NCBI RefSeq assembly: GCF_003254475.1
Contig: NZ_QFYQ01000001.1
Location: 2,294,001-2,358,000, forward strand
Source: Phenylobacterium soli
GTDB taxonomy: Bacteria > Pseudomonadota > Alphaproteobacteria > Caulobacterales > Caulobacteraceae
DNA: 64,000 bases
Direction: 5' to 3'
The notes under the pieces were generated by a model. The model saw only the letters and a program-made list of their open reading frames with translations, searched no databases and was not told the DNA's origin. The translations under genes were made by a program, and so were the position numbers. Positions within the stretch are counted from its first letter, which is position 1. The number at the start of each line of letters is the position of its first letter. Shown piece by piece: positions 1 to 64,000 of this stretch.

Positions 1-284
<284 letters not shown>

Positions 285-327
285 TCGGACCGGCTCCCCG
301 CAAGGGAAGCCATCCCACCTCAAAGCG

Positions 328-362
328 AGGGCCGCCAGGGCAACCCGGCGGCCCTTTCTTTT
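328..362 (+). terminator. Rho-independent terminator after tuf
   Basis: A perfect 9-bp stem (AGGGCCGCC at 328-336 with GGCGGCCCT at 347-355) with a 10-nt loop is followed by a T-rich tract at 355-362. It closes the tuf transcript and separates it from the GIN-domain genes. Confidence 0.88.
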
Positions 363-392
363 GCGCCTGATCCGTCGGCGACGAGGGGGTGG

Positions 393-410
393 CATGACCG
401 GAAAGTCATG
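393..410. promoter_or_regulatory. Short perfect palindrome upstream of the GIN-domain pair
   Basis: CATGAC at 393-398 and GTCATG at 405-410 form a perfect inverted repeat with a 6-nt spacer, about 80 bases before the first GIN-domain gene. The spacing suits a dimeric repressor or activator site. No matching promoter hexamers were convincing, so the regulatory role is inference. Confidence 0.3.
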
Positions 411-492
411 ACCGCGAATTAAGCTGTGTCTTCAGGGCGCCCGGACTAGCTTCGGCTCAGCAACTTGGACTTAGGGCTTGGGACTGGGGCTG

Positions 493-1350
493 ATGAGACT
501 TGCGATGTGCTTGACGGGCGCGGCCGTTCTTCTGGCGAGCGCCGGCGCAGCGGGCGCCGCCTCCGCGGAAACCCGCAGCGTGGAGCTCAGGGACGTGGTC
601 GCCCGGGTGACCGTCGTGCCGGAGGACCGCGCCGACGTGAAGGTGGAGTTCCTCTCCGCCAACCCGAAGCTGCCGATCACCGTGAGCAACGAGGGTGGAC
701 GGACCGTCGTAGACGGCGGCCTCGATCACCGCATTCGCGGCTGTCATCGCGACTCCGAACATCCGAGCGCCCACGTGCGCGGCGTCGGCCGTATCGGCGC
801 TGGCGAGATGCCGCAGGTGGTGATCCGCACCCCGAAGGACGTGGTCATGACCTCGGACGGGGCGGTGTTCGGCTCGATCGGCCGCTCCACGAGCCTGGAG
901 ATCCAGGACAGCGGCTGCAACACCTGGACCATCGCAGACAGCGCCGGCGACGTGCGGATCAGCGAGTCCGGGGCAGGGGCCGTGCGCATGGGCTCGGCCG
1001 AGCGGCTCGAACTGCACCTCTCGGGCGCCGCGGACGTGCACGCCGTGCGCGTCCGCCAGGGGATGACCGCCAGCCTCTCGGGGGCGGGCGACGTGAAGGT
1101 CGAAGACCTTTCCGGGCCGGTGAAGGCCGACGTCTCCGGGCTCGGCCACGTCCGGGCGGCAGGCGGTCACGTCACCGAGCTTCGGGCCTCGGTGTCCGGG
1201 GTCGGCGGCATGGATTTCGGCGGCGTCGCCGACAACCTGCACGCCAGCATTTCCGGTCTCGGCGGCATTCGTGTGAAACAGGTCACCGGATCGGTGACAA
1301 AGTCGGTCTCTGGCCTCGGCCACGTGACCGTCGACCAGCCGCGCAGCTGA
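493..1350 (+). CDS. Exported GIN-domain (DUF2807-like) repeat protein, copy 1
   Basis: Encodes about 285 residues with a signal peptide (MRLAMCLTGAAVLLASAGAAGA, cleavage likely near residue 23-25), so the product is exported. The second half carries seven copies of a turn motif at a spacing of roughly 19-22 residues (SGAG, SGAA, SGAG, SGLG, SGVG, SGLG, SGLG), each followed by a short hydrophobic strand. That is typical of the head-GIN/DUF2807 right-handed beta-solenoid, whose function is unknown. An in-frame TTG at 478 would add five residues, but the ATG at 493 follows a GGGG-rich stretch. It is a diverged tandem paralogue of the next gene, 28 bases downstream, and probably shares its transcript. 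Confidence 0.8.
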   Translation: MRLAMCLTGAAVLLASAGAAGAASAETRSVELRDVVARVTVVPEDRADVKVEFLSANPKLPITVSNEGGRTVVDGGLDHRIRGCHRDSEHPSAHVRGVGRIGAGEMPQVVIRTPKDVVMTSDGAVFGSIGRSTSLEIQDSGCNTWTIADSAGDVRISESGAGAVRMGSAERLELHLSGAADVHAVRVRQGMTASLSGAGDVKVEDLSGPVKADVSGLGHVRAAGGHVTELRASVSGVGGMDFGGVADNLHASISGLGGIRVKQVTGSVTKSVSGLGHVTVDQPRS

Positions 1351-1378
1351 CGCGGCGGCCAAGGCAAGGAGTTCGAAG

Positions 1379-2224
1379 ATGCGCATTGCCCAGATGCTGA
1401 CCGCCGCCGCCGGGGCCGGGGCCCTTACCCTGGCCTTCGCCGGCGTCGCCGACGCCGCCAGCGTCGAGGTCAAGGACGCCGTGGCCCGGGTCACCGTGAT
1501 CCCCGAGAACCGCTCGGACGTGAAGGTGGAGTTCCTGGCCACCAATCCGCGCCTGCCGATGAAGATCCGCTCCTTCGGCGGCCGCACCATCGTCGACGGC
1601 GACCTCGGCCGGCGGATCCGCAGCTGCCGCGGTTCGGGCCAGAGCGCCCGGGTCGAGGTCCGCGGCGTCGGCGAGGTCGGCTGGAACGAGATGCCCCAGG
1701 TCGTCATCCACACCCCGCGCGCCGCCAGCGTCGAGGCGGGCGGGGCTGTGTTCGGCTCGGTCGGGCGCTCGGCGGCGCTGGAGCTCGGCAACGCCGGCTG
1801 CGGCGACTGGACCGTCGCCAACGTCGAGGGGCGCCTGAAGCTCAGCCAGGCCGGCTCGGGCAACACCCGCACCGGCGCGGCCGGCGAGGCCAAGATCCGT
1901 GTGGCCGGCTCGGGGGATGTGTGGACGGCCGAGGTGCACGGGCCGCTGGACGTGGACATCGCCGGCTCCGGCAACGTCACCGTGGCCTCGGTCTCGGGCC
2001 CGCTGGAGGTCCGGGTGGCCGGCTCGGGGGACGTGAAGGTCTCGGGCGGGCACGCCACCTCTATGAGCGTGGCCATCGCCGGCTCGGGCGACGTCGACTT
2101 CGGCGGCGTGGCCGACAGCCTGAAGGCCCGGATCGCCGGCTCCGGCGACGTCCACGCCCGCGAGGTGAGGGGCGCGATCTCCAAGGCCGTCATGGGTTCG
2201 GGCGGGGTTTCGGTCGGCGAGTGA
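1379..2224 (+). CDS. Exported GIN-domain (DUF2807-like) repeat protein, copy 2
   Basis: A 281-residue product with a clear signal peptide ending near GVADAAS (about residue 23). Residues from about 155 to 280 contain seven turns built on GSG (mostly AGSGDV or AGSGNV) with short beta strands between them, a beta-solenoid pattern. It shares the order of motifs with copy 1 (VARVTV-PE-R-DVKVEFL near the start, GRTIVDG, EMPQVVI, AVFGSVGRS, DFGGVADSL), so the two arose by tandem duplication. The turn sequence has changed from SGLG to GSGD. An AAGGAG-type Shine-Dalgarno precedes the ATG. The substrate or partner cannot be read from the sequence. Confidence 0.82.
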   Translation: MRIAQMLTAAAGAGALTLAFAGVADAASVEVKDAVARVTVIPENRSDVKVEFLATNPRLPMKIRSFGGRTIVDGDLGRRIRSCRGSGQSARVEVRGVGEVGWNEMPQVVIHTPRAASVEAGGAVFGSVGRSAALELGNAGCGDWTVANVEGRLKLSQAGSGNTRTGAAGEAKIRVAGSGDVWTAEVHGPLDVDIAGSGNVTVASVSGPLEVRVAGSGDVKVSGGHATSMSVAIAGSGDVDFGGVADSLKARIAGSGDVHAREVRGAISKAVMGSGGVSVGE

Positions 2225-2273
2225 GCCCGGCTGCGAGGGGCGCGGGTCGGGCCATTTCCGGCCCCGCGGACCC

Positions 2274-2302
2274 TTGACGGAAGCGAGTCGCATAGGTATT
2301 AC
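2274..2302 (+). promoter_or_regulatory. Promoter of the S10 ribosomal protein operon
   Basis: TTGACG at 2274-2279, a 17-bp spacer and TATTAC at 2297-2302 form a strong sigma70-type promoter 233 bases before rpsJ. The spacer contains a GAGTC (GANTC) site at 2285-2289. The first 13 bases (TTGACGGAAGCGA) are identical to the start of the rpsM promoter at 16678. Confidence 0.75.
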
Positions 2303-2394
2303 CGCGCCTCCTGTTGGACCGGCTGTAGCTCGAAAGGGCTAGACGCGGCCCGCAGAACGGCCTGAGACAGTGCATTACGTAGCGTTTCGGGATG

Positions 2395-2419
2395 GGCCCT
2401 CGCGGGTTTCGCGCGGGCC
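2395..2419 (+). promoter_or_regulatory. Hairpin in the S10 operon leader
   Basis: GGCCC (2395-2399) pairs with GGGCC (2415-2419). After a single T/C mismatch, CGCG (2401-2404) pairs with CGCG (2410-2413) around a GGTTT loop. No T tract follows, so this is not a simple terminator. It lies in the roughly 230-nt leader between promoter and rpsJ and may be an r-protein feedback or attenuation element; that role is inference. Confidence 0.4.
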
Positions 2420-2535
2420 TAAGTCGTTTGTGCGGACTTTCGCGTACGGGCTCTCTTCGGAGGGTTCGGGCTGGTCTTTGAAATGGTCGAGATCACGCGG
2501 GCGGGCCGCCGTCTGTTAGGAATGAAAAGAGCGAT

Positions 2536-2844
2536 ATGGATCGTCAGAACATCCGCATCCGGCTCAAAGCCTTCGATCACCGCGTGCTGGACCATTCCAC
2601 CCGCGAGATCGTGAACACGGCGAAGAGGACGGGCGCCACCGTGCGCGGGCCGATCCCGCTGCCCACTCGCATCGAGAAATTCACCGTCAACCGCTCGCCG
2701 CACATCGACAAGAAGTCGCGCGAGCAGTTCGAAATCCGCACGCACAAGCGCGTGCTCGATATCGTCGACCCCACCCCGCAGACCGTGGACGCGCTGATGA
2801 AGCTCGACCTGTCCGCCGGCGTGGACGTCGAGATCAAGCTCTAA
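2536..2844 (+). CDS. rpsJ: 30S ribosomal protein S10
   Basis: A 102-residue protein starting [16 protein letters not shown], the normal length and sequence of S10. S10 sits in the 30S head and, with NusB, takes part in antitermination. It is the first gene of the S10 operon and follows a leader of about 230 nt. Confidence 0.98.
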
Positions 2845-2857
2845 GGGGATCGGTCCG

Positions 2858-3670
2858 ATGCGAACCGGCGTGATCGCCAAAAAGCTGGGCATGACGCGCT
2901 TCTTCGATGAAGCGGGCAGCCACGTTCCCGTCACCGTGCTCAGCCTCGAGGGCTGCCAGGTGGTGGGTCAGCGCACCTCCGACAAGGACGGCTATGTGGC
3001 CCTCCAGCTCGGCGCGGGCGCGAAGAAGGCCAAGAACACCTCCAAGGCCATGCGCGGCCACTTCGCCAAGGCTCAGGTCGAGCCGAAGCGGACCGTGGCG
3101 GAGTTCCGGGTTTCCGAAGACAACCTGATCGACGTGGGCGCGGAGATCACCGCCGACCACTTCGTCCCCGGTCAGAAGGTGGACATCACCGGCCTGACCG
3201 TCGGTAAGGGTTTCGCCGGCTCCATGAAGCGCTGGAACTTCGGCGGCATGCGCGCCACCCACGGCGTGTCGGTGTCGCACCGGGCGCACGGCTCCACGGG
3301 TAACCGTCAGGATCCGGGCCGCACCTTCCCGGGCAAGAAGATGGCCGGCCACCTCGGCCAGGAAACCGTCACCACCCTGAACATCACCGTCTGGCGCGTC
3401 GACGTCGAGCGCGGCCTGATCCTGGTCAAGGGCTCCGTGCCCGGCACCGAAGGCACGTTCGTGAAGATCCGCGACGCGGTGAAGTCGGCCCTGCCGGCCG
3501 AGGCCCCGAAGCCGGGCGCCTTCCGCTCCAGCGGCGAACCCACCCCGGCCGAGGCCGTGGGCGAGGAAGCCCCGGTGGAAGCCGCCGCCGCTCCGGAAAC
3601 GGCCGCTGAAGAGACCGCCGCGCCGGAAGCCGCCGCTCCGGAAGCGCCCGAAGCTGGGGATCAAGCGTAA
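2858..3670 (+). CDS. rplC: 50S ribosomal protein L3 with long acidic C-terminal tail
   Basis: 270 residues beginning [20 protein letters not shown], with the conserved L3 core ([37 protein letters not shown]) over about residues 1-210. The last 55-60 residues are an Ala/Glu/Pro-rich low-complexity tail absent from E. coli L3 (209 residues). L3 binds 23S rRNA close to the peptidyl transferase centre. The stop overlaps the rplD start as TAATG, so translation is probably coupled. Confidence 0.97.
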
Positions 3671-4308
3671 TGAAGCTCGACGTCATCAAGCTGGACGGCG
3701 GCAAGGGCGGCTCGATCGAGCTGCCGGACGATATCTTCGGCATCGAAGAGATCCGCGCCGACATCCTGCAGCGCTGCGTCACCTGGCAACTCGCCAAGCG
3801 CCGCGCCGGCACCCACAAGATCCAGGTCCGCAACGAGGTCTCTCGTACCGGCAAGAAGATGTACAAGCAGAAGGGCACCGGCGGCGCCCGTCACGGCTCG
3901 CGCCGGGCGGCCCAGTTCGTCGGCGGCGCCAAGGCCCACGGCCCGGTCGTGCGCAGCCACGCCTTCGACCTTCCCAAGAAGGTCCGGGCGCTGGCGCTGA
4001 AGCACGCGCTGTCGTCGAAGGCCAAGGCCGGCTCGCTGATCGTGCTGGACGGGGCGACCGTGAAGGACGCCAAGACCGCCGCTCTGCGCGCCTCGCTTGC
4101 CAAGATCGGCGTGACCAACGCCCTGGTGATCGCCGGGGTCGAGGTGGACGCCAACCTGAAGCTCGCCGCGCGCAACATCCCGAACGTGGACGTGCTGCCG
4201 AACGCGGGCCTGAACGTCTACGACGTGCTGCGCCGCCAGACCCTCGTCCTGACCAAGGACGCGGTCGACGCGATCCGCGCGCGCTTCCAGCCTGAGGAGG
4301 CTGCGTGA
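3670..4308 (+). CDS. rplD: 50S ribosomal protein L4
   Basis: 212 residues with the L4 signature [20 protein letters not shown] in the loop that lines the exit tunnel. In E. coli L4 is also the feedback regulator of the S10 operon; whether it acts on the leader hairpin here cannot be seen. It shares one base with both neighbours (TAATG and TGATG). Confidence 0.97.
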
Positions 4309-4610
4309 TGGCCGATCAGCCCACCGCCCGTCACTACGACGCCATCGTCGCGCCGGTGATCACCGAAAAGGCCACCCTGCTCTCCGAGCAGAACAAGGTG
4401 GTCTTCCAGGTGGCCGCGGACGCCACGAAGGACGAGATCGCCGCCGCGGTCGAAGCGCTGTTCAAGGTCAATGTGACCAAGGTCAACACCCTCAACGTGA
4501 AGGGCAAGACCAAGCGCTTCCGCGGCATCGTCGGCCGTCGCTCCGACGTCAAGAAAGCTGTCGTGACCCTGGCCGAAGGCCAGTCGATCGACATCACCAC
4601 GGGGCTCTGA
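4308..4610 (+). CDS. rplW: 50S ribosomal protein L23
   Basis: 100 residues ([20 protein letters not shown]) ending TTGL, with the typical L23 core including [22 protein letters not shown]23 stands at the exit of the nascent chain tunnel and docks trigger factor and SRP. The ATG at 4308 overlaps the rplD stop in TGATG. A GTG at 4305 in the same frame would add one residue and is less likely. Confidence 0.96.
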
Positions 4611-4615
4611 CCTAG

Positions 4616-5452
4616 ATGGCTCTGAAGCAGTTCAACCCGACTTCGCCGGGCCGGCGTCAGCTGGTCCTGGTCGACAAGTCCGAGCTCCACAAGGGCAAGC
4701 CGGAGAAGTCCCTCGTCGAGGGCCTGACCAAGTCCGGCGGCCGTGGCGGCGGCGGCCGGGTGGCCGTGCGCTTCCGTGGCGGCGGCGCCAAGCGCCTCTA
4801 CCGGATCGTGGACTTCAAGCGTCGCAAGTTCGACGTCGCCGGCAAGGTCGAGCGTCTGGAGTACGACCCGAACCGCAGCGCCTTCATCGCCCTGATCCGC
4901 TACGCGGACGGGGAGGTGGCCTACATCCTGGCGCCGCAGCGCCTGAAGGTGGGCGACGAGGTGATCGCGGCCGAGAAGGCCGACGTGAAGCCCGGCAACG
5001 CCATGCCGCTGCGCGCCATGCCGATCGGCACCATCATCCACAACATCGAGCTCAAGCCGCTGAAGGGCGGCCAGATGGCTCGGGCCGCGGGCGCCTACGC
5101 CCAGCTGGTCGGCCGCGACGCCGGCTATGCCCAGATCCGTCTCGGCTCCGGCGAGCTGCGGATGGTGCAGGACAGCTGCATGGCCACCGTCGGCGCCGTG
5201 TCGAACCCGGACCACATGAACGAGGTCCTCGGCAAGGCCGGCCGCAATCGTCACAAGGGCAAGCGCCCGCACGTCCGCGGCGTCGCCATGAACCCCGTCG
5301 ATCACCCGCACGGCGGCGGTGAAGGCAAGACCTCGGGCGGCCGTCACCCGGTCACCCCGTGGGGCCAGCCGACCAAGGGCCGCAAGACCCGCACCAACAA
5401 GGCGACGGACAAGTTCATCATCCGCTCGCGTCACGCCAGGAAGGCTCGCTAA
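4616..5452 (+). CDS. rplB: 50S ribosomal protein L2
   Basis: 278 residues, the usual length. The essential RNA-binding motif near the C-terminus ([20 protein letters not shown]) is intact, including the conserved histidine. L2 is a primary 23S rRNA binder needed for peptidyl transferase activity. Only five bases separate it from rplW and no good Shine-Dalgarno is visible, suggesting translational coupling. Confidence 0.98.
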
Positions 5453-5455
5453 GGC

Positions 5456-5734
5456 ATGACCCGCTCTGTCTGGAAAGGTCCGTTCGTCGACGGATACCTG
5501 CTCAAGAAGGCCGAGGCCCTCCAGGGCTCCGGCCGCAAGGACGTGATCAAGACCTGGTCGCGCCGCTCCACCATCATGCCGCAGTTCGTCGGTCTGACGT
5601 TCGGCGTCCACAACGGCCAGAAGCATGTGCCGGTCCTCATCTCCGAGGACATGGTCGGCATGAAGCTCGGCGAGTTCGCCCCGACCCGGTTCTTCCCGGG
5701 CCACGCGGCGGACAAGAAGGCCAAGAGGAAGTAA
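5456..5734 (+). CDS. rpsS: 30S ribosomal protein S19
   Basis: 92 residues starting [20 protein letters not shown], with the conserved [16 protein letters not shown] and GEFAPTR segments. It binds with S13 in the 30S head. An AAGG sequence at the end of rplB serves as ribosome binding site. Confidence 0.97.
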
Positions 5735-5735
5735 G

Positions 5736-6116
5736 ATGGCCAAGCAAGCCAAAGAGCGCCGGTACACGGCCGCCGAGGCGGTGGCCAAGGTGCGGACCCT
5801 CCGCACCAGCCCGCGCAAGCTCAACCTCGTCGCCCAGTCGATCCGCGGCCTGAAGGTCCAGCGGGCGCTGAACGAGCTCGAGTTCAGCCACAAGCGCATC
5901 GCGAAGGACGTTCGCAAGGCGCTCTACTCGGCGATCTCCAACGCCGAGAACAACCACAACCTCGACATCGACTCCCTGGTCGTCGCCGAGGCCTACGTGG
6001 GCAAGAACCTGGTGATGAAGCGCTTCGCCGCCCGTGCGCGCGGCCGCGCCTCTCGCATCGAAAAGCCGTTCAGCGAGATCACCATCGTGGTCCGCGAGCT
6101 GGGTGAGGCCGCCTGA
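5736..6116 (+). CDS. rplV: 50S ribosomal protein L22
   Basis: 126 residues with the L22 signature [19 protein letters not shown] at the C-terminus, the beta hairpin that reaches into the exit tunnel. Its stop overlaps the rpsC start (TGATG). Confidence 0.97.
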
Positions 6117-6877
6117 TGGGTCAGAAAGTCAATCCGGTCGGGCTCCGCCTCGGCATCAACCGCACCTGGGACAGCCGCTGGTTCGCCGACGGCGCCGAGT
6201 ACGGCAAGCTGCTGCACGAGGACATCAAGGTCCGTCGCGCGCTGAAGAAGCGCCTCTATCAGGCCGGCGTGTCGCGGATCGTCATCGAGCGTCCGCACAA
6301 GAAGTGCCGCATCACCATCTATGCCGCGCGCCCCGGCGTGATCATCGGCAAGAAGGGCGCGGACATCGACAAGCTGCGCAAGGACATCGCCGCCATGACC
6401 GCGGGCGAAGTCCACCTGAACATCGTCGAGGTGCGCAAGCCCGAGACCGACGCCCAGCTGGTGGCCGAGAACATCGCCCAGCAGCTCGAGCGCCGCGTCG
6501 CCTTCCGCCGCGCCATGAAGCGCGCGCTGCAGAGCGGCATGCGCCTGGGCGCCAAGGGCATGCGCATCGAGGTCGGCGGCCGTCTGGGCGGCGCCGAAAT
6601 CGCCCGTTCGGAGTCGTATCAGGAAGGCCGCGTTCCGCGTCACACGCTGCGCGCCGACATCGACTACGGCGTGACCGAGGCTTCCACCACCTACGGCGTC
6701 ATCGGCGTCAAGGTGTGGGTCTTCAAGGGCGAAGTCCTCGAGCACGATCCGATGGCGCTCGACAAGCGCCTGGCCGGCGAAAGCGGCCCGGCGGGTGAGG
6801 GCGGCGGCCGCGAGCGCGGCGATCGTCCCGAGCGCGGGCCGCGCCGTGAGCGCCGTGGCGCTGACGCGAACGCTTAA
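6116..6877 (+). CDS. rpsC: 30S ribosomal protein S3
   Basis: 253 residues. The KH-type RNA-binding loop ([18 protein letters not shown], about residues 76-93) and the C-terminal S3 domain are present. The last 30 residues or so form an Arg/Glu/Gly-rich tail. S3 lines the mRNA entry channel with S4 and S5. Confidence 0.97.
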
Positions 6878-6887
6878 GGGCTGACCG

Positions 6888-7319
6888 ATGCTGTCTCCGA
6901 AGAAGACCAAGTACCGCAAGCAGTTCAAGGGCCGCATCAGCGGCATGGCCAAGGGTGGCTCTGCCCTGAACTTCGGCTCCTACGGGCTGAAGTCGCTGCA
7001 GCCTGAGCGGATCACCGCGCGCCAGATCGAAGCGGCGCGTCGTGCGATCACCCGCCAGATGAAGCGCCAGGGCCGTGTCTGGATCCGCATCTTCCCGGAC
7101 GTGCCGGTCACCGGCAAGCCGGCCGAAGTGCGGATGGGCTCGGGCAAGGGCTCGGTGGAATACTGGGCCGCTCGCGTCGAGCCGGGCCGGATCATGTTCG
7201 AAGTGGACGGCGTTCCGGACGACGTCGCCCGTGAAGCCCTGCGCCTCGGCGCGGCGAAGCTTCCGGTGCGCACCAAGATCGTCACGCGGATCGACGCCGG
7301 CGCTCTGGAGCACGCGTGA
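6888..7319 (+). CDS. rplP: 50S ribosomal protein L16
   Basis: 143 residues ([21 protein letters not shown]), with conserved [27 protein letters not shown] split over the middle of the protein. L16 helps shape the A site of the 50S subunit. The stop overlaps the start of rpmC. Confidence 0.97.
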
Positions 7320-7513
7320 TGAAGATCGATGACGTCCGGGGCATGACGCCCGACCAGCTGAACGAGCAGCTCGTCAACCTGAAGAAGGAGCAGTTCAACC
7401 TGCGCTTCCAACGGGCGACCGGCCAGCTCGAGAAGACCCACCGCGTTGACGAGGTGCGCAAGGATATCGCGCGCATCAAGACCGTCATGCGCGCGAAGCA
7501 GGCTCAGGCCTAA
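7319..7513 (+). CDS. rpmC: 50S ribosomal protein L29
   Basis: 64 residues, a two-helix hairpin ([18 protein letters not shown] then [18 protein letters not shown]). The ATG at 7319 overlaps the rplP stop in TGATG; an in-frame GTG at 7316 is the alternative. L29 lies beside L23 at the tunnel exit. Confidence 0.95.
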
Positions 7514-7526
7514 GGAGCTCTGATCG

Positions 7527-7775
7527 ATGCCGAAACGAATTCTCGAAGGCGTGGTCGTCTCCGACAAGGGCGACAAGACGGTGGTGGTGAAGGTCGAGCG
7601 GACCTTCCTGCACCCGGTGCTGAAGAAGACCGTCCGTCGGTCCAAGAAGTACCACGCCCACGACGAGGCCAACGCCTACAAGACCGGCGACGTCGCCCGC
7701 ATCATCGAGTGCGCGCCGAAGTCGAAAACGAAAACCTGGGAAGTGCTGCCTAAGGGCGGCGCGGCCCAAGCCTAA
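7527..7775 (+). CDS. rpsQ: 30S ribosomal protein S17
   Basis: 82 residues of the OB-fold protein S17, with [18 protein letters not shown] and the KKYHAHDE segment. A GGAG Shine-Dalgarno lies ten bases upstream. Confidence 0.96.
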
Positions 7776-7787
7776 GGATCGACATCC

Positions 7788-8156
7788 ATGATCCAGATGC
7801 AAACTAACCTGGACGTCGCCGACAATTCCGGCGCCCGCCGGGTCATGTGCATCAAGGTGCTGGGCGGCGCGAAGCGCCGTTACGCCAGCGTCGGTGACAA
7901 GATCGTCGTCTCCGTGAAGGAGGCGATCCCGCGCGGCCGCGTGAAGAAGGGCGATGTGCTGCAGGCCATCGTCGTCCGCACCAGCCAGGCCATCAAGCGC
8001 AAGGACGGTTCGGTCATCCGCTTCGACAAGAACGCGGCGGTGATCGTCAACAAGCAAAGCGAGCCGATCGGCACGCGGATCTTCGGCCCGGTTCCCCGCG
8101 AACTGCGCGCCAAGAACCACATGAAGATCATCTCGCTCGCCCCTGAGGTGCTGTAA
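7788..8156 (+). CDS. rplN: 50S ribosomal protein L14
   Basis: 122 residues, exactly the usual length, starting [18 protein letters not shown]14 binds 23S rRNA at the subunit interface. The stop and the rplX start share TAATG. It is the first gene of the spc part of the cluster; no promoter was seen before it. Confidence 0.98.
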
Positions 8157-8470
8157 TGGCGGCGAAGATCAAGAAGGGGGACCGCGTCGTGGTCCTCAGC
8201 GGCAAGGACAAGGGCCGTCAGGGCACTGTCACCAAGGTGCTGCCGAAGGAAGAGCGCGTGGTCGTCGAGGGCCTGAACATGGTTCAGCGCCACACCCGTC
8301 CGACCCAGTTCGATCCGCAGGGCGGCATCAAGAACAAGGAAGCGCCGCTTCACGTGTCGAACGTCGCCGTCGTCGACTCCAAGGGCAAGGCGACCCGCGT
8401 CGGCTTCCGCATGGACGGCGACAAGAAGGTGCGTTTCGCCAAGACGACCGGCGAGGTGATCAATGGCTGA
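8156..8470 (+). CDS. rplX: 50S ribosomal protein L24
   Basis: 104 residues with the N-terminal KOW motif ([20 protein letters not shown]). L24 initiates 50S assembly. Its last codons overlap rplE by eight bases. Confidence 0.97.
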
Positions 8471-9020
8471 GCAAGCTTACGAGCCGCGGCTGAAGACCGA
8501 ATACAAGGCGCGCATCCGCAAGGCGATGCGCGACAAGTTCGGCTACACCAACGAGATGCAGATCCCCAAGCTCGAGAAGATCGTGATCAACATGGGGGTT
8601 GGCGAGGCCGTTGCGGACTCGAAGAAGATCCAGTCCGCGATGACCGACCTCGGCAAGATCGCCGGCCAAAAGCCGGTGCCGACCAAGGCGCGCAACTCGA
8701 TCGCGACTTTCAAGCTCCGTGAGGGCATGACCGTCGGCACCAAGGTGACCCTGCGCCAGGACCGTATGTACGAGTTCCTGGACCGCCTGATCACCATCGC
8801 GCTGCCGCGCGTGAAGGACTTCCGGGGCCTGAAGCCCACGTCGTTCGACGGCCGCGGCAACTATGCCATGGGTCTGAAGGAGCACATCGTGTTCCCGGAG
8901 ATCAACTACGACCAGATCGACCAGATCTGGGGCATGGACATCATCATCACCACCACTGCGAAGACCGACGAGGAAGCCCGCGAGCTCCTCCGGAACTTCC
9001 AGTTCCCGTTCACCGCGTAA
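8463..9020 (+). CDS. rplE: 50S ribosomal protein L5
   Basis: 185 residues, with the L5 signatures [13 protein letters not shown] and [17 protein letters not shown]5 binds 5S rRNA in the central protuberance. The start lies inside the end of rplX. Confidence 0.97.
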
Positions 9021-9041
9021 CGGACGGGAGGGAAGAGAGAC

Positions 9042-9347
9042 ATGGCCAAGAAAAGCGCCGTCAACCGCAACGAGCGGGTCAAGAAGCTGGTGAAGCAGAG
9101 CGCTGCGAAGCGTCAGCTGCTGAAGGACATCGCCAACGACGAGTCCCTGCCGCTGGAGGAGCGTTTCGACGCTCGCCTCAAGCTCGCCGCGATGCCGCGT
9201 AACTCGTCGGCGACCCGGATCCGCAACCGCTGCGAGATCACCGGCCGCCCGCGCGCCTATTACCGCAAGCTCAAGATGAGCCGTATCTCGCTGCGCGACC
9301 TCGGGTCGAACGGCCTGATCCCCGGCCTCGTCAAGTCGAGCTGGTAG
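9042..9347 (+). CDS. rpsN: 30S ribosomal protein S14, zinc-free form
   Basis: 101 residues, the longer C-minus type that lacks the two CXXC zinc motifs. The C-terminal signature [20 protein letters not shown] is clear. A strong Shine-Dalgarno (GGGAGGGAAGAG) precedes the ATG. Confidence 0.97.
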
Positions 9348-9358
9348 GAGAGGGGATC

Positions 9359-9754
9359 ATGGTCAACGACCCCATCGGCGATCTGATCGCCCGTATCAAG
9401 AACGCCGCCATGCGCGGCCGCGCCAAGCTGATGACGCCTGCGTCGAAGATGCGCGCCCGTGTCCTCGATGTACTGCTCGAGGAAGGCTACATCCGCGGCT
9501 ACCACCTGGTGGAAAAGCCCGGCGCCTTCCCGGAGTTCGAGATCGAGCTGAAGTACTTCGATGGCCAGCCGGTCATCGCGGAAATCAGCCGCGTGTCGAA
9601 GCCCGGCCGGCGCGTCTATTCGTCGATCAAGGACCTGAAGCCCGTGAAGAACGGCCTCGGGATCTCGATCCTGTCGACGCCGAAGGGCGTGATGTCCGAC
9701 GCGGCCGCCCGTGAGGCGAACGTGGGCGGCGAAGTGATCTGCCGGGTCTACTAA
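9359..9754 (+). CDS. rpsH: 30S ribosomal protein S8
   Basis: 131 residues starting [16 protein letters not shown] and ending GGEVICRVY, both typical of S8. In E. coli S8 represses the spc operon by binding an mRNA site near rplE; no such site was searched for here. A GAGAGGGG ribosome binding site is present. Confidence 0.97.
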
Positions 9755-9755
9755 G

Positions 9756-10289
9756 ATGTCTCGTATCGGCAAGAAACCCGTCGCGATCCCGAGTGGCGTC
9801 CAGGTGACGATCTCGGGCCAGACCGTGACCGTGAAGGGCCCCAAGGGCCAGCTCGCCTGGACCCTGGCGGACGAGATCGTCCCGTCGCAGGAAGGCCAGG
9901 AGATCCTGCTCGCCAAGCGCGAGGACACCCCCCGCGCCCAGGCGATGTGGGGCCTGTCCCGCACGCTGGTGAACAACATGGTCGTGGGCGTGACCCAGGG
10001 CTACGAGCAGACCCTCGAGCTGGTCGGCGTCGGCTACCGCGCCGCGATGAAGGGCCAGGCGCTCTCCATGCAGCTCGGCTTCTCGCACGACGTGGACATC
10101 AAGCCGCCGGCGGGCGTCAGCTTCGCCGTGCCGAAGCAGACCGAGATCAAGATCTCGGGCATCGACAAGCAGCTGGTCGGCGAAACCGCCGCCCGGATCC
10201 GCCGCATCCGGCCGCCGGAGCCCTACAAGGGCAAGGGCGTGCGCTACGCGGGCGAGCAGGTCCGTCGCAAGGAAGGCAAGAAGAAGTAA
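9756..10289 (+). CDS. rplF: 50S ribosomal protein L6
   Basis: 177 residues with two related alpha/beta domains and the C-terminal signature [16 protein letters not shown]. The ATG starts one base after the rpsH stop. L6 sits near the GTPase-associated centre. Confidence 0.97.
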
Positions 10290-10292
10290 GCC

Positions 10293-10652
10293 ATGGCGCT
10301 CTCCTCTCGCGATACCACCAAGCGTCGCGCGCAGCGTAACCGCACGCGCCTTCGCCAGCTGGCCAACGGCCGTCCGCGCCTGTCGGTCTTCCGTTCGTCG
10401 AAGAACATCTACGCCCAGATCATCGACGATGAGCGCGGCGTGACCCTGGCCGCCGCCTCTTCGCTGGAAGGCGAAGACAAGAAGGCCAAGGGCTCCGACA
10501 AGGAGGCCGCGGCCCGCGTCGGCGCGCTCGTCGCGCAGCGCGCCATCGAAAAGGGCGTCAAGGACGTCGTCTTCGATCGTGGCGGCTACATCTATCACGG
10601 CCGGGTGAAGGCGCTGGCTGACGCCGCGCGCGAAGCCGGCCTGAACTTCTAA
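10293..10652 (+). CDS. rplR: 50S ribosomal protein L18
   Basis: 119 residues with [20 protein letters not shown] and a C-terminus [16 protein letters not shown]18 binds 5S rRNA with L5 and L25-type proteins. Confidence 0.97.
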
Positions 10653-10661
10653 GGAACCCCG

Positions 10662-11249
10662 ATGGCTCGCAGGAACGAAGAGCGCGGCGACCGTCGCAAT
10701 CGCGAAGAAGAACGCGACAGCGAAATCGTCGAGAAGCTGGTCCACATCAACCGCGTCGCGGCCACCGTGAAGGGCGGCCGCCGGTTCTCCTTCGCCGCCC
10801 TCATGGTGGTCGGCGATCAGAAGGGCCGCGTGGGCTTCGGTCATGGCAAGGCGCGTGAAGTGCCGGAAGCCATCCGCAAGGCGACCGAAGAAGCCAAGAA
10901 GTCGATGATCCGCGTGCCGCTGCGCGAGAGCCGCACCCTGCACCACGACGGCAACGGCCGTTGGGGCGCGGGCAAGGTCCTCGTCCGTGCGGCGCCTCCC
11001 GGCACCGGCGTCATCGCCGGCGGCCCGATGCGTGCGGTGCTCGAAACCCTGGGCGTCCAGGACGTGGTCGGCAAGTCGATGGGCTCGTCGAACCCCTACA
11101 ACATGGTGCGCGCGACCTTCGAAGCGCTGAAGGCCCAGTCTTCGCCGCGTCAGGTCGCTTCCAAGCGCGGCAAGAAGGTCTCCGACGTGATCGGCCGTCG
11201 CGCCGACGGCGCCTCGGCGGCTCAGCCGGCTGCGGACGCGGAGGGCTAA
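10662..11249 (+). CDS. rpsE: 30S ribosomal protein S5
   Basis: 195 residues with the S5 double-stranded-RNA-like domain ([20 protein letters not shown]) and the second domain [16 protein letters not shown] charged Arg/Glu-rich N-terminal stretch of about 25 residues and a short Ala-rich C-terminal tail flank the core. S5 affects decoding accuracy. Confidence 0.97.
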
Positions 11250-11252
11250 TCG

Positions 11253-11435
11253 ATGGCTGGCAAGATCACCGTTCGTCAGACCGGCAGCCCGATCCGCCGC
11301 AAGAAGGACCAGCGCGCCACGCTCGTGGGCCTGGGCCTGAACCGCGTGGGCCGCGTCTCGACCCTGGAAGACACGCCCGCGATCCGCGGGATGATCGCCA
11401 AGGTCGCCCATATGGTCGAGGTGGTGGAGGGCTAA
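11253..11435 (+). CDS. rpmD: 50S ribosomal protein L30
   Basis: 60 residues, the standard bacterial L30 ([20 protein letters not shown]). It lies four bases after rpsE and in the expected place between rpsE and rplO. Confidence 0.96.
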
Positions 11436-11514
11436 CCTCCACCGACCTGTCCTACATTCCATCCGCCGAGTCCGGGCCCCGCCCGGGCGATTGATCTCTT
11501 AAGGAGAGGCACTG

Positions 11515-12000
11515 ATGACCAAACTCAACGAACTCGCGCCCCGCGAAGGCTCCACCAAGGGCCGCATGCGCGTCGGCCGCGGCCCGGGCTCCGGCAAGGG
11601 CAAGACCGCCGGCCGCGGCGTGAAGGGCCAGAAGGCGCGCACCGGCGTGTCGATCGGCGGCTTCGAAGGCGGCCAGATGCCGCTGCACATGCGGATGCCG
11701 AAGCGCGGCTTCAACTCGCGCAACCGGAAGGACTTCGCCGAGGTGAACCTGTGGCGCATCGAGCAGGCGATCGCCGCCGGCAAGCTCGACGCCAAGGCCG
11801 CCATCGACGCCGAGGCGCTGGTGAAGGCCGGCGTGATCCGTCGCGTGAAGGACGGCGTGAAGCTGCTGGGCAACGGCGAGCTGAAGTCCAAGCTCAACAT
11901 CACGGTCTATTCGGCGACCGCCTCGGCCAAGGCCGCGGTCGAGAAGGCCGGCGGTTCGCTCACGACGACCAAGCCGGAAGAGGCTGCGGCGGAAGCCTGA
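11515..12000 (+). CDS. rplO: 50S ribosomal protein L15
   Basis: 161 residues with the Gly-rich N-terminus of L15 ([20 protein letters not shown], then [20 protein letters not shown]). An AAGGAGAGG Shine-Dalgarno precedes the ATG. A 79-base gap before it contains a GAGTC site. Confidence 0.97.
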
Positions 12001-12144
12001 TCGGCTTCCAACGCGACCACCATTCCGGTCGCGCGCCTAAAGGTCTCGATCTGAGGCGCGGACCGTCCTATCTGAGCATGACCACGCGGCCCGGCTGACT
12101 CAAGTCGGGCCGGCCTGGGCTCCAGGGGACTGAAGGGATCTCGA
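12001..12144 (+). other. rplO-secY gap with two hairpins
   Basis: No gene. Two inverted repeats are visible: GCGACC 12013-12018 with GGTCGC 12027-12032, and CGGCCCG 12087-12093 with CGGGCCG 12106-12112, the second enclosing a GACTC (GANTC) site. Neither is followed by a T tract, so they look like mRNA folding or processing elements rather than terminators. Confidence 0.4.
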
Positions 12145-13494
12145 ATGGCTTCGGCCGCCGAACAGCTTGCAGCCAACATGAACTTCGAAGCCTTCCAGAA
12201 GGCGACGGAGCTCCACCAGCGCATCTGGTTCACCCTCGGGGCGATGATCGTCTATCGCCTGGGGGCCTACATCCCGATCCCGGGCATCGACATCAACGCC
12301 TTCGCCCAGGCCTTCCAGGGCCAGGCCAAGGGCATCCTGGGCATGTTCAACATGTTCTCGGGCGGCGCCGTCTCGCGGATGGCCATCTTCGCCCTGAACG
12401 TGATGCCTTACATCTCCGCCTCGATCATCGTGCAGCTCCTCGGGACGGTCTATCCGCCGTGGGAGAAGCTGCGGAAGGAAGGCGGCGAGGCGGGGCGCAA
12501 GCAGCTCAACCAGTACACCCGCTACCTGACCGTGATCCTGGCCGTCTTCCAGTCCCTGGGCATCGCCATGGGCCTGCAGAACTCGCAGGGCATCGTCGAC
12601 CATCCGGGCCTGTTCTTCGTGCTGTCGACGGTCGTCACCCTGACCGGCGGCACCATGTTCCTGATGTGGCTGGGCGAGCAGATCACCAGCCGCGGCGTCG
12701 GCAACGGCGTCTCGCTGATCATCTTCGCCGGCATCGTCGCGGTGCTGCCGCGCTACGTCTCGCAGGCCTTCGAGCTGGCCCGCACGGGCGCCATGAGCGG
12801 TGGGGCGCTGTTCGTCATCGGCGTGCTGGTGGTGGCGGTGACGGCGGCCATCGTCTTCGTGGAGCGCTCGCAGCGCCGGCTCCTGGTGCAGTATCCGAAG
12901 CGCCAGCAGGGCAACCGCATGTTCGGCGGCGACACCTCGTTCCTGCCGCTGAAGATCAACACCTCGGGCGTGATCCCGCCGATCTTCGCCTCGTCCCTGC
13001 TGCTGCTGCCGGCGACGGTGATGGGCTTCGCGGCGACCGCGAACCTGCCCTCCTGGGCCCAGTGGCTGCCCGGCGCGGTGGGCCAGCTGCAGCACGGCCG
13101 GCCCCTCTTCATGGTGCTCTACGGCGCCCTGATCATCTTCTTCTGCTTCTTCTACACCTCGGTCGTGTTCAATCCGGACGAGACGGCGGAGAACCTGCGC
13201 AAGTACGGCGGCTTCATGCCGGGCATCCGGCCGGGCAAGCGGACGGCGGAGTATCTCGACTTCGTCCTGACGCGCCTGACGGTGATCGGCGCGGCCTACA
13301 TCACCATCGTCTGCCTGCTGCCGGAGGCCCTGATCGGGTTCTACAACGCGCCCTTCTACATGGGCGGCACCTCGATTCTGATCGTGGTCAGCGTCACCAT
13401 GGACACGGTGACCCAGATCCAGTCCCACTTGCTGGCGCACCAGTACGAAGGGCTGATCAAAAAATCCAAGCTCCGCGGGGTTCGCGGCCGCTAG
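12145..13494 (+). CDS. secY: Protein translocase channel subunit SecY
   Basis: 449 residues, ten predicted membrane helices, inner membrane. SecY forms the SecYEG pore for export and membrane insertion. Conserved segments include the plug/helix 2 region (IFALNVMPYISASIIVQLL), RGVGNGVSLIIFAGI, and the cytosolic loop YGGFMPGIRPGKRTAEYLD. It follows rplO after a 144-base gap, the usual position in the spc operon. Confidence 0.98.
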   Translation: MASAAEQLAANMNFEAFQKATELHQRIWFTLGAMIVYRLGAYIPIPGIDINAFAQAFQGQAKGILGMFNMFSGGAVSRMAIFALNVMPYISASIIVQLLGTVYPPWEKLRKEGGEAGRKQLNQYTRYLTVILAVFQSLGIAMGLQNSQGIVDHPGLFFVLSTVVTLTGGTMFLMWLGEQITSRGVGNGVSLIIFAGIVAVLPRYVSQAFELARTGAMSGGALFVIGVLVVAVTAAIVFVERSQRRLLVQYPKRQQGNRMFGGDTSFLPLKINTSGVIPPIFASSLLLLPATVMGFAATANLPSWAQWLPGAVGQLQHGRPLFMVLYGALIIFFCFFYTSVVFNPDETAENLRKYGGFMPGIRPGKRTAEYLDFVLTRLTVIGAAYITIVCLLPEALIGFYNAPFYMGGTSILIVVSVTMDTVTQIQSHLLAHQYEGLIKKSKLRGVRGR

Positions 13495-13564
13495 GTCAGC
13501 TGGGGTAGGAAACGAGTCACGCCCGGTCCCGGCAAGAGGGCCGGCGACGGAGGGGCATAGTTCG

Positions 13565-14125
13565 ATGAACCTGATCCTGTTCGGACCGCCGGCGGCGGGC
13601 AAGGGCACCCAGGCCAAGCGCCTGGTCGACGGCCGCGGCATGGTCCAGCTTTCGACCGGCGACATGCTGCGCGCGGCGATCGCCTCGGGCTCCGAGCTCG
13701 GGCAACGCGTCTCCGGCATCATGCAGCGCGGCGAGCTGGTCTCCGACGAGATCGTCATCGAGCTGATCGAGAGCCGCCTTCCCGAGGCCGAGGCCGCCGG
13801 CGGGGCCATCTTCGACGGCTTCCCCCGCACGCTCGCCCAGGCCCAGGCGCTGGACGTCATGCTCAAGGGCCGTGGCTCGCAGATCGACAAGGTCGTGCGC
13901 CTGAAGGTCGACGACGAGGCGCTGCTGCAGCGCGTCGCCGGCCGGTTCGCCGAGAGCGGCCGCCCAGACGACAATCCCGAGAGCTTCAAGGTGCGCCTGG
14001 CCGCCTACAACGAGCAGACCGCGCCGCTGCTGCCGTACTACGAGAACCAGGGCAAGCTAGTGGAAGTGGACGGCATGGGCTCCATCGAGGCCGTCGCGGG
14101 CGCCATCGACGGCGCACTGAAGTAG
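13565..14125 (+). CDS. adk: Adenylate kinase (short form)
   Basis: 186 residues. Interconverts ATP + AMP and 2 ADP in the cytosol. The P-loop is GPPAAGKGTQ (residues 7-16), and the AMP-binding STGDMLRAAI and DGFPRT motifs are present. It is shorter than the 214-residue E. coli enzyme because the LID insertion is reduced. A GGAGGGG ribosome binding site lies 12 bases before the ATG. The next gene is convergent, with four bases between the stops. Confidence 0.96.
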   Translation: MNLILFGPPAAGKGTQAKRLVDGRGMVQLSTGDMLRAAIASGSELGQRVSGIMQRGELVSDEIVIELIESRLPEAEAAGGAIFDGFPRTLAQAQALDVMLKGRGSQIDKVVRLKVDDEALLQRVAGRFAESGRPDDNPESFKVRLAAYNEQTAPLLPYYENQGKLVEVDGMGSIEAVAGAIDGALK

Positions 14126-14129
14126 GCCT

Positions 14130-16465
<2,336 letters not shown>

Positions 16466-16563
16466 CTTGAGTCACCCCCCGCAATTGCGGGGGCAGGAGA
16501 GGGCGCCCGGGCGGGCAGCGCAACCCTCTGCGACGACGCCGCATTTGCGCTGCAGATGGGCTT

Positions 16564-16582
16564 CATGGTTTCCTTAACCATG
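16564..16582. promoter_or_regulatory. Perfect 7-bp palindrome containing a TTAACCAT motif
   Basis: CATGGTT (16564-16570) and AACCATG (16576-16582) flank a TCCTT spacer. The right half reads TTAACCAT (16574-16581), a sequence reported for CtrA-linked promoters in Caulobacter. It lies about 100 bp upstream of both the reverse-strand amidohydrolase start and the rpsM promoter. Role is inference. Confidence 0.4.
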
Positions 16583-16677
16583 CTGCGCGAAGCTGAGGCG
16601 CGGTTCAGGCGTGACACGCGGGCAGGGCGGGGCCCTTGCGCGAACGGTCTTCCATTCACAAATCCTCGCATTCCGCA

Positions 16678-16705
16678 TTGACGGAAGCGAAACGATCCCT
16701 ATAAC
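16678..16705 (+). promoter_or_regulatory. Promoter of the rpsM-rpsK-rpoA operon
   Basis: TTGACG at 16678-16683, a 16-bp spacer and TATAAC at 16700-16705. It gives the 3' part of the ribosomal cluster its own transcription start, as expected since two reverse genes block read-through from adk. It shares TTGACGGAAGCGA with the S10 promoter at 2274. Confidence 0.8.
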
Positions 16706-16812
16706 GGGGCGCTTCCGCGAAAGAGCGCGAAGGACGCGTCGGTCTATGCCTCATGGTTGCAAGGCCGGGGCGCCGTTCGCGCTTCTCTTGCGTGACCAGG
16801 AGAATTCTTCAC

Positions 16813-17181
16813 GTGGCCCGTATCGCTGGCGTCAACATCCCCACCAACAAGCGCGTCGTGATCGCGCTCCAATACATCCATGGCATCGGCCCGGCGAAGG
16901 CGCGGGAGATCGTCAACAAGGTCGGCATCGAGGACGCCCGGCGCGTCAACCAGCTGACCGACCAAGAGGTCCTGCAGATCCGCGAGGCCATCGACCGTGA
17001 CTACACCGTCGAGGGTGACCTGCGTCGCGAGACCGCCGTCAACATCAAGCGGCTGATGGACCTGGCCTGCTACCGCGGCCTGCGTCACCGCAAGGGCCTG
17101 CCGGTGCGCGGTCAGCGCACCCACACCAACGCCCGCACCCGCAAGGGCCCCGCCAAGCCGATCGCCGGCAAGAAGAAGTAA
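16813..17181 (+). CDS. rpsM: 30S ribosomal protein S13
   Basis: 122 residues, the normal length, when started at the GTG at 16813 ([20 protein letters not shown]). A CAGGAGA Shine-Dalgarno lies about ten bases upstream. A longer in-frame start at 16753 would add 20 residues without family support. The C-terminal [19 protein letters not shown] is typical. Confidence 0.97.
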
Positions 17182-17196
17182 GAGAGTCGATCTCCG

Positions 17197-17586
17197 ATGG
17201 CCAAGGAACCGGCGCGCGTCAAACGCCGCGAGCGCAAGAACATCACCTCGGGCGTGGCGCACGTGAACGCCTCGTTCAACAACACCATGATCACCATCAC
17301 CGACGCTCAGGGGAACACCATCTCCTGGTCGAGCGCCGGCATGATGGGCTTCAAGGGCTCCCGGAAGTCCACGCCCTACGCCGCGCAGATGGCGGCCGAG
17401 GACGCGGGCCGGAAGGCCGCCGAGCACGGCGTGCGCACCCTGGAGGTCAACATCTCCGGTCCCGGTTCGGGCCGTGAGTCCGCCCTTCGCGCCCTGCAGG
17501 CGGTGGGCATGACGATCACCACCATCCGCGATGTGACCCCCATTCCGCACAACGGCTGCCGTCCGCCCAAGCGCCGGCGCGTCTGA
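17197..17586 (+). CDS. rpsK: 30S ribosomal protein S11
   Basis: 129 residues with [17 protein letters not shown] and the C-terminal signature [19 protein letters not shown]11 lies on the 30S platform. A GAGTC site sits in the short gap before it. Confidence 0.98.
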
Positions 17587-17662
17587 GTAACGAAGTATCC
17601 AATCCCCTATCGCCGGACCGCGGTTGCGGCCGGCGATCCTGCGTTTCGAGGGACATGCATCC

Positions 17663-18679
17663 GTGATCGAAAGAAACTGGAACGAGCTTATCCGTCCCGA
17701 GAAGCCCGTCATCGAGACCGGCGCCGACGCGAACCGCAAGGCGCGTCTGGTGGCCGAACCGCTCGAGCGCGGGTTCGGCGTGACGCTGGGCAACAGCCTG
17801 CGCCGCGTGCTTCTCTCCTCCCTGCAAGGCGCGGCGGTGACCGCGGTGCAGATCGACGGCGTCGTGCACGAATTCTCCTCGCTGGAAGGCGTGCGTGAGG
17901 ACGTCGTCGACATCGTCCTGAACATCAAGCAGCTGGCGCTGCGCATGCACGCCGAAGGCCCGAAGCGGATGACGCTGCGCGCCACCGGCCCGGGCCCCGT
18001 CACGGCGAGCCAGATCGAGGCCCCCTCGGACATCGAGATCCTCAACGGCGACCACGTGCTCTGCACCCTGGATGACGGCGCCACCGTGCGCATGGAGTTC
18101 ACGGTCCAGACCGGCAAGGGCTACGTCCCGGCCGAGATGAACCGCCCCGAGGACGCCCCGATCGGCCTGATCGCCGTCGACGCCCTCTACTCGCCGGTCA
18201 AGCGCGTCGCCTATCGCGTCGAGCCGACCCGCCAGGGCCAGAGCCTCGACTACGACAAGCTCGTCATGGAAGTGGAGACTAACGGCGCGGTGACGCCCGT
18301 TGATGCTGTGGCCTACGCCGCGCGCATCCTCCAGGACCAGCTGCAGATCTTCATCACCTTCGAAGAGCCGAAGAAGAAGGTCGAGGGCGAGGCCAAGCCG
18401 GAGCTGCCGTTCAACCCGGCGCTGCTCAAGAAGGTCGACGAGCTCGAGCTGTCGGTCCGTTCGGCCAACTGCCTGAAGAACGACAACATCGTCTACATCG
18501 GCGACCTGATCCAGAAGACTGAAGCCGAGATGCTGCGCACGCCGAACTTCGGCCGGAAGTCTCTCAACGAGATCAAGGAAGTGCTCGCCGGCATGGGCCT
18601 CCACCTCGGCATGGACGTGCCGAACTGGCCGCCGGAGAACATCGAAGAGCTGGCGAAGAAGTTCGAAGACCAGATGTAA
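17663..18679 (+). CDS. rpoA: RNA polymerase alpha subunit
   Basis: 338 residues from the GTG at 17663 ([15 protein letters not shown]), which fits the usual alphaproteobacterial length and follows a GAGGGA ribosome binding site; an in-frame ATG at 17624 would add 13 residues. The N-terminal dimerisation domain spans about residues 1-235 and the C-terminal domain about 255-325 ([19 protein letters not shown], then [16 protein letters not shown]), which binds UP elements and activators. Confidence 0.97.
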
Positions 18680-18862
18680 TTCGCTTCCGCGCCGACTCCG
18701 GGCCGCTTTCGGCGGTTCGGGCCCGACGAAGCCGCAACAGCGGCGGAGGGCCCCGGCGCTTCGTGTTGACCCAGGCGGGAGCAGGCTGGGACTTGGTTAG
18801 GTCGGACGTGTGCCAGAAGATCGGCGGCGTCCAGGCGGCCCGAGCGGCCCAGGAGATATGAA

Positions 18863-19282
18863 ATGCGTCACGGTAAAGCCTATCGCAAACTGGGTCGGAC
18901 GACCGCCCACCGCACCGCCATGTTCGCCAACATGGCCGCCAGCCTGATCAAGCACGAGCAGATCGTGACCACCCTGCCGAAGGCCAAGGAGCTGCGCCCC
19001 TTCGTCGAGAAGCTGGTGACCCTCGGCAAGCGCGGCGACCTGCACGCCCGCCGCATCGCCATCAGCCGCGTCCGTGACGTGGAGCAGGTGGGCAAGCTGT
19101 TCGCGGTCCTCGGCCCGCGCTACGCCGAGCGCAACGGCGGCTACGTCCGCGTCCTTAAGGCGGGCTTCCGCCATGGCGACAACGCCCCGCTGGCGGTCAT
19201 CGAGTTCGTCGACCGCGACCCGGCTGAGAAGGGCAAGGACTCCGGTCCGGTCGCCGAGGCGAACTTCTCCGCCGAAGACTAA
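18863..19282 (+). CDS. rplQ: 50S ribosomal protein L17
   Basis: 139 residues starting [21 protein letters not shown], with the L17 core to about residue 120 and a short acidic tail. A 183-base gap separates it from rpoA, wider than elsewhere in the cluster; it contains a GACTC site but no gene. A terminator follows 27 bases after the stop. Confidence 0.97.
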
Positions 19283-19302
19283 GGTTTCAGGACCAGCCGG
19301 TC

Positions 19303-20718
19303 CTACGGGCCCCGGACGGCAACGTCCGGGGCTTTTCGTTTGCGCGAGAGGGCCAGCCACAAGAGCCAGGCGGCCGCCGCCGCCAGGCTGACGAGCGTCC
19401 CCGCGCGCTCCACGGGCAGGGTGACGCGGGTGACGCTGTGGCCGAGCGGGATGACAGGCCCCGGCCAGGGCCGGCCATCCACGCGCCAGATCGGGAAGTT
19501 GAAACGGTCGGCCGGCAGGAAGCGCTCGGGGCGCGGCAGGCGGTCGTAACCCGTCAGGCCCTTCGGGGCGGTCCCCGGCGGCATGTACTCCGGCGCGTCC
19601 TGCAGGGTCCGCTCGATCGCCTTCAGGCGCTGCGGCGCATTGGCGGCCGGCACCAGGATGGCGGCGTAGGTGGCGCTGGCGGTCCAGGCGATCACGGCGA
19701 GGCCGACGCCGAGCCTCAGCCACGCGCGAGGCGGCGGGGCGAGGGCGAGGGCGGTGACGACCGCGAACTCGGCGATGGCGAGGGCGCGGAACGGGAACTG
19801 CACCTGGCGCAGGACCGGCGCTCGCCAGAGGACGGGGACGAGGCCCGCCGCCATGGCCAGGGCGGCCAGGGCGATGGCGGCGAAGAGCCACGGCTGACCG
19901 CGCCGCCGCGCCGTCCAGAGCGTGGCCCCGGCGAGGGCGGTCAAAGCGGCGACGATCGCCAGGTGCTGCGGGGCGATGGCGCCGGACCAGAGGGTGGCGC
20001 GATCCGGCGGCAGGGCGATGTTGCCGAGCTGATCCGTCGAGATGTGACCCTGCAGGGTGAGGGCGGGGGCGAGGTAGATGGCCGCAAGACCCAGGCCGAT
20101 GGTTCCGGCGACCGCCGCGCCGGCGAGCTGGCGCATCGTCAGGCGTGTCAGCATCGGGGCGATGAGGAACAGGCTCGCCAGCACTGCCGTCGGCAGATGG
20201 GTGAGGATCAGCCCCGCATAGGCGATGGCCAGGAGGCGCGGCCGCCCCTCCATCCCGAGGGCGATGAGCGGCAGCCAGGCGAAGGCGTAGCTCTCGGCGA
20301 GCGCCGCCCGCACGTAGATGTCCGTGAGGTGGTAGGGCGCGGCCATGTAGAGGCAGGCCCAGAGGAGGGCGTGGGGCGTCTTGTCCCTCAGCCACAGCCA
20401 CATGGCGGCGCCCGAGGCGGCGAGGCCGAGGAGCGCGGCGACATTGATCGCCTGCCAGGTGGGAAGCCCCAGGAGGTCGAGGCCGCCGGCGAGATAGAAG
20501 GCGAGGGGCGGATAGAAGAAGAAGGCCGGGCTGCCGAGCCCCCGGAAGCTGCCCGGCAGCCAGCGCGGATAGAGTTCGCCCCGGGCGAGGCCTTCGGCGA
20601 ACTGCCGGGTCCAGGTGTAGTTGTAGGCGCCGCTGTCGAGGCCGTTGGCGCCGGCGATCAGAAGCGGCGCCATCAGCGCCGTCGCGACCAGCAGGATGAC
20701 CCACCAGGCCCGCGCCAA
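19303..20718 (-). CDS. Multi-pass membrane protein, GT-C glycosyltransferase-like
   Basis: 471 residues with roughly 10-12 hydrophobic helices. An N-terminal helix is followed by a periplasmic-type loop with acidic residues (LDSGAYNYTWTRQFAEGLARG), then PRWLPG and FFFYPPLAFYL. That layout resembles large membrane glycosyltransferase-like proteins (the PTPS-related/YfhO-like group), but no catalytic function can be assigned. It lies four bases after the NPP-type phosphodiesterase gene and is probably co-transcribed with it. Its 3' end contains the rplQ terminator sequence. Confidence 0.7.
   Translation of the reverse strand: MARAWWVILLVATALMAPLLIAGANGLDSGAYNYTWTRQFAEGLARGELYPRWLPGSFRGLGSPAFFFYPPLAFYLAGGLDLLGLPTWQAINVAALLGLAASGAAMWLWLRDKTPHALLWACLYMAAPYHLTDIYVRAALAESYAFAWLPLIALGMEGRPRLLAIAYAGLILTHLPTAVLASLFLIAPMLTRLTMRQLAGAAVAGTIGLGLAAIYLAPALTLQGHISTDQLGNIALPPDRATLWSGAIAPQHLAIVAALTALAGATLWTARRRGQPWLFAAIALAALAMAAGLVPVLWRAPVLRQVQFPFRALAIAEFAVVTALALAPPPRAWLRLGVGLAVIAWTASATYAAILVPAANAPQRLKAIERTLQDAPEYMPPGTAPKGLTGYDRLPRPERFLPADRFNFPIWRVDGRPWPGPVIPLGHSVTRVTLPVERAGTLVSLAAAAAWLLWLALSRKRKAPDVAVRGP
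19309..19340 (+). terminator. Terminator of the rpsM-rplQ operon
   Basis: Perfect 9-bp stem, GCCCCGGAC (19309-19317) with GTCCGGGGC (19324-19332), GGCAAC loop, then TTTTCGTTT. It overlaps the last codons of the convergent membrane protein gene on the other strand. Confidence 0.9.
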
Positions 20719-20722
20719 GGCG

Positions 20723-21958
20723 TTACGGCGCCAAGGCCGCGGCGACGTCCGCCAGGCGTCCGTCGCCGGGGTCGGGCCTCACGCCGAGGACCCGGGCGAG
20801 CAGCGGATAGACGTCGACATTGTCGAAGGTCGCCAGCCGCACGCCGGACCGAAAGGCCGGGCCATTGGCGACGAAGACGGCCTGCATCTCCGGCGCGTAG
20901 GGATCGAATCCATGGTCGCCCTTGTCGGGGTTGGGGTGGCGGGCCCGGTAGGCGTGGGTCGAGATCTCCCAGCCGGTCTCCGCCAGGCAGAAATAGGCCG
21001 GTACGCGCGGATGGTGGCCGTAGTGGTAGCGGGCCGGGATCTGCGCCTTTTGCCAGCACTGCATGTGGGCCAGCGGCCGGATCAGCGCCTTGGCGACTTC
21101 CGCCTCGTGGCCGGGGAGGGGAGACAGGGCCCAGAACGCCCCCATGGTCAGGGTGCGGGTGGCGGACATCGGCACGAGGTCGTCGGCGTAGACGACCTGT
21201 CCGGCGGGCGTGGCGGCCATGCCGTGGTCTGCGACGATCACCAGGTTGGCGTTGCGGTTGCGGGCCTTCAGCCCGGCGAGCAGGCGGGCGATGGCCGCGT
21301 CGGTGTCGGCGGCGGCGGCGTTCACCTCGGGTGAATCCGGGCCCGCGTGGTGGCCAGCGGTGTCGACCGCGTCGAAGTAGAGCGTCAGGAAGCGCGGGCG
21401 CTCGGCGGCGGGCAGGTCGAGCCAGGCGAGCGCCCGGTCGACGCGCTCGCCGGCGGGCATCTCCTGGTCGTAGGCGGCGTAGCGCGTTGGGCGGACGCCG
21501 CGGATCGGCGCCTCCGAGCCCGGCCAGAACAGGGTCCCGGTCCGCACGCCCTGCTGCTCGGCGCTGACCCAGATCGGCTTGGCGTCGTTCCACCAGCGGG
21601 CGTCGACGACCGCGGCCTTGTTCGCCATGGCGAAGACGACGCCGGGAATAGCGGGATCGACCATGTTGTTGTCGACGATGCCGTTGCGGTCCGGCCGCAG
21701 GCCCGTGACCAGGGCGTAGTGGTTCGGGAAGGTCTTGGACGGGAAGGAGGGGCGCATCTCGCCGCGGACGCCGCGGGCCGCCAGGGCCGAGAGGGTGGGA
21801 GTGACGCCGCGGTCGAGATAATCGGCGCGGAAGCCGTCGATCGAGATCAGGACCATGACCGGCGCTTCGGCAGATTTCTCCGGCGGCGACCGCGGAACCG
21901 TCGCGCAGGCGGCGAGGGCCAGGGCCAGGCTGAAGGCGACGAGGACTCGGCGGAGCAT
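20723..21958 (-). CDS. Lipoprotein nucleotide pyrophosphatase/phosphodiesterase (NPP-type, alkaline phosphatase fold)
   Basis: 411 residues. The N-terminus has a lipobox (LAAC, Cys18), so it is membrane-anchored in the periplasm. Metal and catalytic residues of the NPP family are visible: D41 in SIDGF, nucleophile T76 in SFPSKTFPNH with H80, DTAGHHAGPDS, and VADHGMA. The family cleaves phosphodiester or pyrophosphate bonds of nucleotides or phospholipids; the substrate is unknown here. It is first of a two-gene unit with the downstream membrane protein and divergent from the glyoxalase operon. Confidence 0.9.
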   Translation of the reverse strand: MLRRVLVAFSLALALAACATVPRSPPEKSAEAPVMVLISIDGFRADYLDRGVTPTLSALAARGVRGEMRPSFPSKTFPNHYALVTGLRPDRNGIVDNNMVDPAIPGVVFAMANKAAVVDARWWNDAKPIWVSAEQQGVRTGTLFWPGSEAPIRGVRPTRYAAYDQEMPAGERVDRALAWLDLPAAERPRFLTLYFDAVDTAGHHAGPDSPEVNAAAADTDAAIARLLAGLKARNRNANLVIVADHGMAATPAGQVVYADDLVPMSATRTLTMGAFWALSPLPGHEAEVAKALIRPLAHMQCWQKAQIPARYHYGHHPRVPAYFCLAETGWEISTHAYRARHPNPDKGDHGFDPYAPEMQAVFVANGPAFRSGVRLATFDNVDVYPLLARVLGVRPDPGDGRLADVAAALAP

Positions 21959-22011
21959 GGGCCGAGCCTAGGGGGCGAATGCGACGCTTCCTAGCAGCCG
22001 TTGCGAGGGGC

Positions 22012-22044
22012 TTGAAGATATTTCACGATGTGAGAAAATATATC
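22012..22044 (+). promoter_or_regulatory. AT-rich operator/promoter of the glyoxalase-ArsR-AHSA1 operon
   Basis: An AT-rich patch in a GC-rich region holds TCAC-GAT-GTGA (22023-22033) flanked by ATATT on one side and AATAT on the other, an imperfect dyad of about 25 bp. A weak -35 (TTGAAG at 22012) and -10-like AAATAT (22036-22041) overlap it. An ArsR-family gene lies in the operon, so autorepression at this site is the natural guess. Confidence 0.5.
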
Positions 22045-22066
22045 CGAAACATGAAAGGGTTTCGAC

Positions 22067-22522
22067 ATGGCGGATTGGCGTGCGCCGCTGATCTCGGCGG
22101 TCTGCTACCAGGACCCGAAGGCCGCGCTGGCGTGGCTGGAGAAGGCGTTCGGCTTCGAGCTCGTGATGCTGATCGAGGATGCTGACGGCGCCCTCCTGCA
22201 CTCGGAGATGCGCTGGGGCGATGCGGCGGTCATGGTCGGCAACGAATGGAGCGCCGACCACAAGAGCCCGAAGTCCATCGGCGGCAAGAACACCCAGACG
22301 GTTCACATCCAGATCACCGAGGACGTGGACGCCCACTGTGAGCGCGCCCGGGCCGCCGGAGGCGAGATCATCATGGAGCCGGAGACCCAGTTCTACGGCG
22401 ATCGCACCTATCGCTGCCGCGATCCGGAAGGCCACATCTGGACGATCGGCCAGACGGTGAAGGCGGTCTCGCGCGAGGAGGCCGAGCGGGTCAGCGGGAC
22501 CAAGATCACGGGCTGGGTGTGA
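22067..22522 (+). CDS. VOC (glyoxalase/bleomycin-resistance fold) family protein
   Basis: 151 residues with the betaalphabetabetabeta repeat of the vicinal oxygen chelate superfamily: PLISAVCYQDPKAALAWLEK, FGFELVMLIED, and a C-terminal RDPEGHIWTIGQ. Substrate unknown. The last bases overlap the ArsR gene (GTGA). This gene order (VOC, ArsR, AHSA1) recurs in proteobacteria, which suggests the three act on one small-molecule stress. Confidence 0.88.
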   Translation: MADWRAPLISAVCYQDPKAALAWLEKAFGFELVMLIEDADGALLHSEMRWGDAAVMVGNEWSADHKSPKSIGGKNTQTVHIQITEDVDAHCERARAAGGEIIMEPETQFYGDRTYRCRDPEGHIWTIGQTVKAVSREEAERVSGTKITGWV

Positions 22523-22854
22523 GCGCGCGGCCCGCCGAAATCGACCGGACGCTGGCGGCGCTGGCCGATCCCTATTGCCGACGTGCGGTGGAGCTGCTCG
22601 CCGAGGCTCCGCGCCCGGCGGGCGAGCTCGCCCGGGAGCTGAGCCTCGCCCCACCGGCGATGAGCCGGCGCCTGAAGACCCTGCGCGAGAGCGGGCTGGT
22701 GGAGGAGACGCACCCGGCCTTCGACGCCCGCGTGCGCATCTACGCCCTGAGGCCCGAACCCATGGTCCACCTGCAGCGCTGGCTCGCAGAAGCCGAACGG
22801 ATGTGGAGCGGCCAGCTCGCCGCCTTCAAGGCGCACGTCGAGAAAGGCCGATGA
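22519..22854 (+). CDS. ArsR-family transcriptional regulator
   Basis: 111 residues, a single winged helix-turn-helix (ALADPYCRRAVELLAEAPRPA, then ELARELSLAPPAMSRRLKTL as recognition region, wing VEETHPAFDARVRIYAL). No cysteine pair of the metal-sensing type is visible, so it is more like the non-metal SdpR branch. GTG start overlaps the VOC stop; its own stop overlaps the AHSA1 start (ATGA), so all three are translationally coupled. Confidence 0.9.
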   Translation: MSARPAEIDRTLAALADPYCRRAVELLAEAPRPAGELARELSLAPPAMSRRLKTLRESGLVEETHPAFDARVRIYALRPEPMVHLQRWLAEAERMWSGQLAAFKAHVEKGR

Positions 22855-23309
22855 CCGGCTCCAAGGTGTTCGTGGCCCTGCGTGTGAAGGCCACGCCCGA
22901 GCGGGCCTTCGAGGCCTTCACCGACGAGATCGGCCAGTGGTGGCGGCCGAGCGGCCTCTTCCAGACCACGCCGCGCGCGCCCGGGCTCCTGGCGTTCCGG
23001 GATGGCTGGCTGATCGAGACCCTCGCCACCGGCAAAGTCTTCCAGATCGGCCAGGTGCGCGCCTGGGAGCCGCCGGCGCGGCTTATCTTCTCCTATCGGC
23101 AGGCCAACTTCCCGCCCGATCTCGAGACGGAGGTGGAGGTGCGCTTCGAGGCGGTGGGGGAGGAGACGCGCGTCAGCGTCGAGCACCGCGGCTTCGATCG
23201 CGTGCCGGACGGCAGCGTCTCGCGGCACGGGTTTCCCGATGCGGCCCTGCTCGCCAGACTTGCCGACTTCTGGCGGGATCACCTTGCGTCACTGCGGGAG
23301 CTGGCGTAA
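22851..23309 (+). CDS. SRPBCC/AHSA1-domain protein
   Basis: 152 residues with the START-like helix-grip fold of the AHSA1 group (FVALRVKATPERAFEAFTDE, IGQWWRPSG, GQVRAWEPPARLIFSYRQ, ETRVSVEHRGF). Such proteins bind a small hydrophobic ligand; the ligand is unknown. Third gene of the coupled VOC-ArsR-AHSA1 operon. Confidence 0.88.
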   Translation: MTGSKVFVALRVKATPERAFEAFTDEIGQWWRPSGLFQTTPRAPGLLAFRDGWLIETLATGKVFQIGQVRAWEPPARLIFSYRQANFPPDLETEVEVRFEAVGEETRVSVEHRGFDRVPDGSVSRHGFPDAALLARLADFWRDHLASLRELA

Positions 23310-23366
23310 CGCTGATCGTTCGAAGTTCCGGTTTTGTTTCCGGGTTGAATTGTTTGGGGGACGAGG

Positions 23367-24665
23367 GTGGCTGACGCGGCGCGCCAGGAGATCGCAAGCG
23401 AGGTCGAGGGGCCGCCGGCGCCCGCGGGCAAGCCGCGCCGCCAAGCCGCGTTCGGCTTCATCTACGCCTCGGCGCTGATGAACTCGGTCTCGTTCGGGAT
23501 CATGATCCCGATCCTGCCGAACCTGATCCGCCAGTTCACCGGCGGCGACACGGCCGCGGCCTCGGAGTGGAACCTGTTCTTCGGCGCCACCTGGGGGCTG
23601 ATGCAGTTCTTCTTCGGCCCGATCCTCGGCATGCTGTCCGACCGGGTGGGCCGCCGGCCGGTGCTGCTGATCTCGTTCTTCGGCCTCGCCATCGACTTCC
23701 TGTTCATGGCCTTCGCCCCGACGCTCTGGTGGCTCTATGTGGGCCGGGTGCTGAACGGCATGACGGCCTCCAGCTTCTCGACGGCGGGCGCCTATGTGGC
23801 CGACGTCACCCCGCCCGAGAAGCGTGCCAAGACCTTCGGGATGATGGCCTCGGCCTTCTCCTTCGGCTTCATCTTCGGCCCGACCATCGGCGGCCTTCTG
23901 GGCGCGCACGACCTGCGCCTGCCGTTCCTGGCGGCGGCGGCCCTGACGGCGGTGAACTGGCTCTATGGCCTCTTCGTGCTGCCGGAATCCCTGCCCAAGG
24001 AGAAACGGCTGAGCCGCTTCGACTGGAAGCGGGCCAATCCGGTGGGGTCGCTGGGACTGCTGCGCGCCCACCCGGGGCTGCTGGGGCTCGCCGCCGTCGG
24101 CTTCCTCTTCCAGCTCAGCCAGGTGGTGCTGCCGACCATCTTCGTTCTCTACACCACCTATCGCTACGGCTGGACGCCGCGGATCCTCGGCTTCACCTTC
24201 CTGCTCACCGGCGTGCTGGGCGTCATCGTCCAGATGTTCCTGGTCGGCCCGATCGTCTCGCGCCTCGGGGAGCGGCGGACCCTGCTGACGGGAGCCATCG
24301 TCGGCGCCGTGGGCTTCGCCTGGTACGGGTGGGCCTCGAAGGGGTGGCTCTATCTCATCGGCGCCCCGATCTTCGCCTTCTCCGGCCTGATGATGCCCGG
24401 GCTGCAGGGGCTGATGACCCGGCGCGTGCCGCCCCATGAGCAGGGCCAGTTGCAGGGCGCCAACCAGAGCCTGCAGGGCATCGCCTCGATCATCGGGCCG
24501 GTGATTTTCGGCGAGACCTTCGCCTGGGCGCTGCGCCACGACGCCAGCCTGCATGCTCCGGGACTGGCGATCTATGTGGCCTCGGCCCTCCTCGGGCTCG
24601 CCTTCCTGCTGGCGCTCGCCACGGCGCGGGCGCCGGTGGCCGAGCCCGAGAAGGCGCCTGCCTGA
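23367..24665 (+). CDS. MFS drug-exporter-like transporter (TetA-type, 12 TM)
   Basis: 432 residues with a GTG start and about 12 membrane helices. The loop 2-3 signature GMLSDRVGRRPVLL (about residues 89-102) and the motif GRVLNGMTASS are those of TCR/Tet-type proton-coupled antiporters. Motif C-like GPTIGGLLG is also present, pointing to export. Substrate cannot be told. It follows the AHSA1 gene by 57 bases on the same strand and may belong to that operon. Confidence 0.88.
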   Translation: MADAARQEIASEVEGPPAPAGKPRRQAAFGFIYASALMNSVSFGIMIPILPNLIRQFTGGDTAAASEWNLFFGATWGLMQFFFGPILGMLSDRVGRRPVLLISFFGLAIDFLFMAFAPTLWWLYVGRVLNGMTASSFSTAGAYVADVTPPEKRAKTFGMMASAFSFGFIFGPTIGGLLGAHDLRLPFLAAAALTAVNWLYGLFVLPESLPKEKRLSRFDWKRANPVGSLGLLRAHPGLLGLAAVGFLFQLSQVVLPTIFVLYTTYRYGWTPRILGFTFLLTGVLGVIVQMFLVGPIVSRLGERRTLLTGAIVGAVGFAWYGWASKGWLYLIGAPIFAFSGLMMPGLQGLMTRRVPPHEQGQLQGANQSLQGIASIIGPVIFGETFAWALRHDASLHAPGLAIYVASALLGLAFLLALATARAPVAEPEKAPA

Positions 24666-24760
24666 AGAGCCTGGCCGAGAGGGCTTGATCCGCCGCCATT
24701 TTTGCGCCTGAAACCTCGGCAGAGTGCAGGTCGTTTTTCGGGTGTCCGCCGGGAGATTCC

Positions 24761-26173
24761 ATGCGCGCTTTCCGCGTCCTCGTTCCCACCCTCGTCCTTC
24801 TCGCCGCCTGCTCGCCGGCCGGCAACAGCCAGGCCCAGAGCACCTTGCCGGCGCCGACCCGCGCCGTGCCGACGAGCGCGCTCACCATGCGCCAGTCCTT
24901 CGCCCCGGTGGTGAAGAAGGCCTCGCCGGCGGTGGTCAACATCTCGTCCAAGCGGGTGGTCCGTCAGCAGGTGGACCCGTTCTGGGAGCTGTTCGGCCTC
25001 GGCGCGCCGCGCGACCGCGTGGTGGGCTCGCTGGGTTCGGGCGTGATCGTGCGCCCTGACGGGGTGATCGTGACCAACAACCACGTGGTCGAGGGTGGCC
25101 AGGAGATCACCGTGGCGCTGGCCGACCGGCGGGAGTTCCCGGCCAAGGTGCTGCTCGCGGACCCGCGCACCGACCTCGCCATCCTGAAGATCGACCCGCC
25201 CGGCGGCGAGCGGCTGCCGGCCTTGGCCATCGACGACACTGGCGACCTGCAGGTGGGCGACCTCGTCCTGGCGATCGGCAATCCGTTCGGCGTCGGCCAG
25301 ACGGTGACCAACGGCATCGTCTCGGCGCTGAACCGCACGGCCGACCCGTCCGGCGACGCGGCCTCGAGCTACATCCAGACCGACGCGGCCATCAATCCGG
25401 GCAACTCCGGCGGGCCCCTGGTCGACATGAACGGCGACATCATCGGCATCAACAGCTTCATCCTCTCGCGCTCGGGCACCTCGTCCGGCGTCGGCTTCGC
25501 CATTCCCTCGGCCCTGGTGAAGCGGGTGGTGGAGACCGCGGTCGGCGGCGGCCACTCGCTGGTCCGCGCCTGGCTCGGCGCGCGCATGCAATCGGTGACC
25601 CCGGACATCGCCCGCAGCATGGGCCTGGCGACGCCGCAGGGCGCGCTGGTGGCCGACATCTGGCCGGGCGGCCCGGCGGCGGCCGGCGGCCTGCGCCAGG
25701 GCGACGTGATCGTCTCGGTGGACGGCAAGCCGGTGGTCGACGCCGGCGGCGTGACCTACGCCATCAGCACCCATCGGATCGGCGACGCGGTGAAGATCGA
25801 CGTGCGACGCGGCCACGGCGACGAGACCCTGACCATCCGCGCCGAGCCGGCGCCGGCCAGCCCGGCCCGCGAGGAGCGCGAGATCAGCGGCCGCAATCCG
25901 CTGCAGGGCGCGACGGTGGCCAACCTGTCGCCGGCCGTCGCCGACCAGATCGGCATGGATCCCTTCACCAACCCCGGCGTGGTCATCCTGAACGGCGGCC
26001 AGGGCATCGCCGCCCAGGCGGGCCTCAAGGCGGGCGACATCGTGCGCGCCGTGAACGGTCGGCGCGTCTCCAACGTCCGCGACCTGGTGGCCGCACTGGC
26101 GGGCGGCGGCCGCGTCTGGCAGATCACCATCGAGCGCGACGGCCAGGAAGTGACCGGCACGTTCCAGGTCTAG
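24761..26173 (+). CDS. Lipoprotein HtrA/DegP-type serine protease with two PDZ domains
   Basis: 470 residues. The signal peptide ends in LLAAC, so the protein is predicted to be a lipoprotein. The trypsin-like domain (about 43-250) has the triad H108 (TNNHVVE), D138 (DPRTDLAIL) and S216 (NPGNSGGPL). PDZ1 covers about 265-360 and PDZ2 about 385-465. HtrA proteases degrade or refold damaged envelope proteins. It stands alone between the MFS gene and rarA. Confidence 0.92.
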   Translation: MRAFRVLVPTLVLLAACSPAGNSQAQSTLPAPTRAVPTSALTMRQSFAPVVKKASPAVVNISSKRVVRQQVDPFWELFGLGAPRDRVVGSLGSGVIVRPDGVIVTNNHVVEGGQEITVALADRREFPAKVLLADPRTDLAILKIDPPGGERLPALAIDDTGDLQVGDLVLAIGNPFGVGQTVTNGIVSALNRTADPSGDAASSYIQTDAAINPGNSGGPLVDMNGDIIGINSFILSRSGTSSGVGFAIPSALVKRVVETAVGGGHSLVRAWLGARMQSVTPDIARSMGLATPQGALVADIWPGGPAAAGGLRQGDVIVSVDGKPVVDAGGVTYAISTHRIGDAVKIDVRRGHGDETLTIRAEPAPASPAREEREISGRNPLQGATVANLSPAVADQIGMDPFTNPGVVILNGGQGIAAQAGLKAGDIVRAVNGRRVSNVRDLVAALAGGGRVWQITIERDGQEVTGTFQV

Positions 26174-26207
26174 GCGCGGGCGTGGCGGTTTGTGCTAAGC
26201 CCTCACC

Positions 26208-27512
26208 ATGGCCGATCTGTTCGAAGCTGCTGGGTTGACGCCGCAGGCGCCGTCGCCGCTCGCGGACCGGCTGCGCCCGCAGTCACTAGAGGAGGTGGTC
26301 GGCCAGGATCACCTGCTGGGGCCCGAGGGGCCGATCCGGCGCATGGCCGACGCCAAGCGGCTGGCCTCGATGATCCTGTGGGGGCCGCCCGGCACGGGCA
26401 AGACGACCATCGCCCGGCTGCTCGCCAAGGCGGCGGGCTATGAGTTCCAGCAGCTGTCGGCGGTGTTCTCGGGCGTCGCAGACCTGAAGAAGGCGTTCGA
26501 GCAGGCGCGCGTGCGCCGTGCGGCCGGGCAGGCGACCCTGCTGTTCGTCGACGAGATCCACCGCTTCAACCGCGCCCAGCAGGACGGCTTCCTGCCGTTC
26601 GTGGAGGAGGGGATCGTCACCCTCGTGGGCGCGACGACGGAGAACCCGTCATTCGAGCTCAACGGGGCGCTCCTGTCCCGCTGCCAGGTTTTCGTGTTGA
26701 AGCGCCTGGACGAGGAGGCGCTCGAGGCGCTGCTCGCCAAGGCCGAGACCTTCGAGGCGCGGCCGCTGCCGCTGGAGCCCGAGGCGCGCGCGGCGCTGGT
26801 GGCCCTGGCGGACGGCGACGGGCGCTACCTGCTGACCCTCGCTGAGACCCTGTTCAACATCGGCTCGGCCAAGCCGCTCACCACCAAGGAGCTCGGCCAG
26901 ATCCTGCAGAAGCGCTCGCCGGCCTACGACAAGGACCGGGAGGAGCATTACAACCTGATCTCGGCGCTGCATAAGTCGATCCGCGGCTCGGACCCCGACG
27001 CAGCGCTCTACTGGCTGGCGCGCATGCTCCAGGGCGGCGAGGACCCGCTGTTCATCGCTCGCCGGCTGATCCGCGCCGCCGCCGAGGACATCGGCGAGGC
27101 CGACCCGCTGTCGCTGCTGCTCGCCAACGCCGCCAAGGACACCTACGACTTCCTTGGGTCTCCCGAAGGGGAGATAGCCCTCGCCCAGCTCACCGTGCAC
27201 CTGGCCACGGCGCCAAAGTCCAACGCCGTCTACAAGGCGTTCGGGGCGGCGATGAAGGCGGCCAAGGAGACCGGCTCGCTGATGCCGCCCAGCCATATCC
27301 TGAACGCGCCCACGCGGCTCATGAAGGATCTCGGCTACGGCAAGGGCTACGCCTACGACCACGACGCAGAGCAGGGGTTCTCCGGGCAGAACTACTTCCC
27401 GGACGGGATGGAGCGCCGCAGCTTCTACCAGCCAAAGGGCGAGGGCTCGGAGGCGCGCATCAAGGAGCGGCTGGAGCGCTGGGCGCAGCTGCGGGCCAAG
27501 CGCGGCGGCTGA
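26208..27512 (+). CDS. rarA: Replication-associated recombination protein A (AAA+ ATPase)
   Basis: 434 residues. Walker A GPPGTGKT (59-66) and Walker B LLFVDEIHRF (D115, E116) lie in a clamp-loader-like AAA+ domain; the C-terminal tetramerisation domain includes KDTYDFLGSPEGE and LPNAPTRLMKDLGYGKGY-like sequence. RarA (MgsA) acts at stalled replication forks. The ATG has no Shine-Dalgarno, and a GCTAAGCC -10-like element ends only six bases before it, so the mRNA may be leaderless. Confidence 0.95.
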   Translation: MADLFEAAGLTPQAPSPLADRLRPQSLEEVVGQDHLLGPEGPIRRMADAKRLASMILWGPPGTGKTTIARLLAKAAGYEFQQLSAVFSGVADLKKAFEQARVRRAAGQATLLFVDEIHRFNRAQQDGFLPFVEEGIVTLVGATTENPSFELNGALLSRCQVFVLKRLDEEALEALLAKAETFEARPLPLEPEARAALVALADGDGRYLLTLAETLFNIGSAKPLTTKELGQILQKRSPAYDKDREEHYNLISALHKSIRGSDPDAALYWLARMLQGGEDPLFIARRLIRAAAEDIGEADPLSLLLANAAKDTYDFLGSPEGEIALAQLTVHLATAPKSNAVYKAFGAAMKAAKETGSLMPPSHILNAPTRLMKDLGYGKGYAYDHDAEQGFSGQNYFPDGMERRSFYQPKGEGSEARIKERLERWAQLRAKRGG

Positions 27513-27581
27513 TCTCGCCAACCATTGTTCTTCGAACCTGCCGGGTTTAGCCTCTCCCCACAACCCCTGGGGGAGGGAACG

Positions 27582-28037
27582 ATGACGACGGCAGTGAACG
27601 ACACGGGCGCGGCCAAGGCGCCCTGGCACTTCTGGCTGGTGGGGGTGATCGGGCTGATCTGGAACGCCTTCGGCGGCTACGACTACCTGATGACCCAGGT
27701 GAAGGGTGACGCGTACATGCAGGGCGCCGGCATGAACGCCGCCCAGATCGCGGCGCTGCACGCCATGCCGGCGTGGGCGGTCGGCGCCTGGGCCCTGGGC
27801 GTCTGGGGCTCGGTGGCGGGCTCTGTCCTGCTGCTCGGCCGCTCCCAATTCGCCGTCCACGCCTTCGGGGTCTCCATGGCCGGCGTGGCGGCGAGCCTGG
27901 CCTACACGCACCTGCTGTCAGACGCCGGCAAGCTGATGGGCGCGAGCGGGGCGCTGATGAACGCGGTGATCGCCGGCGCGGTGCTGTTCCAGCTCTGGTA
28001 CGCCTGGACGATGGCGAAGCGGGGCTTCCTCCGCTAG
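27582..28037 (+). CDS. Hypothetical four-helix membrane protein
   Basis: 151 residues from the ATG at 27582, which follows a GGGAGGG ribosome binding site; the frame stays open 57 bases upstream without a better start. Four hydrophobic segments (about 17-37, 70-88, 95-115, 122-145) with the motif WNAFGGYDYLMTQ in the first loop. I do not recognise a named family with certainty. It sits between rarA and a pseudouridine synthase. Confidence 0.75.
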   Translation: MTTAVNDTGAAKAPWHFWLVGVIGLIWNAFGGYDYLMTQVKGDAYMQGAGMNAAQIAALHAMPAWAVGAWALGVWGSVAGSVLLLGRSQFAVHAFGVSMAGVAASLAYTHLLSDAGKLMGASGALMNAVIAGAVLFQLWYAWTMAKRGFLR

Positions 28038-28047
28038 ACGCGGGGGC

Positions 28048-28803
28048 GTGAGGACGCCGCCGAAACCGCCGAAGCCGCCCGCCCTGCTGACCGCCGAGGA
28101 GATCGCCTTCGTCCGCGGACTGGTGATCTACGAGGACGAGGCGCTGCTGGCGCTCGCCAAGCCGCCGGGCATCTCGAGCCAGGGCGGCAAGAAGGGGGTG
28201 AACACCCTCGACGAGCTGCTGTGGGCGTTCGCCCGGCCCGGCAAGGCGAGGCCGCGGCTCATCCACCGGCTCGACCGCGACACTTCCGGCGTCATCCTGA
28301 CCGCCAAGACCCAGCCGGCCGCCGGCTTCCTGGGCAAGGCGATGATGGCCCGCAAGATCAAGAAGACCTACCGGGCGATCGTCACGCCCGGCGCGCCGGA
28401 GCCCCGGTCCGGGACCATCGAGACGGCCCTGCGCCGGGAGGAGATCGGACGCGAGGCCTACATGCGGGTCTGCGCGCCGGACCATCCCGACGCGGAGACG
28501 GCCTTCACCCGCTACCGGACCCTGGCCGAGGGGACGGGCGCGGCCCTGGTGGAGCTGGAGCCGCAGACCGGCCGGATGCACCAGCTGCGCGTGCACCTGG
28601 CGTCCATCGGCCGGCCGATCGCCGGGGACGCCCGCTACGGCGGGGCGCTGACCGTGGCTGGCGAGCCCGTGCCGCGCCTGATGCTGCATGCGGTGGCGCT
28701 GTCATTTCCCCATCCGGGCGGCGGGATGAAGCGCATCGAGGCGCCTGTGCCCGTCGACATGGCCGAGCTGGCCGCGAGACTGGGCCTCGCGGAACGCGGC
28801 TGA
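28048..28803 (+). CDS. RluA-family pseudouridine synthase without S4 domain
   Basis: 251 residues from a GTG. The catalytic motif is HRLDRDTSGVIL (aspartate after HRL), followed by GRMHQLRVHLASIGRPI-type sequence near residue 190. It lacks the N-terminal S4 domain, so it is closer to the RluA/TruC subgroup; the RNA target is not known. A second RluA-family gene lies 550 bases downstream. Confidence 0.9.
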   Translation: MRTPPKPPKPPALLTAEEIAFVRGLVIYEDEALLALAKPPGISSQGGKKGVNTLDELLWAFARPGKARPRLIHRLDRDTSGVILTAKTQPAAGFLGKAMMARKIKKTYRAIVTPGAPEPRSGTIETALRREEIGREAYMRVCAPDHPDAETAFTRYRTLAEGTGAALVELEPQTGRMHQLRVHLASIGRPIAGDARYGGALTVAGEPVPRLMLHAVALSFPHPGGGMKRIEAPVPVDMAELAARLGLAERG

Positions 28804-28826
28804 GGCGCGTCCGTTCAAGGCTAGCC

Positions 28827-29315
28827 ATGAAGAACGTCCTGATCGCCGCCGTTTGCACCCTCGCCCTGGCCGCCTGCGCGACCGCGCCGACCCGCTTCCA
28901 GCCGGCTTCCGGGCCCAGCGGCGTGGGCTTCTCCGAGATGCGCATCGAGCCCGGCCGCTATCGGGTCGCCTTCCAGGGCGGGCCGGGCGCGCCCGAGGCC
29001 ATGGTCCAGGACTTCGCCTTGCTGCGCGCCGCCGACCTCGCCCTGGCCGAGGGCTATGACTGGTTCCGGGTGGTCGAGCGGGTGACCCGGCAGACCGGCT
29101 ACGGCGGGACCTCGATCGGCTTCGGCGTCGGCGGGGCGAGTTTCGGCCGCCATTCGGCGACCGGGGTGGGCGTCAGCTCCGGCTTTCCCCTGAGCGGGGG
29201 GCCGTCGCTGATGACCAGCCTCGAGGTGCTGATGGGCAAGGGGCCAAGACCCTCGGGGCCGGAGGTCTACGACGCCCGCGGCGTGCGCGAGACGGTGGGG
29301 CCGCGCGCCGGCTAG
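28827..29315 (+). CDS. Small envelope lipoprotein, function unknown
   Basis: 162 residues with lipobox LAAC (Cys17). The body resembles the alphaproteobacterial CC0125-type lipoproteins: FSEMRIEPGRYRVAFQGGPG, a helix with LLRAADLALAEGYDWFRVV, then a Gly/Ser-rich strand region. No enzyme motif. It lies between two pseudouridine synthase genes and may share their transcript. Confidence 0.82.
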   Translation: MKNVLIAAVCTLALAACATAPTRFQPASGPSGVGFSEMRIEPGRYRVAFQGGPGAPEAMVQDFALLRAADLALAEGYDWFRVVERVTRQTGYGGTSIGFGVGGASFGRHSATGVGVSSGFPLSGGPSLMTSLEVLMGKGPRPSGPEVYDARGVRETVGPRAG

Positions 29316-29377
29316 CCGCCGGCGCCGAATGACAAAGTCGGATGACAGGGCGCGGGGGCGCCCGCATAAGCGCACGC

Positions 29378-30361
29378 ATGAGGGAAGTGCGGACGATCAC
29401 CGTGGGCGCCGGCGAGGAGGGCGTGCGGCTGGACCGGTGGTTCCGGCGGCGCTGGCCGCACCTGACGCAGGGCCAGATCGCCAAGCTGGCGCGTTCGGGC
29501 CAGGTGCGCGTGAACGGCGCGCGCGCCAAGCCGGAGAGCCGGCTGGAGCCCGGCGACCAGGTGCGGGTGCCGCCGCTGCCCGACGCCCCGCCGCCGGGCG
29601 AGAAGAAGGGCCTCGATCCCCGCGACATCGCCTATGCCAAGAGCCTCGTCATCTATGAGGACGAAGAGGTCCTGGCGCTGAACAAGCCGTCGGGCCTGGC
29701 GGTGCAGGGCGGCACTAAGACGACCCACCATGTGGACCGGCTGCTGTCGGCCTGGGGCGAGGGGCTGGAGCGGCCGAGGCTGGTTCACCGGCTGGACCGT
29801 GACACCTCGGGCGTGCTGGTGCTCGGCAAGACGCCGGGCGCGGCGGCCAAGCTCGCGGGGGCCTTCGCCCGTCGCAAGACCGAGAAGATCTACTGGGCGC
29901 TGGTGGCCGGATTGCCCAAGCCCTCGGAGGGCGTGTTGGAGCTGCCGCTGGTCAAGAAGGGGGTCGGCGACCGCGAAATGGTCGTGCCGGCCGAGCCCAA
30001 GGACCCCAACGGCGAGAGCGCCGAGACCGAGTTCGTGACCCTGAGCCGAGCGGCCGACAAGGTCGCCTGGATGGCGCTGTGGCCGCACACCGGGCGGACG
30101 CACCAGCTGCGCGCCCACATGCTGGCGATCGGCCATCCGATCCTGGGGGACCCCAAGTACAAGACCGAGGTGTCGGAGGCGCTGTCTGGGGACCTGAAGC
30201 TGCAGCTGCACGCCCGTCGCCTGGTCCTGCCGCACCCCTCGCGCGGCATGCTGATGCTCGAAGCGCCGCTCTCGAAGGAGATGAAGGCCGGCTTCGCCCG
30301 GTTCGGCTTCGACGAACACGAGGCCGATCCCGAGCCCTTCGCCCGGCGCCGCCGTCGCTAG
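29378..30361 (+). CDS. RluC-type 23S rRNA pseudouridine synthase
   Basis: 327 residues from the ATG at 29378; an in-frame ATG at 29342 would add 12. An S4 RNA-binding domain (about 1-65: RLDRWFRRRWPHLTQGQIAK) is joined to the synthase domain with HRLDRDTSGVLVLGKT and GRTHQLRAHMLAIGHPI. Domain layout matches RluC/RluD, which modify 23S rRNA. Its stop codon shares CTAG with the stop of the convergent DUF1501 gene. Confidence 0.92.
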   Translation: MREVRTITVGAGEEGVRLDRWFRRRWPHLTQGQIAKLARSGQVRVNGARAKPESRLEPGDQVRVPPLPDAPPPGEKKGLDPRDIAYAKSLVIYEDEEVLALNKPSGLAVQGGTKTTHHVDRLLSAWGEGLERPRLVHRLDRDTSGVLVLGKTPGAAAKLAGAFARRKTEKIYWALVAGLPKPSEGVLELPLVKKGVGDREMVVPAEPKDPNGESAETEFVTLSRAADKVAWMALWPHTGRTHQLRAHMLAIGHPILGDPKYKTEVSEALSGDLKLQLHARRLVLPHPSRGMLMLEAPLSKEMKAGFARFGFDEHEADPEPFARRRRR

Positions 30362-31629
30362 ACGAGGCCGAGGACGGGCTTCGCCGCCGCGCTGTCGGGG
30401 AACACCGTCGTCTCGAGCGCCGCCCTGTCGACGCCGAGGTGGTCCATGAGCAGGCCCTTGAACAGGCCGCGCATGTCCAGGGTCGGCGCGAGGTCACGGT
30501 TCTCGAACAACGCAGCCTCCTTCAGCGTGGGCCAGTCGCCGACGATGCCGCCCTTCTTGAGCGCGCCGCCGAGGAGCAGGGCGGTGGAGGCGGTGCCGTG
30601 GTCGGTGCCGCCGGTGCCGTTGACCCTGGCCGTTCGCCCGAACTCGGTGGCGACGGCGACGACCGTGTCCTTCCAGTCGGGGCCGAGCCCCTGGTGGAGA
30701 CCGTCCAGCACGGCGTCCAGGTAAGTCAGGCGCGTGGCGAGCTGCCCGGTCGCGGCGCCTTCGCCGGCGTGGGTGTCGAAGCCGTCGAGCGAGATGGCGG
30801 CGATCTGAGGCCCGCCCGACTCACGCATGAGGCCGGCAAGGGTCCCGCCGAGCTTGCGGGCGGCCTCGCGGCCCTGGGCCTGCAGCGCCCTGGCGGCGGG
30901 TCCAGGGGGCGCGACGGGGGTGGCGGCGGCCTGGGCGGGGGTCATCCGCGCGACCTGGGTCATGGCCTCCTGCGCCATCGCCTCTGTGGCGAGCCCGCGG
31001 GCCAGGGCCGGGCCGAGCAGGGGATCGTCCTTGTAGAGGTCCTGCAGCAGGGTGGGCAGCCGGGCCTGGCTGTCCACCACCTTGCCCGGCGACCAGGAGG
31101 CGTAGGGCGCCTTGCCGCGCAGGACGAGGGGCGCGGTGGGGCCGACCGAGAGGGCGGAGACCTTGCGGCTCTGCGAGAGACTCTCGACGGCGCGGTTCAG
31201 CCAGCCGGAACTCGCGCCGTAGACGACCGGTGAGCCGCTCTCCAGCACGTCCTGGGCCTCGAAGTGGGAGCGGGCGCGGTCGGGGGTGGCGACGGCGGGC
31301 GCGATGCGCGCCTGGCCGGACTGGGCGAGCGCGTAGGTCGCGGACAGGGCCGGATGCAGGGCGAAGGTGGAATCGAGCTTCGGCGCCTCGTCGCCCAGGG
31401 CGATCGGCCCGCGCAGGGCCGCGTAGTCGCGATCGCCCACCGGCGGGGAGACGGTGAGCCCGTCCATGCCGCCCCGGCAGATCACGAAGACGAACTTGCG
31501 GCGGCCAAGGTCACCCTCGGCGGCGGCAAAGCTCTGGGTGGCCAGGAACTGGAGCGACAGACCGATGGCCGCGCCGGCGGCCAGAACGCCGCGCCGGCTC
31601 GGCGGGCGGGAGGGGAGGTGAGCGGTCAT
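30358..31629 (-). CDS. DUF1501 protein with Tat-type signal
   Basis: 423 residues. The N-terminus (PPSRRGVLAAGAAIGLSLQF) is a twin-arginine-like signal, so export in folded form is likely. The body has the DUF1501 sulfatase-like pattern: FVFVICRGGMDGLTV, AISLDGFDTHAG, VVAVATEFGRTARVNGTGGT, then DHGTASTALLLGG. It is translated after the DUF1800 gene through an ATGA overlap; the two families are regular partners, of unknown role. Confidence 0.92.
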   Translation of the reverse strand: MTAHLPSRPPSRRGVLAAGAAIGLSLQFLATQSFAAAEGDLGRRKFVFVICRGGMDGLTVSPPVGDRDYAALRGPIALGDEAPKLDSTFALHPALSATYALAQSGQARIAPAVATPDRARSHFEAQDVLESGSPVVYGASSGWLNRAVESLSQSRKVSALSVGPTAPLVLRGKAPYASWSPGKVVDSQARLPTLLQDLYKDDPLLGPALARGLATEAMAQEAMTQVARMTPAQAAATPVAPPGPAARALQAQGREAARKLGGTLAGLMRESGGPQIAAISLDGFDTHAGEGAATGQLATRLTYLDAVLDGLHQGLGPDWKDTVVAVATEFGRTARVNGTGGTDHGTASTALLLGGALKKGGIVGDWPTLKEAALFENRDLAPTLDMRGLFKGLLMDHLGVDRAALETTVFPDSAAAKPVLGLV

Positions 31630-33020
31630 CGGCGTTGGAACTCCGGGCTCATCAGGAGCAGGGCGAAACCTTCGGGGCGGCTCTCGGCGCGGGCGACCGC
31701 GAGCGCCGTCGGGGCGGAGAGGCGCGCTCCCAGCGCCTCCTCGGCGAGCGCCTTGGGATCGCGTCCGCCAATGGCCTGAGCCGCGAAGGCCTGGGCGAAC
31801 TGCATGCGCTTGACGATCGCGTCGGGGGCGGCCCAGTCCGCCGCCACGTCCGGCCAGCCCTTGGGCGAGCCGGGGGTGAAGGGCTTCTGACCGAGGGCGG
31901 TGAGGATCGGCGCCACCTGGTTCACCGCCTGCGGCTCGGTCCCCGCGGCGCGGTAGCTGGAGACGACGAACTCGTAGGGTGTCTTGAACTTGGCGGGCGC
32001 CGGCTGCCAGGCCTCGGGCGCCTCGATCAGCGCCTCGGCGACGCGGGCGAGGTCGCCGCCGGAGCGGTTCCAGGCGGTCTCGAGCCGTCCGACCAGGGCC
32101 GGCGGCGGGTCGTCGGCGACGAAGTGGCGGGCGATCTTGGCGCAGACGAAGCGGGCGGATTGGGGCTTGGCCGCCAGGTCCGAGAGGATGGCCTGCGCCT
32201 GCCGCTCGCCGTCGGCCCGATAGCGCACCCCCATGACCGTGCGCTCGCCCGGCTCGTGGGCGGCGGTGCGGAAGAGCAGGGCGCCGACCTGCTCCTCGGG
32301 CCCGCGGAAGCCGCCGATGGAGAGCCCGGTCATGGCGCGGGCGAACTCGGTGACGTCGGCCTGCGAATAGCCGCCGTGCACCCCGACAGTGTGCAGCTCC
32401 ATGATCTCGCGGGCGAGGTTCTCGTTCAGGCCCAGGTTCCGGCGGGGGCCGGGGCGCATGGCCGCGCGCTGGGCCAGCGGGCTGTTCGGCCCCACGGACT
32501 GGACCTGGTCGAGGTAGAGCATCATCGCCGGATGGGTCTCGGCGGCGATCAGAAGGTCGCCGAAATGGCCGAACACGTGGGGCCGGATGGCTTCGGCCTC
32601 GAAGGGCCCGACCACGGTCTCGGTCTGCAGCTTGTTGGCGGCGACGGTGAAGTGGTTGGCGAAGAACAGCGCCCACCGCTCCCGGAAGCCCGCTTCGGTG
32701 GTCGCGCCGAGCTGCGCGCGACCGAGGAAATCCTCGCCGGTGTCTTCGCGCAGCATCTTCTGGGCGAGCTTGACCGGGTCCTTGCCTTCGCCCTCCTGCT
32801 TCGCCTCGCGCTTGAATTGCTGGAACTCGCGCAGGTCGGCGATGCGCTGGGCCGATCCCTCGCCATTCGTTCGGGGCAGGTCGGCGCCTTCGCGGCGGAT
32901 CTGCGCCTTGAGGAAGCCCCGTGGGTCGCGGGCCGCCTCGGCGATCTCGCCCGGCCTGGCCCCGAGGCCGAACCGCGTGGCGGCGATGGCGGCTTTCAGG
33001 TCACGATCGGGAACAGCCAC
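31626..33020 (-). CDS. DUF1800 protein, partner of DUF1501
   Basis: 464 residues with a GTG start. DUF1800 signatures include AATRFGLGARPGEI near the N-terminus, WALFFANHFTVAANK, LNENLAREIMELHTVGVHGG and YSQADVTEFARAMTG. No signal peptide is evident. First gene of a two-gene unit with DUF1501; divergent from the ATP12-type gene. Confidence 0.93.
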   Translation of the reverse strand: MAVPDRDLKAAIAATRFGLGARPGEIAEAARDPRGFLKAQIRREGADLPRTNGEGSAQRIADLREFQQFKREAKQEGEGKDPVKLAQKMLREDTGEDFLGRAQLGATTEAGFRERWALFFANHFTVAANKLQTETVVGPFEAEAIRPHVFGHFGDLLIAAETHPAMMLYLDQVQSVGPNSPLAQRAAMRPGPRRNLGLNENLAREIMELHTVGVHGGYSQADVTEFARAMTGLSIGGFRGPEEQVGALLFRTAAHEPGERTVMGVRYRADGERQAQAILSDLAAKPQSARFVCAKIARHFVADDPPPALVGRLETAWNRSGGDLARVAEALIEAPEAWQPAPAKFKTPYEFVVSSYRAAGTEPQAVNQVAPILTALGQKPFTPGSPKGWPDVAADWAAPDAIVKRMQFAQAFAAQAIGGRDPKALAEEALGARLSAPTALAVARAESRPEGFALLLMSPEFQRR

Positions 33021-33103
33021 GGCAGGCTCCCTTGCAACGGGGCGTCTTCATGGCCATTCCACGGGGCGCCGGCGGCGATCCGTCGCGCAAGCGGGAGATC
33101 AGA

Positions 33104-33832
33104 GTGGCCAAGGGCTTCATCGAACCCATCGAAAAGCCGAGACGCTTCTACAAGGCCGTCGAGGTGGTCCCGGAGGATGGCGGATTTGCGGTCAGGCTCG
33201 ACGGCCGCGGCGTGCGCACGCCCAAGGGCGGCCGTCTGACCCTGCCCACCCGAGCGCTGGCCGACATGGTGGCGGAGGAGTGGGCGGCGCAGGGCGAGAC
33301 CCTCGAAATCGCCGGCATGCACGCCACCCGTCTCGCCAACACCGCCATCGAATCGATCCCGCCGGCGCGCGCGGAGACGGCCGACGCGGTGGCGAGCTAC
33401 GCCGCCTCGGACCTGATCTGCTACTTCGCCGAGGAGCCGGTGGCGCTCGTGGAGCGCCAGCAGGCCCACTGGGAGCCAGTGCTGACCCGCATCGAGGAAG
33501 AGGCGAAGGTCTCGTTCGTCCGCGCGGCTGGCATCGTCCACCAGGCGCAGCCGGAAGAAACCCTGGCCGAGGTGCGCGCGATCGCGCTGGCAGAGGGCGA
33601 CTTCGGCCTCGCTGGCCTGGCGTTCGGCGCGGCCCTGTTCGGCTCGGCGATCCTGGCCATCGGCCTGCGCCGCGGCTGGCTGACCGGCGTCCAGGCCTTC
33701 GAACTCTCGCAGCTGGACGAGATCTGGCAGGCGGAGAAGTGGGGCGTCGACGAGGAGGCGGCCGAGCGCGCCGAGCGGCTCAAGGTCGAGGCGCTGATGC
33801 TCGAGCGGTGGTTCAGGGCGCTCCCAGACTGA
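33104..33832 (+). CDS. ATP12-type F1-ATPase assembly chaperone
   Basis: 242 residues from the GTG at 33104, chosen because GGGAG lies seven bases upstream; an in-frame ATG at 33050 (260 residues) is the alternative. Family sequence: RRFYKAVEVVPEDGGFAVRLDGR, TPKGGRLTLPTRALADMVAEEW, SYAASDLICYFAEEP, and the C-terminal LDEIWQAEKWGVDEEA. ATP12 chaperones bind the F1 alpha subunit in mitochondria and alphaproteobacteria. Confidence 0.92.
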   Translation: MAKGFIEPIEKPRRFYKAVEVVPEDGGFAVRLDGRGVRTPKGGRLTLPTRALADMVAEEWAAQGETLEIAGMHATRLANTAIESIPPARAETADAVASYAASDLICYFAEEPVALVERQQAHWEPVLTRIEEEAKVSFVRAAGIVHQAQPEETLAEVRAIALAEGDFGLAGLAFGAALFGSAILAIGLRRGWLTGVQAFELSQLDEIWQAEKWGVDEEAAERAERLKVEALMLERWFRALPD

Positions 33833-33904
33833 GACTGGCCCGCGGCTTGCGCGGAAGGCTTCGAAGTTTCGGCGGTTGTGCCGAAACGGCTCGGAGCCCA
33901 GCGC

Positions 33905-34558
33905 GTGACCCGCATCGCGGCCATCAGCGTCCAGACCGTGATCCGCCCCGTGGCGGTGCGCGCGGCTGCGCCGGTGACGCCGGTGAAGGTCGAGCCTGTC
34001 CGCCCTGCCGCCGCCGAACGCAAGGCGCCGGGTCTGGCCCCCGAGGCGGCCAAGGTGGCGGCTCCGGCGATGGCGGCGCTGATCGCCCTCCAGCAGGACG
34101 CCCGCGGCCGCGGTCACGCGGATCCGCAGCCGGAGCATGGCCACGACGACCACCACGGTCATTCCGGTGGCCAGCCCACCCCGCCGCCCGTCGTCATTCC
34201 GCCCGTGGTGATTCCGCCGGTGGGCGGCCCTCCGGCGCAGGATCCGCCGCCGGTGAGCCAGCCGCCAGTCTCGGAGCCTCCTGGGCCGCGGCCCGTCCCG
34301 ACGCCGGTGGTGGCCGCCGATCCGGCCGCCGCCAGCCGCGCTCAGGCCATGATCGGCAAGGTGCTGGCCGAGGGCAGCGTCTCGGAAGCGGCCCGCAGCG
34401 CCTTCGCCGCGGCCTCGGCCCAGCGGCATGCGGCGGCCACGGTCGCCCAGGGCCAGGCGGCTCTGGCCCTTCTCGTGGCTGCGCAGGCCGACATGACCTC
34501 GTTCCGCCAGCAGGCGGTCAGCCGTTACGAACAGGCGCGTCGCTCGGCCATCGGCTGA
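33905..34558 (+). CDS. Pro/His-rich low-complexity protein, unknown
   Basis: 217 residues from the GTG at 33905 (GGAG upstream), or 226 from the GTG at 33878. The middle has a His-rich stretch (HGHDDHHGHSGG) followed by a Pro/Val-rich linker with repeated VVIPPV and PPVSEPP units. The C-terminal third is an Ala/Gln-rich helix. No signal peptide or known domain. Codon use looks like its neighbours, so it is probably real, but function is unknown. Confidence 0.6.
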   Translation: MTRIAAISVQTVIRPVAVRAAAPVTPVKVEPVRPAAAERKAPGLAPEAAKVAAPAMAALIALQQDARGRGHADPQPEHGHDDHHGHSGGQPTPPPVVIPPVVIPPVGGPPAQDPPPVSQPPVSEPPGPRPVPTPVVAADPAAASRAQAMIGKVLAEGSVSEAARSAFAAASAQRHAAATVAQGQAALALLVAAQADMTSFRQQAVSRYEQARRSAIG

Positions 34559-34612
34559 GTTCGGCTTTTCCCTGCCTCTGCGTGAGCTTGCGCGGGCGGG
34601 GCGCGGCGACTA

Positions 34613-34646
34613 CCCCTTCGCCGACTGATTTCACCCAAAAGGGGTT
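34613..34646 (+). promoter_or_regulatory. Hairpin covering the pccB ribosome binding site
   Basis: ACCCCTT (34613-34619) is fully complementary to AAGGGGT (34640-34646), and the latter is the Shine-Dalgarno of pccB, four bases before its GTG start. If transcription starts upstream of 34613 the fold would hide the site. A possible -10 (TACCCC) overlaps the left arm, which would argue against it. Confidence 0.4.
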
Positions 34647-34650
34647 CTGA

Positions 34651-36177
34651 GTGAAGGACATCCTGGAAGAGCTCGAGAAGCGCCGCGAGACGGCGCGCCT
34701 GGGCGGCGGCGAGCGGCGCATCGCCAGCCAGCACGCCAAGGGCAAGCTCACCGCCCGCGAGCGTATCGACCTGCTGCTGGACGAGGGGTCGTTCGAGGAG
34801 TTCGACATGTTCGTCGAGCACCGCGCGACCGACTTCGGCATGGCCGAGCAGAAGGTGCCCGGCGACGGCGTCGTCACCGGCTGGGGCCGCATCAACGGCC
34901 GGGTGGTGTTCGTCTTCTCGAAGGACTTCACCGTGTTCGGCGGCTCGCTGTCGAACGCCCACGCCCAGAAGATCGTCAAGGTGCAGCAGCAGGCCATGAA
35001 GGTGGGCGCTCCCATCATCGGTCTGTTCGACGCCGGTGGTGCGCGCATCCAGGAGGGCGTCGACGGCCTCGCCGGCTATGCCGACATCTTCCTGCAGAAC
35101 ACCCTGGCTTCGGGCGTCATCCCGCAGATCAGCGTCATCATGGGCCCGTGCGCCGGCGGCGACGTCTATTCGCCGGCGATCACCGACTTCATCTTCATGG
35201 TGAAGGACACGAGCTACATGTACGTGACCGGTCCCGACGTGGTGAAGACGGTCACCCACGAAGAGGTCAGCCACGAGGAGCTCGGCGGCTACCGGGTGCA
35301 CGCGCTGAAGTCCGGCGTCGCCGACGGCGCCTTCGAGAACGATCTCGAGGCCCTGACCCAGGTCCGCCGCCTGATTGACTTCCTGCCGCTCTCCAATCGC
35401 GAGAAGCCGCCGGTCCGCGAGAGCTATGACGAGCCGTACCGGGACGAGCCCTCGCTCGACACCTTGGTGCCGGCCAATCCGAACAAGCCCTACGACATGA
35501 AGGAGCTGATCCTGAAGGTCGTCGACGAGCAGGACTTCTTCGAGATCTCGCCGGACTTCGCCAAGAACATCATCGTCGGCTTCGGGCGCCTCGACGGCCA
35601 GACGGTGGGCATCGTCGCCAACCAGCCGCAGGTGCTCGCCGGGGTGCTCGACATCGATTCCTCGCGCAAGGGTGCGCGGTTCGTGCGCTTCTGCGACGCC
35701 TTCGATATCCCGCTGGTGACCTTCGTCGACGTGCCCGGCTTCATGCCTGGCACCAAGCAGGAGCAGGGCGGCCTGATCCGCCACGGGGCGAAGCTGCTGT
35801 TCGCCTACGCCGAGGCCACCGTGCCGAAGATCACCCTGATCACGCGCAAGGCCTATGGCGGCGCCTACGACGTGATGAGCTCAAAGCATATCCGGGGCGA
35901 CATCAATTACGCTTGGCCGACCGCCGAGATCGCCGTCATGGGCTCCAAGGGCGCGGTGGAGATCATCTTCCGTAACCAGAGCCCGGAGGAGCTGGTCGAG
36001 GCCGAGGCCGAGTACAAGGCCCGCTTCGCCAACCCCTTCGTGGCGGCGTCCCGCGGCTACATCGACGACGTGATCATGCCGCACGGCACCCGTCGCCGGA
36101 TCGTCAAGGCGCTCAAGAACCTGGCCGGCAAGCAGCTCTCCAATCCCTGGAAGAAGCACGACAACATCCCCCTCTAG
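34651..36177 (+). CDS. pccB: Propionyl-CoA carboxylase, carboxyltransferase (beta) subunit
   Basis: 508 residues with a GTG start. The carboxyltransferase fold shows [22 protein letters not shown], the oxyanion loop [12 protein letters not shown], and in the second half [17 protein letters not shown] and [12 protein letters not shown]. Length and [15 protein letters not shown] favour PccB over methylcrotonyl-CoA carboxylase. It transfers CO2 from biotin to propionyl-CoA. The matching alpha subunit gene is 3.6 kb downstream at 39818. Confidence 0.95.
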
Positions 36178-36197
36178 GGAAACCATCGGGGGGAACC

Positions 36198-36222
36198 GGA
36201 ACCCCCTCCGCCCACCCGTGTT
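36198..36222 (+). promoter_or_regulatory. Candidate general-stress (EcfG/SigT-type) promoter
   Basis: GGAAC at 36198-36202 followed after 16 bp by TGTT (36219-36222) resembles the alphaproteobacterial EcfG consensus GGAAC-N16/17-CGTT with one mismatch. It lies about 55 bases before the BON-domain gene, a plausible stress gene. Confidence 0.45.
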
Positions 36223-36267
36223 CTGCCGCTAGGGCGAGCTTGCGCCCGCAAGCCCAGCAGAACACGG
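36216..36267 (+). repeat. 11-bp perfect inverted repeat in the BON gene leader
   Basis: CCGTGTTCTGC (36216-36226) and GCAGAACACGG (36257-36267) are exact reverse complements 30 bases apart. Between them GCTTGC (36238-36243) can pair with GCAAGC (36248-36253). The right arm touches the GGAGG Shine-Dalgarno at 36266-36270 and the left arm overlaps the candidate -10. It could be an operator or an mRNA fold that limits translation. Confidence 0.65.
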
Positions 36268-36277
36268 AGGACCTCCC

Positions 36278-37801
36278 ATGGCGGACAGGTGGATGGACGA
36301 TCGCGACCGGCGGATGCGTGAGCGCGACTGGCGGCGGTCGGAAGACATGAACCGCGGCGGCGAAGGCCGCTATGCCCGCGGCGAGGATCGCAGCTTCGGC
36401 AGCGACGACGAGGACGAGCGCTACTACGGCGGCTCGGGCCAGGGGCGCGACCGGGTGTTCGGCGAACGCGACAGCGGCACGAGCTATGGCGGCGAGGACT
36501 TCGGCCGCGGCAGCCCGCGCTCCGGCGGCGGCGCCTATGGGGCCGGCGGTTCCTACGGCGGCGGCGAAAGCTATGGCCGCGGCGAAGGCCGCTTCTCAAG
36601 CGGGCGCGGCAGCGCCTATGGCGGACGTTCGATGTCCGGCGGCGGCCGCACCGGCTCCGGCCGCGGCGGCTGGCAGGACCGCGACTACGGCGGCGTGTCG
36701 CCGGCCATGGAGCACGGCGAGTACGACGCCGAGCGCCAGGCCGAGCGCTACGACCAGAACCATGGCGGCCGCAGCCGCTCCATGTCCGGCGGCCAGGGTG
36801 GCGGCCAGGGCGGACGCTTCTACGGCGACGCCGGCCGCGAGGCGATCTACCGCGAGGAATGGAGCCAGGGCCGGCGCGACTACGGCGCGGCGCCGCGCGG
36901 CTATGACGCCGACCGCGAGGACCATCGGCGCGGTCGCTTCGCCGAGGACTACTCCGGCGGCATGTTCGGCGGCGGCGACATGACCTCCGGCCGCCAAGCG
37001 AGCGGCACGTGGTCCGGCGGCACGGGCGGCTACGACTACGAGCGCGGCTATGGCGACGGCGGCCGCGGCTATTCCGAAGCTCGCTCGGGCGGCGGCATGG
37101 AGCGCCGCGACCGTGAGGACCGCAACGACCGCGGCGAGCGCTGGGAACAGCGGGGCCGCGAGATGGGCCAGGACACCGGCGACTTCTTCCGCCGCGCCGG
37201 CGAGCGTGTCGCCTCCTGGTTCGGCGGCGGCGAGCACGAGAGCGACCGCTATGGTCGCGACCGCGATCGTGACCGCGACTACCGCGGCATGGGACCGAAG
37301 GGCTACAAGCGCGCCGACGAGCGGATCAGCGACGAGGCGCACGAGCGGCTGACCGAGGACCCCTACGTCGACGCCAGCAACATCTCCGTCTCGGTCTCGG
37401 GCGGCGAGGTGACGCTGTCGGGCACCGTGGAGAGTCGTGAGGCCAAGCACCGAGCCGAGCGCTGCGTCGAGGACGTGTCCGGGGTCAACCACGTGCAGAA
37501 CAACCTGCGCGTCGACCGCGGCAACGCCCTGACCAACCCCGGCTCCGGCTTCGGCGACAGCGTGCTCGATCACCAGATGCGCGGCGAGACCGGCGCCGGC
37601 GAGAAGCTGAGCGGCAACGCCCTGGCCGGCTCCGGCTCCTCGGCCGTGGGCGGGTCCGACGCCTCGAAGACCTCGGGCGCGTCCGCCGATACAGGCTCCA
37701 GCAGCGCCTCCGGCGCGAGTACCGGCGCGAGTACCGGCACGACCGGCGCCGCCGGCCGCACCGGCGGCGCGACCAGCACCGACGCGGGCAAGTCGCGCTA
37801 G
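36278..37801 (+). CDS. Disordered Gly/Arg-rich protein with BON domain
   Basis: 507 residues. About residues 1-325 are low-complexity, rich in Gly, Arg, Ser, Tyr and Asp (many SYGG, GGG and RDR repeats), predicted disordered. A BON domain follows (about 340-415: DERISDEAHERLTEDPYVDAS, VSVSGGEVTLSGTVESREAK, VNHVQNNLRVD). The last 85 residues are Ser/Thr/Gly/Ala-rich. No signal peptide is visible, so it may be cytoplasmic. BON proteins are often stress-induced. A terminator closes the gene. Confidence 0.88.
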   Translation: MADRWMDDRDRRMRERDWRRSEDMNRGGEGRYARGEDRSFGSDDEDERYYGGSGQGRDRVFGERDSGTSYGGEDFGRGSPRSGGGAYGAGGSYGGGESYGRGEGRFSSGRGSAYGGRSMSGGGRTGSGRGGWQDRDYGGVSPAMEHGEYDAERQAERYDQNHGGRSRSMSGGQGGGQGGRFYGDAGREAIYREEWSQGRRDYGAAPRGYDADREDHRRGRFAEDYSGGMFGGGDMTSGRQASGTWSGGTGGYDYERGYGDGGRGYSEARSGGGMERRDREDRNDRGERWEQRGREMGQDTGDFFRRAGERVASWFGGGEHESDRYGRDRDRDRDYRGMGPKGYKRADERISDEAHERLTEDPYVDASNISVSVSGGEVTLSGTVESREAKHRAERCVEDVSGVNHVQNNLRVDRGNALTNPGSGFGDSVLDHQMRGETGAGEKLSGNALAGSGSSAVGGSDASKTSGASADTGSSSASGASTGASTGTTGAAGRTGGATSTDAGKSR

Positions 37802-37835
37802 CCCTATCGCTCCCCCGCGCGGGGACAAACTCTCG

Positions 37836-37867
37836 ACCCCTCCCGGCGACGGGAGGGGTTTTTGTTG
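37836..37867 (+). terminator. Rho-independent terminator after the BON gene
   Basis: ACCCCTCCC (37836-37844) pairs with GGGAGGGGT (37851-37859) around a GGCGAC loop, followed by TTTTTGTT. Confidence 0.92.
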
Positions 37868-37925
37868 ACGGCGGCGCGCTGGCGACTGTCCTCTGGCCAA
37901 GGTTGCGGCGGGGCAGGGACGGCGC

Positions 37926-38738
37926 ATGTACGAAGGGCTGGAGGCGTTCGCGCCCTGGCTGGAGCGGTGGGAGCTGGAGGCGGACGGCTGGCCGTTCGGC
38001 ACGCCCTACACCCGAAGCCTGCTGCTGCCGGTGCGCCGGGACGGCCGCGCCGCCATGCTCAAGCTCGCCGGAAACGCCGAGGAGGCGCGCGGCGGCGCCC
38101 TGATGGCCTGGTGGGCGGGGGGCGGCGCTGCGCCGGTTCTGGCGCAGGACGGGCCGGCCCTGCTTATGGCCCGGGCGGCGGATCCGGACGCCCTGCCGCG
38201 GATGGCCTTCCAGGGGCGCGAGACCGAGGCGATCGCCATCCTCTGCGAGACGGCCGCGGCGCTGCACGGCCACGCGGGAGAGCCGCCGTGCGAGCTCGTT
38301 CCTCTCCGGCGATGGTTCCGGGCGCTTGAGCAGCGCGCAGCGGAGGGCGGCCTATTCGGCGCCGCCTGGGCGGTCGCCCAGCCGCTGCTGGAGACGCCGC
38401 GCGACGTCGTTGTCCTGCATGGCGACATCACCCACGCCAATGTGCTGGATTTCGGCGCCGACGGCTGGCGGGCCATAGACCCGAAGGCGCTCCGTGGGGA
38501 GCGTGGCTACGACTACGCCAACCTGTTCCGCAGCCCGACGGTGGCGATGGCGACGCCGGAGCGCCTGCAGCGCCAGCTGGGAGAGGTGGCGGCCCTGGCG
38601 GGGCTCGAGCGCGAGCGCCTGCTGGGCTGGGTGATCGCCCACGCCGCCCTCGCGGCCGCCTGGTACGCCGAGGACGGCGGCGACGTGGCGCGGGCCTTGC
38701 CCTTCGTCACCATGGCCCTGGCGCAAAGCGCCGCTTAG
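37926..38738 (+). CDS. APH(6)/hydroxyurea-type phosphotransferase-like kinase
   Basis: 270 residues. The kinase-like motifs are VVLHGDITHANVLDF (catalytic aspartate) and AIDPKALRGERGYDYANLF (metal-binding aspartate), as in the aminoglycoside/hydroxyurea phosphotransferase family (StrB-like). Resistance is not implied: chromosomal members often have other or unknown substrates. TTGACG at 37865 may be a -35 but no good -10 follows. Ten bases separate it from the next gene. Confidence 0.85.
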   Translation: MYEGLEAFAPWLERWELEADGWPFGTPYTRSLLLPVRRDGRAAMLKLAGNAEEARGGALMAWWAGGGAAPVLAQDGPALLMARAADPDALPRMAFQGRETEAIAILCETAAALHGHAGEPPCELVPLRRWFRALEQRAAEGGLFGAAWAVAQPLLETPRDVVVLHGDITHANVLDFGADGWRAIDPKALRGERGYDYANLFRSPTVAMATPERLQRQLGEVAALAGLERERLLGWVIAHAALAAAWYAEDGGDVARALPFVTMALAQSAA

Positions 38739-38747
38739 GATGGCCGC

Positions 38748-39245
38748 GTGAACAGCCTCGCGGACGAGCTTCTGATCTCCACCGGCATGGTGACCTTCAC
38801 GGTGGCGGTCCACCTGGTAGGGCTGTCCGTGCTGATCCAGCTGACCCGGCTGCACCTGACGCGCTTCGCCTGGCCCGTACAGGTGGACAGGTTCCTGGTG
38901 CCGGCCGGCATGGTGCTGGGGATTTTCGTCATCCACGGGGTGGAGATCTGGGGCTACGCCGCGCTCTACGACCTCGCCGGCGCCGCCCAAGGGCTGGAGG
39001 AGGCGCTCTACCTGTCGCTGGGCGCCTATTCGACGACGGGCTGGGTCGATGTGCACCTGCTGCCCGGCTGGCGGGTGGTGCTGAGCCTGGAGGCCATCAA
39101 CGGCCTGCTGCTGGTCGGCTGGTCGACCGCCTTCTTCTTCCAGAACCTGACGCGGATCATGGTGACGGAGGAGAGCCATCCGTTGCCGGAGGGGGCCATC
39201 GCCCACGACGGGCCCGCGGCGCGGCGGAAGAACGTCCGGCCCTAG
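38748..39245 (+). CDS. Small channel-like membrane protein (Ion_trans_2-like)
   Basis: 165 residues with a GTG start. Three hydrophobic helices (about 10-33, 52-72, 108-130); between the last two is a pore-like loop ALYLSLGAYSTTGWVD (residues 86-101) that aligns with the potassium channel filter but reads TTGWVD instead of TVGYGD. A potassium-selective role is therefore uncertain. Its stop shares CTAG with msrB on the other strand. Confidence 0.7.
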   Translation: MNSLADELLISTGMVTFTVAVHLVGLSVLIQLTRLHLTRFAWPVQVDRFLVPAGMVLGIFVIHGVEIWGYAALYDLAGAAQGLEEALYLSLGAYSTTGWVDVHLLPGWRVVLSLEAINGLLLVGWSTAFFFQNLTRIMVTEESHPLPEGAIAHDGPAARRKNVRP

Positions 39246-39733
39246 CTGGCCGTCGGGGCGCTCAGGGCCTCGTTGTCGCCGCGCCGGAGGGGATCGGGCA
39301 GGGGCTCGCCGTCGGGCGTGAATTCCAGGCTGACGGAGTTGATGCAGTAGCGCAGGCCTGTCGGCGGCGGCCCGTCCGGGAACACGTGGCCCTGGTGACT
39401 GTCGCAGCGGGCGCAGCGGGTCTCGACGCGGACCATGCCGTAGCTGGTGTCGCGCACGCCGACGACGTGAGCTTCATCGAACGGCGCCCAGAACGAAGGC
39501 CAGCCGGTGCCGCTCTCGAACTTGGTCTTGTGCCGGAACAGCGGCAGGCCGCAGAGGCGGCAGCCGTAGAGGCCGTTGTCCTTCTGATCGAGCAGGCCGC
39601 CGCAGAACGGCGCCTCGGTGCCGTGGTGCAGGAGGACGTCCGCCTCCTCGCGGGTGAGGGCCGCCTCCAGGCGCTGGCGCTCGTCGGGCGAGGGCGGGGT
39701 GAGGTCGAAGCCGGAGGGGGATCGCTGGGTCAT
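39242..39733 (-). CDS. msrB: Peptide-methionine (R)-S-oxide reductase
   Basis: 163 residues. Reduces the R-sulfoxide of methionine in proteins. Zinc ligands C58, C61, C107 and C110 (two CXXC pairs) and the catalytic C130 in RYCINSVSLEF are all present, with SGTGWPSFW as substrate loop. No signal peptide, so cytosolic. Divergent from pccA, convergent with the channel-like gene. Confidence 0.96.
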   Translation of the reverse strand: MTQRSPSGFDLTPPSPDERQRLEAALTREEADVLLHHGTEAPFCGGLLDQKDNGLYGCRLCGLPLFRHKTKFESGTGWPSFWAPFDEAHVVGVRDTSYGMVRVETRCARCDSHQGHVFPDGPPPTGLRYCINSVSLEFTPDGEPLPDPLRRGDNEALSAPTAS

Positions 39734-39817
39734 GACGGCAATCTAGGGGCTGGGGGACGTGTGCGTAACCCTGCGTGAGAATTGCCAATCTGTGCGGGCG
39801 CGTCTAACGCGAAAGCC

Positions 39818-41797
<1,980 letters not shown>

Positions 41798-41842
41798 AAC
41801 CCCTCTATATTGCCGCGCTTCTGATCGGATTCTGGAGTCGGC

Positions 41843-42250
41843 ATGCAGGGGCAGATGGACTGGAGCGAGCTGTTCTTCTCGGCCGCCGGACGCGCGCCGC
41901 GCGGGCCCTCGCTCATCGCAGCGGCCCTGCTGCTTGCCCTGGCTGTCGCCTATGAGGCGATCGTCGGCCCGACCCTCCACTGGCTGACCGGCTGGTTCGT
42001 CTATCCGGCCCTGTTCTTCTGCGGCTGCTGCGTGCTCTCCAAGCGGCTGCACGACCGCGGCCGCTCCGGCTGGTGGGCGGCGCTGATCCTGTTCGCGGTG
42101 GTGGCCGTCTGGCCGCGCCCCGACAGCTTCTTCGACTTCCTCTTCGCCCTGGTGCTGGTGTGGGCCGGCGTCGAACTCGGAGCCATGCCGGGCGAGACGG
42201 GCGCGAACCGATACGGGCCCAATCCGTTGCGCACGGCTGTGGCCGTCTAG
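41843..42250 (+). CDS. DUF805 family membrane protein
   Basis: 135 residues with four hydrophobic segments; WSELFFSAAGRAPRGPS at the start and KRLHDRGRSGWWAAL in the second loop are the DUF805 signatures. Function unknown. A GGAG ribosome binding site, which also contains a GAGTC site, lies before the ATG. Confidence 0.85.
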   Translation: MQGQMDWSELFFSAAGRAPRGPSLIAAALLLALAVAYEAIVGPTLHWLTGWFVYPALFFCGCCVLSKRLHDRGRSGWWAALILFAVVAVWPRPDSFFDFLFALVLVWAGVELGAMPGETGANRYGPNPLRTAVAV

Positions 42251-42271
42251 AGCGCGCGAAGGCTTTCCCCG

Positions 42272-43528
42272 ATGAAATTGAACTCCCTGACCACGCGGAT
42301 CCTCGCGGGGCTGGTGGCGGGCCTGGTGCTGGGCGCGCTGCTGCCCGGCTTCCACCTGGCCGCCCAGGACCAGATCGTGCAGACCGCTGACGCGCTCGGC
42401 GGGGTCTGGCTGGACGCCCTGCGGATGACCATCATCCCGCTGGTCTTCGCCCTGCTGGTGGTCGGCGTGGCGCAACTCGCGGGCACGGTGCGGGCCGGCG
42501 GCTTCACCGTGCAGGTGCTGCTGGCCTTCGGGGGCTTGCTCATCCTCTCGACCGTGGTGGCGGTGGTGGCGACCTTCGCCCTGCTGCAGGTGTGGCCCGC
42601 GCCCGCCCAGGCGGCCCAGGCCCTGCGCGCCTCCGCGCACGGCGCGGCGACGACCCTGCCGGCCTCGCCGCCGTTCGGCGAGATGCTGCGCAATTTCGTG
42701 CCCGCCAATCCGATCCGGGCGGCCAGCGACGGCAACATGGCCGCCCTGGTGGTGTTCGCCCTGGTGTTCGGCATCGCCGCCACGCGGCTCGAGGAGCATC
42801 GGCGCGACGCCCTGTTCCGCTTCTTCGACGCCGTGCAGGCGGCGATGATGGTGATCGTCGGTTGGGTGCTGTGGGCCGGGCCCTTGGGCGTCTTCTTCCT
42901 CGCCCTGGTGGTGGGCGCCAAGACCGGCTTCGGGGCCGTGGGCGTGCTCGGCCAGTATGTGGTGGTGGTCTCGATCATGTGCCTGCTGGCCGGCGTGATC
43001 GGCCTGATCGTCGCCGTGGTTGGCGGGCGGGTCGCCCCGGGCAAGCTCATCGAGGCCCTGATCCCGGTGAGCGCCATGGCGATCTCGACCCAGTCCTCCC
43101 TGGCGTCCCTGCCGGTCATGCTGGAGGCCACGGAGAAGCTCGGCGTGCCGGAGCGGGTGAGGGGGCTCGTCCTGCCCATGGCGGTGGCGCTGTTCCGCAT
43201 CACCAGCCCGGCCGGCAACATCGCCGTGGTGATCTATGGGGCGCACATCTACGGCGTGCCCCTCGACCTGCCGCACATCGCGGCCGGTGTCCTCGTGGCG
43301 GTGCTGGTCAGCCTGGCGGCCGTGGGCGTGGCGAGCTCGATCACCTTCTTCACGACGCTGGTGCCGATCTCGATGGTCATGGGCGCGCCGATGAACCTGC
43401 TGCCGCTGCTGATCGCGGTGGAGACCCTGCCGGACTTCTCGCGCACCATCGGCAACGTCTACGGCGATGTCGGGATCGCCAGCTGGGCGGCGCGCTGGAC
43501 GCGCCGGCAGGCGCCGGCGGACGCCTAG
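42272..43528 (+). CDS. Dicarboxylate/amino acid:cation symporter (DAACS family)
   Basis: 418 residues, about eight helices plus two re-entrant loops. Family sequence: [22 protein letters not shown], the [18 protein letters not shown] serine-rich hairpin, and [13 protein letters not shown]. Such carriers take up C4-dicarboxylates or acidic amino acids with protons or sodium. Stop shared in CTAG with convergent lipB. Confidence 0.92.
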
Positions 43529-44247
43529 AGCGGCGGCGCCGCGTCCTCGACCGCGCCGAACACCTCGCGGAACGCCGCCTTCAGGGCCGCGTCGGCCTCG
43601 TCCATGGTCACCGGCAGGCCGAGGTCGACGAGGCTCGTCACCCCATGCTCAGTCTGGCCGCAGGGCACGATGCCGGAGAAGTGGGAGAGGTCGGGTTCGA
43701 CGTTCAGGGCGATGCCGTGGAAGGACACCCAGCGGCGCAGCTTTACCCCGATCGCGGCGATCTTGTCCTCGCGGGTCGGCGCGCCCGGCGCCTTGCGCTC
43801 CACCCACACCCCGACCCGGCCCTCGCGGATCTCGCCGCGGACGTTGAAGCGGGCGAGGGCGCCGATCAGCCAGGCCTCCAGGGCCGCGACGAAGGCGCGC
43901 ACGTCGCGCCCGCGCCGTGTCAGGTCGAGCATGACGTAGGCCACCCGCTGGCCGGGGCCGTGGTAGGTGAACTGGCCGCCGCGGCCGCTCTGGAAGACCG
44001 GGAATCGCCCGGGCTCGAGGAGGTCCGTGGGCTTGGCCGATACGCCGGCCGTGTAGAGGGGCGGGTGCTCCAGCAGCCAGACGAGTTCGCCGGCCTTTCC
44101 CTCGGCGATCGCCGCGGCCCGGGCCTCCATGGCCGCCACCGCCGCCTCGTAGGGTACGAGCCCAGGGCTCACCGCCCAGCCGGCGGGCAGGGCGTCGTCG
44201 CGCGCAAAAAGCGGCGAAGCGTCGGCGTTTAACACCCGGTCAAGCAT
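43525..44247 (-). CDS. lipB: Octanoyltransferase LipB
   Basis: 240 residues from the ATG at 44247; an in-frame GTG at 44256 adds three. Transfers octanoyl from ACP to lipoyl domains of 2-oxo acid dehydrogenases. The conserved [19 protein letters not shown], the catalytic lysine in [14 protein letters not shown] (K169) and cysteine in GIVPCG (C196) are present. lipA is not in the window. Confidence 0.95.
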
Positions 44248-44318
44248 GATGGGCACAATGTGGGGCCTGGACGTGCTTCGCGCAAAGCGGAGGCGTGGGT
44301 TGGGTGCGGAGTTCTTGC

Positions 44319-44576
44319 GTGAGCCAGGTCAAGGCCGTCAACGTCGAGATCCAGGTGGTGCTGGGCCGTGCCAGCCTGCCCATGCAGCAGCTGCTGCGCA
44401 TGGGCCGCGGCGCGGTGATTCCCCTCGACGCGACGGTGAACGAGGAAGTCTGGATCCTGGCCAACAACCACCCGGTCGCGCGCGGCGAGATCCAGATCAA
44501 CGACGAGAAGATCTCCATCGCCGTGACCCGCGAAGCCAACGTCTACGACTTCATAGCGGGCGGCGGCGGAACCTGA
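44319..44576 (+). CDS. Solitary FliN/SpoA-domain protein
   Basis: 85 residues from the GTG at 44319, which has GGAG eight bases upstream. The whole protein is one SpoA/FliN domain ([49 protein letters not shown]-like end). FliN forms the flagellar C-ring with FliM and FliG. No other flagellar gene is near, and the usual N-terminal extension of FliN is missing. It may be the motor FliN or an accessory copy. Confidence 0.8.
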
Positions 44577-44601
44577 ACCTTCGCCTTGATGTGAAGGCCG
44601 C

Positions 44602-44628
44602 TTCACAAACCCCTCGGCGTTTGCTACC
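44602..44628 (+). promoter_or_regulatory. Candidate promoter of the tRNA-Leu gene
   Basis: TTCACA at 44602-44607 and GCTACC at 44623-44628, 15 bp apart, 19 bases before the tRNA. The -10 resembles the GCTA-type element of Caulobacter. Confidence 0.45.
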
Positions 44629-44646
44629 CCCCGCGCCTCACCACGA

Positions 44647-44731
44647 GCGGTCGTGGCGGAATTGGTAGACGCGCAGCGTTGAGGTCGCTGTGGGGCAACC
44701 CGTGGAAGTTCGAGTCTTCTCGACCGCACCA
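44647..44731 (+). tRNA. tRNA-Leu (anticodon GAG)
   Basis: Acceptor arm GCGGTCG (44647-44653) pairs with CGACCGC (44721-44727), followed by the discriminator A and encoded CCA. The anticodon stem CAGCG/CGCTG encloses TTGAGGT, with anticodon GAG at 44681-44683, reading CUC and CUU. A long variable arm (class II) fits leucine. The T arm contains GTTCGAGTC. Confidence 0.97.
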
Positions 44732-44798
44732 GTGAATCAGGTTCAGGGAATCCCTTAGGGAAACGTCGTCCGTCATAAGCCTCAGGGAGGGTCCTCGC

Positions 44799-46241
44799 AT
44801 GAGCCGCGATCCGGACGACCTCGCCGAGCTGACGAAGACGGCCCCCGAGCTGAACAATCCCGAGACGGAAGAGGATCTGGAAGATCTCGCCCTTGGCGAG
44901 GACTACGCCCTCAACCCCGACTATGTGCCGATGGTCGCCGACGCGCTGGACCGCGGCGACGCCGAGCGCCTGCGCGAGCTGCTCTCGGCGCTGCGGCCCG
45001 AGGACGTGGCCGACCTGATGGGCTTCCTCTCGGCGGCGGACCGCGAGGAGTTGCTGCCGCACCTCGATCCCGAGACCCTGGGCGACGTCCTGGCCGAACT
45101 CGACTGGGAGATCCGCGACGACATCCTCGAGCACGTGCCCTCGGCGACCCTCGCCAAGGCGCTGGAGGAGATGGATTCGGACGACGCGGCCGACGTCGTC
45201 GACGACCTCGAGGAGGACAAGCGCGCCCAGGTCCTGGCCGCCATGCCCGAGGTCGAGCGGGCGGCGATCGAGACGACCCTGTCCTACGAGGAGGATTCGG
45301 CCGGCCGCCTGATGCAGCGCGAAGTGGTGGCCGCGCCGCAGTTCTGGACGGTCGGACAGACGATCGACCACCTCCGCCGCGAGAGCGAGGAGCTGCCGGA
45401 GCTGTTCTTCGACGTCTATGTGGTGGATCCGGCCTACAAGCCGGTGGGCGCCTGCCCGGTAAGCCATCTGCTGCGCACCAAGCGCGACACCCCGCTCGCC
45501 CAGATCATGGAGCAGGTGACGGAAATCCCGGTCGACATGGACCAGGAAGAGGTCGCCTACATCTTCAACAAGTACAACCTGATCTCCGCCCCGGTGGTGG
45601 AGCCGGGCGGCCGGCTCGTGGGCCAGATCACGGTCGACGACATCGTCGGCGTCATCCAGGAGGAGACCGAGGAGGACATCCTCGCCCTGGCCGGCGTCAC
45701 CGACGCGGGCCGCGACGCGCGCCTGCCGGAGATCATCCGCTCGCGCCTGCCGTGGCTGGTGATCAACCTGATCACGGAATCGGTGGCGGTGACGGTGATC
45801 AGCCCCTTCCAGCAGATGGTGGCCCAGTTCGTGGCCCTGATCATGCTGATGCCGATCGTCTCCTCCCTGGGCGGCAACGCCGGCACCCAGGCCCTGACCG
45901 TCGCCGTGCGCGCCATCGCCAGCCGCGAGCTGTCGCCGGCCAACGCCTTGCGCGTGATCATGCGCGAGATCGCCGTCGGCCTCCTGAACGGGGCGGCGAT
46001 GGGCTCGCTGCTCGGGATCGGCAGCTACTTCCTTTGGCACAACGCCAGGCTGGGGCTGGTCGTCGCCCTGGCGGTGCTCGCCAACTTCTTCGTCGCCGCC
46101 CTGGGCGGGATCATCGCGCCGATCATCCTCGACCGGACCGGACGCGACCCGGCGGTGTCGTCCTCGATCGTGGTCACCTTCATGACCGATTTCTTTGGAT
46201 TCCTGGCGCTTCTGGGGATTGCCGCGCTGATCCTGCTGTAA
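44799..46241 (+). CDS. mgtE: Magnesium transporter MgtE
   Basis: 480 residues. The cytosolic N domain (MgtE_N, about 40-150), two CBS domains (about 165-290, with FDVYVVDPAYKPVG and VAYIFNKYNLISAPVVE), and a C-terminal membrane domain of five helices with the conserved MLMPIVSSLGGNAGTQALTV. CBS and N domains close the channel when magnesium is high. Starts 67 bases after the tRNA, with a GGGAGGG ribosome binding site. Confidence 0.95.
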   Translation: MSRDPDDLAELTKTAPELNNPETEEDLEDLALGEDYALNPDYVPMVADALDRGDAERLRELLSALRPEDVADLMGFLSAADREELLPHLDPETLGDVLAELDWEIRDDILEHVPSATLAKALEEMDSDDAADVVDDLEEDKRAQVLAAMPEVERAAIETTLSYEEDSAGRLMQREVVAAPQFWTVGQTIDHLRRESEELPELFFDVYVVDPAYKPVGACPVSHLLRTKRDTPLAQIMEQVTEIPVDMDQEEVAYIFNKYNLISAPVVEPGGRLVGQITVDDIVGVIQEETEEDILALAGVTDAGRDARLPEIIRSRLPWLVINLITESVAVTVISPFQQMVAQFVALIMLMPIVSSLGGNAGTQALTVAVRAIASRELSPANALRVIMREIAVGLLNGAAMGSLLGIGSYFLWHNARLGLVVALAVLANFFVAALGGIIAPIILDRTGRDPAVSSSIVVTFMTDFFGFLALLGIAALILL

Positions 46242-46261
46242 ATCGGCAAGGCCTAGGCTTT

Positions 46262-46276
46262 AGGCCCGCGTCTTGC
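46262..46276 (+). promoter_or_regulatory. Candidate sigma54 promoter of spmX
   Basis: AGGCCC-GCGTC-TTGC matches TGGCAC-N5-TTGC in both spacing and the invariant GG-N10-GC. It lies 50 bases before the spmX ATG. In Caulobacter spmX is activated by the sigma54 regulator TacA, which agrees with such a site. Confidence 0.55.
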
Positions 46277-46325
46277 CGCGTGAGGCGGGACGCGACCGCG
46301 TCTGTGTCAACTTGGGTCAGAGGGC

Positions 46326-47609
46326 ATGAAGCCTCGCCACCGTGTCTCGAGGGCCGCGATCAACCTGATCACGCGCTTCGAGGGGTATCGCCGCAAGGCC
46401 GCCCAGCTGCCCGACGGGCGCTGGATGATCGGCTACGGCCATACGCTGACGGCGCGCGAGGGGGCTGAAGTCGGCGTGGAGGACGCCGAGGCGCTGCTGC
46501 TCTACGACCTGATCCAGGTGTCCCACGGGCTGAACGAGTGGATCTACGCCCCGCTCAACCAGAACCAGTTCGACGCCCTGGCTTCCTTCACCTTCAACAT
46601 CGGCCTGGACAACTTCCGCCGGTCGACCGTGCTGAAGCGGCTGAACGAGGGGGCCGCGATCCAAGCCGCCTGCGCCATGGAGCTGTGGCGCAAGGCCGAG
46701 TTCGGCGGCGAGCGGATCGTCATCGACGCCCTGGTGCGCCGCCGGGCGAGCGAGAAGGCCCTGTTCCTGACGCCGCCGGACGGCTGGCCGACCGCGCCGA
46801 GCCCGGTGCTGCAGCCGCTGCTCGACGTCGACGCCGACGGGCTCGTGCCGCGCGAGCCGCCGGCCCCGGTGACCGCCGACCTGGCGGGCGAGGAGGTGCG
46901 CGTGCTGCGGGCCGACGAGCCGGCCCCGCCGCCCGTGCCGCCGGAGGACGAGGGGGCGAGCCCCGTGCTCGCCGCCGCCGAGGCGGTCGCCTCGCGCCTG
47001 CAGACCATCTTCGCCGAGCCGGCCGCCGAGGGCGCGGCCGAGGTCCCGGCGGAGGCTGACGAGCAGGAGCCTCAGAACATCCCGGCCGGCGAGGAATCGG
47101 ACCTCGTGGCGCCCGAGGGCGAGACGCTCAACGCTGCGTCCGAGATCGCGGAGCCGGCGCCGGAGACCATTCCCGACGAGCCCTTCGCCCCCGAGATCGA
47201 GGCGGCGCTCGGCGGCCATCTGCTGGACGCGCCCGCGCCGGAAGAGCCGGCGGAGGCGCCCTCGGCGGCCAACGACGCCGAGGTCCATGCCGACACCCCG
47301 GCGGAAGAGCCGCAGAACGGCCACCGCGTGCTCATCGACGACACGGCGCCTTTCGAATTCACGGCCCCGATCGTCCAGCCGCTGAAGACCGAGACCCGCG
47401 GCGGGCCGGTGTCGCTCGCCGCCCTGGCGGTGATCGGGCTCGCCTTCTTCGGCGGCGGCGTCTTCTGGGCCCTCAACGCCCGCGGCGCGCCCCAGACGGG
47501 GATGGTCAATCCGCTGATCGTCGGCTGGCTGGCCGGCATCGCCGGCGTGGGCCTGTTCAGCGTCGCCGTCTTCCTGCTGCTGCAGCGGCTGGCGCGCGCC
47601 GACCGCTAG
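46326..47609 (+). CDS. spmX: Polarity factor SpmX (GH24 muramidase-like, membrane-anchored)
   Basis: 427 residues. A phage-lysozyme-like GH24 domain fills about 1-150 (AINLITRFEGYRRKAAQLPD, then WMIGYGHTLTAREGA), with the catalytic-type glutamate E19 kept. A long Pro/Glu/Ala-rich linker (about 155-355) leads to two C-terminal helices (about 362-387 and 398-424). This is the layout of Caulobacter SpmX, which places and activates the kinase DivJ at the stalked pole. No phage genes lie nearby, so an endolysin is unlikely. Confidence 0.9.
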   Translation: MKPRHRVSRAAINLITRFEGYRRKAAQLPDGRWMIGYGHTLTAREGAEVGVEDAEALLLYDLIQVSHGLNEWIYAPLNQNQFDALASFTFNIGLDNFRRSTVLKRLNEGAAIQAACAMELWRKAEFGGERIVIDALVRRRASEKALFLTPPDGWPTAPSPVLQPLLDVDADGLVPREPPAPVTADLAGEEVRVLRADEPAPPPVPPEDEGASPVLAAAEAVASRLQTIFAEPAAEGAAEVPAEADEQEPQNIPAGEESDLVAPEGETLNAASEIAEPAPETIPDEPFAPEIEAALGGHLLDAPAPEEPAEAPSAANDAEVHADTPAEEPQNGHRVLIDDTAPFEFTAPIVQPLKTETRGGPVSLAALAVIGLAFFGGGVFWALNARGAPQTGMVNPLIVGWLAGIAGVGLFSVAVFLLLQRLARADR

Positions 47610-47667
47610 GCCCGCTCCAAAAGCCTTGGCCTCGCAAGGCAGGGGCGACGCGTGCTAGAGCGCGCCC

Positions 47668-48834
47668 ATGATCCCCAATCACGGTCCCAATCTCGATTTC
47701 GGGCTGGGTGAGACCGCGGACGCCATCCGCGAGACCACGGCCCGTTTCGCCGCCGACAAGATCGCGCCCCTGGCGGCGCGGATCGATCAGGAGAACAGCT
47801 TCCCGCGCGAGCTCTGGCCCCAGATGGGTGAGCTCGGCCTGCACGGGGTGACGGTCGAGGAGGCCTATGGCGGTCTCGGGCTCGGCTACCTCGAGCACGT
47901 GGTGGCCATGGAGGAGGTCTCCCGGGCCTCGGCCTCGGTCGGCCTGTCCTACGGCGCGCACTCGAACCTCTGCGTGAACCAGATCCGCCGTTGGGGCACC
48001 GAGGAACAGAAGCGCAAGTACCTGCCCAAGCTGGTTTCCGGCGAATACGTCGGCTCGCTCGCGATGAGCGAGGCGGGCTCCGGCTCGGACGTGGTCTCCA
48101 TGCGGCTGACCGCGCGGCGCACCGACCGCGGCTATGTGCTCAACGGCACGAAGTTCTGGATCACAAACGCGCCACACGCCGACGTGCTGGTGGTCTATGC
48201 CAAGACCGACCCGGAAGCCTCCAGCCGCGGCATCACGGCCTTCCTGATCGAGAAGGGCACGCCCGGTTTCTCGGTCAGCCAGAAGCTCGACAAGATGGGC
48301 ATGCGCGGCTCGGACACCGCCGAGCTGGTGTTCGAGGACTGCGAGATCCCGGACGAGGCGGTCATGGGACCCGAGAACGGCGGCGTGGGCGTGCTGATGA
48401 GCGGGCTCGACTACGAGCGCGTGGTGCTCTCGGGCGGGCCGCTGGGCATCATGCAAGCCTGCCTCGACGTGGTCCTGCCCTACGTCCGTGAGCGCAAGCA
48501 GTTCGGCAAGCCGATCGGGACCTTCCAGCTCATGCAGGGCAAGGTGGCCGACATGTACGTCGCCCTGAACTCGGCGCGGGCCTACGTCTATTCGGTGGCC
48601 CGGGCCTGCGACGCCGGCCACACCACCCGCTTCGACGCCGCCGGCGCGATCCTCATGTCGAGCGAGAACGCCGTGAAGGTGGCGCTGGAGGCCATCCAGG
48701 CGCTGGGCGGGGCGGGCTACACCCGCGAATATCCGGTGGAGCGCTTCCTGCGCGACGCCAAGCTCTACGACATCGGCGCCGGCACCAACGAGATCCGCCG
48801 GTTCCTCATCGGACGGGAGCTGATCGGCGGATGA
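47668..48834 (+). CDS. ivd: Isovaleryl-CoA dehydrogenase
   Basis: 388 residues. FAD-dependent acyl-CoA dehydrogenase that oxidises isovaleryl-CoA in leucine breakdown. Signatures: [33 protein letters not shown], the catalytic glutamate in [16 protein letters not shown] (the position used by isovaleryl-type enzymes), [16 protein letters not shown] and [25 protein letters not shown] -10-like element ends six bases before the ATG and no Shine-Dalgarno is seen. Confidence 0.92.
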
Positions 48835-49238
48835 GACGGGCGGGGGCGCTTCTGCTGCTGACCATCGCGCTCGCCGGCTGCGCCGGGGCGGAGCGCGGCG
48901 CCTGTCCGCGCGGGCAGGAGCAGTTGCGTACCGCTCAGCTGTTCTTCGGCCGCAACATCGGCTCCAGGCCCGGGGTGTCCGACACCGAGTTCCGCAAGTT
49001 CGTCGACGAGGAGCTGACCCCGCGCTTCCCCGACGGGCTGACGGTGCTGGACGGCGGCGGCCAGTGGAAAGGCCAGGAGAACGCCCTGATCCGCGAGTCC
49101 TCGAAAGTGGTGTTGATCGTCCTGCCCAAGGGCAAGGACCAGACCGCGCGGCTGGAGGCGGCCAAGCAGGCCTACAAGGCGCGCTTCAAGCAGGACGCGG
49201 TGATGCTGATCACCCAGCCGGCCTGCGTGAGCTTCTAA
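48831..49238 (+). CDS. DUF3574 lipoprotein
   Basis: 135 residues with lipobox LAGC (Cys18 region). The DUF3574 pattern is clear: [60 protein letters not shown]. Function unknown. The start overlaps the ivd stop (ATGA), so it is translated with ivd. Confidence 0.85.
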
Positions 49239-49504
49239 GAGCCAAAGATAAAGGGAACTGGGGAAAAGGGCCGCCGGCGAAACTGTGTCCGGCCAGCGGC
49301 CCTCCCGCCTGGGTGCGCGCCTGGCAGACCGGTTAGGTCTCTCCACAGCCAGTCGCAGCTCATCCCAGCGTCTTCGCGGAGCCGGCGTCTGACAGCCAGT
49401 CCCGCGGCGGAGCCCGATGACATGACGACTGTTCGAAGGGACTCCTTGCGAGCCAAACGAGCCGTCGCGCAGGATTCATCCCGAAGTGTGTGAATTATCT
49501 CAGG
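49239..49504. other. Intergenic region between DUF3574 and S8 protease genes
   Basis: 266 bases without a supported gene. Apart from the reverse-strand terminator at 49262-49303 and a GACTC site at 49440-49444, nothing was recognised. Confidence 0.6.
49262..49303 (-). terminator. Likely terminator of the S8 protease transcript
   Basis: AGGGCCGC (49267-49274) pairs with GCGGCCCT (49296-49303). On the reverse strand the hairpin is followed by TTTTCCCC, giving a terminator about 200 bases beyond the protease stop. On the forward strand no T tract follows. Confidence 0.5.
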
Positions 49505-51355
49505 TTAAGGTCCGCGCAGGGTGAGGCGCGCCTGCACCTCCGAGGGGATGGTGCGCAGTTCCAGCGCCACGATACCGTGGCCATAGAGCGGATCGGGACC
49601 CTTAGGGCCAAGGTCCAGGGCCTGCCGCCCGAGGGCGGCGACGGCGTGGCTGGCGGCGAGGGGATCGATGCGCGGCGTCAGCCGCGCCAGGAGCCCGGCG
49701 GCCAGCGGGGCGGCGAAGGAGGTCCCGCGCACGGCGACGAAGCCGCCGTCGACTCCGGCGGCGGCCATGTCGGAGCCTGGGGCGGCGAAGTCCACGTGCG
49801 CCCCGCGGCTGGCTTCGGGCAGGATTCGCCGGCGCAGATCGACGCCGGTGACCGCGACGACGCCGGGATAGCCGGCGGGATAGAGCGGCGGGGCGGCGGG
49901 GCCGTCGTTGCCGACCGCGGCGACGACCACGTGGCCCTGGGCGATCAGCGCCTTCACGGCGGCTTCGAGCAGGATGTTGGGCGGCCCGACCAGGCTGACG
50001 TTGATCACCGGCGCGCCGGTCTGGGCGAGCCAGCCGAGGCCGCGCGCGATAGCGTCGGCCGAGCCGCCGGCGGCGGTGCTCCCGTAGACGTCGGCGACAT
50101 AGAGCGTGGCGCCCGGCGCAGCGCCGCGGAACCGGCCGCTGCGGCCGGCGATCAGGGAGGCGACCGCGGTGCCGTGGGCGCTGGGCTTGAGCCCGCCCGG
50201 GGCGAAGCCGCGCTGTACCAACTTGGATCCGCTGAGCGCCGGCTGGGCGGCCGCCACGCCGCCGTCGACCAGGCCGACGCGCACCCCGCGAGCGGTGGGG
50301 GCGGCCGGTCCCGACGCCCGCGCCGGCGCCGCCGCGCGCGCCTTCACCGCGCCGCTCTCCTGGTAGATGTGGTTGAAGTCGTACCGGCCGGCGGGATCGA
50401 GGGCGCGAAGCCGGTTCAGCGCCTCCACCGCGCTGATCCCGCGCGGCCCGAGCAGCACCACGTTGCGCACGCCGAGACCGGGCAGGGTCTCGTCGGAGCG
50501 GATGCGGAAGCCCGCGCGCTCGGCCTTGGCGATGGCGGCGGACGAGGGCGACAGGGCGAGGATCTCGCCGCGCACGACGGGGCGGCCGAGATTATCGGGT
50601 TCGACCACGTCGCGGTGGAATTGCAGCAGCTCGCGAACCTGCGCCTTGCGGGCCTGAGTCAGGTCCGAGACCTCGGAGACGGCGCTCTCCTCGGACTTGC
50701 CCTTGGCCTCGCGGATTTCGTCGGCGGCCTTCTCGCGGACCTCGCGGCCCTTGTTCTCCATCTCGCGGGCTTCGGCCCGGATCGCGCGCGCGGTGTCGCT
50801 GGCGTGATCCGGGAGATCCTCGACCTCGCGGCGAAGGGTCAGGCCTGGACCGGGACCCGGATCGTCGAATGTCCGGATCGGCGCACGATCGGGGCCACGC
50901 CGGTCGCCACCCCAGCCGGCGCCCGGGCCGAGAGCCGAGCCCTCGCGCGAACCCGCTCCCGGGCCATAGGTCGCTTCACGGCTGTCGTCGGCGCGATGAA
51001 ATCCTGTCCCGAGGCTCGAGTTGGGCGAAAGGGGCGAAACGCTGCCGCCGCCACCGCCGCCGCCACCCAGGCGCGGACCGCCGCCCAGGCCGCCAGGGCC
51101 GCCGACGCCGCCCGAAAGGCCGCCGCCGATCGCTCCGCCGGGCGTGGCGCCGCCGCCGCCGATCGGCAGGCCCGGCAGGCCTGCGGGGCCGTGATCGTCG
51201 CCGCCCCGGGCATGGCCGCCATCCTCGGCGAGGATCGGGCTCGCGCCGCAGAGGTTGAGCGCGGCGGCGAAAGCGGCCAGCTTCAGCAGCCAGACCATGT
51301 TCATGGGCCTGCTCTTGCGCTCGATCTGCGGTTCGGGACGGCGGGGAAGGGCCAT
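49505..51355 (-). CDS. Secreted subtilisin-like (S8) serine protease
   Basis: 616 residues from the ATG at 51355 (AGGAAG just upstream); an ATG at 51304 would give 599 with a tidier signal peptide (VWLLKLAAFAAALNL). A Gly-rich segment (about 55-150) and a charged helical segment (about 172-245) precede the protease domain (about 355-600). The triad is D364 (GLVDGG), H394 (SAHGTAVAS) and S546 (RGTSFAAP), with oxyanion N483. It is divergent from an ECF sigma gene and probably its target. Confidence 0.9.
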   Translation of the reverse strand: MALPRRPEPQIERKSRPMNMVWLLKLAAFAAALNLCGASPILAEDGGHARGGDDHGPAGLPGLPIGGGGATPGGAIGGGLSGGVGGPGGLGGGPRLGGGGGGGGSVSPLSPNSSLGTGFHRADDSREATYGPGAGSREGSALGPGAGWGGDRRGPDRAPIRTFDDPGPGPGLTLRREVEDLPDHASDTARAIRAEAREMENKGREVREKAADEIREAKGKSEESAVSEVSDLTQARKAQVRELLQFHRDVVEPDNLGRPVVRGEILALSPSSAAIAKAERAGFRIRSDETLPGLGVRNVVLLGPRGISAVEALNRLRALDPAGRYDFNHIYQESGAVKARAAAPARASGPAAPTARGVRVGLVDGGVAAAQPALSGSKLVQRGFAPGGLKPSAHGTAVASLIAGRSGRFRGAAPGATLYVADVYGSTAAGGSADAIARGLGWLAQTGAPVINVSLVGPPNILLEAAVKALIAQGHVVVAAVGNDGPAAPPLYPAGYPGVVAVTGVDLRRRILPEASRGAHVDFAAPGSDMAAAGVDGGFVAVRGTSFAAPLAAGLLARLTPRIDPLAASHAVAALGRQALDLGPKGPDPLYGHGIVALELRTIPSEVQARLTLRGP

Positions 51356-51419
51356 GTCTTCCTGTCAACGCGCAACAGCAATGCTCGAAGCATAGCGCAT
51401 TGCATTCCTTAAGGCTTAT

Positions 51420-51451
51420 GGATGAAACGCCTCAGGCGAGACGTTTCATCC
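51420..51451. promoter_or_regulatory. Palindromic, probably bidirectional ECF promoter
   Basis: GGATGAAACG (51420-51429) and CGTTTCATCC (51442-51451) are exact reverse complements. Read on either strand this gives GGATG-N17-CGTT, the spacing of ECF promoters (-35 GGAA type, -10 CGTT). It lies 19 bases before the sigma gene start and 65 bases before the protease start, so one element could drive both. Confidence 0.6.
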
Positions 51452-51469
51452 CCAGACGAAGGCTGATCC

Positions 51470-51964
51470 TTGCACGGACTGCAGCGCCAGATCGTCGACC
51501 TGTTGCCACGCCTGCGCCGGCTTGCCCGGGCGCTGGCGCGCGATCCTGTCGACGCCGACGACCTGGTGCAGGCGACCGTCGAGCGCGCGCTGCTCCACCA
51601 GGGGCAGTGGCGGCCCGGGACCCGCCTGGACAGCTGGATGTTTCGCATCATGAAGAACGCCTGGATCGACGAGAGCCGCGCTCGAAGCCGCCGCGGCAAG
51701 GTCTTCGCCCCCGAGGAGCAGGGCGAGACCGTCGGCCAAGACGGCGCCCTGGCCATGCAGCTTCGTCTGGAGGCCGGCGACGTGGAGAAGGCCATGGCCA
51801 AGCTGCCCGACGAGCAGCGCATCGCCGTGGCGCTCGTCCTGGTGGACGGCCTTTCCTACAAGGAGGCCGCCGAGGTGCTGGAGGTGCCGCAGGGCACGCT
51901 GACCAGTCGCCTGGTGCGCGGTCGCATGGCGCTCCTGGCCCATCTGGAAGGGGACGCGGCATGA
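51470..51964 (+). CDS. ECF-type RNA polymerase sigma factor
   Basis: 164 residues, from a TTG start; a stop just upstream leaves no ATG option. Region 2 (LARALARDPVDADDLVQATV, then ERALLHQGQWRPGTRLDSWM) and region 4 (KLPDEQRIAVALVLVDGLSY, then KEAAEVLEVPQGTLTSRLVRG) are both there, with region 3 absent as expected. The stop overlaps the start of the anti-sigma gene (ATGA). Confidence 0.92.
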   Translation: MHGLQRQIVDLLPRLRRLARALARDPVDADDLVQATVERALLHQGQWRPGTRLDSWMFRIMKNAWIDESRARSRRGKVFAPEEQGETVGQDGALAMQLRLEAGDVEKAMAKLPDEQRIAVALVLVDGLSYKEAAEVLEVPQGTLTSRLVRGRMALLAHLEGDAA

Positions 51965-52656
51965 CGCGCGAAGAAACCCTCATCGCCTATGTGGACGGCG
52001 AACTCGCCGGGACCGAGCGCGCGCGCTTCGAGGCCGAGATCGCCGCCGATCCCGTGCTGGCGCGCGAGGTGGCGCGCCATCGGGCGCTCGCCGATCGGGT
52101 CGGCGCGGCCTTCGCGCCGGTGCTGGACGAGGCGATCCCGCCGCAGCTGCTGGCCGTGGCCCACGCGGCCAACGACCTGGGCGGCGCGCAGCCGAATCTC
52201 TGGCGACGGGTGCGCCCCGTTGCCCCCTGGGCCGGGATCGCCGCCTCCCTGGCCATCGGCGTCCTGGCCGGACGGGCGCTGCTGCCGCAGGCGGGCCCCT
52301 TGGTGGCGCACGACGGCGCTCTTGTGGCGCAGGGCCGGATCGCCCAGGCGCTGGACAGCCAGCTCGCGGCCGAGCCGGGCGTGGTCAAGGTGGGCTTCAC
52401 CCTCAAGGCGCCGGACGGCCGCTATTGCCGGACGTTCGAGAGCGCGACCGACCGGTTGGCGGGCTTGGCTTGCCGCGAGGACGGCCGCTGGGTGGCGCGC
52501 ACGGTGACCGCCTGGACGCCGGCGGCGGCCAGCCCGGCCTATCGCCAGGCCGGCAGCGACACGCCGCCGGAGGTGCTGGCCGCGGTGGATGGCCTCTCCG
52601 GCGAGCCGCTCGATGCGGCCGCCGAGCGCGCGGCGCGTCAGCGCGGCTGGAAGTGA
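51961..52656 (+). CDS. Membrane-anchored anti-sigma factor
   Basis: 231 residues. The N-terminal cytosolic part (MTREETLIAYVDGELAGTER) is the typical anti-sigma start, followed by one membrane helix (about 91-110, WAGIAASLAIGVLAGRALL) and a periplasmic C-terminal domain of about 120 residues with two cysteines (CRTFES and LACREDG). It is coupled to the sigma gene. The signal sensed is unknown. Confidence 0.9.
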   Translation: MTREETLIAYVDGELAGTERARFEAEIAADPVLAREVARHRALADRVGAAFAPVLDEAIPPQLLAVAHAANDLGGAQPNLWRRVRPVAPWAGIAASLAIGVLAGRALLPQAGPLVAHDGALVAQGRIAQALDSQLAAEPGVVKVGFTLKAPDGRYCRTFESATDRLAGLACREDGRWVARTVTAWTPAAASPAYRQAGSDTPPEVLAAVDGLSGEPLDAAAERAARQRGWK

Positions 52657-52717
52657 TGGGAACAGGCGGGGCCTGAGACGGATTCTTGCTGCGGTATCAA
52701 CCGGAGGAGACATCCCG

Positions 52718-52900
52718 ATGGCGGACGACAAATCCAAGCGCGGCGGCCAGGACCGCGACCGCATCAACATGGGCGAGGACTACGAGGTCCGTTACTGGAC
52801 CGACAAGTTCGGCGTCAGCGAGGACGAGCTGCGGGACGCCGTCGACAAGGTCGGCGACCGCGCCCGGGCCGTCGCCCAGGAACTCGGCAAGGCCATGTGA
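52718..52900 (+). CDS. DUF3606 small protein
   Basis: 60 residues (MADDKSKRGGQDRDRINMGE), with the DUF3606 pattern of a charged start followed by EVRYWTDKFGVSEDELRDAV, a helix-turn-helix-like segment. GGAGGA lies ten bases before the ATG. DUF3606 proteins are small and of unknown role. A terminator follows. Confidence 0.88.
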   Translation: MADDKSKRGGQDRDRINMGEDYEVRYWTDKFGVSEDELRDAVDKVGDRARAVAQELGKAM

Positions 52901-52947
52901 GCGGGGCCATCTGAGCGCCCCGTGGAAACGGGCGCCCCAGAAAAGCG

Positions 52948-52976
52948 AAAGGCCGCCCGTTGTCGGGGCGGCCTTT
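52948..52976. terminator. Bidirectional terminator between DUF3606 and the 22-codon gene
   Basis: AAAGGCCGCCC (52948-52958) pairs with GGGCGGCCTTT (52966-52976), 11 bp, loop GTTGTCG. The A and T runs let it work on both strands, ending DUF3606 forward and the small reverse gene. Confidence 0.85.
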
Positions 52977-53025
52977 CCATAGTCGGACCGCGAACGCGGT
53001 TCCGAACCCTTGCCGAAACGAAGGC

Positions 53026-53094
53026 TTAGGCGCGGACCTCGAAAGCGGAGGTCCAGGTCCGGTGTTCCGCATTGCGGATGAAACTATGAGACAC
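53026..53094 (-). CDS. 22-residue small protein with strong ribosome binding site
   Basis: The frame starts at a GTG (53094-53092) and ends at TAA (53028-53026). The peptide begins MSHSFIRNAEHR and ends WTSAFEVRA. The Shine-Dalgarno (AAAGGAGGTGATCC, 53096-53109 on the reverse strand) is complementary to the whole 3' end of 16S rRNA, with seven bases between GGAGG and the GTG. A promoter lies upstream and a terminator downstream, so it has its own transcript of about 180 nt. I cannot name a family. It may be a small protein, a leader peptide or a dual-function RNA. Confidence 0.7.
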   Translation of the reverse strand: MSHSFIRNAEHRTWTSAFEVRA

Positions 53095-53132
53095 TGGATC
53101 ACCTCCTTTCAGCTGTTGAACAGGACGATTCA

Positions 53133-53161
53133 AATATGGGGCCGATCGCGCCCCGCCGCAA
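53133..53161 (-). promoter_or_regulatory. Promoter of the 22-codon gene
   Basis: On the reverse strand TTGCGG (53161-53156), a 17-bp spacer and CATATT (53138-53133). A GANTC site (GATTC, 53127-53131) lies at the expected transcription start, as in CcrM-responsive promoters. Confidence 0.5.
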
Positions 53162-53188
53162 ACGCGGCCATAGGCCTCAGGCCTGGAT

Positions 53189-54976
53189 TCAGCCGCCTGC
53201 CGCCGCCTTGAGCACCGGGCGCGACGGCGGGTCCTGCAGGCTGGGCCGGCGGCGCAGGTCCTGGACGGGCCGGTCCAGCTTGTCGAGCGCCTCGTTCATC
53301 GCGCGATAGCCTTCGGTGACCGCGGGGTCGTAGGCGCTCCAGTCGCGGATTTCGATCCGGCTGACGTCGGGCAGGACCAGGACGTCGGTGGCGGCCCGGG
53401 CGGCGGCAAGGTCGGGGCCGGCCGAGACGGTCGCCGCCCGCATCAGCAGCGAGACGATGGGCGGTCCCTTGCGCCACTCGCCCGACCACAGCCAGCGCCA
53501 GATGGAGGCCGGACGCGCCACGTCGTCGGCCGTGATGCTGCGGCCGGAGGTGACGTCGACCCCGACCACCGGGCCCAGGTGGGCCGCGCGCATGACGTCG
53601 GCCGGGAAGTTCTTGAGCACCGCGCCGTCGACGAGGACGTTGTTGTCGTCCGTCGCCGGCGGCAGGACGCCGGGCAGGGCGATGGAAGCGCGCAGCGCCT
53701 TGCGCACCAGGCCGCGCCGATGGAGCTGGTAGGCGCCGGTCGTGAGGTTCGACGACAGGCAGAAGAACGGCAGCCAGAGGTCCGCGATCTGGGTGTCGCC
53801 GAAGTGGTGCGCCAGGCGCTCGGAGACCTTCACCCCGTGGGTCATGGCGAGCAGCGGCAGGGCGATGTCGTCGAGCGGACTGGTGTCGACGAACGCCTCG
53901 CGGATGCGCCGGTCGGCCTCGGTGTCGTCCCACCCCATCGCGACGCCGGCCGCGACGATGCCGCCCATCGAGACCCCGCCGATGAAGTCGATCGGCAGGT
54001 TGCGCTCGTGCAGGGCGCGGATGGCGCCGATGTGGGCGTAGGCGCGTGCGCCGCCGCCGGACAGCACCAGGCCGATCGACTGCCCGGTCAGCACCCGCGC
54101 CATGCGCTGGAAGTCGGCATGGTGGTCACGCCGAACGTGGAAGAGCCGCGCCGGCTCGGCGGCGTCCATCCAGGCTTCTGAGCCCTCGGGACGGGCGATG
54201 GTGGCCGGCTGCAGCAGGATCAGGTCGACGAGCTGCTGGGCCTGGAGCGGCGAGGCGGCGCCTTCGGACCCCGCGCGGGGCGGCTTGCGGTCGCCGCGGC
54301 CGACGCGGAACAGGCGGTCGACCTGGCGCGAGACGACGTGGCGCCAGCCGGCGTCGGTGGTCTCGGCGAGGTAGAGGACGAAGTCGTGGCTGCGCTCGAC
54401 CTCGGAGAACCACTCGGTCGGCGCGCTCTGGGCCTCCGCGCCGATGCAGGTGACGGAATAGCCGAGGGCCGCGATCTCGTGGGCGATGCGCTCGACGAGC
54501 CCGCGCAGCGAGCCCGGCTGGCCGATCGGCACGAAGCCGAAGACCGACGGCTCGCCCATGGTCCCACGGCGGGTGGCCTGGCGCGTGCGCATGATCATCA
54601 GCCGGGCGAGCTCGGTCATGACGCTGGCGTCGGCGTCGGCGGCTTCGAAGAACACCTCGCGGGGCAGGGCGAAGAGCTCGGAATCGCGCAGGGCGACGAC
54701 GTCGGCCGAGTGTGGGGCTCCGGCGATCAGGGCCATCTCGCCGGCCGGCTCGCCAGGCCGGATGACGCCCAGGAACTCCGGTTCGTGGCCGGCCTCGCGT
54801 CGGAAGGCGCCCAGCCGGCCGGTGCGCAGGAAGTAGAGCTGATCGGCCGGGTCGCCGGCGGCGTAGAGCGTCTGACCGCCGGGCAGCGAGAACCACGTGG
54901 CCTCGCCCTGCGCGCGCTCCTGGCTGAAGAGCCGCGCCAGCGCCGAGTCGTCGGGGATCTCAGGAAGGCCCGCCAC
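53189..54976 (-). CDS. Patatin-like phospholipase with cyclic-nucleotide-binding domain
   Basis: 595 residues with a GTG start. A cNMP-binding (Crp-like) fold spans about 15-130 (GGQTLYAAGDPADQLYFLRT, RPGEPAGEMALIAGAPHSAD). A middle region (about 140-290) has IGQPGSLRGLVERIAHEIAA. The patatin domain (about 300-480) has the oxyanion loop SGGGARAYAHIG (306-317), nucleophile S336 in GGVSMGG and D450 in VDGAVLKNFP. This is the bacterial NTE-like layout, a serine lipase or lysophospholipase on the inner membrane. Divergent from the enoyl-CoA hydratase gene. Confidence 0.92.
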   Translation of the reverse strand: MAGLPEIPDDSALARLFSQERAQGEATWFSLPGGQTLYAAGDPADQLYFLRTGRLGAFRREAGHEPEFLGVIRPGEPAGEMALIAGAPHSADVVALRDSELFALPREVFFEAADADASVMTELARLMIMRTRQATRRGTMGEPSVFGFVPIGQPGSLRGLVERIAHEIAALGYSVTCIGAEAQSAPTEWFSEVERSHDFVLYLAETTDAGWRHVVSRQVDRLFRVGRGDRKPPRAGSEGAASPLQAQQLVDLILLQPATIARPEGSEAWMDAAEPARLFHVRRDHHADFQRMARVLTGQSIGLVLSGGGARAYAHIGAIRALHERNLPIDFIGGVSMGGIVAAGVAMGWDDTEADRRIREAFVDTSPLDDIALPLLAMTHGVKVSERLAHHFGDTQIADLWLPFFCLSSNLTTGAYQLHRRGLVRKALRASIALPGVLPPATDDNNVLVDGAVLKNFPADVMRAAHLGPVVGVDVTSGRSITADDVARPASIWRWLWSGEWRKGPPIVSLLMRAATVSAGPDLAAARAATDVLVLPDVSRIEIRDWSAYDPAVTEGYRAMNEALDKLDRPVQDLRRRPSLQDPPSRPVLKAAAGG

Positions 54977-55113
54977 GGACGCCAGCCTAGCGCGCAGGGA
55001 GAGTCGGGGCTATGCCTTCGCAGGCTCCGGTTGATCCAGCGCAACGGCTAGGCTTGCGAGGCGCCTTAGAGCCTCGTCCGGCGTTCTAGCGACAGGCCGT
55101 GAGAGGAACCCCC

Positions 55114-55956
55114 ATGACCAATCCCATCGCCGATCCCCTGGTCGAGGTCCCCGACACCAGCCCGACGTCGGATCTCGTGCGAATCGAGGCGACCATCGAG
55201 GGCGCGGCGACGGTGGTGATGAACCGGCCGGCGCGGAAGAACGCCTTCGACCCGGACCTGATCTCGGCGCTCAGCGACGCCTTCGAGACCCTGCACGGCG
55301 CCGAGGGCGTGCGCGTGGTGTTCCTGAAGGGCGCCGGCGGGACGTTCAGCGCCGGCGCGGACCTCGGCTGGATGCGCGAGGCGGCCGAGCTCACCGAGGG
55401 CGACAACCGTGAGGACGCCATGGCCATGGCCGTGATGTTCAAGCGGCTGCGCGACCTGCCGGCCCTGACCGTCGCCCTCGTCGAGGGCGCGGCCTTCGGC
55501 GGCGGCGCGGGCCTGGCCGCGGCCTGCGACCTGGCGATCGCCACCCGCGACACGCGGTTCAGCTTCTCCGAGGTGCGGCTCGGCCTCATCCCCGCGGTGA
55601 TCAGCCCCTATGTGGTCGACGCGATCGGCCCGCGGAACGCCCGCGCCCTGTTCGCCACGGGCCGGGTGTTCGACGCCGCCTACGCCGAGCGGGTCGGCCT
55701 GGTCAGCGAGCTGGTGGCGGACGCCGCCGGCCTCACCGCCGCGCACGATCGGATCGCCGCCGAGGTGATGGCCTGCGCTCCCGGCGCCCTGGTGGACGCC
55801 AAGCGGCTGGTGGACGACGTGTTCGGCCGGGAGATCGACCACGACCTCATGGACCTCACCGCCCGTCGCATCGCCGCCGCCCGGGTCGGCGAGGAAGGCC
55901 AGGAGGGGGTCCGCGCCTTCCTCGACAAGCGCAAGGCGAGCTGGGCGGGCGAGTAG
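55114..55956 (+). CDS. Enoyl-CoA hydratase family protein (methylglutaconyl-CoA hydratase-like)
   Basis: 280 residues from the ATG at 55114 (GAGAGG upstream). Crotonase fold: oxyanion loops GGTFSAGADLGWMRE and EGAAFGGGAGLAAACDLAIA, then the catalytic-glutamate region FSEVRLGLIPAVISPYV. The SAGADLGWM loop and C-terminus favour the leucine-pathway methylglutaconyl-CoA hydratase (LiuC-like), in line with ivd at 47668, but the substrate is not proven. Confidence 0.85.
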   Translation: MTNPIADPLVEVPDTSPTSDLVRIEATIEGAATVVMNRPARKNAFDPDLISALSDAFETLHGAEGVRVVFLKGAGGTFSAGADLGWMREAAELTEGDNREDAMAMAVMFKRLRDLPALTVALVEGAAFGGGAGLAAACDLAIATRDTRFSFSEVRLGLIPAVISPYVVDAIGPRNARALFATGRVFDAAYAERVGLVSELVADAAGLTAAHDRIAAEVMACAPGALVDAKRLVDDVFGREIDHDLMDLTARRIAAARVGEEGQEGVRAFLDKRKASWAGE

Positions 55957-56013
55957 AAGCGTCGCACCGCGAGCCGCTGGCCAAGGCCGCGCGAGGCGCC
56001 ATAAGTCAGGGCC

Positions 56014-56424
56014 ATGGCCCTGCACATGATCAAGCTGGTGGTCGGCGCGGACACCATCGAGGACCTCCTCGACTGGCGGCGCGCCCATACCGAGCCCGGC
56101 AAGCCCTGGGTGCTGCGTACGCGCCAGACACCCAAGCGCGCGGCCGAGATGATTGACGGCGGCTCGGTCTATCGGGTGTTCAAGGGCCAGATCCTCTGCC
56201 GCCAGCGCATCCTCGCGGTCGACACCGTGGGCGAGGGCCCCAACGCCCGCTGCGAGGTGAGCCTCGACGAGGAGGTGGTGCGGGTGGTCCCGACGCCGCG
56301 CCGCGCGTTCCAGGGCTGGCGCTATCTGGAAGCCAAGGACGCGCCCGAGGACCTCAATTCCGAAGCGTTCGGCGACATCCCCCCGGAACTGGCGCGCCAG
56401 CTCCGGGAGGTGGGGGCCTGGTAG
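56014..56424 (+). CDS. DUF1489 family protein
   Basis: 136 residues. DUF1489 signatures: MIKLVVGADTIEDLLDWRRA, TRQTPKRAAEMIDGGSVYRV, KGQILCRQRILAVD, VVPTPRRAFQGWRYLE. Found mostly in alphaproteobacteria, function unknown. A CAGGG ribosome binding site precedes the ATG. The stop abuts the stop of the convergent GH16 gene. Confidence 0.9.
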   Translation: MALHMIKLVVGADTIEDLLDWRRAHTEPGKPWVLRTRQTPKRAAEMIDGGSVYRVFKGQILCRQRILAVDTVGEGPNARCEVSLDEEVVRVVPTPRRAFQGWRYLEAKDAPEDLNSEAFGDIPPELARQLREVGAW

Positions 56425-58746
56425 CTAGCGGATCACCCAGTCGGCGCTGGTCAGGCTCGACGGGGAGACGTGCTCGAGGTCGATGATGTAGTCGCCCCAC
56501 TGCTGGCCCGAGCCCGATCCGTCGCGGTCGAAGAGCACCGCCGTGCCGCCGTTCCCGTCCGAGATCAGGGTCAGGTAGTGGTCGGCGACCGGGTCGGATC
56601 CCCAATAGCCGGTGGCGGCGAAGAGGCCCTTCAAGTCGACGACGTCCTGGCCGTGCTGGAAGTCGGTGATGTGGGCAGGGGCCCAGGGCTCGGCGGCGAA
56701 GACGAAGTGGTCCGCGCCGGCCCCGCCGGTGAGCTGGTCGGCCCCGCGGCTGGCGTTCAGCGTGTCGCTTCCTGCGCCGCCGACCAGGTGGTCGCCGGCA
56801 TAGGCCGAGGTCAGCACCGCGCCGCCCGAAGCCGGCGGCGGCGGCGGGGATGCGCCGCCGGACCCGCCGGATGCGCCGAGGGCGTTGGCCGCGGTCAGGC
56901 TCGTGGGGGCCACGTGCTCCAGATCGACGACGTAGTCGCCCCATTGGTGGCCGGACGCCCGGCCGTCCGGATCGACCAGCACCGCCGTGCCGCCGGCGCC
57001 GTCGGAGACGAACGAAACATAACCGTCGGCCACCGGATCGGCGCCGTTGTAACCGCCGAGATAGAGGCCCGAGAGGTCGAGATGGTCGACGCCCGGCGCG
57101 AAGTCGGTGATGTGGCTCGGCGTCCAAGGGGTGGTCTTGAACACGAAGGTGTCGGCGCCGGCGCCGCCGACCATGGTCTCGCCGCCCTGGTTGGAGATGA
57201 GGGTGTCTGCGCCGCTGGTCCCGACCAGGCTGTCGCCATAACCGTGCGAGGTGATGACGGAGCCGCCGCCGCTCGGCGGGGGCGGGGAGGCCGGCGAGGT
57301 CACGGGCGGGGGAGAGACCGGCGGGGGGGAAACAGGAGGCGGCGAGACGGGCGGCGGTGAAACCGGCGGCGGGGAGATGCCGCTCGAGCCGTTGCCCGGC
57401 AGGTTGTAGGCGCGGATGTAGTCGATGTTCATGTGCGCCGGGAACGGCGTCGTGCCATCCGGCAGGCCGGCCCAGGAGCCGCCCAGCGCCAGGTTGGCGA
57501 TGATGTGCATGGGCTGGTTCATGTCCGAGGGCGTGGCGGTGCGCCAGACCTCGTTGCCGTCGACATAGAAGACGATGTCGCTGGGCGACCAGAGCGTGCC
57601 GTAGGTGTGATAGCCGCCGTCGTCGGGCAGGTAGTTGGCGACGCCGAGGGAGGGCACCTGCGGCGAGTGGATGGCGTTGTACGGGACCTTGGTGTCGGAG
57701 CCGAGGCCCTCCAGCACGTCGATCTCGTTGGCGCCGGTGGCGAGCCAGAAGGCCGGCCACAGGCCCTGGCCCTTGGGCAGCTCGGCCTTCATCTCGAAGT
57801 AGCCGTAGAGCTGGGTGTAGTTCGAGAACAGGATGCCGGAGGTGTACTGGTAGCCCCAGAGCTGGGACTGCTGGGCCCCGGTGGCGCGGTCCGCGGTGAT
57901 GGTGGCGATCCCGTTCGACACCGAGAACGGGTTGATGCCGAGGGCCTGCGAGCCGGAGCCGGCGAAGCTCGGGTCGACGTAGATCTCGGCCTCGTTGTTG
58001 CGCACCAGGGTGTGGCCGGCGAGACCGTCGCCGAAGCTCGTCTGCCAGGTTCCGCCGGCGCCGAGCGACAGGTTGTTGAACTCGTCGTCGAAAGTCATCG
58101 AGCCGAGGCTCGAATAGTTCAGCGGCAGTTGGAAGTCGCTCGCCTGGAGCTGCCAGGTCTGAACGCCCCGCAGGGCGATCATCGTGCCGTTGTCGTTGAC
58201 GATGGTGTCGGAGCCCTGCTGGACCATCCCGGCCTTGAGGGCCGCGAAGTCGGTCGGGCCGCCGAGCAGCCGGATCTTGTCGGCGCCGGCCTGGAAGTCC
58301 TGGACGACCTTGTTCCCCTCGCCGGTCTTGATCACGAAGGTGTCGTTTCCACCGCCGCCGACCAGCACGTCCTCGCCGCGGCCGCCGTAGAGGTACTGCG
58401 GGCCATCGCCGCCCTGGATGATGTTCGCGCTGTCGTTACCCGCGCCATAGGTGTTGGTGTTCTGGATGATCAGGTTTTCGACGTTCGCCGGCAGCACATA
58501 GCTCGACCAGATGTTCGCCGTGTCGACGCCCTGGCCGGCATATTCCGCGATCTTCTGGGCGGGGCCGGCCAGCCAGTAGTAGTCGTCGCCCAGGCCGCCG
58601 GCGATCGTGTCGGCGCCGCCGCCGGTGTTGAAACTGTCGTTCAGGCTCGTGCCGTTCAGCCATTCCGCCGCGGAGGTTCCGCTGATCCAGCTGTTCGCAG
58701 GCGCACTGTCGGGCAGCCAGCTGCCCGAGAAATTCTGGTAGGCCAT
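56425..58746 (-). CDS. Secreted GH16 glycoside hydrolase with RTX-like repeats
   Basis: 773 residues without an N-terminal signal peptide, as in type I secreted proteins. Residues about 20-140 contain RTX-like Ca-binding repeats (GGGADTIAGGLGDD, GGRGEDVLVGGGGND). The GH16 domain (about 215-450) has the catalytic E341-I-D343-V-L-E346. A PPPVS-repeat linker (458-484) leads to two C-terminal repeat modules (about 495-635 and 650-773) of similar sequence, each ending in WGDY..DLEHV. GH16 enzymes cut beta-1,3/1,4-glucans, agarose or related galactans; which is not clear. Confidence 0.9.
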   Translation of the reverse strand: MAYQNFSGSWLPDSAPANSWISGTSAAEWLNGTSLNDSFNTGGGADTIAGGLGDDYYWLAGPAQKIAEYAGQGVDTANIWSSYVLPANVENLIIQNTNTYGAGNDSANIIQGGDGPQYLYGGRGEDVLVGGGGNDTFVIKTGEGNKVVQDFQAGADKIRLLGGPTDFAALKAGMVQQGSDTIVNDNGTMIALRGVQTWQLQASDFQLPLNYSSLGSMTFDDEFNNLSLGAGGTWQTSFGDGLAGHTLVRNNEAEIYVDPSFAGSGSQALGINPFSVSNGIATITADRATGAQQSQLWGYQYTSGILFSNYTQLYGYFEMKAELPKGQGLWPAFWLATGANEIDVLEGLGSDTKVPYNAIHSPQVPSLGVANYLPDDGGYHTYGTLWSPSDIVFYVDGNEVWRTATPSDMNQPMHIIANLALGGSWAGLPDGTTPFPAHMNIDYIRAYNLPGNGSSGISPPPVSPPPVSPPPVSPPPVSPPPVTSPASPPPPSGGGSVITSHGYGDSLVGTSGADTLISNQGGETMVGGAGADTFVFKTTPWTPSHITDFAPGVDHLDLSGLYLGGYNGADPVADGYVSFVSDGAGGTAVLVDPDGRASGHQWGDYVVDLEHVAPTSLTAANALGASGGSGGASPPPPPASGGAVLTSAYAGDHLVGGAGSDTLNASRGADQLTGGAGADHFVFAAEPWAPAHITDFQHGQDVVDLKGLFAATGYWGSDPVADHYLTLISDGNGGTAVLFDRDGSGSGQQWGDYIIDLEHVSPSSLTSADWVIR
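57295..57375 (-). repeat. 15-bp tandem repeat encoding the SPPPV linker
   Basis: Five near-identical units encoding PPPVS in the GH16 gene form a flexible Pro-rich linker between the catalytic domain and the C-terminal modules. Copy number may vary by slippage. Confidence 0.85.
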
Positions 58747-59094
58747 GTGAAACCCCGATCCGGTGAGACGAGTTGTCGACGTGATCTCGGGGGTCTGACG
58801 AGCGACCTGCAGCCGCGCGGCGCCGCCCCCTATGCCGGAGTCCGCGGTAGAAGAGTCATTTCAGGCGGGCAACGTTTTATTGTTGCGCAGCTTTTTCTTT
58901 TAATTGTGAAGCTGAAAACACCTGCGCGGCATTGTCGCGATCGAGGTCGGTAGACTTAATTTGGCCCGATTGATTCAGGTCAAATTGCCCCAATGCCAAG
59001 CTTGTTTACTTTCCAAGTGTTCTTAGGCGGTTTCTGAGTTCAACGTCGCGGCGCGGATCGCCGCAGGCGCTGGACTTCGAAGCACGTCGCGAAC
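58747..59094. other. Divergent intergenic region of GH16 and tamA
   Basis: 348 bases without a gene, AT-richer than its surroundings. Three GANTC sites (58838, 58853 and 58972). A possible tamA promoter is TTGCCC (58985-58990), 16 bp, TACTTT (59007-59012). A short dyad GCAAC...GTTGC lies at 58869-58886. Confidence 0.5.
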
Positions 59095-60975
59095 TTGGCT
59101 GCGCCCGCCTCGGCTGGGGCGGTGACAGTGTCGGGCGGCGCGGCTACACCCGGGAAGGGTCGGGCGCTTGGGATTCTGGGATTCGAAGGCTTGGGTCGAC
59201 TGCTCTACGCCGTCGCCGCCTCGGCGGCCCTGACCGTTCCGTTGGCCGCGACCTCGGCCCGGGCGGCGCAGCCACGCGCCACGGTCGAGGGCGAGATGGA
59301 CGCCGCGCTGCGCGCCGAGATCGTCCGCGCCGTCGGCGAGACCGACCGTTCCATCGACAATCGCTTCGAGGCGCGCCGCCGGGCCAATGGCGCCGCCGAG
59401 GACGCGATCGCCGTGCTGCGGTCCGAAGGCTACTACGGCTATGTGGTCGAGCCGGAGGTGGGGGACGGAGACACGCCCTCCGCCGCCGTGCGCGTCGCGC
59501 CGGGCCCGCGTTTCCACCTGGCGCTGCCGAAGATCGAATGGGTGGGCACGCCGCCCGATGCGGACACCCAGATCGGCGCCGTCTCTTCGCTCGCGCTCAA
59601 CCCGGGCGCGCCAGGCCGCGCCGCCGACGTGGTCAGCGCCGAAGGGCGCGCCGTCGCCGCCGTGCAGAAGCGCGGCTACGCCGACGCCAAGGCCCAGCCG
59701 CGCGAGGTGGTGGTCGATCATGGCGATCAGAGCGTGCAGCCGACCTATCGCCTGGCCGCCGGCAAGCTGGTGAAGCTGGACGGCGTGAACCTCACCACCA
59801 ACGGCCGCACGCGCGCCAAATGGGTGAGGGGGCTGGCGCCCTGGCGCTCGGGCGAATTGTACGATCCCGAGAAGGTGGCCAAACTTGAGCGTCGGCTGCT
59901 GGACACCGGCGTCTACGAGTCCGTCACGGTCGGCCTCTCGCCCGTGGATCAGACGACGGCGGACGGTTTGCGGCCGGTCGTCGTGAGCCTCGCCGAACGC
60001 AAACGGCGGACCCTGGAGGTGGGGGCGAGCTGGGGCAGCAACGAGGGCCCGGGGTTCGACGTGCGCTGGACCCGGTACAATTTCCTCGGCCGGGCCGACA
60101 CGCTCGGCCTGTTCGCCAAGGGCTCGAAGCTCGACAGCCGGGTGGGCGCGGACCTCACCCTTCCGCACTGGAAACGGCCCGACCAGACGCTCACCCTCGA
60201 CGCGGCGGCCTACAACACGACCACCGACGCCTATGACGCCAAGGGCTTCGGGGTGAGGGCCGACGCCCAGCGGCACTTCACCAAGACCTCCTACCTGACG
60301 CTCGGCGGCTCGGTGGACTTCAGCCGGACGGACGAGATCAAGCCGGGGACCCTGACGCCGCTCGGCCGCGACGTGCTGACCGTGGCCGCGCTCGCCGACC
60401 TGGCGCTCGACCGCTCCAACGATCCGCTCGATCCGCGCCGCGGCTGGCGGGTGAACGCGCGCGCCGAGCCGACCCTGCTGGCCGGCAAGGGGACGGTTCC
60501 GTACGTCAAGCTGCAGACCGGCGGCTCGGCCTATTTCCCGTTCGGCAAGGAAGCGAAGACGGTGCTGGCGGCGCGCGTGCACGTCGGCTCGATCCTCAAC
60601 GGCACGGTGGCCGACATCCCGGCGCCCCAGCGGTTCTATGCGGGCGGCGGCGGCTCGGTGCGGGGCTTCGCGTACCAGGGCGTCGGGCCAAGGCTCGCCG
60701 ACAACACGCCCCAGGGCGGTCTGTCGCTGGTGGAAGGCTCGATCGAGCTTCGCCACGACCTGACCCGCACCTGGGGGCTGGTAGGCTTCGTCGACGCCGG
60801 CGCCGTGGGCAGCCAGAACACGCCGACCTTCAAGGATGTCGGCGTCGGGGCTGGCGTCGGCGTGCGCTACAACCTGGGCTTCGGACCGATCCGGGTGGAC
60901 GTGGCCGTGCCGGTCAGCGGCAAGAACGGCGGCTCGCCCTTCCAGGTCTATGTGAGCATCGGGCAGGCGTTTTGA
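59095..60975 (+). CDS. tamA: Outer-membrane Omp85 protein TamA
   Basis: 626 residues at the longest. The start is unsure: TTG at 59095, or GTG at 59122 or 59128, or TTG at 59191 all keep the frame. A signal-like segment (LLYAVAASAALTVPLAATSA) is followed by POTRA domains (about 60-300; for example LRSEGYYGYVVEPEV, and KVAKLERRLLDTGVYESVTV) and a 16-strand barrel with FYAGGGGSVRGFAYQGVGPR, the VRGF/Y Omp85 motif in loop 6. TamA with TamB moves lipids or autotransporters through the envelope. Overlaps tamB (TTGA). Confidence 0.92.
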   Translation: MAAPASAGAVTVSGGAATPGKGRALGILGFEGLGRLLYAVAASAALTVPLAATSARAAQPRATVEGEMDAALRAEIVRAVGETDRSIDNRFEARRRANGAAEDAIAVLRSEGYYGYVVEPEVGDGDTPSAAVRVAPGPRFHLALPKIEWVGTPPDADTQIGAVSSLALNPGAPGRAADVVSAEGRAVAAVQKRGYADAKAQPREVVVDHGDQSVQPTYRLAAGKLVKLDGVNLTTNGRTRAKWVRGLAPWRSGELYDPEKVAKLERRLLDTGVYESVTVGLSPVDQTTADGLRPVVVSLAERKRRTLEVGASWGSNEGPGFDVRWTRYNFLGRADTLGLFAKGSKLDSRVGADLTLPHWKRPDQTLTLDAAAYNTTTDAYDAKGFGVRADAQRHFTKTSYLTLGGSVDFSRTDEIKPGTLTPLGRDVLTVAALADLALDRSNDPLDPRRGWRVNARAEPTLLAGKGTVPYVKLQTGGSAYFPFGKEAKTVLAARVHVGSILNGTVADIPAPQRFYAGGGGSVRGFAYQGVGPRLADNTPQGGLSLVEGSIELRHDLTRTWGLVGFVDAGAVGSQNTPTFKDVGVGAGVGVRYNLGFGPIRVDVAVPVSGKNGGSPFQVYVSIGQAF

Positions 60976-63900
60976 GCGGGCCTGAGGACCATAAGCCGGA
61001 CCTCGCGCACGAGGTGGCCGAGGTGGCGCACGAGGCGGTCGCGGTCGCCAAGCGCTCCTGGCGCCAGATCGCGCTGATCGTGGCGATCGCGGTGGTGGCG
61101 ACCTTCGGGGCGATCGTCACGGCCATGCGCTACGGCGTCCTGCTGCCGCAGGCGCGGCTGCTGATCCAGGCGGCGACGGACGGCCTGCGGATCGGCTCGC
61201 TCGGCCGGCTCAAGGTCGAAGGCCTGACCGGCGACATCTGGAGCGACCTGAGGATCGCCCGACTGACCCTGCGCGACGACCAGGGCGTCTGGCTGCAGGC
61301 TGACAACATCCATCTCAAGTGGCGCTACCTGGAACTGGTGCGGCGCAACTTCCAGGCCGACGACATCGAGGTGCAGGACTTGCGCCTGATCCGCCGTCCG
61401 ACCCTGGCGGCGCGGGAGGGGACGTCCGGCGGGCTGCCCCTGTCGTTCCACATTGACCACGCCCACGGCCGGCTCGATCTGGAGCCGGGCTTCTCCTACG
61501 AGCGCGGGGTCTACGACCTCGATTTCAACATCCACGTGGAGCGCCAGGGCGGCCAGCGCGGCCACGTGCGGGCGATCAGCGTGCTGCGCCCCGGCGATCA
61601 CCTGAACGCCGACTACGACATCGCCAAGGACCGGCCGCTGCTGATCGCGGTGGATGCCGGGGAGGCGCAGGGCGGGGCATTGGCCGGCGCGCTGGGCCTG
61701 CCGTCCAAGCAGCCCTTCTCGCTGAAGATCGCGGCGAACGGGAAGACCTCGCAGGGCCGGTTCACGGCCGAGGCCCTGTCGGGGACCACCCGGCCCCTGC
61801 AGGCCCAGGGCGCCTGGGACCAGCTCCAGGGCCAGGCGAGCGGGCAGATCTCTCTGACGGCTTCCAGCCTGACCGAGCCCTACGCCCGGCGCTTCGGCCC
61901 TCAGGCGAGGTTCGCCCTGGTCGGCCGCAAGGCGACGCCGGGCTTCTTCGCCCTGCAGGCCCAGGTGGCGGCGGAGAATATCGCCCTGACCGCCTCCGGC
62001 CTCGGCAACATCGGCGAACGCAAGATCGGACCGCAGGGGCTCAACCTCATGGCCACGACGCCGGCGCTCTCGCGTATCACTGGCGGGCCTGCGATGGGAC
62101 CGGCGCGGGTGGCGGGAGTGCTCACCCAGACGCCCACCGGCTGGAAGCTCGCCGGCCAGGCCGCGGTGGCGAGGGCGAACCTCGGCGCCTATGGCCTCGA
62201 TCGCGCGGCGGGCCCCTTCGAGCTTTCGTCCAGCAAGGGCGAGCTCGGCGCGAAGCTGCAGCTGACCGGCGCGGGCGGCCGCGGCGCGGGCTTCGTGGGG
62301 GCGGCGCTGGGGCCTGCGCCCAAGGCGAGCCTGGAGGCCGCCCGCCTCGCCGACGGGCGTCTGGCGCTGAACCGGCTGGAGCTCGTGGGATCAGGGCTGA
62401 AGGTCTCGGCGAGCGGCGGCAGAGGGTTGCTGGGCGGCCTGACCTTCAAGGGTCAGGCGAGCCTCACCAACCTGGCTGCGGCCCGGCGCGGCGCCGCCGG
62501 CGCGGCGAGCGCCAGCTGGTCGGCCAGCCAGGCCAAGGCCGGCCAACCCTGGGCGGTGTCCGTCGAGGCGCGCGGCGAGCGCTTCGCCACCGGCTATCCC
62601 GAGCTCGACCGCCTCCTGGGGGCGCGGCCCGGCTTCGCGGCCAAGGCGAACCTCGACAGCCGGCGGATCGCCCTCGGCTCGGCGAGCCTCTCCGGCGCCG
62701 CCCTGCAGGCCTCCACCGCCGGGGTGCTGGAGACCGGTGGCAAGATGGCGCTCAAGCTCGACTGGTCAGCCACCGGGCCGTTCCATGCCGGCCCGGTGGA
62801 GATCGCCGGCAAGGCCAAGGGCTCGGGCGCGATCACTGGCACGCTCGGGGCGCCCAAGGCCGACCTGATCGCCCATCTGGACGAGATCGACGCGCCGCGC
62901 CTGCCGCTGAAGGACGCCAATGTGACCCTCACCTTCGAGCGTCGTCTGGACGGGACGGCGGGGGTGATCGCGGCCACCGCGACGAGCGGTTTCGGTCCGG
63001 CGCGCGGCCGGTCGGCCTTCCGCTTCCCGGAGGGCGGCGTGGACCTGACGGAGCTGTCGGTGGACGCCGGCGGCCTGAAGGCGGCCGGATCGCTGTCCCT
63101 GCGCCGCAGCGCCCCCTCGGCGGCCGAGCTCGACGTGGCCCTCACCAAGGGCGCCTTCCTCGACGCCGGCCGGATCGGCGGGCACGTGCGGCTTGCCGAC
63201 AGCGGCGGGACACAGGCGAGCCTGAACCTCACCGCCGAGGGGGCGCGCTTCCCGGGTTCACCCATCCTGCTGCGGCAGGCCAGGCTCACGGCGGACGGAC
63301 CGCTGGCGCGGTTGCCCTACGCCCTGGCCGCCGACGGCGATTCCACCCAGGGGCGCTGGAGCGCCAACGGCAAGGGGACCTTCGCCGAGGCCAAGCCGGG
63401 CTATGTGGCGAGCTTCGACGGCTCGGGCGCCCTGGGGGGCCGCGGCCTGCGGACTCTGGAGCCGGCGGTGTTCCGCTTCGGCGGACCCGAGCGCGCGGCG
63501 CGGGTGAGGCTGGCGGCCAGCGACGGCGGCCGGCTCGATCTCGACAGCCGGCTGACCGACCAGACGGCGGACGTGAAGGCGCAGGTCGCCGGCTTCGGCC
63601 TGCAGATGCTGGACGAGGACTTCGCCGGCAAGGTCGACGCTACCCTGGCGCTGAGCGGCAAGGGCGGGCGGCTGGACGGCACGCTGGACGCCCGGCTGGC
63701 CGGGGCGCGCGGGCGCGGGGCGCCGGCGGCGTCGGGCGTCGACGGGACGGTCCGTGGACGGCTGGCCGGCGACAGCCTGACCCTGACGGCCAACGCCGCC
63801 AACGCCCAGGGGCTGCAGGCCAACGGCGAGGTGACCCTGCCCGCCGCCAGCTCGGCGGCCCCTTTCCGGGTGGCGGTCGCCACCCAGCAGCCGATGCGCG

Positions 63901-64000
63901 GGCGGTTCTTCGCCGAGGGGGAGGTGCGGCCGCTGTTCGACCTCCTGATCGGCGGCGAGCGCAGCCTCTCGGGCCAGGTGCGCACCCGGGGCACGCTCTC
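60972..64000 (+). CDS. tamB: Translocation and assembly module protein TamB (3' end outside window)
   Basis: The frame starts at a TTG inside the tamA stop and stays open for 1009 codons to the window edge. The N-terminus has a cytosolic stretch, then one membrane helix (about 35-55, ALIVAIAVVATFGAIVTAM) and the TamB opening LGRLKVEGLTGDIWSDLRIA. A long beta-rich region of AsmA-like repeats follows. TamB spans the periplasm and forms a groove for lipid transfer to the outer membrane; the C-terminal DUF490 domain is beyond the edge. Confidence 0.93.
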   Translation, partial: MSGPEDHKPDLAHEVAEVAHEAVAVAKRSWRQIALIVAIAVVATFGAIVTAMRYGVLLPQARLLIQAATDGLRIGSLGRLKVEGLTGDIWSDLRIARLTLRDDQGVWLQADNIHLKWRYLELVRRNFQADDIEVQDLRLIRRPTLAAREGTSGGLPLSFHIDHAHGRLDLEPGFSYERGVYDLDFNIHVERQGGQRGHVRAISVLRPGDHLNADYDIAKDRPLLIAVDAGEAQGGALAGALGLPSKQPFSLKIAANGKTSQGRFTAEALSGTTRPLQAQGAWDQLQGQASGQISLTASSLTEPYARRFGPQARFALVGRKATPGFFALQAQVAAENIALTASGLGNIGERKIGPQGLNLMATTPALSRITGGPAMGPARVAGVLTQTPTGWKLAGQAAVARANLGAYGLDRAAGPFELSSSKGELGAKLQLTGAGGRGAGFVGAALGPAPKASLEAARLADGRLALNRLELVGSGLKVSASGGRGLLGGLTFKGQASLTNLAAARRGAAGAASASWSASQAKAGQPWAVSVEARGERFATGYPELDRLLGARPGFAAKANLDSRRIALGSASLSGAALQASTAGVLETGGKMALKLDWSATGPFHAGPVEIAGKAKGSGAITGTLGAPKADLIAHLDEIDAPRLPLKDANVTLTFERRLDGTAGVIAATATSGFGPARGRSAFRFPEGGVDLTELSVDAGGLKAAGSLSLRRSAPSAAELDVALTKGAFLDAGRIGGHVRLADSGGTQASLNLTAEGARFPGSPILLRQARLTADGPLARLPYALAADGDSTQGRWSANGKGTFAEAKPGYVASFDGSGALGGRGLRTLEPAVFRFGGPERAARVRLAASDGGRLDLDSRLTDQTADVKAQVAGFGLQMLDEDFAGKVDATLALSGKGGRLDGTLDARLAGARGRGAPAASGVDGTVRGRLAGDSLTLTANAANAQGLQANGEVTLPAASSAAPFRVAVATQQPMRGRFFAEGEVRPLFDLLIGGERSLSGQVRTRGTL

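Follow-up and report, generated by a model that had tools for sequence, protein, structure and literature searches.

Conserved reading frame, weakly constrained peptide and covarying 3′ fold-back in a CC2171 (RF01867) small RNA of Phenylobacterium soli

The minus strand of a 64,000-nucleotide stretch of the Phenylobacterium soli genome (the window, to which all coordinates below refer) carries a member of the small RNA family RF01867 (CC2171, 'caulobacter sRNA') with a reading frame that is conserved in relatives, a peptide that is only weakly constrained, and a covarying fold-back of the RNA onto its own initiation region. On the reading favoured here, to which we give about an even chance, the locus is a translated small RNA whose function probably lies in being translated, or in how far it is translated, more than in the peptide, and in which the 3′ end gates the initiation region. 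The RF01867 model matches over its full length (1-159/159; cmscan, 91.1 bits, E = 1.7e-17), above the family gathering threshold of 75 bits. A covariance model of our own, R1, gives 156 bits (E 8.9e-42), a score that is high by construction because the locus sequence belongs to the model. A first-pass annotation made from the letters of the window had described the gene as unlabelled, which the Rfam match corrects.

The predicted transcript of about 185 nt occupies positions 52943..53128 on the minus strand, as do all elements described here, with the RF01867 match at 52949-53118. Upstream of it lie a −35-like box, TTGCGG (53156..53161), and, 17 nt away, a −10-like box, CATATT (53133..53138); a similar −10-like box stands at an equal distance in many relatives. 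These boxes had been called a promoter, but a consensus sigma-70 scan gave no match, and they are best described as promoter-like only. The remaining elements of the first-pass annotation were recovered. The extended Shine-Dalgarno sequence GAAAGGAGGTGATCCAG (53094..53110) is the complement of 17 nt of the 16S 3′ tail, and its final G is the first base of the GTG start codon (53092-53094). From there a frame of 22 codons, GTG...TAA, encoding MSHSFIRNAEHRTWTSAFEVRA, runs through 53026..53094, and the transcript would end at an intrinsic terminator hairpin of 12 pairs (9 G-C) with a T-rich tail (52947-52977). The tail sequence matched by GAAAGGAGGTGATCCAG (...CTGGATCACCTCCTTTC) was taken from other alphaproteobacterial replicons, not from the P. 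soli rRNA genes, and is present in 217 plasmid records. The 4.02-Mb genome has a single copy of the 17-mer and no second exact copy even of its 13-mer core, and nearly all of 30 genomes in the genus have the extended site once each. Among 48 diverse members of the family GAAAGGAGGTG is invariant. A DUF3606 gene lies 3′ of the RNA in convergent orientation, no same-strand gene stands directly downstream in the window, and the neighbours of family members differ between lineages; the convergent neighbour and the unstable synteny led to rejection of a leader of a downstream gene. Elsewhere in the window, an ECF-type sigma factor gene is followed by a frame without a Pfam match, possibly its anti-sigma factor (the two within 51470-52656), and a tRNA-Leu(cag) called by ARAGORN at 50237-50330, inside long overlapping frames and below the Rfam threshold, is possibly a false call.

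Of 299 Caulobacteraceae genomes, 248 have matches to RF01867, usually a single one. Among 385 genomes drawn from Alphaproteobacteria, the Rfam model matched in 85 and our covariance model in 87, and a phylum-wide sample searched with our model yielded 59 Alphaproteobacteria against one weak outsider, the drawn sets being other than random samples, so that these counts are not estimates of prevalence. The match outside the class (G718) is weak and has no such Shine-Dalgarno sequence or frame, and was taken as false. The motif GAAAGGAGGTGRYCCAGTGTCTCAT occurs in at least 120 stretches of named genomes, among them those of Methylobacterium, Bosea, Microvirga, Pseudolabrys, and several Acetobacteraceae. 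By the evidence of these matches, the family spans Alphaproteobacteria and is not confined to Caulobacter. CC2171 reportedly stems from a tiling-array survey of C. crescentus by Landt et al. in 2008; in the literature searched, CC2171 was not found named together with Caulobacter. A CC2171 member of Mesorhizobium huakuii was already listed in 2017 (PMC5596092), and Schrader (2014) states that two predicted ncRNAs are translated. An annotated plasmid-borne copy was sought, and the one plasmid copy found, in Methylobacterium radiotolerans (L211, NZ_CP090580.1 165616-165690), is unannotated and has umuD and a gene for a Y-family polymerase about 2 kb away. In several Bosea genomes (L094, L095, L117, L158) the RNA is upstream of a same-strand gene that by eye resembles RNase R. 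A betaproteobacterial contig of a 'Ramlibacter' MAG (L163) with a Caulobacteraceae-type copy is probably binning contamination.

The reading frame is conserved well beyond the genus. Of 178 distinct members, 170 reach an in-frame stop after 20-26 codons; the other two frames do so in 4 and 27, and shuffled sequence in about 20 (maximum 33 over 200 shuffles). Because the members are related, these counts are not independent. The set was picked by a pattern that includes the frame start (GTGTCTCAT), and nothing downstream of it was used for selection. Stop codons are TGA in 92, TAA in 51, and TAG in 35, and this use of all three, together with the breadth of the class, makes the frame result strong. 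One member (L055) has a +1 shift that is restored downstream, with most of the frame kept, and another (L027) has a premature stop. Divergent clades, reached as covariance-model matches and named here with the suffix '-like' where the name is a guess, keep the Shine-Dalgarno sequence, a start codon (GTG, ATG, or TTG), and a clade-typical length: 18 codons in Rhodobacteraceae- and Sphingomonad-like members, 14 in Bradyrhizobium-like members, and 23 in Rhizobiaceae-like members. The peptides are unrelated between clades. The 170 of 178 members with a conserved frame led to rejection of a purely non-coding sRNA. By this pattern of conservation, RF01867 members carry a real coding frame; the label 'non-coding' fails, and family membership does not. 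The first-pass annotation had named loss of the frame in relatives as an outcome that would count against it, and on this count it is not refuted. It had also left a choice between an abundant small protein and a coding sRNA, of which the latter is the better description, with a real frame that relatives keep. From this strong comparative evidence we infer that the frame is translated in P. soli.

The peptide itself is another matter. In a synonymous/nonsynonymous comparison of the kind proposed in the first-pass annotation, the frame was kept but the peptide proved barely constrained: pN/pS is 0.88-1.07, whereas three neighbouring genes in the same genomes, taken in 20-codon windows, have medians of 0.17-0.38. 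Codon-model omega for the small frame is 0.57-0.93, with dN/dS in so short a frame being biased by saturation and by RNA structure. In likelihood-ratio tests omega = 1 is not rejected in the genus of the window (2dlnL 0.07), is mildly rejected in Caulobacter (2dlnL 5.95), and is clearly rejected over all 167 members (2dlnL 21.6), which suggests weak purifying selection on amino acids over the whole set and leaves some room for a peptide role. What appears conserved in the peptide can in large part be traced to the RNA. Wherever Thr precedes the common Trp, its codon is ACC, inside the nucleotide motif GRCCTGG, and the conserved Thr-Trp is therefore read as an RNA-level constraint. Likewise, the identity of residue 4 (Cys, Ser, Arg, or Gly) varies together with its base-pairing partner. 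Judged by these patterns, part of the constraint on the small frame is at the RNA level. The main hint of a role at the amino-acid level is the last residue, which is Ala in 115 of the 167 members with all four Ala codons in use; this Ala may act as a degron or reflect a preference at termination. A search of five family peptides against NCBIfam gave 0 matches, and a known protein family for the peptide was rejected on this result. An abundant functional small protein, as first suggested, is thus disfavoured, its amino acids evolving near neutrality and most of its conserved residues being explained by conservation of the RNA.

Alignments and predicted folds of the family point to a long-range interaction between the 3′ end of the RNA and its initiation region. 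RNAalifold, run on 48 diverse members, found unprompted a helix (P1) that joins codons 3-4 to the stretch immediately 5′ of the terminator. In the window, the 5′ arm CATAGTT (53082..53088) covers codons 3-5 and the 3′ arm GACTATG (52978..52984) adjoins the terminator hairpin on its upstream side; the predicted pairing probability of the two is 0.99, and the RNA minus its terminator still folds better than shuffles (z -2.3). In covariation score and in double-change cells, 0 of 500 shuffles came up to P1, and the helix is lost when its partner is displaced by one to three columns. In a larger set, where the terminator and an ATG anchor served to locate the 3′ arm, standard pairing at the first position of codon 4 holds in every row (145 of 145), through the pair types TA, TG, AT, CG, and GC. 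Of the 32 members that lack TGT at codon 4, 23 make the first three variable pairs, whereas random arms give 4 on average. The CAT/ATG part of P1 is invariant, lends no support by itself, and is presupposed by the ATG anchor. P1 corresponds to the long-range helix that the RF01867 consensus places before the terminator, now with support from covariation.

The partner of the fold-back differs among clades. The fold-back is CATGGT.CAG/CTG.ACCATG in a Sphingomonad-like member and GTG.TTTCG/CGGAAA.CAC in Rhizobiaceae-like members, while in Rhodobacteraceae-like members (L246-L249, L259) a pre-terminator CACCTCC, or a shorter form of it, pairs with the Shine-Dalgarno sequence and not with codons 3-5. 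A universal anti-Shine-Dalgarno switch is not supported, since the longest anti-Shine-Dalgarno match averages 5.4 nt in the main set against 5.0 nt in shuffled sequence; the match is 5-9 nt in Rhodobacteraceae-like and 7-9 nt in Sinorhizobium-like members. The predicted folds of five members (L152, L159, L127, L242, L251) do not contain the fold-back. In Bradyrhizobium-like L242, L243, L256, and L159, the 14-codon frame carries (T)CACCTC, which is able to pair with the Shine-Dalgarno sequence; it shares positions with a CTCGCTGG/CCAGCGAG long-range helix, and the two pairings may form a two-state switch. The predicted fold of most members leaves part of the Shine-Dalgarno sequence open along with the start codon, and the fold-back therefore may not block initiation. 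Very high translation, which the first-pass annotation had read from the ribosome binding site, is not assured, given a helix that starts at codon 3 in most clades and a paired Shine-Dalgarno sequence in Rhodobacteraceae-like members.

A mechanism can be proposed in which the RNA would be independently transcribed and would draw the ribosome by a Shine-Dalgarno sequence complementary to the whole 16S tail, and the ribosome would translate a frame of about 14-31 codons. Once the transcript is finished, the pre-terminator segment would pair with codons 3-5 (with the Shine-Dalgarno sequence in Rhodobacteraceae-like members), so that a long rod encloses the frame. Roughly 15 nt downstream of a start codon lie under a 30S subunit bound there, which must therefore melt or exclude a helix that begins at nt +7. 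At this RNA the subunit would cover codons 3-5, and ribosome loading and the closed fold would be mutually exclusive. Selection preserves the fold-back together with the landing site, an open frame, and its start codon, but hardly the peptide. Since landing site, start, frame, and competing structure are kept while the peptide drifts, the simplest account is that the output is translation and not its product. Ribosome occupancy of the RNA would reflect initiation capacity or react to it, and would control the stability of the RNA or the exposure of its 3′ segment. We hold only tentatively, and on balance would not expect, the further proposal that the family is a class-wide, stand-alone translation-sensing switch in which the ribosome competes with the 3′ fold-back arm, fold and fate report the ease of initiation, and the frame serves as a ribosome track with no conserved peptide.

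Other explanations of the same data place the function elsewhere. The locus might encode a functional, fast-evolving micropeptide whose synthesis the RNA structure merely tunes, and the strictly kept frame and stop, the constraint below neutrality over the whole set (2dlnL 21.6), the C-terminal Ala with synonymous variation, and the possible orthology with the S. meliloti peptide SEP1 (Sinorhizobium-like members encode 23-aa peptides) agree with this. However, pN/pS is about 1 in the genus of the window, the peptides of different clades are unrelated, the conserved Thr-Trp is a nucleotide motif in which Thr is always ACC, and changes between Cys4 and Ser4 track the base pair and not the residue, which makes a micropeptide a doubtful explanation, if a serious one. 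It is rather unlikely that the RNA is a dual-function sRNA that is translated and also base-pairs in trans with target mRNAs. It was discovered as an sRNA family and is annotated in Rfam as non-coding, and there are alphaproteobacterial precedents in Pos19 (PMC5036791) and rnTrpL (PMC10117765), but the alignment of 48 members shows no conserved unpaired seed besides the Shine-Dalgarno region.

The perfect complement of the 16S tail invites the suggestion of a decoy that titrates free small subunits. 6S RNA, which titrates RNA polymerase, is the model for this idea, and both the 17-nt complement, present once per genome, and a landing site predicted to lie mostly outside the rod would suit it. 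A decoy requires neither frame nor stop, yet both are kept, and beyond AAAGGAGGTG the extension varies (GACCCA, GACCA, and GGTCCA occur); we regard this possibility as very unlikely. The pairing of the 3′ end with the initiation region of a tiny frame also recalls a type I toxin-antitoxin-like mRNA with hok-style fold-back inhibition, but the peptides, judged by eye, are short, hydrophilic, and variable where a hydrophobic membrane peptide would be expected, and mostly single-copy, family-wide presence suggests a housekeeping element, so that such a system is highly improbable. Finally, the motif is by its nature the reverse complement of the 16S tail, and could in principle be an artefact in which an open frame happens to lie on the antisense strand of a 16S fragment. 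With an Rfam match at a unique locus and with frame, fold, and terminator conserved class-wide on the minus strand, an origin as 16S antisense or an rDNA fragment was rejected, and chance deserves practically no weight.

An RNA labelled as a Caulobacter non-coding sRNA thus appears to be among the broadly conserved translated small RNAs of Alphaproteobacteria, a class with model organisms, symbionts, and pathogens. The RNA family was already known, as was, through Rfam, one further covarying pair for CC2171 (PMC11701678). New relative to the literature covered are the class-wide range, the conserved frame with weak peptide constraint, and the clade-specific fold-back onto the initiation region. 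A full-tail Shine-Dalgarno sequence, frame conservation free of the peptide, and a covarying 3′-to-start fold-back are combined here in one RNA, and the combination offers a direct handle on the question whether a stand-alone bacterial RNA can be conserved for its translation itself and not for a peptide or for base pairing. This question is testable in standard strains.

Several known systems share features with the translated RNA favoured here. In hok mRNA, a small frame has its 5′ initiation region paired with the 3′ end of the transcript. The RF01867 family has such pairing in common with hok, but is without a membrane-toxin-like peptide, mostly single-copy, and class-wide. Leader peptides and attenuators such as trpL and rnTrpL likewise have a short frame interleaved with RNA structure, and their translation itself can be functional; the RNA described here differs in having its own terminator, no same-strand gene directly downstream, and lineage-specific neighbours. 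The alphaR8 (SisA-D) sRNAs are defined by the single-stranded core UUUCCUCCCU (PMC12559287), which was not found in the predicted transcript of the locus. S. meliloti SEP1 is described as an acidic protein of 23 aa and pI 4.18, conserved in Rhizobiaceae, with the highest translation efficiency among unannotated sORFs and a tagged form seen by Western blot (PMC10117765). The Sinorhizobium-like members resemble it in their 23-aa, mostly acidic peptides and in lineage, although their calculated pI of 4.4-5.9 differs from that stated for SEP1; compared by these descriptions, SEP1 may be an ortholog of these members. The closest counterpart is the RF01867 model itself, whose structure line has the same P1 helix and terminator as this locus; it is filed as a non-coding Caulobacter sRNA, whereas the family is seen here with a conserved frame and a class-wide range.
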